From Rothia amarae (lineage in GTDB: Bacteria; Actinomycetota; Actinomycetes; Actinomycetales; Micrococcaceae): 64,000 nt of DNA. Position numbers and translations under genes: made by a program. The notes under the pieces are model-generated. The model had not been told where the DNA came from. It searched no databases and saw only the letters and a program-made list of their open reading frames with translations. Numbering within the stretch: the first letter of the stretch is position 1; each line of letters starts with the position of its first letter. This document shows, one piece after another, positions 1-64,000 of this stretch. Location: positions 1,054,001 through 1,118,000 of the forward strand of contig NZ_CP061538.1 in NCBI RefSeq assembly GCF_014705945.2. The letters are read 5' to 3'.

Positions 1-1
1 G

Positions 2-64
2 ATTTTTAAAGAGATGTACTCTGCGGTGACTGTTGCTACTAGTGCTAATGGGAATGACAAATAG
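2..64 (+). CDS. possible C-terminal tail of a gene truncated by the window edge
   Basis: One forward frame is open from the first bases to a TAG at 62-64 and would encode about 20 C-terminal residues ending in ANGNDK. There is no start inside the window and too little sequence to assign a family. It could equally be non-coding. The rest of the stretch to about 184 shows no gene that I can support. Confidence 0.25.
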   Translation: MFKEMYSAVTVATSANGNDK

Positions 65-184
65 CTAATGAATCATAAGATTTAGGGCGACAAATACCGG
101 TCCCAATGTACTGCTCGCGAGCAAATCTTGGATGCGAAATTATTCTGGTTCCTTTAAGTAGTGCTTTTGTTCCTGCAAGCATTC

Positions 185-583
185 TTAGATGAGAGCTTCA
201 AAAATAAAGCCCAGGATGTAGATGATAAAGGGCAGAAAAAATACCAGATCAAGGAAGATGACCACTATCGCCATGTCACCTCCTAAGCGGTTATATACCG
301 TCGTCGACTTCCGTTCAGCTCTACTGAGTTTATAAGCCTTAAAAGCCAAGAATAAACTTGTTACCCATAAGAGAGGAGCAGCAACCCCAAAGAGAGTTAT
401 CAGTAAAATAGAAAAACTCGCAGTACTATTTGAAGCAAAACCCCCTATGAACAGTACTGGAGTAGCAATTATCATAATGAGAGCAATTGCTGGGCCACAT
501 AACGCTGCTTTGTTAGCCAAATCCTTAGACGGGGCATTCTCAATCATTTTATCTTCCATAGTTAGATGATAAACACAGCCCAC
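185..583 (-). CDS. small hypothetical membrane protein
   Basis: Up to 132 residues from a GTG at 583; an internal ATG at 559 would give 124 and is the more natural protein start, but neither has a clear ribosome binding site. Three strongly hydrophobic stretches (about residues 31-48, 57-83 and 103-131) alternate with a short basic loop containing KLSRAERK, as in small DUF4190-like integral membrane proteins. No enzymatic motif is visible. It stands alone, transcribed away from tRNA-Glu. Function unknown; the pattern of hydrophobic segments is the only support for it being a gene. Confidence 0.5.
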   Translation of the reverse strand: MGCVYHLTMEDKMIENAPSKDLANKAALCGPAIALIMIIATPVLFIGGFASNSTASFSILLITLFGVAAPLLWVTSLFLAFKAYKLSRAERKSTTVYNRLGGDMAIVVIFLDLVFFLPFIIYILGFIFEALI

Positions 584-619
584 TCATAAAACCGGTGTTC
601 AAAAACACAAGCCCCCACC

Positions 620-649
620 TTGTTCGGGCATATAAACCTGGGGTAAGCT
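620..649 (+). promoter_or_regulatory. candidate promoter of tRNA-Glu
   Basis: A TTGTTC hexamer at 620-625 and TAAGCT at 644-649 are separated by 18 bases and lie about 30 bases before the tRNA. Both are imperfect matches to sigma-70 type elements, so this is a plausible guess only. Confidence 0.35.
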
Positions 650-679
650 ATATCTCGTTGTCTTCGCGGCAATAGTGAC

Positions 680-752
680 GGCCCCATCGTATAGCGGCCT
701 AGTACTCCGCCCTCTCACGGCGGCAACACCGGTTCAAATCCGGTTGGGGTCA
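680..752 (+). tRNA. tRNA-Glu (CTC anticodon)
   Basis: A 73-base cloverleaf. The 7-bp acceptor stem is GGCCCCA with TGGGGTC, with one G-T pair; the anticodon stem CCGCC/GGCGG encloses loop CTCTCAC, giving anticodon CTC (reads GAG); the T arm is ACCGG-TTCAAAT-CCGGT. The discriminator base is A and no CCA is encoded. In many actinobacteria tRNA-Glu lies just upstream of ndgR-leuCD, and the same is true here, except that two GTPase genes and an acetyltransferase intervene. Confidence 0.96.
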
Positions 753-758
753 CAACCC

Positions 759-790
759 AAAAATGCTCTTCACAATGAAGAGCATTTTTT
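759..790 (+). terminator. intrinsic terminator of tRNA-Glu
   Basis: AAAAATGCTCTTCA pairs perfectly with TGAAGAGCATTTTT around a CAA loop, and the descending arm supplies a run of six T. It closes the tRNA transcript and shows that the following GTPase gene must start after it. Confidence 0.85.
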
Positions 791-848
791 GTTTAAAAAT
801 AGATTGCGCCGCAGGGATAAAACCCATAGATATGCAAGAATACAGACT

Positions 849-2615
849 GTGGACGAACAAACAACACCTCTGGCACCCCAACCCATCGAAATTGACGCTG
901 AACTGCGCACCGTGCAAACAGCTCGCTCAACCATCAACGCGGTTACTCTCCCTCTAGAAACAGCAGAGGTCGAAGAGTCACGGATCACGGTTGCTCGCAC
1001 GCTCACGCAGCTCGATGACTACGTGCTACCCCGCCTTGCCTCGCTCGACGCGCCGCTCACCGTCGTCGTCGGCGGCTCCACCGGCGCCGGTAAATCAACC
1101 CTGGTCAACACCTTATTGGGGGAGCCCATTACCCGCTCGGGCGCGATTCGCCCCACCACCCGGCAGCCCGTACTTTTGCACCGCCCAGAAGACATTGATG
1201 CGTTATCACCTGCGCGCATTCTGCCTCACTTAGAACGCATCAAGCACGAAGGTAAAGGTCCGCTCGTCGGTGCCGAATATGGCTCAACCGACCAACTCAT
1301 TACAGTAGCTACTGACTCCATTCCCGCAGGCATTGCACTTATTGATGCCCCAGACGTCGACTCGGTCAGCGAAGATAACCGCCGCCTCGCCAAACAACTG
1401 CTCGAAGCCGCTGATCTCTGGCTCTTCGTCACCACCGCAAACCGCTATGCCGATGCCGTGCCGTGGGAACTCCTGCACCAAGCTGCCCGACGCGACATCA
1501 CAGTAGCCGTGGTTCTCAACCGTGTACCAGAGGGCTCAGAAGACGAAATCGAAGGCGATTTACGCCGTATGCTCCACGAGGCAGGAATTGACCCCGCCAT
1601 GCTACTCACCGTCACCGAACAAGAGACCGACGAGCGCGGAATGCTGCCCTCGGTTGCTCTTGTCCCCCTCGTTTTTTGGCTCAGAGAACTGGGTGCTAAC
1701 ACCGACGAACGCTCGCGCATCGCCCGCCAAACACTAGAAGGTTCAATTCGTTCCGTTGCAGACAGAATTGAGCAAATCTCACGGGCACAAGAAACCCAGT
1801 ATGCGACCTTCGACCGGTTGGCATCGGCAGTTGATAGTTCCTACAACCGCGCTGCCCACAACATCATCGACTCTACCCAAGACGGCTCCTTGCTTCGCGG
1901 CGAAGTTCTCTCCCGCTGGCAGGATTTCGTGGGAACTGGCGAATTTTTCCGCTCCATTGAAACGGGCATTGGCCGCCTTCGCGACCGTGTAGCCGGTTTC
2001 TTCAAGGGGCAACCATCGCAGGCAGTCGAAGTCGAACAGGCGCTGGAAGTCGGTTTACACTCGGTCATCGTTGAAGAAGCCGCTAAAGCTGCTGAAAGCA
2101 CTCAGCGCCAGTGGCTCGACGAACGAGCCGGGCGCACCCTGCTAGCTGGCTTTGATGCCGGTCGTCTCGATGAAGATTTCCCCGCCCGTGTTGCCGAAGG
2201 TATCCGTGCCTGGCAAGAAGACGTAATGGATATGATTCGTGAAGAAGGCGCCGATAAGCGCCAGCGCGCTCGTTTCATGTCGCTGGGCGTGAACGCCGCC
2301 GCCGTCATCTTGATGGTCGCAGTGTTCTCCATGACAGGCGGTCTCACCGGACTAGAAGTTGGCATTGCCGGTGGTTCCGGAGTAGTAGGCACCAAACTCC
2401 TCGAAGCGGTCTTTGGTGAAGACGCCGTTCGCCGCATGGCTCTCGGTGCACGAACCAACCTAGAAACCCGCATCAAAGAAATGCTAGAAGACCACTCCGC
2501 CCTGTTCTACGAGCGTCTGGACGCGATTGATAAAGGCCCTGCACCCGAACTCATTGCCCGCAATGCCCACGAAGTTTCCGCAATCGCCAGCGCCCTCAAA
2601 GGAGGTCACCAGTAA
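849..2615 (+). CDS. dynamin-like / YfjP-type membrane GTPase (first of a pair)
   Basis: A predicted GTPase of 588 residues from a GTG at 849. The frame is open back through the tRNA, but the terminator at 759-790 excludes the upstream starts; 849 has only a weak ribosome binding site, so the start is uncertain. The P-loop is GGSTGAGKST, the G3-like motif is DAPDVDS, and the G4 position reads NRVP rather than canonical NKxD. Toward the C-terminus a hydrophobic stretch (about 487-530) looks membrane-associated, as in bacterial dynamin-like proteins. Its stop overlaps the start of a second GTPase, so the two are translationally coupled and probably form a hetero-oligomer. Membrane remodelling or stress protection is inferred from family resemblance only. 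Confidence 0.8.
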   Translation: MDEQTTPLAPQPIEIDAELRTVQTARSTINAVTLPLETAEVEESRITVARTLTQLDDYVLPRLASLDAPLTVVVGGSTGAGKSTLVNTLLGEPITRSGAIRPTTRQPVLLHRPEDIDALSPARILPHLERIKHEGKGPLVGAEYGSTDQLITVATDSIPAGIALIDAPDVDSVSEDNRRLAKQLLEAADLWLFVTTANRYADAVPWELLHQAARRDITVAVVLNRVPEGSEDEIEGDLRRMLHEAGIDPAMLLTVTEQETDERGMLPSVALVPLVFWLRELGANTDERSRIARQTLEGSIRSVADRIEQISRAQETQYATFDRLASAVDSSYNRAAHNIIDSTQDGSLLRGEVLSRWQDFVGTGEFFRSIETGIGRLRDRVAGFFKGQPSQAVEVEQALEVGLHSVIVEEAAKAAESTQRQWLDERAGRTLLAGFDAGRLDEDFPARVAEGIRAWQEDVMDMIREEGADKRQRARFMSLGVNAAAVILMVAVFSMTGGLTGLEVGIAGGSGVVGTKLLEAVFGEDAVRRMALGARTNLETRIKEMLEDHSALFYERLDAIDKGPAPELIARNAHEVSAIASALKGGHQ

Positions 2616-4336
2616 TGTCACCAGCTCACCGAAACGCTGAACAGTCGCTGACCCACCTGGCGCAGCGCGTTGACTCCCTCAATACTGCAGTAGAGCTAGG
2701 GGAAGGGCGTGTAGATGCTGACTCCATGGACCACGTGCAGAAAATTCTAGAGCGCACCTCCCGCCGGCGGGAACTCTCCGCCGAGCACACCGTCATTGGC
2801 TTCTTTGGCGCAACAGGTTCAGGAAAGTCCTCACTGTTCAACGCGGTCATAGGGCAAAAAGTTGCCCAAAGTGCCGCCCGCCGTCCTACCACCTCCAAAG
2901 CGCAAGCTGCGGTCTGGGGCAGAGAAGGCAGCGAAGAACTCCTTGACTGGCTCGATGTTGAAAATCGCGTCTATTTTGACGACGACGGCGAAAACGCAGC
3001 GCAGTCGCTCAACCGCGCAGAAGTTCCGCAAACCGACGGCATGTGGAACCGCATGAAGAAAATGATGGGGCGCGCCAACCTCCAGACCCATAGCGGCGGA
3101 TTGATTCTGCTGGACCTCCCTGATTTTGACTCCATCGAAAAATCAAACCGCGCCATCGTCGAGCGGATGGCTGGGTACGTTGACGTTTTGGTGTGGGTAT
3201 TTGATCCGCAGAAATACGCCGACGCCGTGATTCACGACGAGTTCATCACCCCCTTGGCAGAGCATGGAGCTGTGACCATGGCGGTGCTTAACCAGGCAGA
3301 CCGCATTCGCGAGAGCGAAATGCCTGGCGTTCTTGATTCACTGCAGCGACTCTTGGCCGAAGACGGACTCAGCGATAACCTGCTGGCACCGCCGGTAGCT
3401 GTCTCCGCTAAAACGGGGGACGGTATCGACAGGCTTCGCGCCGTTCTGGGCAAAGTAGCGGTTGAAAAATCCGCAGCTTTGGTGCGAATTGAAGCTGACC
3501 TCGATTCGGCAGTAGCTACCCTCAATGAATTCGATGGCAACGGAATCCCCGATGGAATTACCGGAACCGGCATACGGGAACTAGAACACGGACTCTATCA
3601 AGCGTCCAACGCGCCCGCTGTGGTCAGTGCCGCTGCGGCGTCCTACCAACTCCATGCTGTATCAAATACCGGTTGGATTGCTACCCGCTGGCTCCTGAAA
3701 TTCAGAAAAGACCCGCTGAAGAGACTTAACCTGCACCGGGAAAACCAGGAAACATCTATTTCTCGTTCGTCTTTGCCACCGCTGAGCGCCGGACAGAAGT
3801 CGCAGATTAGCTCATCCATTCGACGTTTTTCGCGCGACTGCGCCGAAGGCGTGGGGGAGCCGTGGAGTCATTCCATTCGCGATGCCGCCCGCTCACAGGA
3901 GCAGAATCTTCTCACTGCCCTAGAACGAGCAGTGGGCAGAGTGGACTATCAGGGGCAGAAAAAACAGTGGTGGTGGATTCTGCTCAACATCATCCAGTGG
4001 ATTGGAATCATCGGTGCTTTAGCAGGGCTTCTGTGGCTCACCGCTATGGCCGCCGCTGGTTACTTCCAACTGCAGTTGCCGCCCCCGCCGGTTATCGAGG
4101 GAACAATCTTCCCCCTCCCCACCTTGCTGGTGATAACAGGGCTTCTGCTCGGTATTGTCACCGCCGTCATCGGCAGAGTGATTGCCGCCGCAGGTAAGAG
4201 AATGTATGCCCGTAAGATTGAGCGCCAGATACGATCCAATATCGAGGAAGTCTCCGAGCATTATGTGGTGGAGCCGGTTCGGAGTGAACTTGACCGCCAC
4301 CAAGCATTTGGCGAAGCCCTAGCAAACGCTCGGTAG
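2615..4336 (+). CDS. dynamin-like / YfjP-type membrane GTPase (second of a pair)
   Basis: A 573-residue partner of the preceding gene. Its ATG overlaps the previous TAA (TAATG) and a GGAGG lies 9 bases upstream. Motifs: P-loop GATGSGKSS at about residues 65-73, G3-like DLPDFDS, and G4 NQAD. Near the C-terminus lie a tryptophan-rich hydrophobic hairpin (about 450-480) and a second membrane segment (about 500-525), followed by a basic tail. Tandem, unequal dynamin-like GTPases with C-terminal membrane anchors are a recurrent actinobacterial arrangement (Streptomyces DynA/DynB is an analogy, not a shown orthology). The cargo or membrane process is unknown. Confidence 0.82.
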   Translation: MSPAHRNAEQSLTHLAQRVDSLNTAVELGEGRVDADSMDHVQKILERTSRRRELSAEHTVIGFFGATGSGKSSLFNAVIGQKVAQSAARRPTTSKAQAAVWGREGSEELLDWLDVENRVYFDDDGENAAQSLNRAEVPQTDGMWNRMKKMMGRANLQTHSGGLILLDLPDFDSIEKSNRAIVERMAGYVDVLVWVFDPQKYADAVIHDEFITPLAEHGAVTMAVLNQADRIRESEMPGVLDSLQRLLAEDGLSDNLLAPPVAVSAKTGDGIDRLRAVLGKVAVEKSAALVRIEADLDSAVATLNEFDGNGIPDGITGTGIRELEHGLYQASNAPAVVSAAAASYQLHAVSNTGWIATRWLLKFRKDPLKRLNLHRENQETSISRSSLPPLSAGQKSQISSSIRRFSRDCAEGVGEPWSHSIRDAARSQEQNLLTALERAVGRVDYQGQKKQWWWILLNIIQWIGIIGALAGLLWLTAMAAAGYFQLQLPPPPVIEGTIFPLPTLLVITGLLLGIVTAVIGRVIAAAGKRMYARKIERQIRSNIEEVSEHYVVEPVRSELDRHQAFGEALANAR

Positions 4337-4368
4337 CTTGACCCCGAAGAGGACATAGGAGTACAACC

Positions 4369-5019
4369 TTGGAGCACACAGATCCCCCCATCCGGGTGCG
4401 CAATTACAGGGAATCAGATGAGACAGCATGGGTTCGAACGCGCGTCTTAGCATTTCTGGATACCAGCTACCGCGATGACGTGCAGATGTACCGTGAGCGC
4501 TATGAGAATCCCTCGGTACGTTTAGTGGCCGAAGATACCTCAAGCCGCCAGCTTGTGGGACTGATGGATATTGAATATGAAAACAAACCGGGGGAGGTCT
4601 GCAATTTTACCGGTGAACGCGGCGGAATCATCTGGCACCTGGCAGTTCTTCCCGAATACCGCAACGTAGGCATTGCCCAGAAACTCTGGGAAGAGGCGCT
4701 CGTTCAGCTTGAAGGTGCAGGTATTCACCGGCTCCAGGTGTGGACCCAGGACGATGAACCCGCCAACCACTGGTATGTTGCGCGGGGCTTTGAGCTCAAG
4801 CACTCCTACCTCAACGTGTTTGCCCGTGGGTTTATCGATAAGGGCCCCCTGAACGAGTTATTGGTGGGCGCCGATAAGACCTGGGAATTTGGGCACATCC
4901 GCAATCTGAATTTTGAGGCAGATAGCAGCCAGCGGGAGCGTTTAGAAGCCTTGAGCTACCGAATTCACGAGGTGCGCGGTTATGAGCTTGATTTGAAGAA
5001 AGTCTTACCTAGCTCGTAG
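4369..5019 (+). CDS. GNAT-family N-acetyltransferase
   Basis: A 216-residue protein starting at TTG 4369 behind an AGGAG at 4357-4361. It has the GNAT core: strand IIWHLAVLPEYRNVGIAQKL, matching the acetyl-CoA binding motif (R/Q-x-x-G-x-G/A, here RNVGIA), followed by the WYVARGFE turn typical of motif B. Such enzymes move an acetyl group from acetyl-CoA to an amine; the substrate cannot be read from the sequence. It lies 32 bases after the GTPase pair and may be co-transcribed. Its 3' end overlaps the convergent ndgR gene by 15 bases. Confidence 0.82.
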   Translation: MEHTDPPIRVRNYRESDETAWVRTRVLAFLDTSYRDDVQMYRERYENPSVRLVAEDTSSRQLVGLMDIEYENKPGEVCNFTGERGGIIWHLAVLPEYRNVGIAQKLWEEALVQLEGAGIHRLQVWTQDDEPANHWYVARGFELKHSYLNVFARGFIDKGPLNELLVGADKTWEFGHIRNLNFEADSSQRERLEALSYRIHEVRGYELDLKKVLPSS

Positions 5020-5742
5020 TGCGTCGGTGAGCTGGTGCGCTGCTTTGCACACCACTTCTGCATGAAGTCTGCCCGGCTGGCGGGTAAGGCGTTCAATGGG
5101 GCCGGAAATTGAAACCGCCGCAATGACCTTGCCGGATGCGTTGCGCACCGGAGCTGATACGGACGCCGTGCCCCGCTCGCGTTCGCCCACCGACTGGGCC
5201 CATCCTCGACGTCGAACCGCCGCCAACATGGTTGCTGAGAAGCGAGAATTACGCAGACCTTCAACCAAGCGTGCTTGATCTTCCCACGCAGTCAAAACCT
5301 GGGCAGCAGAACCAGCTCGCATAGACAGCTGAGTGCCCACAGGAATCGTGTCCCGCAATCCAATGGGGCGTTCTGCTGAGGCAATGCAGACGCGCCAATC
5401 GCCCTGACGGCGATACACCTGGGCGGATTCGCCGGTGATATTACGCAATTGGTTGAGAACAGGGCCCGAAGCTGAAATGAGTCGGTCTTCACCGGCTGCA
5501 GATGCCAGCTCGGACATACGCGGCCCCAGCATAAAACGCCCCTGAATATCTCGGGCCACTAGGCGGTGGTGCGCTAGTGCTACGGCGAGACGGTGGGCAG
5601 TGGGGCGAGCAAGACCAGTAGCTTCAACGAGCTGAGAGAGTGAAGCGGGGCCAGCTTCTAGGCAGTCCAAAATGTAGGCAGCTTTGTCGAGAACTCCGAC
5701 TCCCGAGGAAGTTCTTTGCGGGGTGCTGGATTCTTCGCTCAC
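5005..5742 (-). CDS. ndgR: IclR-family regulator of leucine biosynthesis (NdgR/LtbR type)
   Basis: A 245-residue IclR-family transcription factor: an N-terminal winged helix-turn-helix (about 15-80; SLSQLVEATGLARPTAHRL is the recognition region) and a C-terminal effector domain (about 90-240) with the family's R-x-x-S-x-A-Q pattern (here MRAGSAAQV). It is divergent from leuCD. In Streptomyces (NdgR) and Corynebacterium (LtbR) the orthologue at this position represses or modulates leuCD and other amino acid genes. The 188-base spacer holds phased repeats that could be its operator, including a near-palindrome just in front of its own start, suggesting autoregulation. Confidence 0.9.
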   Translation of the reverse strand: MSEESSTPQRTSSGVGVLDKAAYILDCLEAGPASLSQLVEATGLARPTAHRLAVALAHHRLVARDIQGRFMLGPRMSELASAAGEDRLISASGPVLNQLRNITGESAQVYRRQGDWRVCIASAERPIGLRDTIPVGTQLSMRAGSAAQVLTAWEDQARLVEGLRNSRFSATMLAAVRRRGWAQSVGERERGTASVSAPVRNASGKVIAAVSISGPIERLTRQPGRLHAEVVCKAAHQLTDALRAR

Positions 5743-5756
5743 TGAATTCCTTTCAA

Positions 5757-5858
5757 AATATGCACATATTCGCGTAGAGGGATGGGTTTCTACGCTACTG
5801 ACATATATATTTATGCAAAATCTAGTAAAAGTATGCCATTCTCAATATTTGATATGCA
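5757..5858. promoter_or_regulatory. phased TATGCA/TATGCC repeats between ndgR and leuC (candidate operator)
   Basis: TATGCA begins at 5759, 5812 and 5853, with TATGCC at 5832. The steps are 53, 20 and 21 bases, i.e. close to whole numbers of helical turns, so all four copies face one side of the DNA. The first lies inside an inverted repeat, AATATG-CA-CATATT (5757-5770), 15 bases upstream of the ndgR start codon. Position and phasing suggest a regulator array; binding by NdgR is inference. Confidence 0.5.
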
Positions 5859-5930
5859 AGCTCATTTAATGGAAACTTTGTAAAATCCTAGCCATACTGG
5901 TGGGAGATCAATTTTCATACGGAGGAATAA

Positions 5931-7367
5931 ATGGCTGAAGGAATCGCTTCGAAACCCCGAACCCTGGCAGAAAAAGTCTGGGATGCCCACACCGTCGTCA
6001 AAGGTGACGGCGGTAAGCCAGATCTTCTCTACATCGACCTTCACCTGGTTCACGAAGTCACCTCACCCCAAGCCTTCGAGGGTCTGCGGTTAGAAAACCG
6101 CCCGCTGCGTCGTCTTGATTTGACCATTGCCACCGAAGACCACAACACCCCCACCGAGGATATTTTCAGCACCATCGCGGATATTACCTCGCGTACTCAG
6201 ATTGAAACCCTGCGAAAAAATGCAGCAGAATTTGGGGTAAGAATCCACTCGTTGGGCGACATGGAACAGGGAATTGTGCACGTGATGGGGCCACAACTGG
6301 GGCTGACCATGCCGGGCATGACGGTCGTTTGCGGGGACTCCCACACCTCCACCCACGGAGCTTTCGGAGCCTTGGCATTTGGCATCGGCACATCTGAAGT
6401 TGAGCACGTGATGGCAACACAGACCCTGCCGCTGGCTCCCTTCAAAACCATGGCAATCACCGTTGATGGCACACTCAAACCCGGTGTCACCGCAAAAGAC
6501 ATCATCTTGGCGGTCATCGCAGAAATCGGCACCGGCGGTGGGCAGGGCTATGTCTTGGAGTACCGTGGCTCCGCTATCCGTTCGCTGTCCATGGAAGGTC
6601 GGATGACCATCTGCAATATGTCCATCGAAGCGGGCGCTCGCGCCGGTATGGTCGCTCCCGATGAAACTACTTTCGAGTACGTCAAAGGCCGCGAACACGC
6701 ACCCACCTGTGAATTGTGGGATCAGGCGGTGGAGTACTGGAAAACCCTGCCCACCGACGAGGGCGCCCAGTTCGACCGCGAAATATTCATTGATGCCAAC
6801 GAACTCGAACCGTTCGTCACCTGGGGCACGAACCCCGGCCAGGGTATTCCTCTTTCGCAGGCAGTGCCCTTCCCCGAAGATTTTCAAAGCGAAAGCGACA
6901 CCGCAGCAGCGCAGAAAGCACTGGATTACATGGGGCTCACTGCAGGAACCCCTATGAAAGATATCCCCGTGGACGTGGTCTTTTTAGGGTCCTGCACTAA
7001 CTCGCGCATCGAAGATCTACGTGCGGCCGCTGACATCGTCAAAGACCACAAAGTTGCAGAAAATGTACGCATGATGGTGGTTCCTGGATCGCAGAAAGTG
7101 CGAGCTCAGGCAGAAGCCGAAGGTCTAGATCAAATTTTCAAAGACTTTGGTGCCGACTGGCGCTTTGCCGGGTGCTCAATGTGCCTGGGGATGAATCCTG
7201 ACCAACTTGCGCCGGGGGAGCGTTGCGCATCTACATCGAATCGCAACTTTGAAGGTCGCCAGGGTAAAGGTGGACGAACGCATCTGGTCTCGCCCCTCGT
7301 CGCAGCGGCAACCGCAATTCGTGGCACGCTGAGCTCCCCGTCCGATCTTGAACCTGCTACCGCCTAA
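5931..7367 (+). CDS. leuC: 3-isopropylmalate dehydratase large subunit
   Basis: A 478-residue aconitase-family protein. With LeuD it isomerises 2-isopropylmalate to 3-isopropylmalate in leucine biosynthesis. The [4Fe-4S] ligands are visible: Cys355 in FLGSCTNSR, then Cys415 and Cys418 in GCSMC. The substrate-site segment [20 protein letters not shown] is intact. The ATG at 5931 follows a strong GGAGG. leuD begins 11 bases downstream, forming the usual two-gene operon under the divergent IclR regulator. Confidence 0.97.
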
Positions 7368-7378
7368 GGAAATCTTTT

Positions 7379-7966
7379 ATGGAACCAATTAAAAAGCACA
7401 CAGGTATTGGCGTGCCCCTGCGCGCCTCAAACGTTGATACAGACCAAATCATTCCTGCGGTGTACCTCAAGCGAGTCACCAAAACGGGTTTTGACGACGC
7501 CCTTTTTGCTAACTGGCGGAAGGACGAAAAATTTATCCTCAACCGCGAGCCGTATTCCCAAGGCACCGTGCTGGTTGCAGGGCCTGATTTTGGTACCGGA
7601 TCATCTCGTGAACACGCAGTATGGGCGCTCAAAGATTATGGTTTCCGCGTGGTAATTTCTGACCGGTTTGCCGATATTTTCCGTGGAAATTCAGGCAAAC
7701 AGGGGTTAGTTGCCGCTCAGGTGACACAAGATAATGTGGAATTGCTCTGGAAAATCCTGGAAAACGAACCGGGGACTGAAGTGACCGTCGATTTAGAAAA
7801 TAAAACCGTGCTGTGCGGTTCGGTAGAAGTGCCGTTTGAGATTGACGATTACGTACGCTGGCGACTCATGGAAGGGCTGGACGATATTGGGCTCACCCTT
7901 CAGCAGGAAGGAAAAATTTCCGAGTTTGAAAAGAGCCGCCCCGCCTGGTTGCCCAAGACGCAATAA
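7379..7966 (+). CDS. leuD: 3-isopropylmalate dehydratase small subunit
   Basis: 195 residues, a normal length for LeuD. It supplies the swivelling domain that completes the isopropylmalate isomerase active site with LeuC. The family signature [17 protein letters not shown] is present, as is the N-terminal R[11 protein letters not shown] segment that contacts substrate. An AAGGA precedes the ATG. No clear terminator follows; a short perfect palindrome CACCTCGAGGTG lies at 8013-8024. Confidence 0.97.
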
Positions 7967-8109
7967 AGAAACATTGCCCAGTGCCATCGCCTGAGCCGTC
8001 ACATGTGTTTTCCACCTCGAGGTGCTGTTCCCAACAGTAAGTGGACAGACTTTTTTGATACGGGCGGTGTACTCTTATCCTTATTATTTGCTTTATTGTT
8101 AGTAGATAA

Positions 8110-8137
8110 TTGTTTGTTAGAAACTGCGGTGTATAAA
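8110..8137 (+). promoter_or_regulatory. candidate promoter of the murA operon
   Basis: TTGTTT at 8110-8115 and TATAAA at 8132-8137 are separated by 16 bases, about 90 bases upstream of murA. The surrounding 7967-8224 spacer is AT-rich and otherwise empty. Assigned from consensus resemblance only. Confidence 0.45.
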
Positions 8138-8224
8138 CAATCTGCAGATATAACACCTAGAGAACCCCTTGCTCGTACGTTTCTGCAGTGAAACTGCGTG
8201 CTGAGACAACATGATTGGAAACAT

Positions 8225-9547
8225 ATGACCAGCGCACTACGAATCGAAGGTGGCAACCCGCTCACCGGTGAAGTTAAAGTTCGCGGAGCCAAAAACCTTG
8301 TTCCCAAGGCGATGGTTGCTGCGCTACTGGGCTCTACCCCTTCTACGTTGCGCAATGTTCCCGAGATTAAAGACGTTCAGGTAGTCACCTCTTTGGTGGA
8401 GCTTCACGGCGTAGCGGTTCACAATGATCCCAAAACCGGTGAACTCACCATGGACCCCACCAATGTTTCTTTGGCTAACCACGCTGATATTGACGCTCAC
8501 GCTGGCGATTCACGTATCCCTATTTTGCTCTGCGGTCCTCTTTTGCACACTTTGGGCGAAGCGTTTATTCCTGACTTGGGTGGCTGCCGTATTGGTGATC
8601 GTCCGATTAACTACCACCTGCGTGTTCTTGAAGAATTCGGCGCCAAGGTAGAGAAGCTTCCCACCGGTATCTCCATGCGAGCTCCTTCAGACGGTTTGAA
8701 GGGTGCAAAGATTCACCTGGAATACCCCTCGGTTGGCGCAACTGAGCAGGTACTTCTGGCTGCAACTCGTGCAGAAGGTAAGACTGAACTGACCGGTGCA
8801 GCTATCGAACCTGAAATCATGGACTTGATTGCTATCTTGCAAAAGATGGGCGCAATCATCACTGTGGAAACCGATCGTCAGATTATCATTGAGGGCGTGG
8901 ATGAGCTCAAGGGCTATACCCACACCGCTCTTCCTGACCGCAACGAATCTGCTTCTTGGGGTTCTGCGGCTCTTGCGACCGGCGGCGATATCTTTGTTCG
9001 CGGCGCAGATCAGAAGGACATGAGCACCTTCCTCAACGTCTTTCGCAAGATGGGCGGCGGCCTCGATATTCAAGACGACGGCATCCGCTTCTACCACCCC
9101 GGAACCGACCTGAACCCCTTGTTCGTTGAAACGAACGTACACCCCGGCTTTATGACTGACTGGCAGCAGCCACTGGTTGTTGCTATGACGCAGGCACAGG
9201 GCGTATCAGTAGTTCACGAAACCGTGTACGAAAACCGCTTTGGTTTTACCGATGCTTTGGTTCGCATGGGTGCTACCGTGCAGATTCACAAAGACTGCTT
9301 GGGTCCCACCGTGTGCCGTTTCGGTCATCAGAACTTCAAGCACTCCGCCATCATTACCGGCAAGACTCCTTTGCACGGTGCAGACATCAACGTACCTGAC
9401 CTACGTGGTGGCTTCTCCCACATCATTGCCGCTTTGACCGCTGAAGGCACTTCGAATGTCACTGGCGTATCTGTGATTTCCCGCGGCTATGAGCACTTTG
9501 TGGACAAGCTGCAGGGCTTGGGAGCTCAGTTCGAGGTTTTGAGCTAA
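8225..9547 (+). CDS. murA: UDP-N-acetylglucosamine 1-carboxyvinyltransferase
   Basis: 440 residues from ATG 8225; a GTG nine codons upstream is also in frame but the conserved N-terminus begins here. MurA transfers enolpyruvate from PEP to UDP-GlcNAc, the first committed step of peptidoglycan synthesis in the cytoplasm. The N-terminal GAKN motif and the catalytic loop GGCRIGDRP are present. The loop carries Cys121, the residue alkylated by fosfomycin, rather than the Asp found in mycobacterial MurA. The stop overlaps the start of the acyltransferase gene (TAATG), indicating one operon. Confidence 0.95.
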   Translation: MTSALRIEGGNPLTGEVKVRGAKNLVPKAMVAALLGSTPSTLRNVPEIKDVQVVTSLVELHGVAVHNDPKTGELTMDPTNVSLANHADIDAHAGDSRIPILLCGPLLHTLGEAFIPDLGGCRIGDRPINYHLRVLEEFGAKVEKLPTGISMRAPSDGLKGAKIHLEYPSVGATEQVLLAATRAEGKTELTGAAIEPEIMDLIAILQKMGAIITVETDRQIIIEGVDELKGYTHTALPDRNESASWGSAALATGGDIFVRGADQKDMSTFLNVFRKMGGGLDIQDDGIRFYHPGTDLNPLFVETNVHPGFMTDWQQPLVVAMTQAQGVSVVHETVYENRFGFTDALVRMGATVQIHKDCLGPTVCRFGHQNFKHSAIITGKTPLHGADINVPDLRGGFSHIIAALTAEGTSNVTGVSVISRGYEHFVDKLQGLGAQFEVLS

Positions 9548-10320
9548 TGAAAGGCTCGGCTACCTCCCAGCAGCCATTGCCAGAGCTCAAGCCCACGGCA
9601 TTCGGTGATTCGATGTACCGGGTCTTGGGAACCGCCGCGCGCGGTGTATATCGCTCGCTTCTTTCCCTCCAGCTAGAGGGCAAAGAAAAGCTACCTCGAG
9701 ACCGCGGGTACATCGTGATTTCTAATCACCTCACCGAGCTCGATCCGGTAACCGTGGCCTACCCGGTCTTCGTGACAGGTACTTTACCCCGGTTCCTTGC
9801 CAAAGAATCTCTCTTCCGGGCACCTGGCCTTGGATGGATTTTGCGGACACTCGCTCATATCCCCGTAGCACGCGGCTCGGTCGATGCCCGCAAGTCCCTT
9901 GAGACCGCACAGAACGTGGTGGACGGTGGGGGAGCGGTCATTATTTATCCAGAGGGCACTTTATCGAAGGACCCCGATGGATGGCCGATGGCTGGACGGA
10001 CGGGCGCCGCGCGTCTTGCCCTGGCTACAGGTGCACCGGTCATTCCTATTGCTCACTGGGGGGACCAAGATTTCCTCCCCCCGCATAGCAAGCCCAGCAT
10101 TTTGCCCCGCAAAAAGGTGCGCGTGAAAGTGGGGACTCCGCTGGATTTCTCGCACATTGTGCAGTCTGAACCAGGCAAAAAGTACACGCGCTCAGAGCTC
10201 GTGGAACTCACTGACTTTATGTTGGACGCCGTCACCGAACTCCTCGAAGATATTCGAGGTGAAAAAGCCCCAGAGGGTAGATTTAATCCTGCCACTGGTC
10301 AGCGAGAAATAAGGGGTTAG
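9547..10320 (+). CDS. plsC: 1-acyl-sn-glycerol-3-phosphate acyltransferase
   Basis: 257 residues of the PlsC/LPLAT family, which acylates lysophosphatidic acid to phosphatidic acid at the membrane. The catalytic motif NHLTELD (NHx4D) is at about residues 60-66 and the glycerophosphate-binding YPEGT at about 137-141. It is translationally coupled to murA by a one-base overlap and is followed after two bases by gpsA, which makes the glycerol-3-phosphate backbone, so these neighbours are functionally linked. The exact acyl acceptor cannot be proven from sequence. Confidence 0.9.
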   Translation: MKGSATSQQPLPELKPTAFGDSMYRVLGTAARGVYRSLLSLQLEGKEKLPRDRGYIVISNHLTELDPVTVAYPVFVTGTLPRFLAKESLFRAPGLGWILRTLAHIPVARGSVDARKSLETAQNVVDGGGAVIIYPEGTLSKDPDGWPMAGRTGAARLALATGAPVIPIAHWGDQDFLPPHSKPSILPRKKVRVKVGTPLDFSHIVQSEPGKKYTRSELVELTDFMLDAVTELLEDIRGEKAPEGRFNPATGQREIRG

Positions 10321-10322
10321 TA

Positions 10323-11393
10323 GTGACTGCATCGGTACAAAAAGTAGCGGTTCTTGGAGCCGGTAGCTGGGGAACCGCATTCGCCAAAATTGTAGCGGAT
10401 ACGGCCGCTGAACAGCAGACTTCAGTTGAAACGGTACTGTGGGGGCGAAACCCTCAATCGATGCAACAGTGTCAACAAACTCGGGTGAACGAGAAGTATT
10501 TTCCCGGCATAGTGCTGCCCGAAAAGCTTCAGTTCACCGCAGACCTGCAAGAAGCTCTCTCAGGCGCCGATATTGTGGTCTTAGCTATCCCTGCTCAGTC
10601 TTTGCGAGCTCAGCTTGAAGTGGCAATTCCGCTGAGTGAGCCGCACGCCGTCTTCGTTTCTTTGGCGAAGGGGCTGGAACAGGGCACGCGTTTGCGCATG
10701 TCGGAAGTCATTGCAGATGTGCTGTCAAAAGTACATCCGCAGCTGAGTGAGTCCGAGACACAGTCGCGCATTGCGGTCTTATCCGGGCCCAATCTCGCGA
10801 AAGAAATCGTGGCAGAGCAACCGACCGCATCGGTGATTGCCGCGCATACTGATGAAATCGCCCAAGCGATTGCCAAGGTGTGCGCAAGCTCTTATTTCCG
10901 CCCTTACACCGGTACAGATATTGTGGGGGTTGAAATTGGCGGGCTGGTCAAAAACGTTATTGCTCTTTGTGTAGGAATGTGCGATGGGCTGGGCTACGGT
11001 GATAACTCCAAAGCTTCGGTTATGACCCGCGGATTGGCAGAAATTACCCGTCTTGCACTGGCTCTAGGTGGAGAACCCGCCACCATGAGCGGTCTGGCAG
11101 GCATGGGCGATTTGGTTGCAACCTGCTCTTCTCCGCTGTCTCGCAATCACACTGCCGGTCGCCACCTAGCTGCAGGAGTTTCATCCCGCGAGCTGGGCAC
11201 TGTCATGACGCAGACTGCCGAATCAGTGAAGACCGCGCCCGTCGTCGTCGAACTAGCATCCCAACACGGTATTGAAATGCCCATCTGCGAGGCAGTGACC
11301 GCCGTCCTTGCTGACCAACTCAACATCAAAGATTTAGCCCCGCAGCTTCTAGGCAGAAGTCTGAAGAACGAAAACAGCACTCGTTCGCTCTAA
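10323..11393 (+). CDS. gpsA: glycerol-3-phosphate dehydrogenase [NAD(P)+]
   Basis: 356 residues from GTG 10323. It reduces dihydroxyacetone phosphate to sn-glycerol-3-phosphate for phospholipid synthesis. The Rossmann motif GAGSWGT is at residues 12-18; the catalytic lysine region is GLVKNVIAL, followed by the GNSKA-like DNSKAS segment. It sits in the murA-plsC-gpsA-ddl run with minimal spacing, matching the conserved actinobacterial order. Confidence 0.96.
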   Translation: MTASVQKVAVLGAGSWGTAFAKIVADTAAEQQTSVETVLWGRNPQSMQQCQQTRVNEKYFPGIVLPEKLQFTADLQEALSGADIVVLAIPAQSLRAQLEVAIPLSEPHAVFVSLAKGLEQGTRLRMSEVIADVLSKVHPQLSESETQSRIAVLSGPNLAKEIVAEQPTASVIAAHTDEIAQAIAKVCASSYFRPYTGTDIVGVEIGGLVKNVIALCVGMCDGLGYGDNSKASVMTRGLAEITRLALALGGEPATMSGLAGMGDLVATCSSPLSRNHTAGRHLAAGVSSRELGTVMTQTAESVKTAPVVVELASQHGIEMPICEAVTAVLADQLNIKDLAPQLLGRSLKNENSTRSL

Positions 11394-11422
11394 ACAACCT
11401 AAGAATTGAGAAAATACAAGAG

Positions 11423-12559
11423 ATGTCACACCCCACTTCAGATGCTCACTCCAAAAAGGCAACTGTTGCCCTACTCGCTGGGGGACGTTCCTCAGAGCAT
11501 CCCATTTCTCTGATTACTGCATGCGGTGTACTTGGTTCTATCGACACCGATAAGTTCAACGTGGTGATGATTGGTATTACCGAGGACGGTCGCTGGTATC
11601 TCACCAATCTCGAAGAACTGTCGGCATTGACCGCGCAGGGTCCTTCAGCTCGCTTTACCGCCGGCAATCAGCAGGTCTTCTTGCCCTTAGGTGGCGGCGA
11701 TTCGCGCCTTCGCCTGGTGGATGAAAACAACGAGATGCAGTACAGCGAACCCATCGACGTCGTATTCCCACTTTTGCACGGACCCTTTGGAGAAGACGGC
11801 ACTGTGCAAGGTCTGCTGGAAATGGCAGATTTGAAGTATGTGGGCTGTGGCGTGGCAGCTTCTGCCATCGGCATGGATAAGCATTTCATGAAGGTAGCTT
11901 TTGAATCAGCAGGGCTAGAAGTTGGTCCCTACGAAGTGGTGTCCAAACGGCAGTGGGATAAAGATCCGCAGACAGTCAAAGAACGCATTGCAAATCTGGG
12001 CTTCCCCCTGTTCGTCAAGCCTGCGCGCGCTGGTTCTTCCTTCGGCATTACTAAAGTTGATGCAGCAGAGGAATTGGACGCCGCCATTGAAGAAGCTCAC
12101 AGATTTGACCCCAAACTGGTCATCGAAGCTGGTATTGAAGGCCGCGAAATCGAATGCGCAGTGCTGGATACTTCTGCCGGGGGCGTACCGAGAGCTTCCT
12201 ATCCTGGCGAAATCGTGATTACCGATCAGGATCACGGTTTCTACGACTTCGACGCCAAGTATGTTTCGAAGAATTCAGCACGGACGCAATGCCCGGCAGA
12301 TTTGCCAGAGGACGTACAAAAAACCATTCGCGAACTAGCCGTAGAAGCTTTCCTCGCGCTCGATGGTGAAGGGCTTTCTCGGGCAGATTTCTTCTATACT
12401 CCCGATGGAAAAATTATCATCAATGAAGTCAATACCATGCCCGGGTTCACCCCCATCAGCATGTATAAGACCATGTGGGAGAACTCAGGTATTGATTATC
12501 CCTCTCTTATTGAAGAACTCATTCAGCTAGCTCTGGAACGCCCGCTGGGTCTGCGCTAA
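11423..12559 (+). CDS. ddl: D-alanine--D-alanine ligase
   Basis: A 378-residue ATP-grasp enzyme that joins two D-alanines for the peptidoglycan stem peptide. It has the N-terminal GGRSSEHPISL segment, HGPFGEDGTVQG in the first domain, and the C-terminal metal-binding EVNTMPGFT. Length is typical of the actinobacterial form. An intrinsic terminator follows directly, ending the murA-plsC-gpsA-ddl transcription unit. Confidence 0.97.
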   Translation: MSHPTSDAHSKKATVALLAGGRSSEHPISLITACGVLGSIDTDKFNVVMIGITEDGRWYLTNLEELSALTAQGPSARFTAGNQQVFLPLGGGDSRLRLVDENNEMQYSEPIDVVFPLLHGPFGEDGTVQGLLEMADLKYVGCGVAASAIGMDKHFMKVAFESAGLEVGPYEVVSKRQWDKDPQTVKERIANLGFPLFVKPARAGSSFGITKVDAAEELDAAIEEAHRFDPKLVIEAGIEGREIECAVLDTSAGGVPRASYPGEIVITDQDHGFYDFDAKYVSKNSARTQCPADLPEDVQKTIRELAVEAFLALDGEGLSRADFFYTPDGKIIINEVNTMPGFTPISMYKTMWENSGIDYPSLIEELIQLALERPLGLR

Positions 12560-12567
12560 TCCCTATA

Positions 12568-12607
12568 AAATTTGCCCCGCACTGTATCAGCGCGGGGCAA
12601 ATTTTTT
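12568..12607 (+). terminator. intrinsic terminator after ddl
   Basis: AAATTTGCCCCGC (12568-12580) pairs with GCGGGGCAAATTT (12592-12604) and runs into T residues. It ends the ddl operon. Because both arms end in A/T runs it can also serve the convergent lipoprotein gene on the minus strand. Confidence 0.9.
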
Positions 12608-12653
12608 ACAGTGGCTTTAGCCGGCTGATTTAAGTTCTCTCAAGTGCTGCTTA

Positions 12654-13193
12654 CTAGCCTTGGGTACTGAGCGAATCATCGATGTTGCTACATTTTTCGG
12701 TCTGTTTTAGCTGGGCTACGGGTGAACCTAGCTCTACGAGCAAGGTAGAACTGCTGACTTTATCGGCGTCGAAAGTGACCTGTACATTAGGGGAGCGGCC
12801 GAAAGTGGTGGCTGTCCAGGTGCCGGTCGCGGTCTGGGTGGAAGAAGTGGAGCCGTCCTTTTCTTCGGACGGCTTGATAATCCAATCCACGCCATTGACC
12901 GAAGCACACGGATCAGATACAGGACCGGGAACCTCCACTCCGCATTTGAGAATAATCGACGCGGGATCTCCCCAGGCAGTAGTAGCCTGAGCGGTCGTTT
13001 CCCTCTGCGCCAATCCGCCCAGCTCTTCCGGCATGGCAACTAAGGCTTTGGCGCACTCGGGATTAGTGGCATCCGGTGCGGGCTCTAAATGGACCGGCCC
13101 TGCCCCGCACGCCGTCATCAGCAAGCTCAGCGGAAGCAAGAAAGCCAGCGCCGCGCGTCTTACTATTTGGGGTGACGTTGAAGAAAACACCAT
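12654..13193 (-). CDS. DUF3515 lipoprotein
   Basis: A 179-residue secreted lipoprotein: a basic N-terminus, a hydrophobic stretch (about 13-27) and a lipobox LMTAC that places the lipidated Cys at residue 29. The mature part carries three further cysteines and matches the DUF3515 family that neighbours ddl and thiL in actinobacteria. It is convergent with ddl. Its function is unknown; the location next to wall genes is suggestive only. Confidence 0.85.
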   Translation of the reverse strand: MVFSSTSPQIVRRAALAFLLPLSLLMTACGAGPVHLEPAPDATNPECAKALVAMPEELGGLAQRETTAQATTAWGDPASIILKCGVEVPGPVSDPCASVNGVDWIIKPSEEKDGSTSSTQTATGTWTATTFGRSPNVQVTFDADKVSSSTLLVELGSPVAQLKQTEKCSNIDDSLSTQG

Positions 13194-13282
13194 TCCATCC
13201 TACCCAAGGCGGGGGCGGGAGAGTGTGGCAGGTTCATCATTTTCTTCGCTCACACTCACTGCTAGGCTGAGGGAGATAGAAA

Positions 13283-14545
13283 ATGCAGAAGGGGGCAAGC
13301 ATGAGAGAACGCTCATGGCAGGGTGGACTGAAAACCGCAGGTGCAGTAGGTCTGCTCACAGGCGTATCCATTATTTCAGTCACAGTTGCCCAGGCTGAAT
13401 CACCTGTTGCCCCCGCTACTTCAGCCGCCGCGCCCACTGCCCTCACCACCGGTGCGAGCGCAGAACCAGCCCCCCCTGGCATGGAGGTGGCTCAGAGCTC
13501 ACCCGCTGCAGTTCCTGCAGAACCTACTGCTCCAACAACGAGCCCTACTCCTGAGTCCACAGACCAGCCAATGAGCGCACCGAGTCTTACCGCTCAGCCG
13601 ACGGATGCCCCGACGACAGAGCTTATTGAGGCACCTCCAGCAGAGCCAACTGCTACCCCTTCGGCGGAACCAACAACTCAGCCGACTGCTGAGCCAACGA
13701 ACGAACCTACCACTGAACCCACGGTAGAACCGACAACCCCACCAACAGTTGCCCCTCCTGTTGAGCCAACTACCGAGCCAACTGTTGAGCCGACTGCCGT
13801 ACCTACCGCGCAGCCCTCCGTTGCCCCGGTTCCGCTTCCCACCGAGGCTCCAACTCTTCCGCCCACTGCAGCGCCTAGCCTTGCTCCGACGTCGATACCG
13901 ACGGTGGCGCCCTCTAACGCTCCCGTGCCTACGAATGTTCCTGAACCTTCGGTAGCACCCTCTGCTGCCCCCGCCCAAAGCGGTCAGCCGCAGGTGCCGG
14001 TTCCGCCAGCGGTTCCGGGCACTCCTTCACCCGTGGTGCCCACAACTCGGACTACTGTCCCGGTGCCTCAGGCTGCTCCGAGCCCTCAGGCGCCCTCTCA
14101 ATCTTCTGCCGTTCCAACCCCGAGCCCTCAGGCGCCCAGTACCTTGGAACAGTGGGCTCAGAATCGTTCTCAGCCAGCGCCGCAGCCCCTCCCACAGCGA
14201 TCCAAGTTAGAAAATATTGCTGGAATTGCCCGGGATCCGCAAAACAATACTGCCTTGCGTGATAGCGACCAGGCACATTCGCCCCAGGGCGCAGCCGCTT
14301 GGGTAGAGAATTTCTTCAAGTCTGATAATCACACAGGCTCCTCAGGAGACGGCACTACTGCCGGGGTCACAGGAGCTTCTGATCAGGAACAGTCTTCATC
14401 GTCAGTGCTCACCAACGAGGCTCTAACCCGTGGGCAGGCAATTATCAAGGGGTATGGTTCAGCTTTGCTCTTTTCTCTAGTGGGACTCGGTACGATTTTT
14501 TATGTCACCCGCGAATTCTCGCGCTCTACTCGTGGTGACCGCTAA
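13283..14545 (+). CDS. Pro/Thr-rich repeat surface protein with signal peptide and C-terminal membrane anchor
   Basis: 420 residues (or 414 from an ATG at 13301; both starts have good ribosome binding sites). An N-terminal signal peptide ends at about AQA (residue 38). Residues about 60-270 are low-complexity Pro/Thr/Ala/Glu built on a four-residue xxPT unit (EPTTEPTVEPT and variants), followed by a Pro/Ser/Gln-rich part. A single membrane segment (about 393-410) and a short basic tail end the protein. There is no LPXTG sorting motif. The layout fits an extended, probably glycosylatable stalk crossing the wall from the membrane. thiL follows after 5 bases. Function unknown. Confidence 0.75.
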   Translation: MQKGASMRERSWQGGLKTAGAVGLLTGVSIISVTVAQAESPVAPATSAAAPTALTTGASAEPAPPGMEVAQSSPAAVPAEPTAPTTSPTPESTDQPMSAPSLTAQPTDAPTTELIEAPPAEPTATPSAEPTTQPTAEPTNEPTTEPTVEPTTPPTVAPPVEPTTEPTVEPTAVPTAQPSVAPVPLPTEAPTLPPTAAPSLAPTSIPTVAPSNAPVPTNVPEPSVAPSAAPAQSGQPQVPVPPAVPGTPSPVVPTTRTTVPVPQAAPSPQAPSQSSAVPTPSPQAPSTLEQWAQNRSQPAPQPLPQRSKLENIAGIARDPQNNTALRDSDQAHSPQGAAAWVENFFKSDNHTGSSGDGTTAGVTGASDQEQSSSSVLTNEALTRGQAIIKGYGSALLFSLVGLGTIFYVTREFSRSTRGDR

Positions 14546-14550
14546 AAGCT

Positions 14551-15651
14551 ATGAAATCTTCAGCGCACAGTGCAGCAACATTCGCATCCCCGGTAGGGAA
14601 GTTTTCAGAATCGGAGATTTTGCAGGCTTTTGTGCCGTTGCTCGAAGAACACAATCGATGGGCGGGGGCTCAACCAGGAAATCTTGTCGAAATGACGGTG
14701 GGGCCCGGCGACGATTGCTCGGTACTTTCCATGCCGGCTTCCCAGTTGGTATTCACTACCGATACGCAGACCGAGGGGCAGGATTTCAGAAGGCAGTGGA
14801 ATTCCGGGGATACCACCACTGGCTATGATGTTGGCTGGAAAGCAGCCACCCAGAACCTTGCCGATGTGGTGTCCATGGGTGCAGAACCGATCACTTTGCT
14901 GGTTTCGCTTTCCACTCCGCCGGATATTCCTTTGCAATGGCTCAAAGATTTTGCCAGGGGGCTCACTGACTCGTGTCGGAAGAATGGTGCTGAACGCTGC
15001 TCTATTTCCGGTGGAGACTTAGGTGCGAGTACTGAGATTTCTGTGACGGTGACGGCGGTGGGTCGGTGTGCAGGTGCGCCACTTCTCCGTTCGGGCGCTC
15101 AGGTTGGCGACGTCGTCGCTATCGCTGGTGAGCTAGGCACGGCAGCCGCTGGCTTTGCGGTGATGGAGTACTCTCAAGGATTCAGCATCGATGATTTAGA
15201 GAATCGCCCCGGGCATATTTTGCGAGCGGTTCAAGCACAACAACGACCGCAGACGCCGATGAGAAATGCGCTTCAGGCGGTCGGGGTAGCCCACGCCATG
15301 ATGGACATTTCAGATGGTCCAGTGCGAGATGCTCAGCGTATCGCCCAAGCGTCCAAGGTTTCCATCCATCTTGAAACTGAACTGTTCAGAGCGGATATTG
15401 CCCAGCTTGAACCCGTGGCGGACTGGCTCACTGCCCGTTCTCAGACCCAAGAATTTTCCCTTTCAACTGCCACCCGCTGGGTTCTCTCCGGCGGCGAAAA
15501 CCACGGCATGTTAGCGTGTTTTCCTGCAGATACTCCATTGCCGAAAGGGTTTCGGGCAGTAGGAAGATGCGAGAGGACCCACCCCGATAGCGTTTTCGTT
15601 GATGGCAAAGTGCCCAGCGATAAAGGGTGGGATCACTTTCTCGCAGAGTAA
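14551..15651 (+). CDS. thiL: thiamine-monophosphate kinase
   Basis: 366 residues of the PurM/ThiL fold; it phosphorylates thiamine monophosphate to thiamine diphosphate. Motifs: GPGDDCSV (ATP/Mg site, about residues 51-58), DVGWKA..NLADVVSMGAEP, SGGDLG, and the C-terminal MMDISDGPVRDA and GGENHG. It is about 30 residues longer at the N-terminus than short homologues. The position ahead of the DAK2 gene and recG is a conserved actinobacterial arrangement. Confidence 0.93.
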   Translation: MKSSAHSAATFASPVGKFSESEILQAFVPLLEEHNRWAGAQPGNLVEMTVGPGDDCSVLSMPASQLVFTTDTQTEGQDFRRQWNSGDTTTGYDVGWKAATQNLADVVSMGAEPITLLVSLSTPPDIPLQWLKDFARGLTDSCRKNGAERCSISGGDLGASTEISVTVTAVGRCAGAPLLRSGAQVGDVVAIAGELGTAAAGFAVMEYSQGFSIDDLENRPGHILRAVQAQQRPQTPMRNALQAVGVAHAMMDISDGPVRDAQRIAQASKVSIHLETELFRADIAQLEPVADWLTARSQTQEFSLSTATRWVLSGGENHGMLACFPADTPLPKGFRAVGRCERTHPDSVFVDGKVPSDKGWDHFLAE

Positions 15652-15726
15652 AATTTTCATCAAAGGTATTTCGGACAGACTCGTGCGCTGAGAGCCGCGC
15701 GATTCGATGAAAGAAGAGGCAAAGCC

Positions 15727-16638
15727 ATGAAGCAGTGGACTATGCAAGAACTGTGGAAACCTTGGATGAGCCTGTCCATTGAATCGCTGGCTCTTCAGGA
15801 GCAGACGCTGAATTCGATGAATGTTTTTCCCGTAGCTGATGCCGATACGGGATCGAATATGCTGGCCACGCTATGCGGTACTTTAGCCCCGTCGGCGTTG
15901 GAGGGCGCTCGCTGTGCCCTTGATTCTTCTCGAGGGAATTCGGGAACGCTTTTGTCTGTGTGGCTAAAGACTCTCGTGGAATCACTCGGTGAAACCGGTA
16001 TACTCACTCCAGAGGCTCTGCACTATGCTTTGTTCCGGGCGTGGGAGGTTGCTCAAACTGCGGTGAGTGCTCCCGCAGAAGGAACTATGCTCACCGTCAT
16101 GCACACTCTCGCTCAGGCTCCGGTTCGAGGGGAACTAGAAGAACATTTTCCTTTCTTGATATCTGAAGCTGCAGAGGCTGCGTTTGCTACGCAAAAGCTA
16201 CAGCAACAAGCGCGTGAGGCGCACACCTTTGACGCCGGCGCTGTGGGTCTCGCGCTGGTGGTGAAGGCATGGGGCCAAGCAATGGGGCTGGAATTACCGC
16301 AGAATAAAACGATGGGCTCTATTCTTACACCGGGACCCGCTGCTGATGCGGGGCAAACACGCCCGGCGTCGTCCGGCGATGCAGGGGTACAGACATCTTC
16401 TACGAGTGTTGAAATCGTATGTACGGTACAGCTCTCCCCGTTGGATATGGCACATTTGCGCAGTAGTTTAGATGCCCTGGGCGATTCAGTAGTGATAGCA
16501 CCGGTGGATCAGGGGAGCGGAACCACGCCCTCATGGCGGGTTCACGTGCATGTACCTCAGCAAGATAAAGCGCTACAGGCGATTCGTGCACTCGCCGAAC
16601 CTGAGAACCTTCAGGTGACCTCGCTGGAGGCACACTAG
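15727..16638 (+). CDS. DAK2 domain protein (fatty acid kinase-like)
   Basis: 303 residues with an N-terminal DAK2 (dihydroxyacetone kinase L) domain. The metal/ATP motif reads FPVADADTGSNML, where the family has PxPDGDTGxNM, followed by SSRGNSGT. In Firmicutes, FakA joins a DAK2 domain to a long C-terminal part and works with a FakB fatty-acid carrier; this actinobacterial relative is shorter and has a small divergent C-terminal domain (about 225-303). Kinase activity is not certain. The stop overlaps the recG start by one base. Confidence 0.8.
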   Translation: MKQWTMQELWKPWMSLSIESLALQEQTLNSMNVFPVADADTGSNMLATLCGTLAPSALEGARCALDSSRGNSGTLLSVWLKTLVESLGETGILTPEALHYALFRAWEVAQTAVSAPAEGTMLTVMHTLAQAPVRGELEEHFPFLISEAAEAAFATQKLQQQAREAHTFDAGAVGLALVVKAWGQAMGLELPQNKTMGSILTPGPAADAGQTRPASSGDAGVQTSSTSVEIVCTVQLSPLDMAHLRSSLDALGDSVVIAPVDQGSGTTPSWRVHVHVPQQDKALQAIRALAEPENLQVTSLEAH

Positions 16639-19316
16639 TGGAAAGTGCTTCAGCTGACGGCGCTCTCTTTGACGAGAAAGCACTGAAGAACCCCCAGCCT
16701 AAACCTAAGGCTAAGACTACGGTGAAGAAATCCTCTCAGGCTTCCCCTCGAAAGAAACGCGTAAGCACTGCTCCTCAACCGCCGATTTCGCCTGAGAAAG
16801 CCAAAGCGCAAAAGAAATACGCGCAAGAAAACCGTCTAGAAAACGAAAAACTTGCAGACTATCTGGGTGCGGCGCAGGCAAAATCGCTCAAATCCAGCAT
16901 CGGCGTGGAGACCGTGGGTGATTTTCTTGAGTTCTACCCCCGCAAATACTTACCGCGGGGGGAATTGAGTTCTTTTGCGGATCTGCAAGAAGGTAGCGAT
17001 GCCACTCTGATAGCCAAGGTTCTCAAAGTGACAACTCGGTCGATGAAAGCTCGCCGTGGTTCTATCACCGAAATTTTGATAACGGATCAGCTCGGCGAGC
17101 AACCCGATCCATCATTTGGTGCAGAGACCGGACGGACGCCGGTACAGCCTGCCCGTGCAGATTACCGTTTTGCTTCGGGCGGTAGTGGTGCTCCCAATGT
17201 AGCTAATCCGCGAATTCATGGTTCGGCATCTGGCTACTCCGATGGATATGGCACACCCCTGCCCCCTGAATATGATATGGGTAGTGTTTTTGGGGAATAT
17301 GCACCTGATTCTTATGCCATGGTGGGCAGCACCTCGACCATGACTCTCTCCTTTTTCAACGCATGGACCGCCGCCCGGGAAATTTCTGCAGGCGATCACG
17401 TGATGTTCTCTGGCAAAGTCGGTTCCTACCGGGGCGAGCTGACACTAACTAACCCCCACTACGCCGTCCTCGCTGAAAACCAAGACCACGGCGGTGACAT
17501 CGAGGCGATAGAACGGGCGAAAACACGGGCCAACGCGCCGATTCCTGTCTACAAAGCAACCTCGAAACTTCCCACTGACCGAATCGCTCTGGCCATGGAA
17601 CAACTCCTTGACCGCGCACCTCTCAAAGATTTAGAAGATCCCATCCCGCCCGCTATCAGGCGGCAGCGAAAAATACCCAGTCTTGCCTGGACCTACCGAG
17701 GGATTCATACTCCCGATAGCGAGGAAACCTGGCGAGCAGCCCAACATTTCTTACGGTACCGCGAGGCATTCGTCCTTCAATCAGCTCTGGCACGTATCCG
17801 CGCTGCCCGCGCCGCACACATCACCGTGGCACGTCCTTTTATTCCCGGCGGCTTTGCCGACCGACTTCTTGAGCTTCTGCCCTATGAGCTGACCGAAGGA
17901 CAGCGGAAAGTAGGAGAAGACATTTCCCGAGACTTGGCGTCACAAGTTCCCATGAACCGGCTACTTCAGGGCGATGTCGGCTCAGGCAAGACCGTGGTGG
18001 CATTACGTGCCATGTTACAAGTTGCAGATAACGGTGCCCAGGCAGCTATGCTCGCGCCCACCGAGGTGCTCGCCGAACAGCATTATCGTTCCGTTGTGGA
18101 TATTCTGGGAGACCTCGCGCAAACAGATTCAGCCTTGGAAACCCCCGTTAGCGCTCCTACCCAGCGTTTGATTAGGGTAGTGCTTTTGAAAGCGTCCATG
18201 CCCACTCGCCAGAAGAAACAAACCCTTCTCGAAATTGCCGCAGGAACAGCAGACATCGTGATCGGCACCCACGCTCTGCTGGCCGACGCCGTTTCTTTCG
18301 CTGACTTGGGCATGGTCGTCGTCGATGAACAGCACCGCTTCGGAGTCGAACAACGCGATGCCCTGCGTGGGGCACAGGGAGAACTACCTCACCGCTTGGT
18401 AATGACAGCAACCCCGATTCCCCGTACCGTTGCCATGACCGTTTTCGGGGACCTCGATACCTCTGTTCTCGACCAGCTACCAGCCGGGCGTCAAAAAATT
18501 CAGACAGTCGTCGTTTCGCTTACCGAGCACCCCACTTGGGAAAAAAGAATGTGGGAAAGAGCCCGCGAAGAAGTCGACGCCGGCCACCAGGTCTACGTGG
18601 TGGTTCCCAAAATTGGGGCGGGGGAGAACATCTCCACCGTGGAAGAGGGCGAACTACTCTTTGGATCGACCCAGGCGCAAGAATCCAGCGCTCGCGGAGG
18701 AGAGCTCAACTCGGTGGCATCAATGATTGAGGAACTAGCCGAAAAACCGGTTTTGAAAGGCATCAGAATCGCCGCCCTGCACGGCAAAATGGAGACGGCC
18801 GAAAAAGCCGCAACCATGCAAGAATTCAGCGATGGGGAAATAGATCTTTTGGTCTGCACCACGGTGATTGAAGTGGGTGTCAACGTTCCCAACGCTACCT
18901 TGATGATTATTATGGACGCCGATCGATTTGGTATCTCGGGATTACACCAGCTGCGCGGTCGCATCGGGCGTGGACAGTTGCCCGGAATCTGCCTGTTGGT
19001 GACTTCCCAGGATTCAGAGGGAGTCTCCCGCCAGCGGTTGGACGCAGTTGCTTCCACCACCGACGGTTTCGAACTATCTCGGATTGACTTGGAACAACGC
19101 CGTGAAGGCGACATCTTGGGTGCGGCACAATCGGGTAACAAATCTACGCTCAAATTATTGCGTGCGCTGACCGATGCCAAACTGATTGAAAAAGCGAGAG
19201 AAGATGCTTTTGGGATTGTTGAAAAAGATCCCACTTTAGCCCAGCACCCTGATTTAGCGCGCACGATAGACCGGGCACTCGATGCTGACCGCGAAGCTTT
19301 CCTCGGCAGAGGCTAA
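16638..19316 (+). CDS. recG: ATP-dependent DNA helicase RecG
   Basis: 892 residues from GTG 16638, longer than typical RecG (about 700). RecG remodels stalled forks and branched DNA. A Lys-rich extension (1-65) precedes the wedge/OB domain, which contains an 80-residue Gly/Pro/Tyr-rich insertion (about 152-232). The helicase core is intact: Walker A GDVGSGKT (445-452), DEQH box, TATPIPRT, and LRGRIGRG in the second RecA-like domain. It is coupled to the DAK2 gene and followed closely by rsmD. Confidence 0.95.
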   Translation: MESASADGALFDEKALKNPQPKPKAKTTVKKSSQASPRKKRVSTAPQPPISPEKAKAQKKYAQENRLENEKLADYLGAAQAKSLKSSIGVETVGDFLEFYPRKYLPRGELSSFADLQEGSDATLIAKVLKVTTRSMKARRGSITEILITDQLGEQPDPSFGAETGRTPVQPARADYRFASGGSGAPNVANPRIHGSASGYSDGYGTPLPPEYDMGSVFGEYAPDSYAMVGSTSTMTLSFFNAWTAAREISAGDHVMFSGKVGSYRGELTLTNPHYAVLAENQDHGGDIEAIERAKTRANAPIPVYKATSKLPTDRIALAMEQLLDRAPLKDLEDPIPPAIRRQRKIPSLAWTYRGIHTPDSEETWRAAQHFLRYREAFVLQSALARIRAARAAHITVARPFIPGGFADRLLELLPYELTEGQRKVGEDISRDLASQVPMNRLLQGDVGSGKTVVALRAMLQVADNGAQAAMLAPTEVLAEQHYRSVVDILGDLAQTDSALETPVSAPTQRLIRVVLLKASMPTRQKKQTLLEIAAGTADIVIGTHALLADAVSFADLGMVVVDEQHRFGVEQRDALRGAQGELPHRLVMTATPIPRTVAMTVFGDLDTSVLDQLPAGRQKIQTVVVSLTEHPTWEKRMWERAREEVDAGHQVYVVVPKIGAGENISTVEEGELLFGSTQAQESSARGGELNSVASMIEELAEKPVLKGIRIAALHGKMETAEKAATMQEFSDGEIDLLVCTTVIEVGVNVPNATLMIIMDADRFGISGLHQLRGRIGRGQLPGICLLVTSQDSEGVSRQRLDAVASTTDGFELSRIDLEQRREGDILGAAQSGNKSTLKLLRALTDAKLIEKAREDAFGIVEKDPTLAQHPDLARTIDRALDADREAFLGRG

Positions 19317-19361
19317 GCTAGAGTGATTAGCAAACTGCCTCTGACTGAAAGGTGCCCCCTC

Positions 19362-19928
19362 GTGAGCCGAATTATTGCCGGAGTTGCCGGCGGTCTGCGT
19401 TTGGAAAACGTACCTGGCAGCAATACTCGACCAACCACTGACCGTGTGAAAGAGGCTCTCTTTTCTCGTCTGGAAACCTACGATATTTTGAACGGTTCAC
19501 GGGTGCTTGATCTCTTTGCAGGTTCAGGGGCATTGGGCTGCGAGTCCATGAGCCGCGGGGCAGCTCACGTCGATTTCTGCGAAACGTATGCCAAAGCGCA
19601 GAGCGTGGTGGAGAAGAACGTCGCTGCCGTCGTGAAAGCAAATCCTGCCTCAACAAGCCGGGTACATCGCATGAGCGCCCGTGCTTTTCTCGCTAATTAT
19701 TCGTCGGCACCGTGGGACCTAGTTTTTATTGATCCGCCTTATTCTTTAGAAAACGACGAACTCGAAGAACTGTTGGAGGCCTTGGGAAATCACCTAGCAG
19801 ACGGCGCTGTGGCAGTTGTCGAGCGTTCATCCCGCACAGCCGAACCGCAGTGGCCCGACACGATGGAGAAATTCGCCGATCGAAAATATGGCGAAACGGT
19901 GCTCTATTTTGCAGAGCCTTCAGCGTAA
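19362..19928 (+). CDS. rsmD: 16S rRNA (guanine(966)-N2)-methyltransferase
   Basis: 188 residues from GTG 19362, chosen because the family begins with SRIIAGxAGG and an AAAGGTG lies 8 bases upstream; a GTG at 19323 would add 13 unmatched residues. RsmD methylates G966 of 16S rRNA using S-adenosylmethionine. The SAM motif is LDLFAGSGALGCE and the catalytic motif is DPPY. The 3' end overlaps the convergent aminotransferase gene by 9 bases. Confidence 0.93.
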   Translation: MSRIIAGVAGGLRLENVPGSNTRPTTDRVKEALFSRLETYDILNGSRVLDLFAGSGALGCESMSRGAAHVDFCETYAKAQSVVEKNVAAVVKANPASTSRVHRMSARAFLANYSSAPWDLVFIDPPYSLENDELEELLEALGNHLADGAVAVVERSSRTAEPQWPDTMEKFADRKYGETVLYFAEPSA

Positions 19929-21143
19929 ACCCCAGCTCTGGAACCGTTCCACCGCTTCCTGAAGAATCTCGGGTTTCTTGCAAAAAGCAAAGCGAATCCA
20001 ATTCTGCATATGGGGTGCAAACTCTGCGGTCACAAAAGCGCTCATCGGAACGATCGTGACGCCTGCTTGTTCGGGTAGAATCCGCGCTAATTCTTCGGCG
20101 TCCTGAAGTCCCTTGTCTGCAATTAGCTCACCGGCATCCGCCGCGATAAAGAACGTACCAGCCGGTTGCATCAACTTCAGTCCTACTCCCTGCAGTCCGT
20201 CCAGCAAAATGTCCCGTTGGGCGGCATACTGCCTTACCAGCGAAGCGTAAAAGGAGCCGGGAAGATTGAGTCCTGCAGCAGCTCCTACTTGTAAGGGCGC
20301 GGCAGCACTGTGCGAATAATAGCCCTTGACCAGTTTGATGGGCGCTATTAGATCCGCCGAACCGACCACCCAGCCCACACGCCAGCCCGTCAGCGAATGA
20401 GTTTTAGAAATTGCCGAGACAAAAAGCGTCCGTTCGGATGCCCCGGGGAGCGCAAATAACGGTTCAAACGAATCCTCAAAGACGAGATGCTCATAGACAG
20501 CATCTTGAATCATGACCGCATCAAACTGGCAGGCAAGCTCAACGATTCGCTTCTTCACCTCAGACGAGAAGACGGCGCCGGTGGGGTTATGCGGGTCATT
20601 CACAATAACCAGGGCGGTGCGCTCGCTGAATGCTGTTTCTAGTTGCTCTACGTTTGGTTCAAAGGTAGGAGGCATCAACGGAACGGTCTTGAGGTTACCC
20701 CCTGCCAGCGCAACTGCAGCGGGATAAATATCGTAGTAGGGCTCAAAGATAATGACTTCGTCGCCGGGATTGATGAGCGCGGCGATAGATGCAGAAAGAG
20801 CCTCTGAGGCTCCTGCGGTAACCAATACCTGCGTTTCAGAATCAACGTGCTGATGGTAGAACCGGCGCTGGTGCTCAGCAATGGCTGCTCGTAATTGGGG
20901 GTGTCCCGAGATAGGGGCATACTGATTGAAGCCCGCATGCATCGCCGAAATAGCGGCATCGAAAAGCTCAGAGGGACCGTCTGTATCGGGGAACCCTTGC
21001 CCCAGGTTGATGGCTTCATGCTGATTGTTGAGCAGACTCATTTCCTCAAAAATGGTGGAAGAAAAGCCCTGCTTAGTCAGCAAACCGGTAGCCTGCCCTA
21101 CTCGCTGATAGGGCAAGAGCGGCGGGGGAAACGGCTGATTCAT
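19920..21143 (-). CDS. class I/II pyridoxal-phosphate aminotransferase
   Basis: A 407-residue fold-type I aminotransferase. Landmarks: INLGQGFPDTDGP near the N-terminus, VNDPHNPTG for PLP pyridine binding, and SAISKTHSLTGWRVGW with the Schiff-base lysine. The sequence resembles the DapC/kynurenine-oxoglutarate/methionine aminotransferase branch; the amino donor cannot be settled by eye. In other actinobacteria a succinyldiaminopimelate aminotransferase of this type is common, so lysine and cell-wall precursor synthesis is one option. It is on the opposite strand to the rsmD-coaD pair it separates. Confidence 0.88.
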   Translation of the reverse strand: MNQPFPPPLLPYQRVGQATGLLTKQGFSSTIFEEMSLLNNQHEAINLGQGFPDTDGPSELFDAAISAMHAGFNQYAPISGHPQLRAAIAEHQRRFYHQHVDSETQVLVTAGASEALSASIAALINPGDEVIIFEPYYDIYPAAVALAGGNLKTVPLMPPTFEPNVEQLETAFSERTALVIVNDPHNPTGAVFSSEVKKRIVELACQFDAVMIQDAVYEHLVFEDSFEPLFALPGASERTLFVSAISKTHSLTGWRVGWVVGSADLIAPIKLVKGYYSHSAAAPLQVGAAAGLNLPGSFYASLVRQYAAQRDILLDGLQGVGLKLMQPAGTFFIAADAGELIADKGLQDAEELARILPEQAGVTIVPMSAFVTAEFAPHMQNWIRFAFCKKPEILQEAVERFQSWGLR

Positions 21144-21237
21144 GGCCCATCCTTAGAAATTGTAAGCTAACTCTCTTTTCACTAGCCTACAATTTTTGGT
21201 GATCCCTCTGCATATATTTCACTGTTACCCTAAATGT

Positions 21238-21708
21238 ATGCAACTTGTAGTGTGCCCTGGCTCTTACGATCCCATCCACAATGGACACGTCGATATCATC
21301 ACTCGCGCCGCCAAAATTTACGGTAGCGTGATTGTGGCGATTGCTCATAATTCAGCCAAAAAATATACATTTTCGCTGGAAGAACGGCTTGCGATGGCAA
21401 GTGAGACATTTGGGCAGCTCGACGGCGTCTCCGTGGAGGTAATGCCTAATGTGTTGCTCGCTGATTTCGTAAAATCCAAGGGCGCTGCGTTGATGGTCAA
21501 AGGGGTGCGCAATCCATTGGACTGGCAGTACGAGGCGCAGATGGCGACGATGAATCGTCACCTCAACGGCGTCGAAACGTCGTTTCTTACCTCCGATCCA
21601 AAGTATTCGCAGCTTTCTTCCACTTTGATTCGTGATGTCACGAGCTATGGGGGAGACGTCAGTACGTTTGTGCCTCGCGCCGTGCAGAAAAGGCTCGAAG
21701 CGCGCTAA
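21238..21708 (+). CDS. coaD: phosphopantetheine adenylyltransferase
   Basis: 156 residues from ATG 21238, the family's usual start (MQLVVCPGSYDP); an upstream in-frame start at 21196 adds 14 unmatched residues. CoaD makes dephospho-CoA from phosphopantetheine and ATP. The nucleotidyltransferase motif GSYDPIHNGH and the C-terminal SSTLIR are present. There is no Shine-Dalgarno before the ATG, so the message may be leaderless or nearly so. rsmD-coaD adjacency is typical, here broken by the aminotransferase on the other strand. Confidence 0.95.
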   Translation: MQLVVCPGSYDPIHNGHVDIITRAAKIYGSVIVAIAHNSAKKYTFSLEERLAMASETFGQLDGVSVEVMPNVLLADFVKSKGAALMVKGVRNPLDWQYEAQMATMNRHLNGVETSFLTSDPKYSQLSSTLIRDVTSYGGDVSTFVPRAVQKRLEAR

Positions 21709-21832
21709 TTTCTGAGGCTAATCCCACAAAAATTGCGCTTGAACCGATTCCTCCCTCGTGGAATAGTTGCTTAGTAACCAAACTGCAACTAAAATTGTTA
21801 GTTGGTCAAAACTTTTCATAAGGGAGTTCGTC

Positions 21833-22378
21833 ATTACACGAAAAGATTCATCACCCCTGAAGATTTCAGTGAGAGATCTGAGTCATCGACCGGGGAGTAT
21901 GGAAACCCTGGATGAAGTAGTACCGGCGCCAAAAGATTTTGGCAACGCTCTGATTGGAGCGGAGGAGGGTTCGGATATCGAACTTAACCTTCGGCTTGAA
22001 TCCGTTGTAGATGGTATTCTGGTTTCCGGCACTGCAGCCGTTGAAGTTAACGGTGAATGTAGCTTGTGTCTTGATCCGGTTGCAGAAACCGTTTCAGCAG
22101 ATATCCAAGAGCTCTTCGTTTTTCAAAAGGCTCCTCAGGGAGGTCCGAATGACGAAGAAGACGAGCAGTATGCCGTTGAAGGCGATGTTATCGACCTTGA
22201 ACCGGTTCTGCGGGACGCAGTGATTTTGAAGCTGCCGTTCCAGCCCCTTTGTAAGGACTCTTGCCAAGGATTGTGTTCTGAATGCGGAATACGACTGGAA
22301 GAAGATCCGGGGCATCACCACGAGGTGCTTGATCCCCGTTGGAAGGCTTTAGAAGGTCTGCTCAACGAGGAGAAATAA
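21833..22378 (+). CDS. DUF177 (YceD family) protein with unusual start
   Basis: 181 residues if initiated at ATT 21833. DUF177 proteins sit ahead of rpmF in most bacteria and are linked to rRNA metabolism. The C-terminal half has CSLC and a CKDSCQGLCSECG cluster, consistent with metal binding. The only in-frame conventional starts are TTG 21767, which gives 22 extra unmatched residues, and GTG 21869, which would cut the conserved first strand SPLKISVRDL. The one good ribosome binding site, AAGGGAG (21820-21826), is six bases before the ATT, where the family start is expected. Confidence 0.85.
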   Translation: MTRKDSSPLKISVRDLSHRPGSMETLDEVVPAPKDFGNALIGAEEGSDIELNLRLESVVDGILVSGTAAVEVNGECSLCLDPVAETVSADIQELFVFQKAPQGGPNDEEDEQYAVEGDVIDLEPVLRDAVILKLPFQPLCKDSCQGLCSECGIRLEEDPGHHHEVLDPRWKALEGLLNEEK

Positions 22379-22415
22379 ACTTAATAATCGTAATTTCTAG
22401 AGAAGAGAGATAGCT

Positions 22416-22619
22416 GTGGCTGTTCCCAAGCGGAAAATGTCCCGTGCTAACACCCGCGCACGCCGTTCCCAGTGGAAGGCGTCCGTACCTCAGCTGGTTA
22501 AGACCGTTGAAAACGGTCGCGTAACCTACTCGCTGCCTCACCAGGCAAAGCTGGTTACTGACTCTGCAGGCAACGACTTGTTCTACGAGTACAAGGGCCG
22601 CAAGGTAGCTGACGCATAA
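22416..22619 (+). CDS. rpmF: 50S ribosomal protein L32
   Basis: A 67-residue L32 starting at GTG 22416 (mature N-terminus [10 protein letters not shown]). It is a basic protein of the large subunit; the actinobacterial form lacks the zinc-binding cysteines, as here. It lies 37 bases after the DUF177 gene and 8 bases before rnc, giving the classic DUF177-rpmF-rnc operon. Confidence 0.97.
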
Positions 22620-22627
22620 TAGTTAGC

Positions 22628-23314
22628 ATGAAAAACTCTGATTCATCAGATTTGTTGAAACGTCTCGGTGTCGATCTCGACACCGAGACGTTTCAGCATG
22701 CGCTGACCCACAGTTCCTATTCATTTGAGCACCCCGGCGCTCCCAATAACGAACGCCTGGAATTCCTTGGAGATTCTGTGCTTTCGCTGGCGATTGCCGA
22801 AGAAGTGTACCGACTTTTTCCTGAGCTGCCTGAAGGCGAATTGGTCAAGAAACACCATGTGGTTGTTTCGTCGTGGGCGCTGGCTAAGATTGCTCGTTCA
22901 CTCGACGTCGGCCCTCATATTCGGTTGGGCAAAGGCGAGAGAAAAACAGGTGGGCAAGATAAAGATTCCATTTTGGCGGACACTATGGAAGCAATTTTTG
23001 GTGCCTGCTATCTTCAATGCGGCCGGGAAACTGCCCGCGATTTAGTACTCCGCCTGGTGGCGCCCCTGCTGTGTGATGAAGAAATTCTTGACGCTGGCCG
23101 CGACTGGAAAACCGAGTTACAGGAAATTGTTCAGAACCGAAAATTGGGTAGCCTGGTGTACACCATTGAGCGCAGTGGCGCTGAACACTCACCAATTTAT
23201 ACCGCTACTGCCGTGATTGATGGAGAGCGATTTGAACAGAGCACCGGTTCTGCCTCCAACAAGAAAGAGGCAGAACGGCAGGCTGCTCGGGCAACCTGCA
23301 AAGTTCTTGTCTAA
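22628..23314 (+). CDS. rnc: ribonuclease III
   Basis: 228 residues. RNase III cuts double-stranded RNA and processes rRNA precursors. The catalytic signature NERLEFLGDSVL is at residues 41-52, with a second acidic site in DTMEAIFGA; the double-stranded RNA binding domain occupies about 155-225 (ASNKKEAERQAA near the end). The start, 8 bases after rpmF, implies co-transcription. A very long inverted repeat lies within codons 9-24, described separately, and may make the mRNA a substrate of its own product. Confidence 0.96.
   Translation: MKNSDSSDLLKRLGVDLDTETFQHALTHSSYSFEHPGAPNNERLEFLGDSVLSLAIAEEVYRLFPELPEGELVKKHHVVVSSWALAKIARSLDVGPHIRLGKGERKTGGQDKDSILADTMEAIFGACYLQCGRETARDLVLRLVAPLLCDEEILDAGRDWKTELQEIVQNRKLGSLVYTIERSGAEHSPIYTATAVIDGERFEQSTGSASNKKEAERQAARATCKVLV
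22653..22698 (+). other. intragenic 21-22 bp stem-loop at the 5' end of rnc
   Basis: TGAAACGTCTCGGTGTCGA (22656-22674) is followed after two bases (TC) by its exact reverse complement at 22677-22695. In RNA the stem extends outward through U22655-G22696, G22654-C22697 and U22653-A22698. With a realistic four-base loop this is a 21-bp duplex. No U-run follows, so it is not an intrinsic terminator. Its length suits RNase III, and its place inside rnc suggests autoregulation; this role is inferred. Confidence 0.9.
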
Positions 23315-23338
23315 CGAATCTTAAACTCAGAGAACTTG

Positions 23339-23372
23339 AGCCAGCACCAAAGAGGTGACTGGCTTTAGTTTT
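23339..23372 (+). terminator. possible terminator after rnc
   Basis: GCCAG-CACC pairs with GGTG-CTGGC around AAAGA, with one bulged A, then TTTAGTTTT follows. It is weaker than other terminators here but correctly placed between rnc and mutM. Confidence 0.5.
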
Positions 23373-23404
23373 ATCATTATGTAGCTACAACTCCAAGGAG
23401 AATC

Positions 23405-24361
23405 ATGCCTGAACTGCCCGAAGTCGAAGTGGTAAGGCGCGGACTCGCCCATCATTGTATAGGTTCCCGTATAGCAGATGTACGGGTGTTAGACGCGCGG
23501 TCTCTCCGCCGATTTGCGCCCGGAGTTTCAGAGTTTATACGACAACTAGAGGGACTGATGATTGTCGATTGTGCCCGGCGTGGCAAGTACATGTGGTTGG
23601 TTTTGGCCGATGAGATGGGCAATTTGCTCGATGATGCACTGGTAATTCATTTGGGTATGAGTGGACAGGTGTTGCTCAAGGACGCCGCGATGCCCGTTGA
23701 AAAACACCTGAAAATCGTCATGGAACTATACCGAGAAGACCAGAAGCCGCTACAACTGCGGTTTGTTGATCAGCGTATTTTTGGGGGAATGTTCCTTGAC
23801 CAGCTGGTTCCAACGCTGGGCGAGGGTGGAGAGCCCGTGCCGGCGGCGTCGTCCTCTAAACTTAGTCTCTCGCTCATTCCTCGAAGCGTGGCGCATATTG
23901 CCAGGGATCCGTTGGATTCGCTGTTCGACATCAAGTTATTGCGTAAGAAGCTACTCAAGACAAGTTCAGGTATCAAACGACTGTTACTAGATCAGTCCGT
24001 TATTTCGGGAGTGGGAAATATCTATGCCGATGAGGCGCTGTGGCGAGCGAAGCTTCACTATGCGAAACCCGCCCGCTCGTTAAGCTTGACCCAGACTAAA
24101 GAACTGGTCAACGCCGCCCAAGACGTCATGCACACTGCATTGGATGCTGGCGGAACGAGTTTTGATGCGTTGTATGTGAACGTCAACGGCGAATCGGGGT
24201 ACTTTGACCGTTCCCTCAACGCCTACGGGCAAGCGGGTAAGCCGTGTTCGCGTTGCCTGGATAACGGTAAGTCGTCCCTGATTGTCCGTGAACCCTTTAT
24301 GAACCGTAGTTCCTATCGCTGTCCGGTCTGCCAAAAAACACCCAAGTTTTCGCACCGGTAA
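23405..24361 (+). CDS. mutM: formamidopyrimidine-DNA glycosylase
   Basis: A 318-residue Fpg/MutM that excises 8-oxoguanine and cleaves the abasic strand. The N-terminal MPELPEVEVVRRG supplies the catalytic proline (Pro2) and Glu3. The helix-two-turn-helix region contains SGVGNIYADEALW, and the C-terminal zinc finger has CSRC and CPVC separated by 17 residues. An AAGGAG lies just before the ATG. mutM normally precedes smc in actinobacteria; here about 8 kb of minus-strand genes intervene. Confidence 0.96.
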   Translation: MPELPEVEVVRRGLAHHCIGSRIADVRVLDARSLRRFAPGVSEFIRQLEGLMIVDCARRGKYMWLVLADEMGNLLDDALVIHLGMSGQVLLKDAAMPVEKHLKIVMELYREDQKPLQLRFVDQRIFGGMFLDQLVPTLGEGGEPVPAASSSKLSLSLIPRSVAHIARDPLDSLFDIKLLRKKLLKTSSGIKRLLLDQSVISGVGNIYADEALWRAKLHYAKPARSLSLTQTKELVNAAQDVMHTALDAGGTSFDALYVNVNGESGYFDRSLNAYGQAGKPCSRCLDNGKSSLIVREPFMNRSSYRCPVCQKTPKFSHR

Positions 24362-24473
24362 AGTCTTAGATTGAAGCACTCTAGCAAGAGAAGAGAAGAT
24401 TTTTTAATTCTCGAGCCACACTAGTTCTGCGCCAGTGTGTCCAGCAATAAAAGTGAAAATAAGCGTGGCAACA

Positions 24474-24749
24474 CTACAGATAATGAAGGCTAAGCAAATC
24501 CATAGCAGCGGTTGCAACTGCAAAGAGAGGCAACAAGAAGTTTGACCATCTTCTGATAGCGGGAGAGATAACTACTGCTAGGCAAAAGAGCGCGAATACG
24601 CAGAGGAAAGTGACGCCGAAATAAACGAATAAAGGATGCAGGGGTATATCGCATGACATTGATACGCATTTCTCACGATGAAGAGTTGAATCGTAGTAGC
24701 TACAGAAAGCGTACTCACGCGCTCTCCCTCTGTCATCGAAGTGCAACAT
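24474..24749 (-). CDS. doubtful small membrane protein
   Basis: A 91-codon frame; an internal ATG at 24659 would give 61 residues. The C-terminal part is two hydrophobic segments (about 42-63 and 70-90) separated by RRWS, like a small two-span membrane protein. No good ribosome binding site and no recognisable family, so it may be chance. The rest of the 505-base stretch between mutM and phoX (24362-24866) holds only the phoX terminator and a short inverted repeat CACACT/AGTGTG near 24420. Confidence 0.3.
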   Translation of the reverse strand: MLHFDDRGRAREYAFCSYYDSTLHREKCVSMSCDIPLHPLFVYFGVTFLCVFALFCLAVVISPAIRRWSNFLLPLFAVATAAMDLLSLHYL

Positions 24750-24809
24750 AAGAGCAGGGCAAGCCTAGGCTAACCGTGCTGGGCAGAGAGCCTTTACTCA
24801 CTTCACACA

Positions 24810-24847
24810 AAAGCCCTGGAAGAACCTCTCGATTCTTCCAGGGCTTT
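24810..24847 (-). terminator. intrinsic terminator of phoX
   Basis: A perfect 15-bp stem, AAAGCCCTGGAAGAA with TTCTTCCAGGGCTTT, around an 8-base loop, 20 bases after the phoX stop. Read on the minus strand the descending arm ends in TTTTG. Confidence 0.88.
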
Positions 24848-24866
24848 GAAATATCTCAACCGAACA

Positions 24867-26999
24867 TTACTTATTCTTAGTCAGGTACACCTGAACTACG
24901 GACGGGCGAGGCTGAGCTACGGTACCGTGCGCCTTAGCCACTGCCGAGGGGCGCGAACCAACGCTGGAGTTAGCGTAGTCGGGAAAGTACGAGCGAGGCT
25001 CTTCGAAGCTACCGTCTTCACCTGGGTGCTGTACCGCTACATAAACCATATTTTCCTGATCGTGAATCACAGGACCACAGGTTTCAGCGTCTTGGGGAAC
25101 CGCAAGGAACTGCTCCACATGCCCTCGTTCTGCTCCTTCAAGACCCACACGGAACAGGCCATCGTTGAACTGGATGGTGCCGGGCTGACCATCGGTGGAG
25201 ATCCATAGATTACCCTGAGAATCGAAAGCCACGTTATCGGGGCAGGAAATAGGCGAAACCTCGGTGGGATCGAAACCTGCGAAGTAGGTTGCCTCATTCA
25301 CTGCAGGGTCGCCGCAGACGAGCAGAAGATCCCAGGTGAAGGTCTTGGAACTGACGCGGTTGCGGTCCTCGGTAATTTCGATGATGTGACCGTCACGGTT
25401 GTTGTTGCGAGGGTTGGGCTCGGTAGCAGATTCTAGCTGCTTGCCGTCCTTGACAGTACCGCGGTCGGTGTTATTAGTGAGAGCCGCGTAAATCTTACCG
25501 GTGAAGGGTGAGGGCTCGACGTCCTCGGGGCGGTCCATCTTGGTGGGGTTCATCTTATCCGCTGCAATACGGGTGTATACCAAAACTTCGTCAATGCTCA
25601 TACCGGGCACAAGGGACTTGTTGCCGTCGGTGAGCTGAATCCACTGACCGGTACCATCAAAAGCGCCATCGGAAGGCAACTTGCCGGAACCATCGATTTC
25701 GGCAGCGGGGGAATCCCCGGTGAAGCGTGCAACGTAGAGAGAACCATTCTCCAACAGACGCATGTTGTGCTTGCGGTTGCCCTCGATGTAGCGGTCACGA
25801 GCTACGAACTTGTACATGTATTCAAAACGAGTGTCATCGCCCATGTATGCGGCTACTTCGCCGGTCTTGGGATCAACATGGATGTTCGCGCCCTCGTGCT
25901 TGAAACGGCCCAAAGCGGTGTGCTTACGTGGGGGAGCGGTAGGATCTTCGGGATCCAGCTCGACGATGTAACCGAAACGGTTGGATTCGTTTTCATAACC
26001 GGGGTTGTTAGCGTTCCAGCGAGGCTCGACGTCCTCCCAGCCGTGTACTGAAGGCTTGTTCTTGATGGTGTAGCGCTTGAACTCTGCGGTATCTTTGCCC
26101 ACAAAGTAGGAGTCAAAGTTTTCCTCACCGGAAAGAACGGTGCCCCAGGGGGTCAACCCGCCGGAGCAGTTGTTGTTGGTACCTAAGACGACGGAGCCGG
26201 TGGGATCTGCTGCAGTCTTGAGCAACTTGGAACCGCGTGCGGGACCGGTAATGGAGAAGGGTGTTGAAGTGGTAATACGGCGGTTACGCTTGCCACCGAC
26301 GATGTACTCCCACGGGGAACCTACAGCCTTACGCTTGAGTTCAACGACACTCAAGCCCTGAGCCGCCATGGCAACGCGGCGGAGTTCGCCCTTGTCTGCA
26401 GCCCAGTCCTTTTCAGAGAACATAAGGTTCTCATTGACGTATTCGTGGTTGCACACCAGAACGCCACGCTTGGGGTTATTGGGGTTGGGGATAATAGTGA
26501 GGTAATCGTTGTTGTAACCGAACTGAAGCGCCTGTGCTTCAGCAGTCTGATGATCGATATCGAACTGGGGAGAGTTCTTGAAGAGGGGGTCACCCCAGCG
26601 AATGATGGGTGCCCACTCAAATCCTTCGGGCACGGTGAGGTCATCGACGTCGGCAGGAACCGGCGCAATGGGGTTAAAAGAGAATGAGCTCTGTGCTTTC
26701 TTAGCGTGTCCGAGAGCCTTACCCTGAGCCTGAATGGGTAGAGCTTGTGCGGAGGGAGCATTCGAAGCTGCCGCACCAACGACGACGGCTGCTCCAGCCA
26801 AACCGAGAGCCGAGCGTCGGGAAATCGCAGCTTCAACAATATCTTTGAAGTAGTGGTTATCTGAGCAGTTTGCGTCTGGTTCGAGGCAGGCGTTATTGCA
26901 CTTGAGTGCACAGGTAACTGCCGAACGCTTACCCTTGACGTGGCTCCACATGGGGAGGTAGCGGCGGGTAGGTGTAGTCAGAGGAGTCTTTTCAGTCAT
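24867..26999 (-). CDS. phoX: PhoX-family alkaline phosphatase (DUF839), Tat-exported
   Basis: 710 residues from the ATG at 26999, which has AAAGGATG upstream; an in-frame start at 27053 would add 18 residues. The protein has the actinobacterial PhoX N-terminus with spaced cysteines (about residues 28-45), then an internal twin-arginine motif SRRSALGLAG (about 60-69) and a hydrophobic stretch, indicating Tat export of a folded metalloenzyme. The body is the DUF839 beta-propeller with repeated acidic metal-binding patches. PhoX enzymes hydrolyse phosphate monoesters using Ca and Fe. It is a single gene with its own terminator. Confidence 0.88.
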   Translation of the reverse strand: MTEKTPLTTPTRRYLPMWSHVKGKRSAVTCALKCNNACLEPDANCSDNHYFKDIVEAAISRRSALGLAGAAVVVGAAASNAPSAQALPIQAQGKALGHAKKAQSSFSFNPIAPVPADVDDLTVPEGFEWAPIIRWGDPLFKNSPQFDIDHQTAEAQALQFGYNNDYLTIIPNPNNPKRGVLVCNHEYVNENLMFSEKDWAADKGELRRVAMAAQGLSVVELKRKAVGSPWEYIVGGKRNRRITTSTPFSITGPARGSKLLKTAADPTGSVVLGTNNNCSGGLTPWGTVLSGEENFDSYFVGKDTAEFKRYTIKNKPSVHGWEDVEPRWNANNPGYENESNRFGYIVELDPEDPTAPPRKHTALGRFKHEGANIHVDPKTGEVAAYMGDDTRFEYMYKFVARDRYIEGNRKHNMRLLENGSLYVARFTGDSPAAEIDGSGKLPSDGAFDGTGQWIQLTDGNKSLVPGMSIDEVLVYTRIAADKMNPTKMDRPEDVEPSPFTGKIYAALTNNTDRGTVKDGKQLESATEPNPRNNNRDGHIIEITEDRNRVSSKTFTWDLLLVCGDPAVNEATYFAGFDPTEVSPISCPDNVAFDSQGNLWISTDGQPGTIQFNDGLFRVGLEGAERGHVEQFLAVPQDAETCGPVIHDQENMVYVAVQHPGEDGSFEEPRSYFPDYANSSVGSRPSAVAKAHGTVAQPRPSVVQVYLTKNK

Positions 27000-27108
27000 G
27001 AGAGCATCCTTTTCGCAAAGAAGTTGAGGTGGGAATTCCTGTGTGGGACCCACAAGAATGGGCTTCTATTAACCTCTCAGAAACAAGTAAAAGGAACAGC
27101 TGAGAAGG

Positions 27109-27124
27109 GTAAACAGAAGTTTAC
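27109..27124. promoter_or_regulatory. inverted repeat upstream of phoX
   Basis: GTAAAC-AGAA-GTTTAC lies 110 bases before the phoX start in the phoX/oleD spacer. It could be an operator. It does not resemble a clear PHO box, so phosphate control is not shown. Confidence 0.3.
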
Positions 27125-27200
27125 TTTTGCACAAAAAGAATCTAAGTTCTGAATAAACAACTACCCGCCGGTAGGTTACAAACCGCTAAATGGGGGACGG

Positions 27201-28295
27201 CTAGGATTTGTACCGATTACCGTAATATTCTCCGAGCCGGGCATAACCTTCCTCAATGGAAACAGCCGGTGACCAGTCTAAAAGCTCACGAGTTTGTTTT
27301 TGATCGAACCAGTGAGAGGTAGAGAGTTGCTCTGCGAGAAACTTCGTCATCGGCGGTTCATCTTTCCCGGGGCGCACAGACCATACCTTTTCGATAACGG
27401 CGCCGGCAGCACGGGCTACAGAGGCAGGTACCGAACGCGAGGGCGCAGGAATACCGACTGCTTCACACATGCCACCGAGTAACTCAGCGACCTCCCGCGG
27501 TTGACCGTTCGTGACGACCAAGGGGGTTCCATGAATGTTTTCCAGGCGCTGATAACCTGCCACAATGGCATCGACCGCATTATCGATATAGGTGGTATCA
27601 ATGAGGGCGGTACCGTTATTGAGTAACGGCAAAGTACCCCGCGCCGAACGGTCCAATACTCGTTCAACCAACTGTGTATCACCGGGACCCCACACAATAT
27701 GGGGGCGAAGAACGCCGACCCAAAAGTCATCACTATCTGATTCCAATGCGAGGTTCTCCGCCAGAGCTTTGGACCGTGCATAGTGTCCGCGTGCCAATTC
27801 GGGCGTAGCGGGGCCATTACCCTCGCCCATAAAAGCTGTACCCGTATGAGCTACCGAAGGAGAAGAAATGAACAAGAAACGAGAAATACCCGCCTCTTTT
27901 GCCATTTCTAGAACCACCCGTGTACCGCGCACATTGGTTTCAACGAATTCATCCCACTGCCCGGCAAAGGATACCTTTGCCGCCAAATGAATGACGCCGT
28001 GAGCGCCTTCGAGCCCCTCTTGTACCGCCTTCATATCGGTGACGGCGCCGCGAACCTGCCGGAAACGCTCGCGCACTGATTCTGGTAGCAGCTCGCCCAC
28101 GCCGGAATCGGAACGCTGAAAAACAGTGACGTCAAAACCTTGGCGCAATAGTTCTAGGGAGACTTCCCGCCCCAACATGCCAGAGGCGCCTGTCACAAAA
28201 ACACGTTCATCTCGGCGAGGGGCGAAGTCTTCTTCGGCCACAGGGCGCTGGGAAAAAGCACCGGTAACTTCAATTACTTCAACGGCTGAGGTCAT
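27201..28295 (-). CDS. oleD: 2-alkyl-3-oxoalkanoate reductase OleD (olefin biosynthesis)
   Basis: 364 residues of the short-chain dehydrogenase/3-beta-HSD type: NAD(P)-binding VTGASGMLG (34-42) and catalytic Tyr172/Lys176 in YARSK. In the Ole pathway OleD reduces the beta-ketoacid made by OleA to a beta-hydroxyacid. The ATG at 28295 overlaps the oleBC stop as ATGA; an earlier in-frame start at 28340 would overlap oleBC by 49 bases. Family alone would allow other sterol-like reductases; the neighbours oleBC and oleA decide the call. It is the last gene of the operon. Confidence 0.88.
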   Translation of the reverse strand: MTSAVEVIEVTGAFSQRPVAEEDFAPRRDERVFVTGASGMLGREVSLELLRQGFDVTVFQRSDSGVGELLPESVRERFRQVRGAVTDMKAVQEGLEGAHGVIHLAAKVSFAGQWDEFVETNVRGTRVVLEMAKEAGISRFLFISSPSVAHTGTAFMGEGNGPATPELARGHYARSKALAENLALESDSDDFWVGVLRPHIVWGPGDTQLVERVLDRSARGTLPLLNNGTALIDTTYIDNAVDAIVAGYQRLENIHGTPLVVTNGQPREVAELLGGMCEAVGIPAPSRSVPASVARAAGAVIEKVWSVRPGKDEPPMTKFLAEQLSTSHWFDQKQTRELLDWSPAVSIEEGYARLGEYYGNRYKS

Positions 28296-30976
28296 TTTTT
28301 CAACTTTGCTTTCTGACCGCTGAGCAGCTTTTGCGCCCAACGAGCCAACAGAGGTCGATCAATTTTAGAGTTATGGCGAATGTCGGTGGGGTGCTCTCGC
28401 ACCTGCAAAACAGCGGAAACTTCGATTCCCGTATCTTGCAGAACGCGCTGACGTACCTGAGCTGTGAGCGCTGAGTTTGCCCGTCCGTCCTGAGGCGCGC
28501 GGGGGTCAGTCTCGACAATCACCACCGGGGTAGCAGAGCCAGCAGGGCCAACCGCAACTGCTGCCGCGCGTCGAACAACCGGCACTTCCTCAGCAGCTTG
28601 TTCCATGGCAACCGGGGTCAGTACTCCCTGCGAGGTATTGAGCACATGAGCCAGGCGACCCTCTACCCAGAGGCGACCGGCTTCGTCAAAGTGCCCAACG
28701 TCGCCGGTATGGTGCCATCCGGGTGTAGCGGTTGAGAGCCGTTCGGTCACCCACAACGTGTCATAGCGGTCTTTAACATGCGGTGCGCTCACCACAATTT
28801 CACCGGTAATGCCGGGTTCTGTGGTGGTTTCTTCCAGTGGTTCCCCCTCATTATCTAAGGGAGCAATCTGAATTTCTGCACCGTGAACAGCTCGACCGAC
28901 GCAGACGCCGTCGCGAGCACCGGTGAGACCGCGTTCGGTGCCGTCGGCTAGAGCAGATTTGATTTCTTCAAAAGAGATATCGGTGATGGGAAGCGCCTCT
29001 GTCATGCCGTAAGGCGTGTGGATTGAAGCCTGAGGAACGATGGACTGTACCGCTTCAAGGAGCGGAACCGCCAGGGGAGCGCCGGCAGAGAGCAAAAGAT
29101 CCACTGATTTCAGTGCATTTCGCTGATCCTCACTGAGATTGTTGGCGGTTCTCACTACGTTCATCAGCGCTGCTGGGGATGCGAATATAGTGGTGGCGTC
29201 GATGGCTGCAGCAGCTGCCGATAGTGCAGACGCCGTCAGGGTCTTGGGGCGGGTTACATCCATGGTGGGAGTTACCGACGTCGCACCCAAAGCAGGGCCC
29301 AACAACGCAAACGGAGCGAACCCTGCGACCAAACCGGTACCTGCAGAAAGCCCGTAGGTGTGGCGAATGGCATCGCGCATTCCAGAAATTTGACGTTGGG
29401 TGTACACCACTCCCTTAGCGGGCCCGGTGGAGCCGGAGGTGTAGAGAACCGCAGCGTCGTCTTCGGGGGATACGCTATAGGAGGTGTTCTCAGATATATC
29501 GGAAAAATCTGCCACGGACGCGATGACGCCGAGTCCCTTTCTGGCAACTGCCGGCAGGGGATCTGCAGCAATTTTCTGCCCGGGCCATCCCATCGCGCGC
29601 GCAGCAACGAGTGCAGGGCGAATACCCACCAGGAAGTCAGGGCGTGCACCCTTGAGAGCTCGCGTAAGACCCTTGGCACCCAAACCGGTATCAGCTACTA
29701 CAATAACCGCACCAATTTTGAGGCAGGCATAAATCAAAGTGGTGAGTTTCGCACCGGGGGGAACCATGAGATTGACTCGGTCGCCAGCTCGAACGCCGGT
29801 GGCTTCTAAACCATTTGCTACACGGTTAATATCCTGTGCCAGTTCAGCCCAGCTCAAGGTTGAAGCGATTTGAGTTTCATTGCGGGAATCCATATCCACT
29901 ACAGCCAGCGAAGAATCTGAGGCGCGTTGTAACACCTCCGAAATCATGGGCTCAAAGTCAGTGTGGAGTTGTTGTTCTTCTCGCGCTAGTTGATGCGCTT
30001 GGCGTCCGGTGTGGTTCCACAAGAACTGTTCTTCTAACCAGTGGAACAAAGGCGTGGCGATGTCTTCATCTTCTGCTACCAAGTGGGATGCATTCTCATA
30101 CCGGTGAACATCTGCCTGAGGCATACGTTCTTGTAAATCTGCCATATAACGCCGCTGGAAAACGGGATCCTTGGTGCCCCACTGGAAGAACGCCGGCACA
30201 TGCAAATCTCGAATTCCTTCAGCGATTCGCACCATGTCGGTGTAGGAAGCGGTTGCTTCGCCGGCGGGGATATCAGCTACAAAGTTACGGATACCCGCGC
30301 GTAGTTCTGCGGTGCGGTAGGGAGCCGCATACGTCTTATAGACGACAGAATCTAACCCACCGTTTTGCGCCAGGTGGAGTGTGACATCCAAAAATGCGGT
30401 GGACTTTTGCGTACCCCACCCATGAATTGCAGGATTCAGGGCAAGCTGAAGAGCCGCAGGAATTTTTTCTATCTGGTCATGGAAGACGGCGGTGTTAGTC
30501 AACGCGACCGCTTCGACCACATCCCGGTGCTCCAGCGCCCATCCTAAAGAAATAAGGCCACCCCAATCGTGGGCTAGGATGACCACCGGTAAATCGGTGT
30601 TATCCAGCCCGACATGCTGGGTGAAATCTCCTAAATCACGCACGCGATCAGCCAATCGACGAACAGTCCCCGTACGTTCTGAAAAACCCATGTCCAGCTG
30701 GTCTACTGCAATAACTCGCCAAGGGTTCTCAGCATTGATACCTGCGGCAAGCACCGAACGCCATAAATAGGACCAGGTGGGATTACCGTGCACAGCCAGG
30801 ATGATGCCTACAGGTTCTAAGCCTTCTTCGCGGAGCACCTGCTGATTATCCAGGTAGTGCCAGGTACGTGTGTGCCCGGCGTCGACGCCGGCGCTAGAAA
30901 TAACCTGAGCCATGCACGACCAGCGCGGATCAACTCCGGGCCAATTCTGGGGATCTGGGGTGAGCTGTTCAAGCAT
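28292..30976 (-). CDS. oleBC: OleBC fusion: beta-lactone decarboxylase and beta-lactone synthetase
   Basis: 894 residues from the ATG at 30976 (AAGGAG upstream). Residues 1-320 are an alpha/beta hydrolase of haloalkane dehalogenase type, with HGNPTWSYLW (63-72), nucleophile Asp137 in AHDWGG, and probable His298; this is OleB, which decarboxylates the beta-lactone to an alkene. Residues about 335-894 are an AMP-forming ligase with YTSGSTGPAKG (512-522); this is OleC, which makes the beta-lactone from the beta-hydroxyacid. Fused OleBC with separate OleA and OleD is the arrangement known in Micrococcus. The fusion probably channels the lactone. Confidence 0.9.
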   Translation of the reverse strand: MLEQLTPDPQNWPGVDPRWSCMAQVISSAGVDAGHTRTWHYLDNQQVLREEGLEPVGIILAVHGNPTWSYLWRSVLAAGINAENPWRVIAVDQLDMGFSERTGTVRRLADRVRDLGDFTQHVGLDNTDLPVVILAHDWGGLISLGWALEHRDVVEAVALTNTAVFHDQIEKIPAALQLALNPAIHGWGTQKSTAFLDVTLHLAQNGGLDSVVYKTYAAPYRTAELRAGIRNFVADIPAGEATASYTDMVRIAEGIRDLHVPAFFQWGTKDPVFQRRYMADLQERMPQADVHRYENASHLVAEDEDIATPLFHWLEEQFLWNHTGRQAHQLAREEQQLHTDFEPMISEVLQRASDSSLAVVDMDSRNETQIASTLSWAELAQDINRVANGLEATGVRAGDRVNLMVPPGAKLTTLIYACLKIGAVIVVADTGLGAKGLTRALKGARPDFLVGIRPALVAARAMGWPGQKIAADPLPAVARKGLGVIASVADFSDISENTSYSVSPEDDAAVLYTSGSTGPAKGVVYTQRQISGMRDAIRHTYGLSAGTGLVAGFAPFALLGPALGATSVTPTMDVTRPKTLTASALSAAAAAIDATTIFASPAALMNVVRTANNLSEDQRNALKSVDLLLSAGAPLAVPLLEAVQSIVPQASIHTPYGMTEALPITDISFEEIKSALADGTERGLTGARDGVCVGRAVHGAEIQIAPLDNEGEPLEETTTEPGITGEIVVSAPHVKDRYDTLWVTERLSTATPGWHHTGDVGHFDEAGRLWVEGRLAHVLNTSQGVLTPVAMEQAAEEVPVVRRAAAVAVGPAGSATPVVIVETDPRAPQDGRANSALTAQVRQRVLQDTGIEVSAVLQVREHPTDIRHNSKIDRPLLARWAQKLLSGQKAKLKK

Positions 30977-31098
30977 ATGGTTTCTCCTTAGGGGCCTGGC
31001 CATCAAGACCGAAAGTTCACATCTAAAGTATTCAAGCAAAAAGTATTTAAAGAAGTCAGCCCATCTGCGGCGCTAACCGGAGATGGGCAGAAAAGTGT

Positions 31099-32130
31099 TT
31101 ACCAGATGATTTCCATAAGCGCCGTATTCAAGCCTGAACCCACACCCATGCAGAGAATACGATCGCCCTTGGAATATTCCACGGCTTCTTTCGCCAAAGT
31201 CATCGGAAGAGCTGCCGCCGCTACATTGCCCCAGTAAGGAAAGGTCATCGGAATCTTCTTCTCATCAATTCCGACTGCCTCAATAATGGCATTGGTGTGG
31301 GAATTTGAAATCTGATGGGTGACGTAGGAATCCATGGAATTCCAATCCCAGCCCTGCTCGTGGGCTTCTTCCCACGCCTCGGCTACCAAGGTTAGTCCGT
31401 GCTTGAGCAAGCCTGCGGCGTCGGTATTCATACCCTGATCTGCCTCGCCACCAATGCACAAGTATCGGTGTTCAGTGCCCGCGCGAGAAACCGATCCTAG
31501 AATCTTATGCCCCTCAGGATGGCGATCAGAACGCCCCAACACAGCAGCAGCTGCACCAGAACCTAACGTCAAAGTAGCGAACTGGGCGAGGACTTCATCG
31601 CGAGTGGTGGTGGGCTGATCCAAGATACGCAGTGCTGTTCGGTGCCAGGGGGAAGGATCCTCACCAGCAACGATCAACGCATAGTCAATAGCGCCGGCAT
31701 CAATCATCGACGACGCCACGGTCATAGCATTTACAAAGCCCAGGCATGCATTGGTGATATCAAATTCAAGGACGTGGCGCGGCAAATCCAACCGGTCGTG
31801 GATGCCCACAGCCACAGCAGGCTCAAAATTATCGCGTGTTACCGACGCATTAATCATCAGACCAATCTGATCTTTAGAAACCCCGGCAGCGGCAATCGCT
31901 TTCTCAGCAGCCGCCACAGCGCCGTCCTCGAAAGTCATAGAATCTCCCCATGAACGGCGCTCGGAAATTCCCGCCAATCGTTCCAGCAGACCCTTAGGCA
32001 TTCTCAGCCGCTTATAGGTGCTCGCCAGCTTCTCATCAAAGTAAGAAGACGTCACGGTGTCAGGCGGCAACTCCAACTCAATCGAAAGAAGCGAAGCGTT
32101 GGAGTGGCGAATATCAGAATTAGCAGTCAA
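31099..32130 (-). CDS. oleA: OleA, acyl-CoA condensing thiolase
   Basis: A 343-residue thiolase-fold (FabH-like) enzyme with catalytic Cys129 in FDITNACLGF, a histidine in YVTHQIS and an asparagine in YWGNVAAAALP. OleA condenses two fatty acyl-CoAs head-to-head to a 2-alkyl-3-ketoacid, the first step of long-chain olefin synthesis. The start is TTG 32130, without a clear ribosome binding site, so it is tentative. It is 122 bases before oleBC and is the first gene of the minus-strand cluster. Its resemblance to FabH (this window has a separate fabH at 56631) is expected; the neighbours favour OleA. Confidence 0.87.
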   Translation of the reverse strand: MTANSDIRHSNASLLSIELELPPDTVTSSYFDEKLASTYKRLRMPKGLLERLAGISERRSWGDSMTFEDGAVAAAEKAIAAAGVSKDQIGLMINASVTRDNFEPAVAVGIHDRLDLPRHVLEFDITNACLGFVNAMTVASSMIDAGAIDYALIVAGEDPSPWHRTALRILDQPTTTRDEVLAQFATLTLGSGAAAAVLGRSDRHPEGHKILGSVSRAGTEHRYLCIGGEADQGMNTDAAGLLKHGLTLVAEAWEEAHEQGWDWNSMDSYVTHQISNSHTNAIIEAVGIDEKKIPMTFPYWGNVAAAALPMTLAKEAVEYSKGDRILCMGVGSGLNTALMEIIW

Positions 32131-32205
32131 GGAAGTCTAGCTTTCGGTAGGAATCGTGAGCTCACTGAAGAGAATTGCGCGGGCGTCAGAACTCTCCTGA
32201 ATGAA

Positions 32206-32223
32206 ATAAGTCTAATTACTTAT
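32206..32223. promoter_or_regulatory. inverted repeat in the oleA/smc spacer
   Basis: ATAAGT-CTAATT-ACTTAT lies 76 bases upstream of oleA in an AT-rich 227-base divergent spacer. A regulator site or part of the oleA promoter region is possible; no binding protein is suggested by the sequence. Confidence 0.3.
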
Positions 32224-32357
32224 AATAATCCTCTCTGCTGAATCTTGGATGATTTCACTTTTGGGGCAATCTCACATGCAAAAGATGGCATAAAATGTAG
32301 AGCTCTGCGCCGAATAGTTAAGAGAGCGCAAGAATTGAACCGTGCGGAAGGACTTTT

Positions 32358-35300
32358 GTGCATATCAAATCGCTGACTCTTCGAGGGTTCAAATCATTCG
32401 CCTCTGCCACTGAATGTTCTTTCTCACCCGCCATCAACGTGATAGTTGGCCCAAATGGGTCGGGTAAATCAAACATTGTGGACGCGCTCGCCTGGGTCAT
32501 GGGCCAACAAGGGGCGAAGTCTTTACGCGGTGAAAAAATGCAGGACGTCGTATTTGCAGGAACCAGCACCCATGCTGCACTGGGTCGGGCGAAAGTTACG
32601 CTGACCCTTGATAATTCCGAGGGTTTATTGGGGATTCCCTCCGAAGAAGTCACGATTGAACGCACCATGTTTCGCAGCGGGGGATCGGAGTACGCCCTCA
32701 ACGGACAAGCGGTTCGGCTCAGTGACATTCAAGATTTACTGGCAGATGCTGGGGTAGCCCAAGAGGATCATGCTCTGGTGAGGCAGGGACGAGTCGATGA
32801 AATCTTGACTGCCAATGCTGAACAGCGCCGCGACATCTTGGAAGAGGCATTCGGTATTCACCGTTTTCGCCAACGCGCTTCGAAAAGTGAGCGCAAACTT
32901 GAATCGATGAAGCAGAATCTGCACCGGTTGGAGGATCTCAACGCGGAGCTTACCTCCCAGCTAGAACCGTTGCGTTTACAGGCCGAGTCGGCTCGAGCCG
33001 CCGGCAGCATCCAACAGCAGATTCACCAGGTGTCGGGGCAGCTCTTCCGGAGAGAAACAAAACAGATGGCTGAACAGATTCGCCACATTCAGCTACGAGT
33101 AGACCAAGCCCAAAAACAAAAAGCCGATGCCGAGAAGCACCAGTTAGCAATCCAGCAGCGCCTCGACCAGCTCATCAACCAGGATCAATCCGTCAGAGAA
33201 GAGCAGGAGCAACTACAGCAACGCGAATACCGTATCCATACCGTGCTGGCGTCGGTTCAAGCATCGCTGACCCTCATTGAGGAAAAACAGCGAGCACTCA
33301 AAACAGAAACTCCTGTGCGAGTGGAAGAAGTCCAGGATGTCATTCAGCAGATAGCTGGGGAAACAGAAGTCATATCTAGCTGGAAAGAAAAAATTTCTAG
33401 CTTAACAGAGCACCAGAAAAACCTCATGACCCGGCGGTCACAACTGGCTGAGCAGCTTCAGCAGATTCGCTCGGAGCAACAACGCCAGCAAGAAATCAGC
33501 GAATTGGCGCGTGAGCAGCGTTCGACACTACTCAGCCAACTTGCTGCCCAGCGCGCCCGTGTGGAAAAGATCGAATCAGATCTCGAAAATTTTGTACAAG
33601 AAGAGCAGGAGGCTCACGAGTACCTGCAAGGAATTCAAGAACGCCTTTCACAGCTGGAGAGCGATCTGACTGAGCAGAGCGCACAACGAGATGAATTACA
33701 ATCTCTTCTGACCAAAAAACAAAAGAAACGACGCTCGCTAGCCCAGGAGATTGAGAATGCCACCCAGACTCTGCACGATGTAGAGAGCCGGGCGGCTGCC
33801 CTGTGCTCCCAACGAGCTATTTTCGAAGAAGCATTAGCTCATCTCGATAGCTCAACCGACGAAGCTGGCAGCCACCAGAGTTCTTCTCCACAATATCTTG
33901 CAGATTCTTTGACCGTAGAGAAAGACTGGCAGCTTGCTGTTTCCGCAGCTCTGCACAATATAACCAGCGCAAAAGTACTCGATCACTCAGCGGATCTTGA
34001 AGTTGCCACCGAAGAGCACTCTCGACCACGCCCCCAGGTATTCCCACCCGTGAACACCTCGGAAAAGAACTTAGCCAGCACCTCGGCTCTACCTCACGGG
34101 GCGGTTCGAGCTGAGAGCGTTATCAAGACCGCCACGGACATCACACAAACCATCGTGCAGCAGGCACTGCGCGACGTCGTCCTACTTGAAAAATTAGATA
34201 ACACTCAGGAACTCCTCGCCCAGTACCCCACGCTCACTTTCTATGACCGGGCAGGAAACGCACTCAATTCCTATGGATATGTGCCCCATCAAGCGTCTCT
34301 TTCCAATCCCCTTGAGCTCACCGCAAAAATAGAGGCTCTCACCGCTCAGATCGAACAAACGCGGGAAGAAAATACCAGCGCCACCCGCACCTTGAAAACG
34401 CTCAGTGCAACCCTGGAAGAGAATAGACAAAGCGAGAAAGAGCTAGCACGAGAAATTGGTGTACTGAGCGCTCAAAGCGCCGATATCGAATCGCAAAAAA
34501 TTGCCGCTCTTACTACTGCGGAGGTAGCACAAAAGAACACAGTGCGGCGCCGCACTCAGATGGCTCAAGCCCGACAGCAACGGGATAAGCTACGGGAACT
34601 CTGGAAGGCCACCGAAGATGCTCTCGACAGGGCAGAAAATCAACCGAACGAAAAGAGCGATCTTTCAGAGCAGGCGAGTGAACTCGAGAAGGATCTCCAA
34701 GAAATAGCCATTGAACTCTCCGTGGCAGATACAGAACTTCACCATGCCCAAGAACGGCGTGAACTTGCCGAGGGGAAACACACTCAGCTCCAAGCGCACC
34801 TCCAGTCCTTAGAGAAAGCTCAGCAACGTGCGCAACAGCTGCACGACGTGGCAACTCGCCACAGCAAAAAACTCAGCCTTCTCACAACCCAGTTTTCCAT
34901 GCTCGCCAGAACGCTAGAAAATGAACTGGCAACTGCTCAGCCCCGCAGGCAGGAACTGGAACAGAAACGTGAATCCTTGCGTATCGAGCGGGGCAACCTG
35001 TCCGAAAACCTTGGCCACAAACAGAAAGCCCTACTGGAAGTTCAGACAGAGGTAGACCGTGCCACCCGGGACCTTCTCAAAGCAGAGCTAACCCAGCAAA
35101 ATCTGCAAGAAAAAATTGAACAGGAATTGAAAATAGATTCCTCACTTCTGAGCGAAAAATTCGACATATCAGAAAAATCTAAAGAAGAACTGTTGCAGAG
35201 CCGCTCTCGCTTGCTAACTCAGCAAGAAAAATTAGGAGTAGTAAACCCCCTGGCAGTAGAAGAATTTGATGCCCTCCAAGAACGCCAAACCTATCTGGAG

Positions 35301-35840
35301 CAGCAAATCCAAGATCTCAAGAAGTCTCGAGCCGATATGCGCTCGCTCCTCAAAGACCTTAACAACCACATCAAAGAGCAGTTCCTCGAATCCTTTGAAC
35401 TAGCATCCGAACAGTTTGCAGAAATTTTTGCCGAGCTCTTTGATGGGGGAGAGGGCGCCCTCGTTCTCACCAATCCTCAGGATGTTCTCTCCAGCGGTAT
35501 TGAGATCCAAGCTCGACCCGCCGATAAAAAGATCAAGCGACTATCTCTTCTCTCTGGTGGTGAACGAACCCTGGCTTCGCTGGCATTTCTCGCAGCGCTC
35601 TTTGCCGTGCGTCCGGCACCGTTCTATGTGCTGGACGAGGTAGAAGCCGCCCTGGACGACCGCAATCTCACCCGGGTCCACCGTCTCTTTGAGCGGTTGG
35701 CTCAACAGAGTCAGCTAATTATTGTGACCCACAAACCTCGTACGGTGGAACTGGGAGACTCGCTGGTTGGGATTTCGATGCAAGACGGCGTCAGCCTGGT
35801 GCTCTCTCAAGATGCCGAACAGATCCGCGCCCTGATCTAA
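32358..35840 (+). CDS. smc: chromosome segregation protein SMC
   Basis: 1160 residues from GTG 32358 (AAGGA upstream). This condensin subunit organises and segregates the chromosome. N-terminal ATPase half with Walker A GPNGSGKSN (31-39); Gln/Glu-rich coiled coil (about 165-500); hinge (about 500-630); return coiled coil to about 990; C-terminal head with signature LLSGGERTLASLAF and Walker B FYVLDEVEAALDD. The hinge shows little of the usual glycine-rich motif and looks diverged. Slightly shorter than the roughly 1190-residue norm. Convergent with the MFS gene. Confidence 0.96.
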   Translation: MHIKSLTLRGFKSFASATECSFSPAINVIVGPNGSGKSNIVDALAWVMGQQGAKSLRGEKMQDVVFAGTSTHAALGRAKVTLTLDNSEGLLGIPSEEVTIERTMFRSGGSEYALNGQAVRLSDIQDLLADAGVAQEDHALVRQGRVDEILTANAEQRRDILEEAFGIHRFRQRASKSERKLESMKQNLHRLEDLNAELTSQLEPLRLQAESARAAGSIQQQIHQVSGQLFRRETKQMAEQIRHIQLRVDQAQKQKADAEKHQLAIQQRLDQLINQDQSVREEQEQLQQREYRIHTVLASVQASLTLIEEKQRALKTETPVRVEEVQDVIQQIAGETEVISSWKEKISSLTEHQKNLMTRRSQLAEQLQQIRSEQQRQQEISELAREQRSTLLSQLAAQRARVEKIESDLENFVQEEQEAHEYLQGIQERLSQLESDLTEQSAQRDELQSLLTKKQKKRRSLAQEIENATQTLHDVESRAAALCSQRAIFEEALAHLDSSTDEAGSHQSSSPQYLADSLTVEKDWQLAVSAALHNITSAKVLDHSADLEVATEEHSRPRPQVFPPVNTSEKNLASTSALPHGAVRAESVIKTATDITQTIVQQALRDVVLLEKLDNTQELLAQYPTLTFYDRAGNALNSYGYVPHQASLSNPLELTAKIEALTAQIEQTREENTSATRTLKTLSATLEENRQSEKELAREIGVLSAQSADIESQKIAALTTAEVAQKNTVRRRTQMAQARQQRDKLRELWKATEDALDRAENQPNEKSDLSEQASELEKDLQEIAIELSVADTELHHAQERRELAEGKHTQLQAHLQSLEKAQQRAQQLHDVATRHSKKLSLLTTQFSMLARTLENELATAQPRRQELEQKRESLRIERGNLSENLGHKQKALLEVQTEVDRATRDLLKAELTQQNLQEKIEQELKIDSSLLSEKFDISEKSKEELLQSRSRLLTQQEKLGVVNPLAVEEFDALQERQTYLEQQIQDLKKSRADMRSLLKDLNNHIKEQFLESFELASEQFAEIFAELFDGGEGALVLTNPQDVLSSGIEIQARPADKKIKRLSLLSGGERTLASLAFLAALFAVRPAPFYVLDEVEAALDDRNLTRVHRLFERLAQQSQLIIVTHKPRTVELGDSLVGISMQDGVSLVLSQDAEQIRALI

Positions 35841-35878
35841 TCTGAGGCCGGATTTTTGAGTGAACGCCTGACTTGGTT

Positions 35879-37276
35879 TTACTTGCCGCTGTAGCTCTTA
35901 TCTGCCCACTGCGCGGGGAAACGGGGCCGATGACCTGGGCGCCATGCAAGAGAGCACAGAATGAGCAGAGCACCGGATATACCAAAAGCTGCCCCGTATC
36001 CCCACTGGTCTACTACAAAGCCCGCCAAAAGAGGACCCACAATCTGACCTAAATCAGAGAGCATCTGGAAAGTAGACAGCACGGTACCGCCGGAGCGGTT
36101 GCTTCCAATAACATCAGCAACTGATGCCTGCAAAGAAGGTCCCAATAATCCGGTACCAATTCCTGTGAGTACAGAGAAAACGCAGAAAATAACCGGAGTA
36201 GTGGAAAAACCTACGGCAATGGTGGATGCCCCGCTGAGGAGGAGACCTACAAAAATGAGGGTGCGGCGTCCACTCTTGTCTGAGAGCGAGCCAGAAATAT
36301 TTTGTGTCACCGCATTGCCCGCTGCATAGAGGGCGAGGGCAACACCGGCAAGTACTGTTCCTCCAGCTTCGGCATCGTAGAGCTCACCGGAGTGGTACTG
36401 CGCAAGAAGAGCTACCGCTGCCAGCGGCATGAGTGAAATGCGGATGCCCAGCGCTGCCCAGCCCATGGCAAAGTTGGTGACCAAAGCACCGCGGTAATTT
36501 TCAAAGCCTAACGCCTGCTTAAAAGTAAGCGCAGGTTGCATCGTCTGAGCGCCAGCGTTTTTGTCTTCTACCTCTTTGAGATAAACAAATACCACGGTTG
36601 CGGCAATAAAAAGCATCACGGCATAGATGGTAAAAGGCAGGCGCATTCCTAAGCCTGCCATGGTTGCGCCCATTACCGGACCCAAGATATTACCCAGAAG
36701 AAATGACGTCGCGTAGTACCCCGAAATACGGCCGCGCAGAGATTGAGGTGCGTAGCGAACGATTAGACCCATAGCGGAGACTGTAAACATCACCGACCCC
36801 ACACCGCCTAAAGCGCGGAAGAGAAGGAGTGAGTAGAAATCCCAGGAGAAGGCAACGCCGAGTGAGGAGAGAGCAACTATTAACAGACCCGCAATATAGG
36901 TGGGTCGTTCGCCGAGGAGCGTAATGATTTTTCCCGACGCCGGTGCGAAAGCCAATCGCATCACAGCGAACATGCTCACGACCAGTGCGGCGGCCATTGC
37001 ACCAACGTTGAAACTGGCTGCAAATCGGGGTAATACCGGTGCAATCAGACCAAAGCCAAGGGCGATTGCAAAGGCTGCCACAATCAGAACCTTGAGCTGA
37101 GGTGGAATCTTCTGTGGCGGCGCAACACTGCCCGTTACATTAGAATCTTTAGTTGAGCTTGAGGCTTGAATATATTGATCAGCATTCTTCGCGGTAGGTA
37201 CTACCAGAGGAATTTCGCCGGTGTGTGGTGGAATTGGGGAATCTTTCTCAGCCATAATCGCCCATTCTAGACTCAT
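35879..37276 (-). CDS. major facilitator superfamily transporter
   Basis: 465 residues, or 458 from an internal ATG at 37255; neither start is decisive. A hydrophilic N-terminal tail of about 60 residues precedes twelve predicted membrane spans. The loop between spans 2 and 3 reads GERPTYIAG, and the mid-protein loop and a repeat of it (SDKSGRRTLIF) fit the MFS DRxGRR signature. It resembles drug or metabolite exporters, but no substrate can be named. It interrupts the usual smc-ftsY adjacency, on the opposite strand. Confidence 0.85.
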   Translation of the reverse strand: MSLEWAIMAEKDSPIPPHTGEIPLVVPTAKNADQYIQASSSTKDSNVTGSVAPPQKIPPQLKVLIVAAFAIALGFGLIAPVLPRFAASFNVGAMAAALVVSMFAVMRLAFAPASGKIITLLGERPTYIAGLLIVALSSLGVAFSWDFYSLLLFRALGGVGSVMFTVSAMGLIVRYAPQSLRGRISGYYATSFLLGNILGPVMGATMAGLGMRLPFTIYAVMLFIAATVVFVYLKEVEDKNAGAQTMQPALTFKQALGFENYRGALVTNFAMGWAALGIRISLMPLAAVALLAQYHSGELYDAEAGGTVLAGVALALYAAGNAVTQNISGSLSDKSGRRTLIFVGLLLSGASTIAVGFSTTPVIFCVFSVLTGIGTGLLGPSLQASVADVIGSNRSGGTVLSTFQMLSDLGQIVGPLLAGFVVDQWGYGAAFGISGALLILCSLAWRPGHRPRFPAQWADKSYSGK

Positions 37277-37336
37277 TCTGCAGCCTGGGGTGGTTAAACC
37301 TTGGGGATGAAAGAAGTGGTATGAGAAGCTAGAGGG

Positions 37337-38437
37337 GTGAATGATACCCTGACTCTAATTTTGTACATCGTACTGGGTGTGCTCATTCTTGGCGGTGTTC
37401 TTGCGGTTCTTCTGAGGGGACCGAAAGCGCCTAAGGACGGGTACCCCTCCACCCGAGACGCTGATGACGTCAGATCCGGTGAGGACGAAGCGGTTACCAC
37501 CGTTGAGCGTCCCCCCTCCGCCGCAGGGCGTTTGGTACGCCTGCGTGAGCGTCTTTCTCGCTCCAACAATCTCTTGGGTAAGGGTCTCTTGGCTCTTCTC
37601 TCTCGCGATAAGCTCGATCAAGATGTGTGGGATGAAGTCGAAGAAACCCTCCTCATGGCAGATCTTGGCTCTGGTCCTTCCGAACGCCTCGTTGAAGCTC
37701 TTCAGCGTCGTGTTCGTGTAGAGGGTACCGAGAACCCCGCGCACGTCAAGCAGATGCTCCACGAGGAACTCCTTGCGATTGTTGGCCCCGACACTGACCG
37801 ATCCTTGCACCTCGAGGGCGAGAACGGAAACCCCGGTGTAGTGCTGGTAGTTGGTGTAAACGGCGTCGGCAAAACTACCACCGTGGGTAAGCTTGCCCGC
37901 GTTATGGTTGCCGAAGATAAGAAACTACTCCTTGGAGCTGCCGATACCTTCCGCGCAGCTGCTGCCGATCAGCTTCAGACCTGGGGCGATCGAGTAGGCG
38001 TGCAGACGGTGCGGTCGGAGAAAGACGGCGCAGACCCCGCATCGGTCGCTTTTGAAGCGATTAAGGAAGGCAAAGCACAGGCCGTCGATACCGTGATGAT
38101 TGATACTGCAGGTCGCCTGCAGAATAAGGCTGGTCTGATGGATCAGCTCGGCAAGATTAAGCGCGTAGTTGAAAAAGAAGCGCCGGTGACCGAGGTTCTG
38201 CTGGTGATTGATGCAACGACCGGTCAGAACGGCATGATTCAGGCGAAGGTTTTCTCTGAAGTTGTCAACATCACCGGCATTGTGCTCACTAAGCTGGACG
38301 GTTCAGCTAAGGGCGGCATCGTCGTCGCTATCCAGGAAGAACTGGGCGTGCCCGTCAAACTGGTTGGGCTGGGCGAAGGTCCAGATGATTTGGCGCCGTT
38401 TGATGCCAAGGGATTCGTGGACGCTATCCTCGACTAA
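37337..38437 (+). CDS. ftsY: signal recognition particle receptor FtsY
   Basis: 366 residues from GTG 37337; no spaced Shine-Dalgarno is visible, and a TATGAG 12 bases upstream would allow a nearly leaderless message. An N-terminal membrane segment (about 5-27) anchors it, then an acidic linker and the NG GTPase domain: P-loop GVNGVGKT (173-180), DTAGRLQNK, and TKLDGSAKGG. It binds the SRP (Ffh) to deliver nascent membrane proteins to the translocon. Ended by an intrinsic terminator. Confidence 0.96.
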   Translation: MNDTLTLILYIVLGVLILGGVLAVLLRGPKAPKDGYPSTRDADDVRSGEDEAVTTVERPPSAAGRLVRLRERLSRSNNLLGKGLLALLSRDKLDQDVWDEVEETLLMADLGSGPSERLVEALQRRVRVEGTENPAHVKQMLHEELLAIVGPDTDRSLHLEGENGNPGVVLVVGVNGVGKTTTVGKLARVMVAEDKKLLLGAADTFRAAAADQLQTWGDRVGVQTVRSEKDGADPASVAFEAIKEGKAQAVDTVMIDTAGRLQNKAGLMDQLGKIKRVVEKEAPVTEVLLVIDATTGQNGMIQAKVFSEVVNITGIVLTKLDGSAKGGIVVAIQEELGVPVKLVGLGEGPDDLAPFDAKGFVDAILD

Positions 38438-38457
38438 CCGAGATAGCTTTAAGTGCA

Positions 38458-38497
38458 AGGGCGAGACTTCAACAAAGGTCTCGCCCTCTTGCCGTTT
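38458..38497 (+). terminator. intrinsic terminator after ftsY
   Basis: AGGGCGAGAC (38458-38467) pairs with GTCTCGCCCT (38477-38486 region) around a ten-base loop, followed by CTTGCCGTTTT. Located between ftsY and the exonuclease III gene. Confidence 0.8.
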
Positions 38498-38521
38498 TAG
38501 AGCACCCGTAGAATAGATGTT

Positions 38522-39349
38522 ATGAAACTTATTTCCTGGAATATTGACTCATTGAATGCGGCGCTCACTAGCGACTCTGCTCGTGCGTTGCTCTCCCGCG
38601 ACGTCCTTGCCACGCTTTCTGAACATGCCCCCGACGTCTTGGCATTGCAGGAGACAAAGCTGCCTCTCGCCGGCCCCAGTAAGAAACACCTTGAAGTTCT
38701 TCACGGTTATTTTCCTGGCTATCAGGTGCAGTGGGTAACCTCCGAAGAACCGGCACGCAAGGGTTATGCAGGCACGATGTTCCTCATCAAAGAGGGTCTG
38801 AACCCACAAGTGACCTTCCCTAAGATTGAAGGGCCGGGCACTATGGATTCAGAAGGGCGCATGATTACCCTCGAATTCGAGCACTGCTTTGTCACTCAGG
38901 TTTATACCCCCAACGCATCCGATGGGCTCAAACGCCTAGCCGATCGTCAGGTATGGGACAGAAATTATGCAGATTATTTGGCAAAGCTTGATGAAATTAA
39001 ACCTGTTCTGGCCACCGGCGATTTTAATGTGGCCCACACTGAGATTGATTTGGCGAATCCCACATCTAATCTTCGTTCCCCCGGCTTTACCCAGGAAGAG
39101 CGCGATGGATTTACTCATCTTCTCTCGCGGGGATTTACCGACACTTTCCGCCACCTTCATGGCAACGTGACGGGGGCTTATACCTGGTGGGCTCAGCGTT
39201 CCAGGACTTCAAAAATCAATAACAGCGGCTGGCGCATTGACTATTGGCTGGTCTCTGACCGGGTAGCGGATCAGGTGACTATCTCAGACATGATTAATTC
39301 CGGCCCCCGACAAGATCACACTCCGATCTTGCTTGAAATCGACCTCTAA
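38522..39349 (+). CDS. xth: exodeoxyribonuclease III / AP endonuclease
   Basis: 275 residues of the exonuclease-endonuclease-phosphatase fold. Conserved sites: SWNIDSLNA (metal Asn), LALQETKL (metal Glu), GDFNVAHTEIDL, and the C-terminal RIDYWLVSD and DHTPI with catalytic His. It incises DNA at abasic sites during base excision repair, complementing mutM. It has its own short upstream region after the ftsY terminator. Confidence 0.93.
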   Translation: MKLISWNIDSLNAALTSDSARALLSRDVLATLSEHAPDVLALQETKLPLAGPSKKHLEVLHGYFPGYQVQWVTSEEPARKGYAGTMFLIKEGLNPQVTFPKIEGPGTMDSEGRMITLEFEHCFVTQVYTPNASDGLKRLADRQVWDRNYADYLAKLDEIKPVLATGDFNVAHTEIDLANPTSNLRSPGFTQEERDGFTHLLSRGFTDTFRHLHGNVTGAYTWWAQRSRTSKINNSGWRIDYWLVSDRVADQVTISDMINSGPRQDHTPILLEIDL

Positions 39350-39476
39350 GCCCAGGGCACATAGCTCCTTCAAGAGCGAACACAGCACCTGAGCATGGTA
39401 GATGCGATATTCTTAGATGCTGATGTAGAAATTATGGGTCATACCCATCCTCCAAGATGAAAGTGGTTCACGGCTC

Positions 39477-41057
39477 GTGTTCAATTCACTCTCCGATCGC
39501 CTGACTAATACCTTCAAAAACCTTCGCGGTAAAGGTCGTCTCACTGAGGCTGATATCGACGCTACGGTTCGCGAGATTCGTCGTGCGCTTCTGGACGCCG
39601 ACGTCGCTGTTCCGGTGGTGCGTGAATTCGCAGCTGCCGTGAAAGAAAGGGCGTTGGGGCAGGAAGTTTCTGAGGCTCTGAACCCGAGCCAGCAAATCGT
39701 CAAGATTGTCAATGAAGAGCTCAAGGGTATTTTGGGTGGCGAGACTCGCCGTATCAGGATGTCTAAGACCGGTCCAACCATTATTATGTTGGCTGGTTTG
39801 CAGGGTGCCGGTAAGACTACCTTGGCGGGCAAGCTTTCTTACTGGCTGAAGAGCCAGGGGCATACTCCTTTGCTGGTGGCGTCGGACCTGCAGCGCCCTA
39901 ACGCTGTGAACCAGCTCAAGGTTGTGGGTGAGCGTGCGGGTGTACGCGTTTTTGCACCGCATCCCGGTGTGACTTCTGAGTTTGATACTCCTACAGGCAA
40001 CCCCGTTCAGGTAGCTCAAGACGGTGTCAATGAGGCACGTGCTAAGTTGCACGACGTGGTCATTGTCGATACCGCTGGTCGTTTGGGCGTGGACGCTGAG
40101 CTTATGCAGCAGGCGCGTGATATCCGCGATGCTATCGAACCGAACGAAGTTCTCTTCGTGATTGATGCCATGATTGGTCAGGATGCTGTTAACACCGCCC
40201 TGGCATTCAACGAGGGTGTAGATTTCACCGGCGTCGTGCTTTCAAAGCTCGACGGCGACGCCCGAGGTGGCGCGGCGCTTTCTGTTGCTTCGGTGACAGG
40301 CAAGCCTATTATGTTTGCATCCACCGGTGAAGGTGTGAAGGACTTTGAACAGTTCCACCCTGACCGTATGGCTTCGCGCATCCTGGATATGGGCGATGTT
40401 CTGACTCTTATTGAGCAGGCAGAAGCTAGCTGGGATAAGACTGAAGCTGATCGCATGGCGAAGAAGTTCATGGATCAGGAAGAATTCACTTTTGATGACT
40501 TCCTTGCCCAGATGCAGCAGATTCGCAAAATGGGTTCAATGAAGAAGCTGCTGATGATGATGCCTGGAGCGGCTCAGATTCGCCAGCAACTTGACAACTT
40601 TGACGATAAAGAAATCGATCGCGTAGAAGCGATTGTGCGTTCGATGACGCCGCATGAGCGCGTTGCTCCTAAGATTATCAATGGTTCTCGCCGTGCCCGT
40701 ATTGCCAAAGGCTCGGGCGTTACGGTTTCTGAAGTTAATCAGCTGATGGAACGTTTTGCGCAAGCACAGAAGATGATGAAGAAGCTGGCTGCGGGCAACA
40801 TGGCAGGTATGCCCGGTGGCATGCAGATGCCCGGTATGGCTGCAGCAGGTGGGGCTAAGAAGAAGAACAAGGGTAAGAACAATAATAAGAAAGCTCGTTC
40901 AGGCAATCCTGCTAAGCGAGCTCAGCAGGAGAAGGCTGCTAGCCAAAAGCAGGCTACTACTGGTTCAGCATTTGGTCAGCAGTCCCAGCAAGATTTCAAT
41001 ATGGATGATTTGAACTTGCCTAAGGGCTTTGAAAAATTCCTGGGTGGAGACAAGTAA
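39477..41057 (+). CDS. ffh: signal recognition particle protein Ffh
   Basis: 526 residues from GTG 39477. N domain (1-85), G domain with P-loop GLQGAGKT (107-114), DTAGRLG and LSKLDGDARGG, then the methionine-rich M domain (about 330-455) that binds signal sequences and 4.5S RNA. A Lys/Asn/Gln-rich low-complexity tail (about 460-515) extends past the core. The partner receptor ftsY lies 1 kb upstream. An inverted repeat ATGGGT-CAT-ACCCAT (39434-39448) lies shortly before the start. Confidence 0.97.
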   Translation: MFNSLSDRLTNTFKNLRGKGRLTEADIDATVREIRRALLDADVAVPVVREFAAAVKERALGQEVSEALNPSQQIVKIVNEELKGILGGETRRIRMSKTGPTIIMLAGLQGAGKTTLAGKLSYWLKSQGHTPLLVASDLQRPNAVNQLKVVGERAGVRVFAPHPGVTSEFDTPTGNPVQVAQDGVNEARAKLHDVVIVDTAGRLGVDAELMQQARDIRDAIEPNEVLFVIDAMIGQDAVNTALAFNEGVDFTGVVLSKLDGDARGGAALSVASVTGKPIMFASTGEGVKDFEQFHPDRMASRILDMGDVLTLIEQAEASWDKTEADRMAKKFMDQEEFTFDDFLAQMQQIRKMGSMKKLLMMMPGAAQIRQQLDNFDDKEIDRVEAIVRSMTPHERVAPKIINGSRRARIAKGSGVTVSEVNQLMERFAQAQKMMKKLAAGNMAGMPGGMQMPGMAAAGGAKKKNKGKNNNKKARSGNPAKRAQQEKAASQKQATTGSAFGQQSQQDFNMDDLNLPKGFEKFLGGDK

Positions 41058-41075
41058 GAAGTTTTCTCTCAATAG

Positions 41076-41112
41076 GTGCTCTGCGATATTTATTTTCGCA
41101 GAGCACTTTTTG
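41076..41112 (+). terminator. intrinsic terminator after ffh
   Basis: A perfect 10-bp stem, GTGCTCTGCG with CGCAGAGCAC, around 11 bases, followed by TTTTT. Confidence 0.9.
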
Positions 41113-41250
41113 TAGAGGCAAAATAATTGCGCTGAGAGAGTGCAAAGGCAAACTTCAGCTGTGCCTCTGGAAAAAATTGGTTATTCTATTTCTGCTGGAA
41201 TCAATCAACATTCACCATCTAAACGGGTACTTTGAAGGGCAGGCGACACC

Positions 41251-41739
41251 ATGGCAGATACCTATCTTTCGCACGATGAACTGGTGAAGTTTATTGCAAC
41301 CCTTCCCACCCGCCGTCTAGCAGCTGGTGCTCTCATCCGCGACGAACAGAATCGTCTTTTGGCGGTAGAACCTAATTATCGTGATGGATGGGCGCTTCCA
41401 GGAGGCACTGTAGAAGCAGGCGAAGCTCCTCAGCAGGGGTGTTTCCGCGAAGTACAAGAAGAAGTAGGACTGGATCTTGCCCTCGGTCGTGTTCTTCTCA
41501 TTTTCCATGGGCTATCCCGCGGGGTGTGGGGAGATTCAACGTACTACATCTATGATGGTGGGCAAATACCCTCCGATGCGGTCATTACCCTTCAGGAGGA
41601 TGAACTCTTAAGCTACCGCTGGCTTGAACCTGCAGCATTTGAAAACCACTTCGGTGAAAGCTTTGCTGCTCGTTTGAAAGCTTGCTATCGCGCTTTGGAA
41701 ACAGGAGAGACCGTAGAGCTTTCTTCTCACGATTCATAA
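41251..41739 (+). CDS. Nudix hydrolase
   Basis: 162 residues with a complete Nudix box, GGTVEAGEAPQQGCFREVQEEVGLDL in outline (G-x5-E-x7-REVQEE-xG), at about residues 49-72. These enzymes hydrolyse a nucleoside diphosphate linked to another group, using Mg. The substrate cannot be predicted. It is expressed from its own spacer (41113-41250) and is not tightly linked to neighbours. A stem-loop follows the gene. Confidence 0.88.
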   Translation: MADTYLSHDELVKFIATLPTRRLAAGALIRDEQNRLLAVEPNYRDGWALPGGTVEAGEAPQQGCFREVQEEVGLDLALGRVLLIFHGLSRGVWGDSTYYIYDGGQIPSDAVITLQEDELLSYRWLEPAAFENHFGESFAARLKACYRALETGETVELSSHDS

Positions 41740-41753
41740 GTGACGTGCTGGGT

Positions 41754-41778
41754 AGCTGAGGGCACGGTTCCCTCGGCT
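41754..41778 (+). terminator. possible terminator after the Nudix gene
   Basis: AGCTGAGGG pairs with CCCTCGGCT (one G-T pair) around CACGGTT; a T-rich stretch begins 11 bases later rather than immediately, so termination is uncertain. It could instead be a leader structure of the next gene. Confidence 0.4.
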
Positions 41779-41827
41779 GAATCCCATACTTTCTATTTTT
41801 ACTTTTTAGTATCCTTGAGGACTTTTA

Positions 41828-43723
41828 TTGAGAATGTCAGATAATTCTTCACTCCACGAAAATCCTAGCGACGAACAGCTGATAACTTCCTGGGCTAGAA
41901 TTTCGCTGGATTTCGGTGCAACCGGCATCGAAGTAGCAGAGGCGGATGAGGCTGATACGCATGAGCCTACGGCTCAATTGCGCCAGGAAATCCAAGACAT
42001 GATTGGTGTCATTCGTCAGGCTGCTCAGGCGAATTCTTCTGAGAAATCGACGGATGCTGTTATGCCCAGCGATGAAGAGCTCACTGAAGAGATTTTTCAA
42101 AAGATGCTGGCTGATGCGGAAAATAATCTTGATATTCCCGATGCTGAAAAATCTACTGGAGGCGAAGAGGGCGAAAAGCAGCTTGAAGTATCAGAAGATT
42201 TAGTGTCGGTGACTGATGAGCCTAGCAAGCAGGACGACGCTTCGGCTGAGCTCTTGGACCCGGAGATTGAGCGGGAAATCCTTGAAGCGACATCTGATGA
42301 TGTAGTGAAGGCTTTGCTTCTTGCTTCTGTGGATCGCCCGGAGATTTTGGTCTATGAAGCCGATGAAAAGCATGTTGATGTTTTTGTGCTCACCGTTGAG
42401 GTTGAAGATGATGAATTTGTTACCGCTCAACTGGGTGAAGATGGTGTGCTTAGACCGGGAACTAACTTTGAAGAATTCGCTGCCGAGCTGATGGAAGAAT
42501 TGCCGACGCGCGGAGGGTTATGTGCCACTCAGGATTCCTACTCCTATTCGGTGCCCGTGACAACTTTGGGGGAGGAACTCACTTTAGATGCTGATTCTGA
42601 AGTAGCTGCGCTCATAGAGCTAGAGATGCCGGATGTACCGGCGTTAGTTGCTCAATCTCTGATCGTTGGTCCGGTTGACGTTGTACCTGCAGATAATGGC
42701 TGGTCATTGATTTCCTGTGACCCAGTTTCTATGCTGCATATCCTGCAAAATTTGGGAAAGCCCGCGATTGTGGCTGAATCCACTGAGCATTCCCAGCATT
42801 TAGCTTTTGTGGTGCCCGGGGATAATGGACGGAACGAAGAGCCCACGGGCGACTGGTCTGAATGGATGAACACGGTGGTAGGAACACCCGTTTCCCACGA
42901 CGTCGATGCCGGAGCAGTCATTAATTTGGTGTGGGGACCGGCTAAGAAGCAGACTCGGTATCTTCCTCGGGAATCATTTGCTTTAGATACGCTGTGGTTG
43001 TTGCCCGGTATTTTGCCAGAGCCTCTGAATTTTGTGCAGATGAACGATGAGATTGAAAATCTCACGTGGTTCTATGGGCTCGATGAGACCGCGTCCAAGC
43101 GTTTGCGTAACTATGTGGAGAGCTCTGATTCGGAGCTGGGCATGGAATCTGTCCTTCAGCTTTTGGGCTTACCGCTGGAGCTATCCAAAGTAGCTCAGGG
43201 CAGAGTTGATATGGAAAGTATCCCTGGGCACCGCTCATTGGCACCGCATATGTCGGTGGCTAAAGTAGTGAGTGAATCCGTCTCTGCTTTTCCTAATGGG
43301 ACGGACGCCGTCTCTCAGATGCAACGCGTCTTGCGCGGTCGTCCCTGGATTTTTACCGCCGATGGCGTCGCTCAGTTGGGTGCATCAGGATTGTTGGCGT
43401 TAGCGGCAACCCGCAAGCTGTCCAGAGGCGAATCGGCACGTGTTCAAGCGGCTTTGGCAATCCTTTTGGCAGGCTCCGGTGTTTCTGAAATTGCTATTGG
43501 GCGGGTCTACTCCAAACTAAAAACTTCAGATAACCGTGCATTGGGGGTCGAGAAAAAAGTTGTTTCTGATGTTCCCTCACTGGTTGAAGAGTTAGATACC
43601 GAATCTGAAAAATCTCCTCAAGGCGGGAAATCGAAGATTGCCAGGAACCTACGGAACCTGCGTCATAAAACAAAAGAACAGACTCGGCAGCAGCTTAGAA
43701 AATTCTTTGGTGAGGGTAAATAA
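41828..43723 (+). CDS. large acidic protein of unknown function
   Basis: 631 residues from TTG 41828 (GAGGA six bases upstream) or 629 from the ATG at 41834. The N-terminal 120 residues are strongly acidic and probably disordered. The middle contains two beta-rich segments (about 155-230 and 265-300) that faintly recall SseB-like modules. The 440-580 region is helical and hydrophobic-patterned, and the last 50 residues turn abruptly basic (KIARNLRNLRHKTKEQTRQQ). No signal peptide, membrane segment or catalytic motif. The charge inversion end-to-end is distinctive. Function not recognised. Confidence 0.8.
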   Translation: MRMSDNSSLHENPSDEQLITSWARISLDFGATGIEVAEADEADTHEPTAQLRQEIQDMIGVIRQAAQANSSEKSTDAVMPSDEELTEEIFQKMLADAENNLDIPDAEKSTGGEEGEKQLEVSEDLVSVTDEPSKQDDASAELLDPEIEREILEATSDDVVKALLLASVDRPEILVYEADEKHVDVFVLTVEVEDDEFVTAQLGEDGVLRPGTNFEEFAAELMEELPTRGGLCATQDSYSYSVPVTTLGEELTLDADSEVAALIELEMPDVPALVAQSLIVGPVDVVPADNGWSLISCDPVSMLHILQNLGKPAIVAESTEHSQHLAFVVPGDNGRNEEPTGDWSEWMNTVVGTPVSHDVDAGAVINLVWGPAKKQTRYLPRESFALDTLWLLPGILPEPLNFVQMNDEIENLTWFYGLDETASKRLRNYVESSDSELGMESVLQLLGLPLELSKVAQGRVDMESIPGHRSLAPHMSVAKVVSESVSAFPNGTDAVSQMQRVLRGRPWIFTADGVAQLGASGLLALAATRKLSRGESARVQAALAILLAGSGVSEIAIGRVYSKLKTSDNRALGVEKKVVSDVPSLVEELDTESEKSPQGGKSKIARNLRNLRHKTKEQTRQQLRKFFGEGK

Positions 43724-43843
43724 ACTTCACTTCATATTATTCGGTGATGCGCAACACTTTTGAGGTATGCCGTATCTCATAGAACTTGGTGCGGGTTTCG
43801 GCATCTTGAATGTACCGGTCATTATTATTCTTAGAGTTAACTT

Positions 43844-43874
43844 TGAGATTTCGCCCCTGGGGCGCCCTATCTCA
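43844..43874 (+). promoter_or_regulatory. nested stem-loop in the leader of the FNT gene
   Basis: An outer stem TGAGAT/ATCTCA encloses a tight inner stem CGCCCC-T-GGGGCG (43852-43864). It ends 30 bases before the start codon and upstream of the AAGGA site. It may control translation or be the end of a regulatory leader. No known riboswitch class is recognised. Confidence 0.35.
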
Positions 43875-43904
43875 CACACAGTTTTCTTGAAAGGATGAAG
43901 CCTC

Positions 43905-44690
43905 ATGGCTTTGAATGATTCGGTTCAGGGGGCGGTCAATAAGAAGGTCGAACTCCTCACAAAAGATTTTGGGCGCTTCGCTGTGCGCGGCACCCTTGCC
44001 GGTGTTTACTTGACGCTCGCCACAGGTTTTGCTGGTGTCGCAGGCCAGGCTGTTGAAGCTCATGCTAAGGGTATGGGTTCACTTGTTTTTGCTTTTACCT
44101 TTGGGATTGGTCTGTTTGCGATTGTTATTCTGAACTCTGAATTGGCAACGGGCAATATGATGTTTGGCTCCTACGGTGCTACCACTGGTCAAATTAGGTG
44201 GGGAAAGGCTCTCTGGCTCGTCGTCATCACCACTTTGCTGAACCTGGTGGGTTGCGTGCTGGTGGCGTTGTTGCTGAGCCAGTCTGCCAAATTTGCCACC
44301 ATGGATAACACCCATTTCATTTCTGTATTGACCGAGGCTAAACTCCACAAATCTGCTTGGGGTGCTTTCATTGAAGGCATCGGCGCTAACTTTGTGGTCA
44401 ATATGGCACTTGTTGGGGCGATGTTTGCTCAGGAATTCATTTCAAAGTTCGTAACCGTGATTTCTATTCTCGCGGTTTTCGTGGGACTGGGTCTGGAACA
44501 CGTTATCGCTAATTTTTCCCTGATGACCATTGCAATGTTCTCTTCCGATCCTCTGCCTGCATCCATGAGCTTTTCTGCTGTGGCCCTGAACTGGGTCATG
44601 GTATGGCTAGGGAACTTCGTTGGTGGTGGTTTGCTGATGGGTGCAACTTATGCGTGGCTGAATAAGACTAGGTACGTTTACAAGGACTAA
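43905..44690 (+). CDS. formate/nitrite transporter family channel
   Basis: 261 residues with six membrane segments, the aquaporin-like FNT fold (FocA/NirC). Signature motifs are NSELATGN after span 2 and GLEHVIANF, which carries the conserved pore histidine. FNT pentamers move formate, nitrite or hydrosulfide as acid/anion across the membrane. No formate or nitrite enzyme gene is adjacent, so the substrate is open. Start ATG 43905 with AAAGGA upstream. The next gene, rpsP, belongs to a separate unit. Confidence 0.92.
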   Translation: MALNDSVQGAVNKKVELLTKDFGRFAVRGTLAGVYLTLATGFAGVAGQAVEAHAKGMGSLVFAFTFGIGLFAIVILNSELATGNMMFGSYGATTGQIRWGKALWLVVITTLLNLVGCVLVALLLSQSAKFATMDNTHFISVLTEAKLHKSAWGAFIEGIGANFVVNMALVGAMFAQEFISKFVTVISILAVFVGLGLEHVIANFSLMTIAMFSSDPLPASMSFSAVALNWVMVWLGNFVGGGLLMGATYAWLNKTRYVYKD

Positions 44691-44783
44691 AAACCTAGAA
44701 ATAGGCGTAAAACACACTTCGATTCCGGCTTAACATCTGGATTAAGAGGCTAACCTCTGGCATACTTTTTCAGGTACTCGATG

Positions 44784-44850
44784 AGTGCGGTCCCTCTCAC
44801 CCGCACTTCATGGTGTTCATAGAGATTTGAGGACGGCTGGCCCCACCAGC
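44784..44850 (+). promoter_or_regulatory. two stem-loops in the rpsP leader
   Basis: AGTGCGG/CCGCACT (44784-44807) and GCTGG/CCAGC (44836-44850) lie in the roughly 200-base region before rpsP. A structured ribosomal-protein leader is a plausible interpretation; a known autoregulatory motif was not recognised. Confidence 0.3.
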
Positions 44851-44898
44851 GCAGAATCAATATCTCGCAGAATTATAGAAACAGGAGAGTCCACAAAA

Positions 44899-45333
44899 GT
44901 GGCTGTTAAAATTCGTCTAAAGCGTATGGGCAAAATCCGCGATCCTCGCTACCGCGTAGTAGTAATGGATTCACGCAAGAAGCGTGACGGTCGTGCGATT
45001 GAAGAAATCGGCATCTACCAGCCGACTGAACAGCCTTCACTCGTTCAGATTGATTCAGAGCGTGCACAGTACTGGCTGTCAGTAGGCGCTCAGCCTTCTG
45101 ATCAGGTTCGCGCGTTGCTGAAGCTGACCGGCGATTGGGCAAAGTTCAAGGGCGAAAAGTCAGAATCCACTCTGAAGCCTGTTGAAGCTAAGCCCGAATT
45201 CGTAACCCCTGATAAGGGTTCGGTTATTCTTCCTGAAGCTATCACCCCTAAGGGTGAAGAGAAGACAGAAGAACCAGCAGAAGCTGAGGCTCCCAAAGCA
45301 GCTGAAGAAGCTGCAGAGGAAGCAGCTGAATAA
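44899..45333 (+). CDS. rpsP: 30S ribosomal protein S16
   Basis: 144 residues from GTG 44899 (AGGAGAG upstream), starting [15 protein letters not shown]; the frame is open further upstream but without homology. S16 is an early assembly protein of the 30S body. The family core ends near residue 80; the long tail (about 95-144) is Ala/Glu/Pro-rich and ends in repeated AEEA units, a common actinobacterial extension. khpA begins 2 bases after the stop. Confidence 0.96.
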
Positions 45334-45335
45334 TC

Positions 45336-45578
45336 ATGTTGGCTGATGCACTCGAGCACCTCGTTCGAGGAATTGTCAATCATCCTGATGACGTTGAGGT
45401 TCGTTCGCGAGCTGGACGCCGGGGCGAGACTTTAGAGGTACGGGTCAATCCCGAAGATCTCGGTCGAGTTATCGGGCGCCAGGGAAGAACTGCCAACAGT
45501 GTTCGTACGGTGATTGACGCTATCAACGACGGAGAACATACACGTATTGACGTGGTTGATACCGATCGCAAACGCTAA
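45336..45578 (+). CDS. khpA: KH-domain RNA-binding protein KhpA
   Basis: 80 residues comprising a single KH domain with the RNA-contact loop VIGRQGRTANS (GxxG is GRQG). KhpA partners KhpB in some Gram-positive bacteria to bind many transcripts and influence cell shape. It sits between rpsP and rimM, its usual position in actinobacteria. A 34-bp perfect palindrome follows the gene. Confidence 0.93.
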   Translation: MLADALEHLVRGIVNHPDDVEVRSRAGRRGETLEVRVNPEDLGRVIGRQGRTANSVRTVIDAINDGEHTRIDVVDTDRKR

Positions 45579-45606
45579 ATGATTTTTGGTCTACGCTGAA
45601 ATCATT

Positions 45607-45640
45607 GAGCCCCGCATCTTGTATACAAGATGCGGGGCTC
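45607..45640. terminator. 34-bp perfect palindrome between khpA and rimM (terminator or processing site)
   Basis: GAGCCCCGCATCTTGTA is followed directly by its own reverse complement. The RNA would form a 15-bp G+C-rich stem with a UAUA loop. Only GTTTCATT follows, so the U-run is poor. It may be a weak or attenuating terminator, or a processing site inside the rpsP-trmD region. Confidence 0.7.
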
Positions 45641-45731
45641 GTTTCATTGAGGCCCTGTGCGATGAAGCTGTAAACTTAACCCTACGATGAGCGCAATTCG
45701 CGCTCGTGTTTGCCCATTCAAGGAGATTTCT

Positions 45732-46322
45732 GTGCAGGTATTGGTAGCTAGAATCGGTAAGCCCCACGGCATTAGGGGTGAGGTTACCCTCCAGATCTTT
45801 ACCGACGCTCCCGATATCCGCTTTGCACAGGGGGAGAGACTGAGCATTGAAGAATTTTCTCCCTCTGCTCCTATAGCGCGTCTGGCGCCGGCAGGAGAGC
45901 TCACTGTGGCTCATTCTCGCTGGAACAAGAAAATTCTGGTGGTGAAGTTTGAAGAAATTACCACACGTAATGATGCCGAACTTTTCCGAGATTGGCGTTT
46001 GACCTTTAACTCTGAAGAAGCCGCTGAGGATGAAGGTATTTATGAGCACGACGTCCTGGATTTGCCGGTTTACCTCCTCAGCGATGTGCCAGTAGGGGAG
46101 CTGCCTTCGGCAGATCCTGTAGCCACAGTTATCGGGTTGCAGACACTTCCTACGCAAGATTTGCTCATTGTGAAGCTCGCCAACGGCTCTGAAGCCATGA
46201 TTCCTTTTGTGGAAGAAATTGTTCCGGAGATTGACCTGGATGAAAGTTTTATTTTGATTGATCCTCCCGCTGGTTTGTTGGAATTGGGGCAGGACGACTC
46301 TGCTGCAGAAGGCGGGGCGTAA
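45732..46322 (+). CDS. rimM: ribosome maturation factor RimM
   Basis: 196 residues from GTG 45732, which has AAGGAG 6 bases upstream and begins with the family's QVLVARIGKPHGIRGEV. RimM binds S19 and assists 30S head assembly. An N-terminal RimM beta-barrel and a C-terminal PRC-barrel (DVLDLPVYL... to VEEIVPEIDL) are visible. trmD starts on the base after its stop. Confidence 0.95.
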   Translation: MQVLVARIGKPHGIRGEVTLQIFTDAPDIRFAQGERLSIEEFSPSAPIARLAPAGELTVAHSRWNKKILVVKFEEITTRNDAELFRDWRLTFNSEEAAEDEGIYEHDVLDLPVYLLSDVPVGELPSADPVATVIGLQTLPTQDLLIVKLANGSEAMIPFVEEIVPEIDLDESFILIDPPAGLLELGQDDSAAEGGA

Positions 46323-47141
46323 TTGCGTTTAGACGTTATTACTATTTTTCCCGAGTACTTAGCCCCCCTTGAGCTTTCCTTACTGGGCAAAGCGCGTACA
46401 GAGGGACTAGTAGACCTACAGGTTCATAATCTGCGGGATTTTACCTCAGACCGTCATAAAACCGTGGATGATACTCCCTACGGCGGAGGCGCAGGAATGG
46501 TGATGAAACCTGAGCCATGGGGTAGTGCTCTGGATCAGGTTTTGGAGGATTCGCCTTTTTTAACTTCCTCTGCAGGAGAAAATGAGAAACCACTTTTGAT
46601 TATTCCCTCCCCAGCGGGGCGGGTCTTTAATCAGGCCATGGCCTATGAGCTCTCTACTGAGCAACATATTGTGTTCGCCCCTGCACGCTATGAAGGTATC
46701 GACGAGCGGGTCTACGAATGGGCTGAAGATTCATTCCGTGTTATGCCTGTCTCCCTGGGAGATTATGTGCTCTACGGGGGAGAAGTAGCGGTCATGGCAA
46801 TGATTGAAGCAATCTGCCGTCTGATTCCGGGGGCAATGGGGAACCCTGAGTCGCTCAGCGAAGAATCCCATACGGGCGGTCTCTTGGAATACCCTGTCTA
46901 CACGAAACCCGCTGTCTGGAGAGATCGAGCGGTACCCGGCGTCCTGCTATCAGGCAATCACGGCGCAATCGCCAGATGGCGGCGAGATGAGCAGATAAAG
47001 CGAACCTTCGAACGACGTTTCGATATGCTCAGCGACTACCCAGAGGAGCACTGGGACAAAAAAGATCGCGCTTTGCTCAACCAACTCCGGGCACAAAGAA
47101 ACCGTTTGAAGAAAGATAAGGCACAAAGGGATGGGTCATAA
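46323..47141 (+). CDS. trmD: tRNA (guanine(37)-N1)-methyltransferase
   Basis: 272 residues from TTG 46323, immediately after the rimM stop. TrmD methylates G37 next to the anticodon, preventing frameshifts. The SPOUT trefoil-knot signature is clear: [25 protein letters not shown], and [12 protein letters not shown]. Length is normal for the actinobacterial enzyme. The next 271 bases hold no gene but contain several inverted repeats ahead of rplS. Confidence 0.96.
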
Positions 47142-47241
47142 GACCCATAAGCGTTAACTCTCACACCGCAAAATGCTTCTGAGATGTGGTGAAGTCAACC
47201 TTAAAGTGTCATAATTATTCTTTGTGTCCACAGTGGGTACG

Positions 47242-47307
47242 CCCCTGCCGCAGGGGGATGAGCGACCTCAACATTGTGAACCTTAGCTAGGTACCATTAT
47301 CTAGCTA
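47242..47307 (+). promoter_or_regulatory. inverted repeats upstream of rplS
   Basis: CCCCTGC-C-GCAGGGG (47242-47256) and TAGCTAG-N10-CTAGCTA (47284-47307) lie in the 271-base spacer before rplS. The second overlaps a possible promoter: TTGTGA near 47274 and TTATCT about 17 bases further. The region likely contains the rplS promoter and leader; the elements are tentative. Confidence 0.35.
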
Positions 47308-47412
47308 TGTAAAACCTTTCTTCGTGGCAGCAACAGTCTGGACTTTCAGACACTGTGCGCGAAAGTAAAAACGAGAGTATTAGACCTGCGGCTGGTACCT
47401 CAGGAGAAATCA

Positions 47413-47766
47413 ATGCAGACTCTTGACTTCATTGACAATAAGTCACTCCGTTCAGATATTCCTGAATTCGGTCCTGGCGACACCCTCAACGTTCACGTCA
47501 ACATTGTCGAAGGCAACCGTTCACGTGTCCAGGTCTTCAAAGGCTTCGTTGTAGGTCGTCAGGGTGCAGGCGTTCGCGAAACCTTCACCATTCGTAAGGT
47601 TTCTTTCGGCGTTGGCGTAGAGCGTACCTTCCCGGTTCACTCTCCTGTCATCGACAAGATTGAACTTCTGACCCGCGGTGACGTTCGTCGTGCAAAGTTG
47701 TACTACATGCGTGACCGTCACGGTAAGGCTGCTCGTATCCGCGAAAAGCGCGATAACGTTAAGTAA
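47413..47766 (+). CDS. rplS: 50S ribosomal protein L19
   Basis: 117 residues, the standard L19 length, with the family core [19 protein letters not shown] and the C-terminal [15 protein letters not shown] segment. L19 sits at the 30S-50S interface. It is followed after 13 bases by the first of two signal peptidase genes, the usual actinobacterial rplS-lepB order. Confidence 0.97.
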
Positions 47767-47779
47767 GTCTGAGACTTAT

Positions 47780-48448
47780 ATGGAACAGACCGTAAGGTCG
47801 AACTCCACAGACAGGCGTCTCTCCCGAGTTCGGGGGTGGCGCCTGTTTGCTGTGGCATTCTTTATAGCAGCTGTCATCCTAGTGGTAGTACGTCACTTCT
47901 TTTTTGATATCTTCTTTATTCCTTCAGAATCTATGGAACCCACATTAGAATCCGGAGACCGGATTGTGGTGGAGAAATCTTATGACGATATCGCGCGGGG
48001 AGACATCGTGGTCTTCGACGGCACCGGATCTTTTGACCCTTATCAAAGTGCATCCCCTTGGGCGACCGACCCCGTCAGGACGGCGGGGCAATGGCTTGGA
48101 ATCGTGGGCTCAGACACGATTTATGTTAAACGGGTGATAGGTGTTGGAGGAGATAAGGTCAGCTGTTGCGGCCCTGCAGGAAAAATTTCTGTGAATGGCC
48201 AAGAAATCGACGAACCCTACCTTGCTACAGGCATGAAGGCATCCGAACAAAAATTCACTGTTCAGGTTCCAGAGGGTCGCCTCTGGGTGATGGGGGATAA
48301 CCGGAATAACTCCCGTGATTCCCGTGCATTACTTGGATCTGCTGGGGGCGGTATGATTCGGCAGGAGAAAGTTTTGGGTGAGTCTCGGTGGATTATCTGG
48401 CCATTTTCTCGCTGGCAAACGATAGAGCATGATTCAGGTAGCTCCTAG
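47780..48448 (+). CDS. lepB: signal peptidase I (first copy)
   Basis: 222 residues from ATG 47780; earlier in-frame codons overlap rplS. A basic N-terminus and one membrane anchor (about 21-45) precede the serine-lysine protease domain: Ser51 in IPSESMEPTL and Lys117 in YVKRVIGVGGD, with MGDNRNNSRDSR near the end. It cleaves signal peptides on the outer face of the membrane. A second lepB follows 105 bases later; the two share architecture but diverge clearly in sequence. Confidence 0.94.
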   Translation: MEQTVRSNSTDRRLSRVRGWRLFAVAFFIAAVILVVVRHFFFDIFFIPSESMEPTLESGDRIVVEKSYDDIARGDIVVFDGTGSFDPYQSASPWATDPVRTAGQWLGIVGSDTIYVKRVIGVGGDKVSCCGPAGKISVNGQEIDEPYLATGMKASEQKFTVQVPEGRLWVMGDNRNNSRDSRALLGSAGGGMIRQEKVLGESRWIIWPFSRWQTIEHDSGSS

Positions 48449-48553
48449 CTTTTGTGCAGACACACAGTGTTCTTGCGATCCGAGAACCGCAGGTCATAAC
48501 CTTATTCCCAGTACACTGTCATACGTTCCCCACATTTGAAAGAGGTATTTTGC

Positions 48554-49333
48554 GTGACTGATGAAATCAATAACGAGCGCCTGAACGAAAGCTCGAACCA
48601 CGACGTCGAAACATCAGATCAGGTAGCTGCCATGCGTCATCGCGCGGTTCCTGCGAAAGAAGAGAATTCATCCGGTCTTGGTGGACAGATTAAAGAGTTT
48701 TTCATGGTCCTCCTCTACGCACTTCTTATCGCGTTTATTCTGAAGACCTTTGTACTGAGAGGCTTTTATATCCCCTCTGGTTCCATGGAAAATACTCTCC
48801 AAGTCAATGACCGGGTTTTCGTCAATGTTGCGGGTTCGATGTTTGGCGAAGCCGAACGTGGCGACATCATTGTTTTTAAAGACGCGCACGGTTGGGTTGA
48901 TCAAAGCGCTCCAGTTGCTACAAACCCCATTCGAACTGCTCTTTCATTTGTGGGTATCCTTCCAGATACATCCAATAATTACTTGGTCAAGCGTGTCATC
49001 GGCGTAGGTGGAGACCACGTTGTATGCTGCTCGGCTGACGGCAAAATTACGGTTAACGGTGAAGAAATCACCGAGCCCTACTTGTATCCCGGTGCGAATC
49101 CCTCGGATATTCCTTTTGACGTGATTGTTCCTGAGAACAATTACTTTGTATTGGGCGATCATCGCAATAACTCTGCAGATTCCCGCTATCACATTGAAGA
49201 TGGAACCGAATTCATCAGTGATGGTGATGTTGAAGGCGAAGTGTTCGTTGTAGCCTGGCCCTTGAGCCACTTCACGTTCATCGGCGGAGCCTCGGACGTC
49301 TTTACTAACGTGCCGGAGAATACCAACGAGTAA
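48554..49333 (+). CDS. lepB: signal peptidase I (second copy)
   Basis: 259 residues from GTG 48554, 9 bases after AAAGAGG; a TTG at 48536 is also in frame. It has a longer acidic cytoplasmic N-terminus than the first copy, a membrane anchor (about 49-68), then Ser77 in IPSGSMENTL and Lys146 in LVKRVIGVGGD, and GDHRNNSADSR. It probably processes Sec substrates with partly different preferences from its neighbour. rnhB starts 7 bases downstream, so the genes are likely co-transcribed. Confidence 0.94.
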   Translation: MTDEINNERLNESSNHDVETSDQVAAMRHRAVPAKEENSSGLGGQIKEFFMVLLYALLIAFILKTFVLRGFYIPSGSMENTLQVNDRVFVNVAGSMFGEAERGDIIVFKDAHGWVDQSAPVATNPIRTALSFVGILPDTSNNYLVKRVIGVGGDHVVCCSADGKITVNGEEITEPYLYPGANPSDIPFDVIVPENNYFVLGDHRNNSADSRYHIEDGTEFISDGDVEGEVFVVAWPLSHFTFIGGASDVFTNVPENTNE

Positions 49334-49340
49334 GAAAGTT

Positions 49341-50123
49341 GTGAAGAACATTAAGACAGCTACATTGGACACCGAAAGAGAATATTTCTCTTCCGGTGTC
49401 CAACTTATTGCAGGCATGGATGAAGTCGGGCGTGGCTCGCTTTCCGGACCGGTGAGCGTGGGAGTATCGTTGGTCTCCGCTTCCGATGAACTCCAAATAG
49501 ACGGTCTCATCGATTCCAAAGCACTTACTGAGAAAAAACGCACGGAGATGGTTCCTCTCATCAATAAGTGGATTCCTACGGCAGTGGGTCATACTCAGCC
49601 AGAGGAGATTGATGCTTTGGGCATGACGCGCTCCTTACGTCTGGCGGGTCAACGTGCTTTAGCTCAGGTCGTGAGCCCTGAAATCAAGCCCGATTTGGTT
49701 CTTTTAGATGGCAAGCACGATTGGCTCACTGCATCTGAGCCTGATTTATTGATTTCTTTGGACCCAGCTGAAGAACTCTATCAGCGGTTGACCCAGGAAG
49801 CCTGGGGGAGTTCTTCCTCCCTTGTACAGCCGTGGGAGGGCCTCGTCGTCACCATCATCAAAGGTGACTATAAATGCGCGTCCATTGCTGCAGCTTCTGT
49901 GGTTGCCAAAGTTGAGCGGGATGCGCTCATGAATCAACTAGCGCAGCGCTTTCCTGCTTATGGTTGGCACAAAAATAAAGGGTATGGATCTGCGAGTCAC
50001 CGGCAGGCACTTGCCGAGATAGGTCCTTCCACCCAGCATCGCTTGAGCTGGAATCTAGGCGTGAGCGCAGAGCAAGTCAAAACAACCTATATAGAAAGGG
50101 CGGTGAAAAATAATGAGCGGTGA
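49341..50123 (+). CDS. rnhB: ribonuclease HII
   Basis: 260 residues from GTG 49341. RNase HII removes ribonucleotides misincorporated in DNA and RNA of RNA-DNA hybrids. The DEVGRG motif (about residues 30-35) supplies the first catalytic pair; DGKHDW and the KGDYKCASIAAASVVAKV helix follow. The N-terminus TLDTEREYF matches actinobacterial RnhB, so the start is sound. A long stem-loop lies within codons 9-21. The stop overlaps the next gene by 11 bases. Confidence 0.95.
   Translation: MKNIKTATLDTEREYFSSGVQLIAGMDEVGRGSLSGPVSVGVSLVSASDELQIDGLIDSKALTEKKRTEMVPLINKWIPTAVGHTQPEEIDALGMTRSLRLAGQRALAQVVSPEIKPDLVLLDGKHDWLTASEPDLLISLDPAEELYQRLTQEAWGSSSSLVQPWEGLVVTIIKGDYKCASIAAASVVAKVERDALMNQLAQRFPAYGWHKNKGYGSASHRQALAEIGPSTQHRLSWNLGVSAEQVKTTYIERAVKNNER
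49365..49403 (+). other. intragenic 18-bp stem-loop at the 5' end of rnhB
   Basis: An 18-base arm starting TTGGACACCG (49365-49382) pairs with 49386-49403 around a TAT loop, with one mismatch (A49375-C49393). It lies 24-62 bases into the gene. No U-run follows, so it is not a terminator. Size and position resemble the stem-loop in rnc. Confidence 0.88.
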
Positions 50124-50439
50124 GGATCTAGAGAGTTTTGAATCTGATGCGCAAATGGCTCTGTACGAAGAATATAAAAACGTATTTGGGTTATTCACCT
50201 ATGTGGTGGAAACAGACAAACGTTTTTACCTGTGTAATTCAGTAGATGTACAACCCCGTGCGGATAACGGAACGCTCTTTTTCGAAGTAGCGATGGCAGA
50301 TGTATGGGTGTGGGATATTTTCCGACCTTCACGCTTTATGAAGAATGTGAAAATCTTTTCCGTCAAAGATATCAACGTGGAAGAACGCTCTACCGAGGGT
50401 GAATTGATTATCCCTGAGATGCCTGATTTTGATGAATAA
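50113..50439 (+). CDS. DUF2469 protein
   Basis: 108 residues, the usual length of this actinobacteria-specific family, which always lies next to rnhB. It is acidic, rich in aromatic residues (WVWDIFRPSRF) and lacks membrane segments or catalytic motifs. The ATG at 50113 lies inside the end of rnhB, giving translational coupling. Function unknown; conserved linkage with rnhB and yraN suggests a nucleic-acid role, which is inference. Confidence 0.9.
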   Translation: MSGEDLESFESDAQMALYEEYKNVFGLFTYVVETDKRFYLCNSVDVQPRADNGTLFFEVAMADVWVWDIFRPSRFMKNVKIFSVKDINVEERSTEGELIIPEMPDFDE

Positions 50440-50460
50440 GGGCTCGTTCTCAGCCCTACC

Positions 50461-50509
50461 TGTGGAATATCGCCCTGTGGATTTTGGATAAAGAGGGTAG
50501 TTATCCACA
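50461..50509. promoter_or_regulatory. cluster of DnaA-box-like 9-mers upstream of yraN
   Basis: TTATCCACA at 50501-50509 is a perfect DnaA box. On the opposite strand lie TTTGGATAA (50483-50491; one mismatch), TGTGGATTT (50476-50484; two) and TGTGGAATA (50461-50469; two). Four box-like sites in 49 bases of a 150-base intergenic region is dense. DnaA binding, for titration or transcription control, is inference. Confidence 0.45.
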
Positions 50510-50591
50510 ATCTACGATTCGGTGAAATCCGTTTTGCTTCTCCATGGTGCAGAGTAAACAACAACAAATGTTGTTCATTGAAAGGCACCAC

Positions 50592-50975
50592 ATGAAAACG
50601 CATCTTGAAGTAGGGCAGTGGGGTGAAGATATTGCTGTAGCTATATTGCAGTTATCGGCGTATCAGCTGCTCACGAGAAACTGGAGACCGCGCCTCGAAC
50701 GGGGAGATAAACGTGTCAGAGGCGAAATAGATGCTGTTATGCTCGACCCCGAAGGCGATCTCGTCTTTGTAGAGGTAAAGACGCGATCAACGCTCAATTT
50801 TGGTTCTCCTTTCGATGCGATTCAGCAGGAAAAAGTCCAGCGCATCAAAAGACTTGCCTATGCATGGTGCTCTGAAAACCCTGACTATCGGGCTAGGTCT
50901 TTACGTATGGATGCCGTCTCTATTTGCGGAACCCCTACAAATTTCACCTATGAGCACCTCAAGGCTGTGAACTAG
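50592..50975 (+). CDS. yraN: YraN family (UPF0102) endonuclease-like protein
   Basis: 127 residues from ATG 50592 (AAAGG upstream); the in-frame ATG at 50544 adds a poorly matching leader. The family has an archaeal Holliday junction resolvase-like PD-(D/E)xK fold: GEDIAV, then EIDAVMLDPEGDLVFVEVKTR, which contains the D and E-x-K catalytic pattern. Role probably in DNA processing. comM begins on the base after its stop. A short inverted repeat AACAACA-AA-TGTTGTT (50560-50575) lies just upstream. Confidence 0.9.
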   Translation: MKTHLEVGQWGEDIAVAILQLSAYQLLTRNWRPRLERGDKRVRGEIDAVMLDPEGDLVFVEVKTRSTLNFGSPFDAIQQEKVQRIKRLAYAWCSENPDYRARSLRMDAVSICGTPTNFTYEHLKAVN

Positions 50976-52520
50976 ATGGGTTTTGCTCGCACATATTCGG
51001 TGGCTTTGGTCGGTATCCAAGGGCATATTGTAGAAGTTGAAGCCGATATAACTGCTGCACTTCCCGGCTTTGTATTGCTGGGACTACCGGATGCTTCCTT
51101 ATCGGAGGCCAAGGATCGGGTGAAGTCGGCTGCTAAGAACGCAGGTATTCCTTTGCCCCAGCGTAAAATCACGATAAATTTGACTCCACCCACTCTTGCC
51201 AAAAGAGGCTCTGGCTTCGATCTTGCGCTGGTGATGGCGGCTTTACAAGCGGCAGGTGAACTCAAGATTCCCGAAAAAATAATCTATTTGGGTGAACTAG
51301 GGTTAGATGGATCTCTACGAAGGATTCCCGGAATTCTGCCAGCTGTCCAAGCCGCGGTGGACACTGGTTTTGAATATTTCGTCGTTCCAAAAGAAAACCT
51401 TGAAGAGGCAATACTGGTCCCCGGTGCGCAGGTGCGCGGATTTTCATCGTTGGCAGAGCTACTAGTTGCCAGCGGAATTGACGAAAAAAATATTAAGTAT
51501 CCACCGGTAAGAAAAGAGTTCGCAGGGAGCTCAGAAGAACAAAAATCGAAACGATTTTTGGATATGGCAGAAGTCAGCGGTCAAAGTGAGGGGCGATTTG
51601 CCTTAGAGATTGCTGCCGCCGGTGCACACCATCTACTCTTCAAAGGACCTCCTGGATCGGGTAAAACAATGTTGGCCGAAAGGCTGCCAGGCATTCTACC
51701 GCCGTTAGATGACTCCTCTGCAATGGACGTCACCGCCATCCATTCTCTGTGCGGAACAGGCACACCTCGACATGAACTCATCAGAGAACCTCCTTTTGAA
51801 GCTCCCCATCATTCTGCCTCGGCACCAGCCATTTTGGGAGGTGGAAGCGGCATACCTAAACCGGGAGCCATCTCCAAAGCGCATCGAGGTGTTCTATTTC
51901 TCGACGAAGCACCTGAATTCAAACGCACTGTGCTCGATTCTTTGAGGCAACCACTAGAATCTGGGCAAATAACGCTGGATCGCTCCATAGCTTCGGCTGT
52001 ATACCCTGCCCGTTTCCAGCTTGTCCTCGCAGCTAATCCTTGCCCGTGCGGAATGAACACAGGCCGAGGTCTGGAATGTACTTGTTCTTCCAAAGAGCGC
52101 AGAAACTATTTTGGACGGCTCTCCGGTCCACTGCTCGACCGTGTTGATCTGCACATCACCGTCCCACGGGTGCAATCTCACGAGTTAGCTCTCACAGAGC
52201 ACAATGAATCGAGCGAATCCATTCGGACACGAGTTATTCAAGCCAGAGCAGCTCAACGAGAAAGACTCGCACCGTATGGTCTTTCTACCAACGCAGAAAC
52301 CAATGGCAGGCTGCTGCGAGGAGACCTCAAGCTAGATGCCGCCCTACTTTCGCCCCTGCTACGTGCCATGGACAGAGGAACAATTACTGCTCGCGGCTTT
52401 GACCGAGTGCTACGTACAGCTTGGACTATCGCAGATTTGGAGGGAAAATCCTCTCCTGCAGCCGAGCACCTGGATCTTGCCATGTATTTTCGTAATCTCC
52501 ACAGCACCTCTCCTTCATAG
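50976..52520 (+). CDS. comM: ComM/YifB family AAA+ ATPase (Mg-chelatase-like)
   Basis: 514 residues: an N-terminal Lon-like domain (1-165), an AAA+ core with Walker A GPPGSGKT (about 226-233) and Walker B FLDEAPEF, and the C-terminal Mg-chelatase helical domain (about 410-510). A CPCG-x-C pattern in the middle is typical. In Vibrio, ComM is a branch-migration helicase that extends incoming DNA during transformation. The gene lies between yraN and dprA, its common position. Confidence 0.93.
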   Translation: MGFARTYSVALVGIQGHIVEVEADITAALPGFVLLGLPDASLSEAKDRVKSAAKNAGIPLPQRKITINLTPPTLAKRGSGFDLALVMAALQAAGELKIPEKIIYLGELGLDGSLRRIPGILPAVQAAVDTGFEYFVVPKENLEEAILVPGAQVRGFSSLAELLVASGIDEKNIKYPPVRKEFAGSSEEQKSKRFLDMAEVSGQSEGRFALEIAAAGAHHLLFKGPPGSGKTMLAERLPGILPPLDDSSAMDVTAIHSLCGTGTPRHELIREPPFEAPHHSASAPAILGGGSGIPKPGAISKAHRGVLFLDEAPEFKRTVLDSLRQPLESGQITLDRSIASAVYPARFQLVLAANPCPCGMNTGRGLECTCSSKERRNYFGRLSGPLLDRVDLHITVPRVQSHELALTEHNESSESIRTRVIQARAAQRERLAPYGLSTNAETNGRLLRGDLKLDAALLSPLLRAMDRGTITARGFDRVLRTAWTIADLEGKSSPAAEHLDLAMYFRNLHSTSPS

Positions 52521-52544
52521 ACCATTTAAGCTCAAGAGAAAACC

Positions 52545-53756
52545 ATGATGACACCTGAACACAGCGCGCGGGCAGAGATTGTTCGTATCGCTGAACCTGA
52601 AGATCCCTATATTAACCTCTGCATTGAGATGTTAGGACCGCTCCTCACCGCTGATCTCTTAACTCAGCGGCAAGAATTCACTCCTGGTATTTGGGAGCAG
52701 AGAACAGAGACTGATGCCATGCGGAGCATTCCAGTCTCAGATCTCCAAAAGGTTCATGAGGCATTGGGGAACCGTATCGAAAGATGGTCTTTACGTTCAG
52801 GAAAAGTGAACACTGACCAAGAATTTCGCATGGCCGGGACTTTAGATTCCTGGTTCTGCATACCCGAAGATTCTGATTGGCCACGTGCCTTGGATGACCT
52901 TGGCGAGAAAAAGCCCTATGGTATTTGGGGCAGGGGAGACCGGAGCAAACTGAACCATCTGACTCTTCCGAGTTCAGTGGCGGTGGTAGGTTCGCGCGAC
53001 ATCACCAGTTATGGCACCTCCGCCACTGCCCATATTGTCGGTGACCTTGTTGAACGAGAGTACTGTATTGTTTCCGGTGGCGCTTTTGGCATCGATGCCG
53101 TTGCTCATCGAACTGCTTTGTCTGTTACGTCGGGCAAATTACCTTCTGTTGCATTGATGGCATGTGGTGTAGACCGACCTTACCCTAAGCAAAACGAAAA
53201 TCTTCTTCGAGAACTCATCAATGAAGGTCTATTGCTTAGCGAAGTCGCGCTGGGAAATTCCCCCACTCGCTGGCGATTTCTCCAGCGCAATCGATTAATA
53301 GCTGCCTTATCCGGCTACTCACTCATCGTTGAAGCCCGATGGCGTTCGGGGGCACTCAACACGGCGAATCATGCTCTCTCTTTGGGTCGGGAAGTAGGTA
53401 TAGTTCCGGGGCATATCTTTAGCCCAAATTCTGAAGGATGCCATCGGTTAGCTAAAAAAGAACTGGCCCATGTCGTCACGGATGCGCAGGACATAGTCAG
53501 TATGATGCAGACAAAATTTACTCCCGAAGAAGAGACATTAGACATTCCGCTGGAGACCGGAAGGGGAGAGCTTCCCAAGCTATCCGAAGTTCAAAGTAGG
53601 GTGTGGGATGCTCTCCCGCTACGGCGTCCTGCCCCGCTGGAAAATATTGCGCTAATGAGTGGGCTGGATATTCGAACAACTATGCTTACCCTCTCCCAGC
53701 TGGCCGCCAAAGGAGTAGCTCTCAACCAGAATCAAGGCTGGTCAAAGTCACAGTGA
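52545..53756 (+). CDS. dprA: DNA processing protein DprA
   Basis: 403 residues. DprA loads RecA on incoming single-stranded DNA during natural transformation and protects it. The Rossmann-like core has VAVVGSRDITSYG (about 145-157), SGGAFGIDAVAHR and ALMACGVDRPYP. N-terminal helical extension (1-90) and a C-terminal winged-helix (about 340-403) complete the actinobacterial form. With comM upstream, part of a competence-associated set, though most actinobacteria keep these genes without proven competence. Confidence 0.93.
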   Translation: MMTPEHSARAEIVRIAEPEDPYINLCIEMLGPLLTADLLTQRQEFTPGIWEQRTETDAMRSIPVSDLQKVHEALGNRIERWSLRSGKVNTDQEFRMAGTLDSWFCIPEDSDWPRALDDLGEKKPYGIWGRGDRSKLNHLTLPSSVAVVGSRDITSYGTSATAHIVGDLVEREYCIVSGGAFGIDAVAHRTALSVTSGKLPSVALMACGVDRPYPKQNENLLRELINEGLLLSEVALGNSPTRWRFLQRNRLIAALSGYSLIVEARWRSGALNTANHALSLGREVGIVPGHIFSPNSEGCHRLAKKELAHVVTDAQDIVSMMQTKFTPEEETLDIPLETGRGELPKLSEVQSRVWDALPLRRPAPLENIALMSGLDIRTTMLTLSQLAAKGVALNQNQGWSKSQ

Positions 53757-53785
53757 TACAGTGTGAGAAGAAGGGGGGGCGAGCC

Positions 53786-54781
53786 ATGAAACAGCCAAGT
53801 CAGCATCAGACTTTATCTCCTACGCTGCCGCTAGGCGCTCAAGCACTTGACCAAGATCGAGTATTTGTCCGAGCGCTCGAGAATTTTGTGCGTTACCTCA
53901 AATATGAAAAGTTTAGGTCACCTCACACCATCGCAGCGTATCAGCAGGACATCACCGCATTCATGGCTTTTGCACTGCGCCAAGGGGCTCGAGAGCTTGA
54001 AGAAATCGATATCACCATGGTTCGTTCATGGTTAGCATCTCAACATGCTCACAACGCATCCCGAAATTCGCTGGCGCGCCACAGCTCAAGCCTTCGGGTT
54101 TTCTTTGCATGGGCAGAAGAAGATGGATTAATCACCGCAAACCCTACTCTCATATTGGCAAACCCTAAGCGCGAGAAACACCTGCCAGAAGTACTTAACG
54201 AACAGCAAATACAGCAACTCATTGACCAAGTCTCCCAACAGATAGCACATGATCCAAATGACGCGAAAAACTTGCGCTTACTCGCCGTTATCGAGATTCT
54301 ATATTCCAGTGGTATCCGTATTTCTGAGCTGACTCAATTAGATTTATCTTCTATCAACCGATCTGAAAACACATTCAGAGTTATCGGTAAGGGTAACAAA
54401 GAACGCGTGGTCCCGCTGGGCAAACCAGCTCTGAGAGCACTGTCCCAGTGGGTCACCCGAGGCCGCCCACAATGGTTCAAGAACAACCCCCAGGGAAGAG
54501 TAGAGCCTGCACTCTTTATAGGTCCAAGAGGACGACGAGCGAACTCCCGGCAGATTCGTGAAGACCTGACTCGGGCACTGCATTCCATCGAAAATACAGA
54601 AGCATCAGGGGCTCACGTTTTCCGCCACAGCGCAGCTACCCACTTGGTAGACGGTGGAGCCGATATTCGAACAGTACAGGAGTTGCTGGGGCATTCTTCA
54701 CTTGCAACTACGCAAATCTATACTCATGTTTCAGTGGAGCGTTTAACGAATACTTATAACAAAGCCCATCCCCGGGCATAA
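53786..54781 (+). CDS. xerC: tyrosine recombinase XerC
   Basis: 331 residues from ATG 53786 (AGGGGG upstream); the upstream part of the frame overlaps dprA and is not homologous. All six catalytic residues are visible: Arg178, Lys202, His277, Arg280 (HVFR), His303 and Tyr312. The N-terminal SAM-like domain occupies about 25-115. It resolves chromosome dimers at dif with XerD. Position after dprA is typical of chromosomal XerC rather than a phage integrase. Last gene of the yraN-comM-dprA-xerC run. Confidence 0.93.
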   Translation: MKQPSQHQTLSPTLPLGAQALDQDRVFVRALENFVRYLKYEKFRSPHTIAAYQQDITAFMAFALRQGARELEEIDITMVRSWLASQHAHNASRNSLARHSSSLRVFFAWAEEDGLITANPTLILANPKREKHLPEVLNEQQIQQLIDQVSQQIAHDPNDAKNLRLLAVIEILYSSGIRISELTQLDLSSINRSENTFRVIGKGNKERVVPLGKPALRALSQWVTRGRPQWFKNNPQGRVEPALFIGPRGRRANSRQIREDLTRALHSIENTEASGAHVFRHSAATHLVDGGADIRTVQELLGHSSLATTQIYTHVSVERLTNTYNKAHPRA

Positions 54782-54822
54782 AAATATCCTCCCGATACTC
54801 ACTTGTTGCGGGAGGATATTTT
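54781..54822. terminator. bidirectional terminator between xerC and fabF
   Basis: A perfect 14-bp stem AAAATATCCTCCCG/CGGGAGGATATTTT with a 14-base loop. T-runs exist on both strands, so it can end xerC and the convergent fab operon. Confidence 0.9.
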
Positions 54823-54839
54823 ACACAAAGGGACCGTTT

Positions 54840-56111
54840 CTAACTTTCGTAAGAACGGAACGCCACTACAGCGTTGTGCCCACCAAAGCCAAAGGAATTG
54901 GACATAGCAACAATCTCGCCTGAAGGTAATTCACGAGCATCAGTTACGACGTCTAAATCAATTTGTTCATCTTGCTGATCCAAATTGATGGTGCAAGGAG
55001 CTTTACGCTCTTCAATCGCTTTAACGGTCAAGATTGCTTCGAGAGCGCCAGCGCCACCCAAGAGATGACCCGTCATAGATTTGGTGGCAGAAACCGCGAT
55101 GTTCTTAGTGTGCTCACCGAACGTCTGATGAAGAGCCAGCGATTCCGGAATATCACCGACAGGGGTTGAAGTCGCGTGTGCATTGACATGAACCACAGTA
55201 GTGGGATCTATGTCGCCGTCCTCAAGCGCCTCTTTGAGAGCGCGTGTTGCCCCCAGCGCCTGGGGATCTGGCGCAGTGATGTGGTAACTATCGGCGGAAA
55301 CTCCGGTGCCTGCAAGCTCTGCATAAATTTTCGCGCCGCGTGCCTTAGCATGCTCTTCAGACTCAAGAATTAACGCCGCTGCACCCTCACCCATTACGAA
55401 ACCGTCTCGATTCACATCGTAGGGTCGGGACGCCGCCTGAGGGTCATCATTGCGAGAGGACAGTGCCTGCATCTTAGCAAACGCAGCAAGCGGCATCGGG
55501 TGAATAGCGGCTTCTGCACCGCCTGCTATCACAATGTCTGCTTTTCCCGAGCGAATTAGCTCTAAGCCGAGGTCCAAAGCCTCAGTTGAAGATGCGCAGG
55601 CAGATACAACGGTCTGAGCAGCAGCTCGGGCGTTCAGAGCCATCGAAACCGCTGCCGCACAGCTATTGGGCATCAACATGGGAACGGTCATGGGTAAAAC
55701 GCGGCGAGGACCTTTTTCTCGCAACGTATCCCATGCATCAAGGAGAGTCCACACTCCGCCAATACCGGTACCGAAAGAAACTGCTGTACGCAAGGGATCT
55801 ACTCCCTCGGACTCTTCAGCATTTTCTCCGGAGAAGCCGGCATCTGCCCAAGCTTCGCGCGCTGCAACAAGAGCTAGCTGACCAGACGGATCCTGACGCT
55901 TAGCTTCAACCTTGCTCAGGCGTCCTGATTCTAGAGGATCCTGGGCTACTCGACCAGCAATATAAACGGGGAGCTGATATTCCTCAACCCAGGAATCTTC
56001 GAGTTTTTTGATTCCTGACACACCCTTGAGCGCGTTGGCCCAGGTAGTAGGAACATCGCCGCCGATGGGAGTGGTCGCGCCCAGCCCGGTCACCACAACT
56101 TTATGAGACAT
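54840..56111 (-). CDS. fabF: 3-oxoacyl-ACP synthase II
   Basis: 423 residues of the beta-ketoacyl synthase family. It elongates acyl-ACP with malonyl-ACP. Catalytic Cys172 in SACASS, with His residues in the VNAHATSTPVGD and KSMTGHLLGGAG motifs. Last gene of the minus-strand fabD-fabH-acpP-fabF operon, ended by the shared terminator. Matches the Micrococcaceae order, which uses a discrete type II fatty acid system rather than the fused type I enzyme of mycobacteria. Confidence 0.96.
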   Translation of the reverse strand: MSHKVVVTGLGATTPIGGDVPTTWANALKGVSGIKKLEDSWVEEYQLPVYIAGRVAQDPLESGRLSKVEAKRQDPSGQLALVAAREAWADAGFSGENAEESEGVDPLRTAVSFGTGIGGVWTLLDAWDTLREKGPRRVLPMTVPMLMPNSCAAAVSMALNARAAAQTVVSACASSTEALDLGLELIRSGKADIVIAGGAEAAIHPMPLAAFAKMQALSSRNDDPQAASRPYDVNRDGFVMGEGAAALILESEEHAKARGAKIYAELAGTGVSADSYHITAPDPQALGATRALKEALEDGDIDPTTVVHVNAHATSTPVGDIPESLALHQTFGEHTKNIAVSATKSMTGHLLGGAGALEAILTVKAIEERKAPCTINLDQQDEQIDLDVVTDARELPSGEIVAMSNSFGFGGHNAVVAFRSYES

Positions 56112-56195
56112 CTTTAAGCTTTCTGAATGGGTGGCAAGAATGAATAAAGGGAGGGCGCGGACAAGAGAAACTTGCCGCGCCCTGGCACCATGAAA

Positions 56196-56438
56196 TTAGC
56201 TAGCGTTTTCGATGAAGTTTACTGCATCGCCAACAGTCTTCAGGTTCTTGACCTCTTCGTCGGGGATAGTAACGCCGAACTTCTCTTCTGCGTTAACAAC
56301 GATGGTCATCATGGAAATGGAATCGATGTCGAGGTCTTCGGTGAATGACTTGTCTAGCTGAACGTCAGCGGTTTCTACACCGGTTTCTTCGTTCACGATT
56401 TCTGCAAGACCTTCGAGGATTTCTTCTTTGTTAGCCAC
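56196..56438 (-). CDS. acpP: acyl carrier protein
   Basis: 80 residues, acidic. The phosphopantetheine attachment site is Ser40 in DLDIDSIS (family DSL, here DSI). It carries growing acyl chains during fatty acid synthesis, serving FabD, FabH and FabF encoded beside it. A 192-base spacer separates it from fabH; it contains a short CCCCG/CGGGG stem-loop (56493-56506) and may hold an internal promoter that allows higher acpP expression. Confidence 0.96.
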   Translation of the reverse strand: MANKEEILEGLAEIVNEETGVETADVQLDKSFTEDLDIDSISMMTIVVNAEEKFGVTIPDEEVKNLKTVGDAVNFIENAS

Positions 56439-56630
56439 GTTGGCTCCTTTTCTTGTGTCCGCGATGCACAGTGCAACGCTTATCTAGATTTTCCCCGGTT
56501 GCGGGGAGCACCTGGTACAACGATAAAACGCTACAACAAGCACTTCACTGTCGATTTTATCCCGCTTTGACCTACAGAAAAATTCTTCAGCGAGTGTTTG
56601 TTGAAATTCTAGGGGTAAATCACCAAATAT

Positions 56631-57656
56631 TTAGGGGAGAACGACGACCTGAGCGGCGAAGGCAAGACCGGCTCCGAACCCTATCTGTAGGGCGAACCTC
56701 CCAGAGAGGTCGGGGTTCTCTTGCAGGAGGCGGTGTGCAGCCAAGGGCACTGATGCTGCAGAGGTATTACCTGCATCGACAATATCGCGACCGACTTTGA
56801 CAGTATCGGGAAGTTTAAGGGTCTTCACCATCTGGTCGATAATACGCTCATTCGCCTGGTGGGGAATGAGGGCACCGAGTTCATCGGCGGTAATACCTGC
56901 TTCTTCAAGGGCTTTTTGAGCAACCTTGGACATTTCCCAGACGGCCCAGCGGAAGACTGAAGGGCCTTCTTGACGAAGGGTGGGCCAAATCTTTTCGCCT
57001 TCTTGAACAGGGTTCTCAACGAAATCGCGGTTACGGATTTCAAGCATCGAATGAGTCATGCCAACGGTATCCCATCGGGAGCCGTCGGATCCCCATACCG
57101 TCGGAGCAATTCCGGGTTCTGCGGAAGCGCCAACAACTGCCGCACCTGCGCCGTCGCCTAGGAGAAATGAGATAGTGCGTTCGGTGTTATCAATAAAATC
57201 AGAGAGCTTTTCTACGCCCACCACGAGCACATTGCGTGCAACTCCAGAACGGACGAGAGCATCTGCTTGAGCAATGCCGTAGCAGAAACCAGCGCACGCG
57301 GCAGAAATATCGTAGGCAGCGCAGCGGGATCCGATGGAATCGGCAACAATGGTTGCCAAAGAGGGAGTGGCATAGGGGTGCGAAATAGTAGAGATGATGA
57401 CGGTATCAATGTCTTCACCGGTAACGTGAGAGGCTTTGAGCGCATCCTGGGCTGCTTCAATCGCCATATCCGCTACAGAAATATTTTCGCTAGCCCGCTG
57501 ACGGGTAACAATGCCGGTGCGCTGGCGAATCCACTCATCTGAGGAATTGATGGGACCTGCGATGTCATCATTGGTAACGGACAAATCAGGTCGAGAAGCG
57601 CCATATCCTAGGATACGGGAATACTGTTGTGGAGCAGATTGCTTGAGAGTGGTCAT
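56631..57656 (-). CDS. fabH: 3-oxoacyl-ACP synthase III
   Basis: 341 residues. It starts fatty acid chains by joining an acyl-CoA primer to malonyl-ACP; in branched-chain producers it prefers branched primers. Catalytic Cys121 in ISAACAGF; His in IPHQAN and Asn in DAGNTSAAS complete the triad. It lies between fabD and acpP. It is a separate paralogue from the OleA-type enzyme at 31099. Confidence 0.96.
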   Translation of the reverse strand: MTTLKQSAPQQYSRILGYGASRPDLSVTNDDIAGPINSSDEWIRQRTGIVTRQRASENISVADMAIEAAQDALKASHVTGEDIDTVIISTISHPYATPSLATIVADSIGSRCAAYDISAACAGFCYGIAQADALVRSGVARNVLVVGVEKLSDFIDNTERTISFLLGDGAGAAVVGASAEPGIAPTVWGSDGSRWDTVGMTHSMLEIRNRDFVENPVQEGEKIWPTLRQEGPSVFRWAVWEMSKVAQKALEEAGITADELGALIPHQANERIIDQMVKTLKLPDTVKVGRDIVDAGNTSAASVPLAAHRLLQENPDLSGRFALQIGFGAGLAFAAQVVVLP

Positions 57657-57683
57657 GAATATCCTTGAGTGAGTCTTAAATCT

Positions 57684-58604
57684 TTAGGAAGCGCTATAAG
57701 CGGCGGTAGCAGTCATAAGATCTTCAGGAACGTTAAGAGCAATACCTTCAGTGCCCTTGAGACCTCGTTTTGCCAGTCCAATCAAAGTTCCTGCTGGTGC
57801 CAGCTCAATGATCTTTTCGACGTCGAGAGAGCTGAGGGTTTGCATGCACAAATCCCACCGAACGGGGCGGGTTATCTGCGCTACCAGTGATTCGATGACT
57901 GCGGAACCCAATGAGATTTCTGAACCATCAAAATTGGTCAGAAGCTTTGATTGCGGATCTGAGGGGTTGAGTGTAGCGGCAAACTCTTTCAGGGGTCGCA
58001 CTGCAGAGCTCATGAAGTCAGTGTGAAATGCACCGGCAACTTTCAGCGGAATGATGCGAGTTTTAGCAGGGGGATTCTCTGCAAACTGCTTGAGCGAGTC
58101 GAGAGAACCAGCGGCAACAATTTGTCCACCACCGTTGGAGTTCGCTGCGGTCAAACCTGCATCGGAGATAGCTGCGCGGACGTCGTCTTCTACGCCACCA
58201 AGGACAGCACTCATACCTGAGGATGCCGCGGAGGCTGCTTCAGCCATGCCCTTGGCTCGAACGCGAATAAATTTCATAGCATCTTCTTCGCTCAAGACGC
58301 CGGTGAGGGCGGCAGCGGTAATCTCGCCCACCGAATGTCCGGCAAAGACGGTCCTCTTCGCATCAAAAGAGTCAGAACGCTTCAGCGCTGCTCCCGCCAC
58401 TATTCCCGCAGCAACAATGAGGGGCTGCGCAATAGCAGTATCCTTGATGGTGTCTTCATCAGCTTCGGTGCCGAAATGAATCAAATCTAAATCTGCTGCT
58501 GATGAGAGGGTCTGAAGATGCTCTTTGATACCTTCAACTTCCAACCAAGGCTTCAGAAAACCTGGTTTCTGCGAACCTTGTCCCGGGCAAACTACTGCAA
58601 TCAT
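57684..58604 (-). CDS. fabD: malonyl-CoA:ACP transacylase
   Basis: 306 residues from the ATG at 58604 (GAAGGGAA upstream); an in-frame start at 58664 adds 20 unmatched residues. It transfers malonyl from CoA to ACP. Motifs: GQGSQ (8-12) and GHSVGE (89-94), with catalytic Ser91. It is the first gene of the fab operon. In the 270-base gap upstream (58605-58874) I see only the aceE terminator and presumably the fab promoter. Confidence 0.95.
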   Translation of the reverse strand: MIAVVCPGQGSQKPGFLKPWLEVEGIKEHLQTLSSAADLDLIHFGTEADEDTIKDTAIAQPLIVAAGIVAGAALKRSDSFDAKRTVFAGHSVGEITAAALTGVLSEEDAMKFIRVRAKGMAEAASAASSGMSAVLGGVEDDVRAAISDAGLTAANSNGGGQIVAAGSLDSLKQFAENPPAKTRIIPLKVAGAFHTDFMSSAVRPLKEFAATLNPSDPQSKLLTNFDGSEISLGSAVIESLVAQITRPVRWDLCMQTLSSLDVEKIIELAPAGTLIGLAKRGLKGTEGIALNVPEDLMTATAAYSAS

Positions 58605-58821
58605 GGGGTTCCCTTCACTGGAAATATCGAAGATAAGAATGCTCTTTTCTAAAATCTTACCCAATCAAAAGCAGGTGAACTGTCGAATAAGTAGTTTCAA
58701 CCGTGAGAAACCGCTCGTTTGTACTTCGAATTCCCAGCAATTTACACCGGTGGTTCAAAGACAAGGTAAGCCATCAATATTGGGATGTTTGTTTTCAGCG
58801 GCGTAAGAACAAAGAAAGAGG

Positions 58822-58856
58822 GGGGGCAACGATTCTTCCAAAGAATCGTTGCCCCC
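58822..58856 (-). terminator. intrinsic terminator of aceE
   Basis: A perfect 16-bp stem GGGGGCAACGATTCTT/AAGAATCGTTGCCCCC with a CCA loop, just past the aceE stop. On the minus strand a pyrimidine-rich CTCTTTCTTTG follows. Confidence 0.85.
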
Positions 58857-58874
58857 TGTTGAAAAACCTAAAGT

Positions 58875-61610
58875 TTATTCTTCGCCGTTGGGCTCAACTG
58901 CTGGCTTGTTTTCGCTCAGCTTGTACTTATCCCATGCCTGAGCAGGAACATTGGAGTCGACTTCTCCACGCTTTGCAAGCATCTGCAATGCGCGAACCGC
59001 AATCGATTCTGCATCGATATTGAAGAAACGACGTGCACCTGCGCGAGTATCAGCAAAGCCGAAGCCGTCGGCACCGAGCGTTGCAAATTCGTTGGGAACG
59101 TACTGACGAATACCATCCATTAGAGCAGAATCGTAGTCGGACACAGCAACGATCGGGCCGGTTGCACCTTCGAGCTGCTGTGCTACGAAGGGCTGGCGTG
59201 AATCTTTGCCACCGTTGAGGAAGGATTCGCGTTCAGCTGCAATGCCATCGCGGCGAAGATTGGTCCATGAGGTCACGGACCAAACATCAGCAGATACGCC
59301 CCAGTCCTTCTCAAGAAGCTCAGAAGCCTTAACCGCCCAGTTTACACCGATACCCGATGCAAGTAGCTGGGTGCGGGGACCGTCTGCCTGCGATTCCTTG
59401 ATGCGGTGGATACCGCGAATGATGCCATCAATATCTACATCTTCAGGCTCTGCAGGCTGAAGAATGGGCTCGTTGTACACCGTGAGGTAGTACATGACGT
59501 TGTGGTCCTCGTCCTTCTGACCGTACATCTGCTCGATACCGCGCTCCACAATGTGGGCGATTTCGTAGCCGTATGCAGGGTCATACTGAAGAACTGCAGG
59601 GTTCTGTGCCGCCAGGATGGGGGAGTGACCATCCATGTGCTGGAAGCCTTCACCGGTAAGGGTGGTGCGACCTGCAGTGCCACCCACGATGAAGCCTCGA
59701 ACCATCTGGTCAGCTGCTGCCCAGAAAGCATCACCGGTGCGCTGGAATCCGAACATCGAGTAGTAGATGTAGATGGGGAGCATCGGCTCACCCTGAGTGT
59801 CGTACGATGAGCCCGCTGCGGTCATTGCCGCAACGCCACCGGCCTCATTAATACCCACGTGCTGAATCTGACCTGCAGGGGATTCCTTGTAAGCCAGCAT
59901 CAACTCACGGTCCACGGCCAAGTAATTTTGACCCAGTGGGTTGTAAATCTTGGCGGTGGGGAAGAGTGAATCCATACCGAAAGTACGTGCTTCATCAGGA
60001 ACGATAGGCACAATGCGCTTACCGAATTCCTTCTCACGCATGAGGTCTTTCATCAAGCGTACAAAAGCCATGGTGGTAGCAGCCATCTGCTTACCGGAGC
60101 CCTTCTTCGCACCCTTGTATGCCTTCTCGCCGGGCAGCTCAATTTCTTTTTGAACCTGACGGCGCTGGGGCAAGAAACCACCGAGCTGTTCGCGACGTTC
60201 CATCATGTACTTGATTTCAGGAGCGTCCATACCAGGGTGGTAGTACGGAGGATTGTAGAGATCCTTTTCTAGCTCTTCATCAGAGAAAGGAATTCGCAAG
60301 TGATCACGGAAAGCCTTGAGGTCTTCCATGGTCAGCTTCTTCATCTGGTGAGTAGCATTACGACCCTCGAAGTGGGTTCCCAGACCGTAGCCCTTAATGC
60401 CCTGCGCAAGAATAACGGTGGGCTGACCCTTGGTTTCCAAGGCAGCTTTGTACGCTGCATAAACCTTGTGGTAGTCGTGCGCACCGCGCTTGAGAGCCCA
60501 GATTTCGTCGTCAGTCATGTCTGCAACGAGTTCTTTGGTCTCTGGTGACTTACCGAAGAAGTGCTCACGGATGAAGCCGCCGTCTTCTGCCTTGTAAGTC
60601 TGGTAGTCACCGTCCAGGGTTTCGTTCATGATACGAACGAGTTCACCGGACTTGTCTTTCTCAAGCAGGGTGTCCCACTCGCGACCCCAAATCACCTTGA
60701 TAACGTTCCAACCAGCGCCGCGGAAGAATGCTTCAAGTTCCTGAATAATCTTGCCGTTGCCGCGAACAGGACCATCGAGGCGCTGCAAGTTGCAGTTGAC
60801 GACGAAAGTCAGGTTATCGAGCTTGTTGTTGGCTGCAACCTGCAGTGCACCGCGTGACTCTACCTCGTCGAGCTCGCCGTCACCCAAGAATGCCCAGACA
60901 TGCTGCTGGGAAGTATCTTTGATACCGCGATCTTGGATATAGCGGTTGAATTGAGCCTGCCAAATTGCGTTGATAGGTCCGATACCGAGTGAAACGGTGG
61001 GGAACTGCCAGAATTCAGGCATGCAACGGGGGTGGGGGTAGGACGGTATGCCGTCTTCACCCTTGGTCTTTTCCTGGCGGAAACCATCGAGCTGATCTTC
61101 AGTCAGGCGACCTTCGAGGTAAGCACGTGCATAGTTACCGGGGGAGGAGTGTCCCTGCCAGAAAATCTGGTCGCCGCCACCAGGGTGCTCGGGGCCGCGG
61201 AAGAAGTTGTTCAAGCCTACTTCGTACAGAGTTGCAATACCTGCGTAGGAGGAAATGTGTCCGCCCACGCCAATAGTTGCTTTCTGGGCACGCTGCACCA
61301 TCACAGCGGCGTTCCAACGGAGGTAAGCACGGTAGCGACGTTCCATTTTTTCGTCGCCAGGATACTCAGGTTCCTGGTCAACGGGAATAGTGTTGACGTA
61401 GTCGGTAGTGGTGACCATGGGCACCTGTACGCTACGGCTTCGCGCACGCTGAAGGAGGGAACGAACGATGAACTGTGCGCGTTCGGTTCCGTGAGCGTCT
61501 ACGAGCTCATCGAAGGACTGAATCCATTCATTTGTCTCTTCAATATCGGCGTCCGTGAAGTCATTGGTCAATGCACTGAGGACGTGATCATTTGTTTCGG
61601 AGGGTCCCAC
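58875..61610 (-). CDS. aceE: pyruvate dehydrogenase E1 component (homodimeric type)
   Basis: 911 residues from GTG 61610 (AGAGAGG upstream). The enzyme decarboxylates pyruvate with thiamine diphosphate and passes the acetyl group to the E2 lipoyl domain. The single-chain alpha2 type is expected in actinobacteria. The TPP site GDGELDE (with [17 protein letters not shown] around it) is intact, and [10 protein letters not shown] and the C-terminal DG-FGFADTR segments match AceE. It is a single gene divergent from the DUF3052 gene, with an inverted repeat in its leader. Confidence 0.96.
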
Positions 61611-61648
61611 TAGCCAACCTCTCTTGTAGATAAATCTGGTTTAAGCGG

Positions 61649-61667
61649 GGTGTCTGAAATAGACACC
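61649..61667 (-). promoter_or_regulatory. inverted repeat in the aceE leader (candidate operator)
   Basis: GGTGTCT-GAAAT-AGACACC lies 39 bases upstream of the aceE start. A possible aceE promoter (TTGTGA/TTTAAT, 18-base spacing, minus strand, 61701-61730) would place it just inside the transcript. It could be a repressor site or an RNA stem-loop. The remainder of the 351-base spacer 61611-61961 shows no gene that I can support. Confidence 0.4.
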
Positions 61668-61700
61668 AAAATGCCATCCATGCGTCATCCCATAAATTGG

Positions 61701-61730
61701 ATTAAACGCTTTCTCTATATGTTGTCACAA
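61701..61730 (-). promoter_or_regulatory. candidate promoter of aceE
   Basis: Read on the minus strand, TTGTGA (61725-61730) and TTTAAT (61701-61706) are 18 bases apart, about 90 bases before the start codon. Consensus resemblance only. Confidence 0.4.
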
Positions 61731-61961
61731 TCTGAACCCAAAAAAGAATGAAGTAAGCCTCAAGAGTAAGCAAAGTCGGGTTCTTTAAGTCACACTCCGA
61801 TGCAATGGTTGCTATTTCTGGTATCAGAAACGCAGTTTGGCGCTTGTAGGCGTGTGAAACGCCGATATCTTCCAGACTGTGAACGCTTGTCTGTACACTG
61901 AAACCTAAGATGCAAAGCAAATTTGCACAGAACGCAGTAAATCTACTCCAGGAGGAATTCA

Positions 61962-62378
61962 GTGAGCGAGACCAAGACCGTTGCTGAAAAAGCAGCAGTC
62001 CAATTTGGTTTCAAGGATGGGGATCTCATCCAAGAATTTGGATATGACGAAGATGTTGATTTTGATCTTCGCGATGCTTTGATGGACCACGTTGATTCCG
62101 ATCTTTTGGACGAAGAAGACCAAGAGGTCGTAGATGGTGTGTTGCTTTGGTGGCGCGCTGAGGATGGCGATCTGGTCGATGAGCTGGTGGATGTCCTTGC
62201 AACCCTGGGTGAAGGTGGAGCTATTTGGTTGATGACGCCTAAAGCTGGTCGCGATGGGCATGTGTCGCCGTTGGATATTGAAGAAGCTGCTCCTGAAGCT
62301 GGTTTGCATGTGACGTCATCGGAGGAAGCAAGTCCTGAATGGGCTGCTACTCGATTGGTGATGAAGCAGGTTCGATGA
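61962..62378 (+). CDS. DUF3052 protein
   Basis: 138 residues from GTG 61962, 5 bases after AGGAGG. A strongly acidic cytoplasmic protein of the actinobacterial DUF3052 family, beside aceE in many actinobacteria. Conserved features include the acidic stretch DEDVDFDLRDALMDH and the C-terminal WAATRLV. No catalytic residues can be proposed. Linkage to aceE suggests a metabolic or regulatory link, which is inference. Followed by a strong terminator. Confidence 0.9.
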   Translation: MSETKTVAEKAAVQFGFKDGDLIQEFGYDEDVDFDLRDALMDHVDSDLLDEEDQEVVDGVLLWWRAEDGDLVDELVDVLATLGEGGAIWLMTPKAGRDGHVSPLDIEEAAPEAGLHVTSSEEASPEWAATRLVMKQVR

Positions 62379-62384
62379 ATTGTG

Positions 62385-62420
62385 CCCCGCAGAAGATTTT
62401 CTGCGGGGGTTTTCATTTTT
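62385..62420 (+). terminator. intrinsic terminator after the DUF3052 gene
   Basis: CCCCGCAGAA/TTCTGCGGGG with a GATT loop, followed by GTTTTCATTTTT. Confidence 0.88.
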
Positions 62421-62586
62421 CTAAACTTAATTTTTTCGCGGATTCTCAGGGTTTTTGCGCAAAATTTGGCAGAAATTAACCTACTTGTGATGCAGGTCAT
62501 GGGATTTTGGTTTGCACGGTTCAAAAAGTGTGTGTAAAGTATTTTCTTGTCGCCGCGAGATACGGAAACGGAAATCGCAAGGCAAT

Positions 62587-62662
62587 GGGTCTTTAGCTCA
62601 GCTGGTAGAGCGCCACGTTTACACCGTGGATGTCATCGGTTCGATCCCGGTAGGACCCACCA
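62587..62662 (+). tRNA. tRNA-Val (TAC anticodon)
   Basis: A 73-base cloverleaf plus an encoded CCA (62660-62662). Acceptor GGGTCTT pairs with AGGACCC (one G-T), anticodon stem CCACG/CGTGG encloses TTTACAC giving anticodon TAC, and the T loop is TTCGATC. Unlike tRNA-Glu in this window, it carries the 3' CCA in the gene. Confidence 0.96.
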
Positions 62663-62666
62663 CGAT

Positions 62667-62699
62667 AAGAAAGGCTTCACGAAAGTGAAGCCTTTCTTT
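62667..62699 (+). terminator. terminator of tRNA-Val
   Basis: A 14-bp stem, AAGAAAGGCTTCAC with GTGAAGCCTTTCTT, capped by a GAAA tetraloop and ending in T residues. Confidence 0.85.
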
Positions 62700-62728
62700 G
62701 TATATCACCACTTTCTTCTGGGACGCGC

Positions 62729-62908
62729 ATGAATAAGTTTAAGCCTCGCAATCTGACAGCTGTTGGGCTGAGCCTGACTTGGTTTCTCATCTCCCTCTTT
62801 TTTATCCTTCAGGGTAATTTCCTAGGCATCTGGATTCCTTTTGCGTCCGTGTCGTTGGTAATTGGAATTGCTGCAGTATGGGTTTTGGTGAACGATCAGG
62901 CTGAATGA
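62729..62908 (+). CDS. small two-span membrane protein
   Basis: 59 residues starting MNKFKPRNLTAVGLSL. Two hydrophobic segments (about 9-28 and 31-53) are joined by a short QGNF turn, and the protein ends in an acidic tail. The ribosome binding site is weak (GGGAC). It lies between tRNA-Val and gnd. The residue pattern looks like a genuine small membrane protein; no family recognised. Confidence 0.55.
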   Translation: MNKFKPRNLTAVGLSLTWFLISLFFILQGNFLGIWIPFASVSLVIGIAAVWVLVNDQAE

Positions 62909-63003
62909 GTCCAGCTATTCAATCAACGTGAAAAGCTGTTCAACGTCAGTGAAAAAAGGTCAGAGGGCATCACACCCGCGGTTCTAACACGTAAAGTTGA
63001 AGT

Positions 63004-64000
63004 ATGACTGAAAAAAATACTTCGAAAAAGGCTCAAATTGGTGTAACCGGTCTTGCGGTGATGGGCGCAAACCTCGCGCGCAATCTAGCTCGTCATGGAT
63101 ACACTGTGGCGCTTCACAACCGTTCCGTTGAGAAAACTGACGCCCTGTTGGAGGCTCATGGCTCTGAGGGCGAGTTTATTCGTACTGAGACTCTTCAAGA
63201 ACTCGTTGATTCACTGGAATCTCCCCGTCGTATTCTGATCATGGTCAAAGCAGGTGCTCCTGTGGACGCTGTCATCGATCAACTTGCCCCTCTCCTTGAT
63301 AAAGACGACATTATTATTGACGGTGGTAACTCCCATTTCCCCGACACTATCCGCAGGGAACACGACCTGTCACAGATGGGCTTGCACTTTGTGGGAATCG
63401 GCGTCTCCGGTGGCGAAGAAGGAGCCCTGAACGGACCTTCGATTATGCCCGGTGGCTCAGAAAAGTCCTACGAATCCCTAGGCCCTCTTCTGGAAGATAT
63501 TGCCGCTAAAGCTCCCGATGGTAAGCCCTGCTGTGCATGGATTTCGACCGATGGCGCCGGTCACTTTGTGAAGATGGTGCACAACGGTATTGAGTATGCT
63601 GATATGCAGGTTATTGGTGAAGCCTATGATTTGCTTCGTTCTGTTGCTGGTATCGAACCGGCTGATCAGGCTGAAATCTTTAAGAAGTGGAATACCACTG
63701 AACTCAATTCTTACTTGATTGAAATTACCTCTGAAGTTCTGTCTCAGGTAGATGCTAAAACCGGTAAGCCGTTGATCGACGTCATCGTTGATGAAGCGGG
63801 TCAGAAGGGAACTGGCCGGTGGACCGTCCAGGCAGCCCTCGATTTGGGTTCTCCCGTAACGGGCATCGCCGAGTCGGTATTTGCTCGTGCTCTCTCGTCT
63901 TCCAACCCCGCAGCGCGTCAGCAGGCACAGAAAGAGCTACCAGCCGGCGTTTTAGAGTCTTCTCAGCTTGCAGAGGAGGAAGAGTTCATTGAGGACGTCC
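63004..64000 (+). CDS. gnd: 6-phosphogluconate dehydrogenase (decarboxylating), 3' end beyond window
   Basis: The first 332 codons are present and the frame is open to the window end; the enzyme is normally about 470-480 residues. It oxidatively decarboxylates 6-phosphogluconate to ribulose 5-phosphate with NADP in the pentose phosphate pathway. Motifs: Rossmann GVTGLAVMGANLARN, IDGGNSHFPDT, VSGGEEGALNGPSIMPGG, and the catalytic FVKMVHNGIEYADMQ. Start ATG 63004. Incomplete only because the window stops. Confidence 0.96.
   Translation, partial: MTEKNTSKKAQIGVTGLAVMGANLARNLARHGYTVALHNRSVEKTDALLEAHGSEGEFIRTETLQELVDSLESPRRILIMVKAGAPVDAVIDQLAPLLDKDDIIIDGGNSHFPDTIRREHDLSQMGLHFVGIGVSGGEEGALNGPSIMPGGSEKSYESLGPLLEDIAAKAPDGKPCCAWISTDGAGHFVKMVHNGIEYADMQVIGEAYDLLRSVAGIEPADQAEIFKKWNTTELNSYLIEITSEVLSQVDAKTGKPLIDVIVDEAGQKGTGRWTVQAALDLGSPVTGIAESVFARALSSSNPAARQQAQKELPAGVLESSQLAEEEEFIEDV

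Follow-up and report, generated by a model that had tools for sequence, protein, structure and literature searches.

A conserved RNA hairpin within the first codons of the RNase III gene of Rothia amarae and other Micrococcaceae, and its probable role in self-cleavage

The rpmF-rnc locus and its hairpin

In the stretch of Rothia amarae DNA analysed here (the window, 64,000 nucleotides), the gene for RNase III lies directly behind that for ribosomal protein L32 and holds a long hairpin close to its start. The features at the locus are as follows.

22416..22619, + strand: rpmF, ribosomal protein L32, 67 aa, GTG start (from sequence and translation)
22628..23314, + strand: rnc, RNase III, 228 aa, the gene that holds the hairpin
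22653..22673, + strand: 5' arm of the hairpin, 21 pairs in RNA (core arm 22656-22674)
22674..22677, + strand: hairpin loop, AUCU, 4 nt
22678..22698, + strand: 3' arm of the hairpin (core arm 22677-22695)

The rpmF stop codon is positioned 8 nt upstream of the rnc start, and because the distance is so short the two genes are probably co-transcribed. The rnc start has no clear Shine-Dalgarno sequence. Two exactly complementary 19-base arms, 22656-22674 and 22677-22695, can be read from the sequence on either side of a TC spacer, and this core is extended outward by a U.G pair (22655/22696), a G-C pair (22654/22697) and a U-A pair (22653/22698). As RNA, the hairpin spans 22653-22698 with 21 pairs and a 4-nt loop (-42.8 kcal/mol, z -8.4), running from position 2 of codon 9, which is base 26 of the frame, to position 2 of codon 24. 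The original prediction of 19-base arms, a two-base gap and an RNA stem of about 21 bp in codons 9-24 of rnc is thus confirmed in every part from the sequence. When folded in 600 nt of rpmF-rnc context, 20 of the 21 pairs have probabilities of 0.97-1.0 and the outermost pair 0.74, and none of 200 dinucleotide shuffles was as stable as the hairpin.

A repeat search found no other inverted pair within 1.2 kb. Across the 64-kb window the hairpin is one of 11 short-spaced inverted pairs (at least 15 nt) and the longest close match among them, at 22 nt and 95% complementarity; another of the 11 is also 22 nt long, but 73% complementary. It had been proposed that the stem is not a terminator, and this holds, as no U-run directly follows the stem in the sequence and the single terminator-like site in 21600-23500 lies away from it, at 22208-22220. 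A repeated element was likewise rejected, the genome containing no further copy (best match beyond both strands of the site, E 0.04), and Rfam covariance models run against 22000-23500 gave no matches up to E 1.

Conservation and selection of the stem in Micrococcaceae

All 35 genomes of the genus Rothia gave an rnc match, one of them (G001) in two pieces. In the complete genome of Rothia aeria (AP017895.1; L037 and L082), the rnc matches fall in two pieces in different frames, the cause being a faulty assembly or a gene that is broken; despite the split, the record still contains the hairpin region, which stands outside the counts given below. The genes that were folded come from part of the matching genomes, namely 5 + 60 + 20 fetched regions plus loci from searches. 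Removal of the two frame-split R. aeria entries, two sequences without an anchor (L075, L163) and the copies in 12 duplicate sets left 208 sequences, and exclusion from folding of two with ambiguous bases (L100, L139) gives the counts of 206. Micrococcaceae other than Rothia are represented by 49 distinct genes from at most 24 genera, with the Arthrobacter castelli gene entering twice (L046 and L142) in counts of 50 or 206, and a set of 26 representatives was drawn from at most 25 genera.

The register of the stem is identical in 34/34 Rothia genes and in 49/49 genes of other Micrococcaceae, and helices of at least 10 bp occur in this single register in all rows of the family. A covariance model of 17 pairs, built from 29 Micrococcaceae sequences and used at a threshold of E<=0.001, matches 241 of 245 genomes of the family; rnc was detected in 241/245 as well, and the four genomes without a model match are the same four without a detected rnc. 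Where model and gene coordinates were compared by eye, in four genomes (G062, G187, G134 and G037), the match lies within the first codons of rnc. The length of the helix is more variable. At least 13 uninterrupted pairs are present in 26 of 34 Rothia genes, and one internal mismatch pair is found in 6 of 28 distinct Rothia sequences, that of the closest relative (L004) included. Contiguous pairs number 21 in the R. amarae gene, 17.7 on average in other Micrococcaceae and 13-16 in the group f14. With small interruptions counted, at least 20 pairs form in 16/34 Rothia genes and in 15/50 rows of other Micrococcaceae, a total that was dropped as evidence because it fails to tell groups that have the stem from those that lack it.

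One explanation for a stem at this position is that it is a by-product of the protein, in which the codons for K-R-L-G-V-D-I-D-A-E-T-F would pair with one another at their second positions, leaving codon bias to complete the palindrome. The motif, in the general form K-R-L-G-V-D-(I/L)-D-x-E-T-F, is indeed self-complementary, in that second codon positions face each other and third positions face first positions, and shuffled baselines are therefore already structured. Even so, the stem exceeds what the protein requires. When synonymous codons were permuted within each gene, with protein and codon set fixed and the same 75-nt window folded (300 shuffles per gene), the R. amarae rnc gave -42.8 as compared to -16.7 +/- 4.6 for the shuffles, none of which was as stable; together with the dinucleotide shuffles, this bears out the earlier claim that the stem is not there by chance. 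A z of -2 or below was reached in 34/34 Rothia genes, 24 of them with 0/300 shuffles as stable, and in 46 of 49 distinct genes of other Micrococcaceae (47/50 rows), 34 of them with 0/300. The weakest of the latter is L048 (35/300), and the three genes that miss z<=-2 still keep a helix of 16-18 bp. In windows slid along rnc in the 26 representatives, the first two, which overlap, have mean z of -4.2 and -3.1, as compared to -0.2 to -1.2 elsewhere in the gene.

Pairing between the arms points in the same direction. Forty-eight distinct windows from Micrococcaceae other than Rothia, scored at 15 core pairs, gave 678 Watson-Crick, 38 G.U, 0 A.C and 4 other combinations, whereas the means of fixed-protein shuffles were 438, 49, 65 and 167, and the highest Watson-Crick count in 200 such shuffles was 458. 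Among the 26 representatives, 98.2% of cells are paired and two-sided change occurs at 10 of 17 pairs, with all five covariation measures reached by 0/500 shuffles. Covariation within Rothia is weaker than across Micrococcaceae: 95.8% of cells are paired, and paired cells, two-sided cells and covariation score were reached by 0/500 shuffles, but two-sided change at 5/17 pairs was reached by 42/500, and pair types do not exceed shuffles (370/500 reach them). Covariation is clearest where the third position of a Gly codon faces the first base of a codon for Ala, Pro, Ser or Thr on the opposite arm. This pair is standard in 26/26 representatives with five pair types, and the wobble base of Gly tracks the amino acid opposite (GGC or GGT with GCC, GGG with CCC, GGA with TCC, GGT with ACC). 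Further compensatory changes include TTC (Phe) for CTC matched by GAA for GAG in Tersicoccus (L048), and, in two Rothia genes (L027, L028), the replacement of CGT and ACG by CGC and GCG, which changes Thr to Ala. The question raised earlier of whether relatives conserve or disrupt the stem can thus be answered: it is kept through Micrococcaceae with compensatory changes that in some cases replace an amino acid, and these changes, like the codon shuffles, lend good support to the proposal that coding and structure both constrain the arms. Base pairing, in other words, sets synonymous and even amino-acid choices in the arms. The codon shuffles, the Watson-Crick excess and the Gly-wobble covariation refute a protein by-product for Micrococcaceae, and its overall chance is very small, the f14 stem described below being a point in its favour and the codon-selected stems of relatives that lack the Rothia register a point against it.

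The perfect dyad symmetry of the site would also suit a palindrome acting in DNA, as an operator or cruciform, or a structure in an antisense RNA, and an antisense RNA to rnc has been reported in S. coelicolor (PMC5775266). However, the two wobble mismatches are treated very differently on the sense strand. Across Micrococcaceae as a whole, the core pairs (15 per sequence) comprise 1070 Watson-Crick, 53 G.U, 1 A.C and 16 other cells, with shuffle means of 89 G.U and 107 A.C. Tolerance of G.U but not of A.C indicates that the sense mRNA folds, because in a DNA palindrome the two should be equally acceptable, and in an antisense RNA the preference should be reversed. This asymmetry, and the lack of a second copy in the genome noted above, disfavour DNA and antisense readings in Micrococcaceae, and scarcely any weight can be given to either. 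In f6, f8 and Microbacteriaceae (23 stems), there are 12 G.U and 9 A.C cells, all 9 at one pair, and as the asymmetry is absent there, the strand argument is limited to Micrococcaceae. For that family, a selected sense-strand RNA stem in rnc is as near to being demonstrated as sequence permits.

Other stems at the start of rnc

Several related families also have stems at the site of the Rothia one. Outside Micrococcaceae, z<=-2 was reached in 4/4 genes of f6, 6/7 of f8, 5/5 of f37, 15/18 of Microbacteriaceae, 3/5 of f7 and 2/4 of f47, as well as in the one gene each of f2 and f39, but those two have no 10-bp helix. Counts are lower in f27 (1/4), f15 (1/3), f14 (1/6), Corynebacterium (1/7) and non-actinobacteria (1/22), and no gene reached it in f3, f5, f9-f13, f17, f19, f20, f32, f35, f43, f45 or one Ilumatobacter. 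By this codon test, Corynebacterium and many further actinobacterial families are without the stem.

In Mycetocola, Labedella and a few further groups, a different stem nearby in rnc replaces the Rothia register. A scan for stems of at least 13 contiguous pairs with a loop of 3-12 nt found one in the 5' part of rnc in 107/206 sequences, as compared to 1/206 in the remaining ~600 nt of the gene; none was found in 111 sequences covering the first 150 nt around the mutM start. The Rothia register accounts for 93 of the 107, and stems of unrelated sequence for the rest (Mycetocola 3, Labedella 2, f14 6, f7 g54 2 and f5 1). With folding windows set on their own stems, Mycetocola (z -4.2 to -4.6), Labedella (-3.8, -2.6) and f7 g54 (-3.3, -3.2) pass the codon test in 7/7 genes at z<=-2; the f5 stem (L164) fails it at z -1.8. 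The f14 stem reaches z<=-2 in just 5 of 12 genes, and may thus owe much to GC-rich coding.

A bulged stem is found at the same codons in a further group, which we take from its protein to be Streptomyces. It is codon-selected (z -2.4 to -4.6) in 14/14 anchored genes of 15, the remaining one (L230) having no anchor, and differs from the Rothia stem both in its bulge and in its unrelated sequence. No bulged stem was found in five genes of the related groups f22 and f38. Two sequences of the distant Oscillospiraceae (L088, L099) have hairpins of 15-16 bp about 27-65 nt before the rnc anchor window, possibly another independent case. It may be that rnc needs a duplex within its first 25-30 codons and that evolution has met this need repeatedly with unrelated sequences, a demand that would steer the choice of N-terminal amino acids, such that the substrate preference of RNase III would have shaped the RNase III protein itself; we give this extension somewhat less than an even chance.

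The gene order around these stems raises another possibility, that the duplex serves rpmF as a stabiliser or processing site at the 3' end of its message, blocking 3' exonucleases at the expense of rnc. Of 206 sequences, 154 have rpmF no more than 250 nt upstream of the rnc window, 40 have no adjacent rpmF and 12 were not assessable; stems of at least 13 bp are found in 106/154, 0/40 and 1/12 of these, respectively. This association is confounded by phylogeny, as the 40 without adjacent rpmF include 21 non-actinobacteria and 7 Corynebacterium. Furthermore, an element that protects rpmF would be expected to sit between the two genes, but this stem is part of rnc, and none of the actinobacteria scanned has a stem of at least 13 bp in the stretch from 200 to 60 nt ahead of the rnc window. 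Such a role in rpmF stability or processing is considered quite improbable.

Start codons at this junction are not always evident. Two f14 genes (L129, L193) and two f7 genes (L170, L172) have no in-frame ATG, GTG or TTG between the rpmF stop and the rnc stem, and a CTG right behind the rpmF stop (TGAGCTGACC in L129) may be a candidate rnc start codon.

RNase III as the probable reader of the stem

RNase III prefers duplexes of roughly two helical turns. The hairpin in rnc is a duplex that the enzyme could cut in its own message, and is probably an intragenic site of RNase III self-cleavage, a cis-acting element of the rpmF-rnc message that would be dual-coded with the RNase III N-terminus. 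The earlier suggestion of autoregulation at a site inside rnc is thus supported in part. This reading draws on the identity of the host gene, on a long plain duplex kept despite changes in sequence and register, and on precedent. Cutting by RNase III would create a feedback by which the enzyme probably limits its own production. Because rnc would be transcribed behind rpmF, such a cut could allow rpmF to be made in quantity while rnc is kept low, which is the most speculative step of the scheme. Counting against self-cleavage, many of the stems have 13-18 contiguous pairs, below about two helical turns.

There are three published systems for comparison. In S. coelicolor, two stem-loops in the polycistronic rnc message are cut by RNase III, the first upstream of rnc and the second inside it, and cleavage in the rnc cistron reduces the enzyme's own message (absB/rnc; Xu, Huang and Cohen 2008, via review PMC10126417). 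As in Rothia, rnc of S. coelicolor lies behind rpmF (PMC5775266) and has a stem-loop within it, a likeness drawn at the level of the rnc cistron. Unlike S. coelicolor, with its second upstream site, the actinobacteria scanned here have no stem of at least 13 bp in the upstream stretch given above. In S. aureus, the enzyme lowers its own level by cleaving the rnc coding sequence at U+296, in a structure described as conserved among staphylococci (PMC3386247). The structure lies inside rnc in both organisms, but U+296 is in a long irregular helix, whereas the Rothia stem is near-perfect and begins at base 26 of the frame. Finally, the E. coli rncO stem-loop in the rnc message is cut by RNase III in a negative feedback (as cited in PMC3386247); it is located at the 5' end of the message, in contrast to the Rothia stem inside the coding sequence, which is therefore not a leader element of that type. 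Among the literature matches listed, none deals with the rnc stem in Rothia, Arthrobacter or Micrococcaceae, or holds cleavage, 5'-end or RNase III mutant data for Rothia amarae. The rnc stem is best read as an unusually well conserved variant of a known autoregulation: the phenomenon belongs to a known class, and its spread through a whole family, its dual coding and its apparent reinvention are new among those matches.

Alternatively, the hairpin could control translation without RNase III, slowing or tuning initiation or early elongation of rnc, for instance in coupling to translation of rpmF. The short distance from the rpmF stop and the lack of a clear Shine-Dalgarno sequence fit such a role, as do the 16 of 19 listed Micrococcaceae genes in which a candidate start codon, ATG or GTG, precedes the first core pair by 23-32 nt, and the Labedella stem, which begins within the ATG start codon itself. 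Yet the distance from start to stem varies across groups from 23 to more than 50 nt, and the stem seems longer than simple tuning would need. Moreover, the gene encodes a double-strand RNase, and self-cleavage inside rnc has been published in two other bacteria. Translation control alone is thus judged unlikely, and an RNase III self-cleavage site remains the favoured reading of the stem.

Whichever factor reads it, the rnc stem shows clearly how a bacterial coding sequence can hold an mRNA element. A self-cleavage site would predict an RNase III feedback loop in a large actinobacterial group for which the literature matches listed include no such work, and the stems offer a natural series of lengths, mismatches and registers from which to learn what bacterial RNase III needs in vivo.

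Elsewhere in the window, perfect hairpins of 17 bp (58821-58857) and 14 bp (62667-62698) have no clear T-run after the stem. A nearly loopless palindrome at 45606-45641 (GAGCCCCGCATCTTGTA/TACAAGATGCGGGGCTC), without a long T-run, lies about 45 nt before an ORF start at 45687 (+ strand) and could be an operator.
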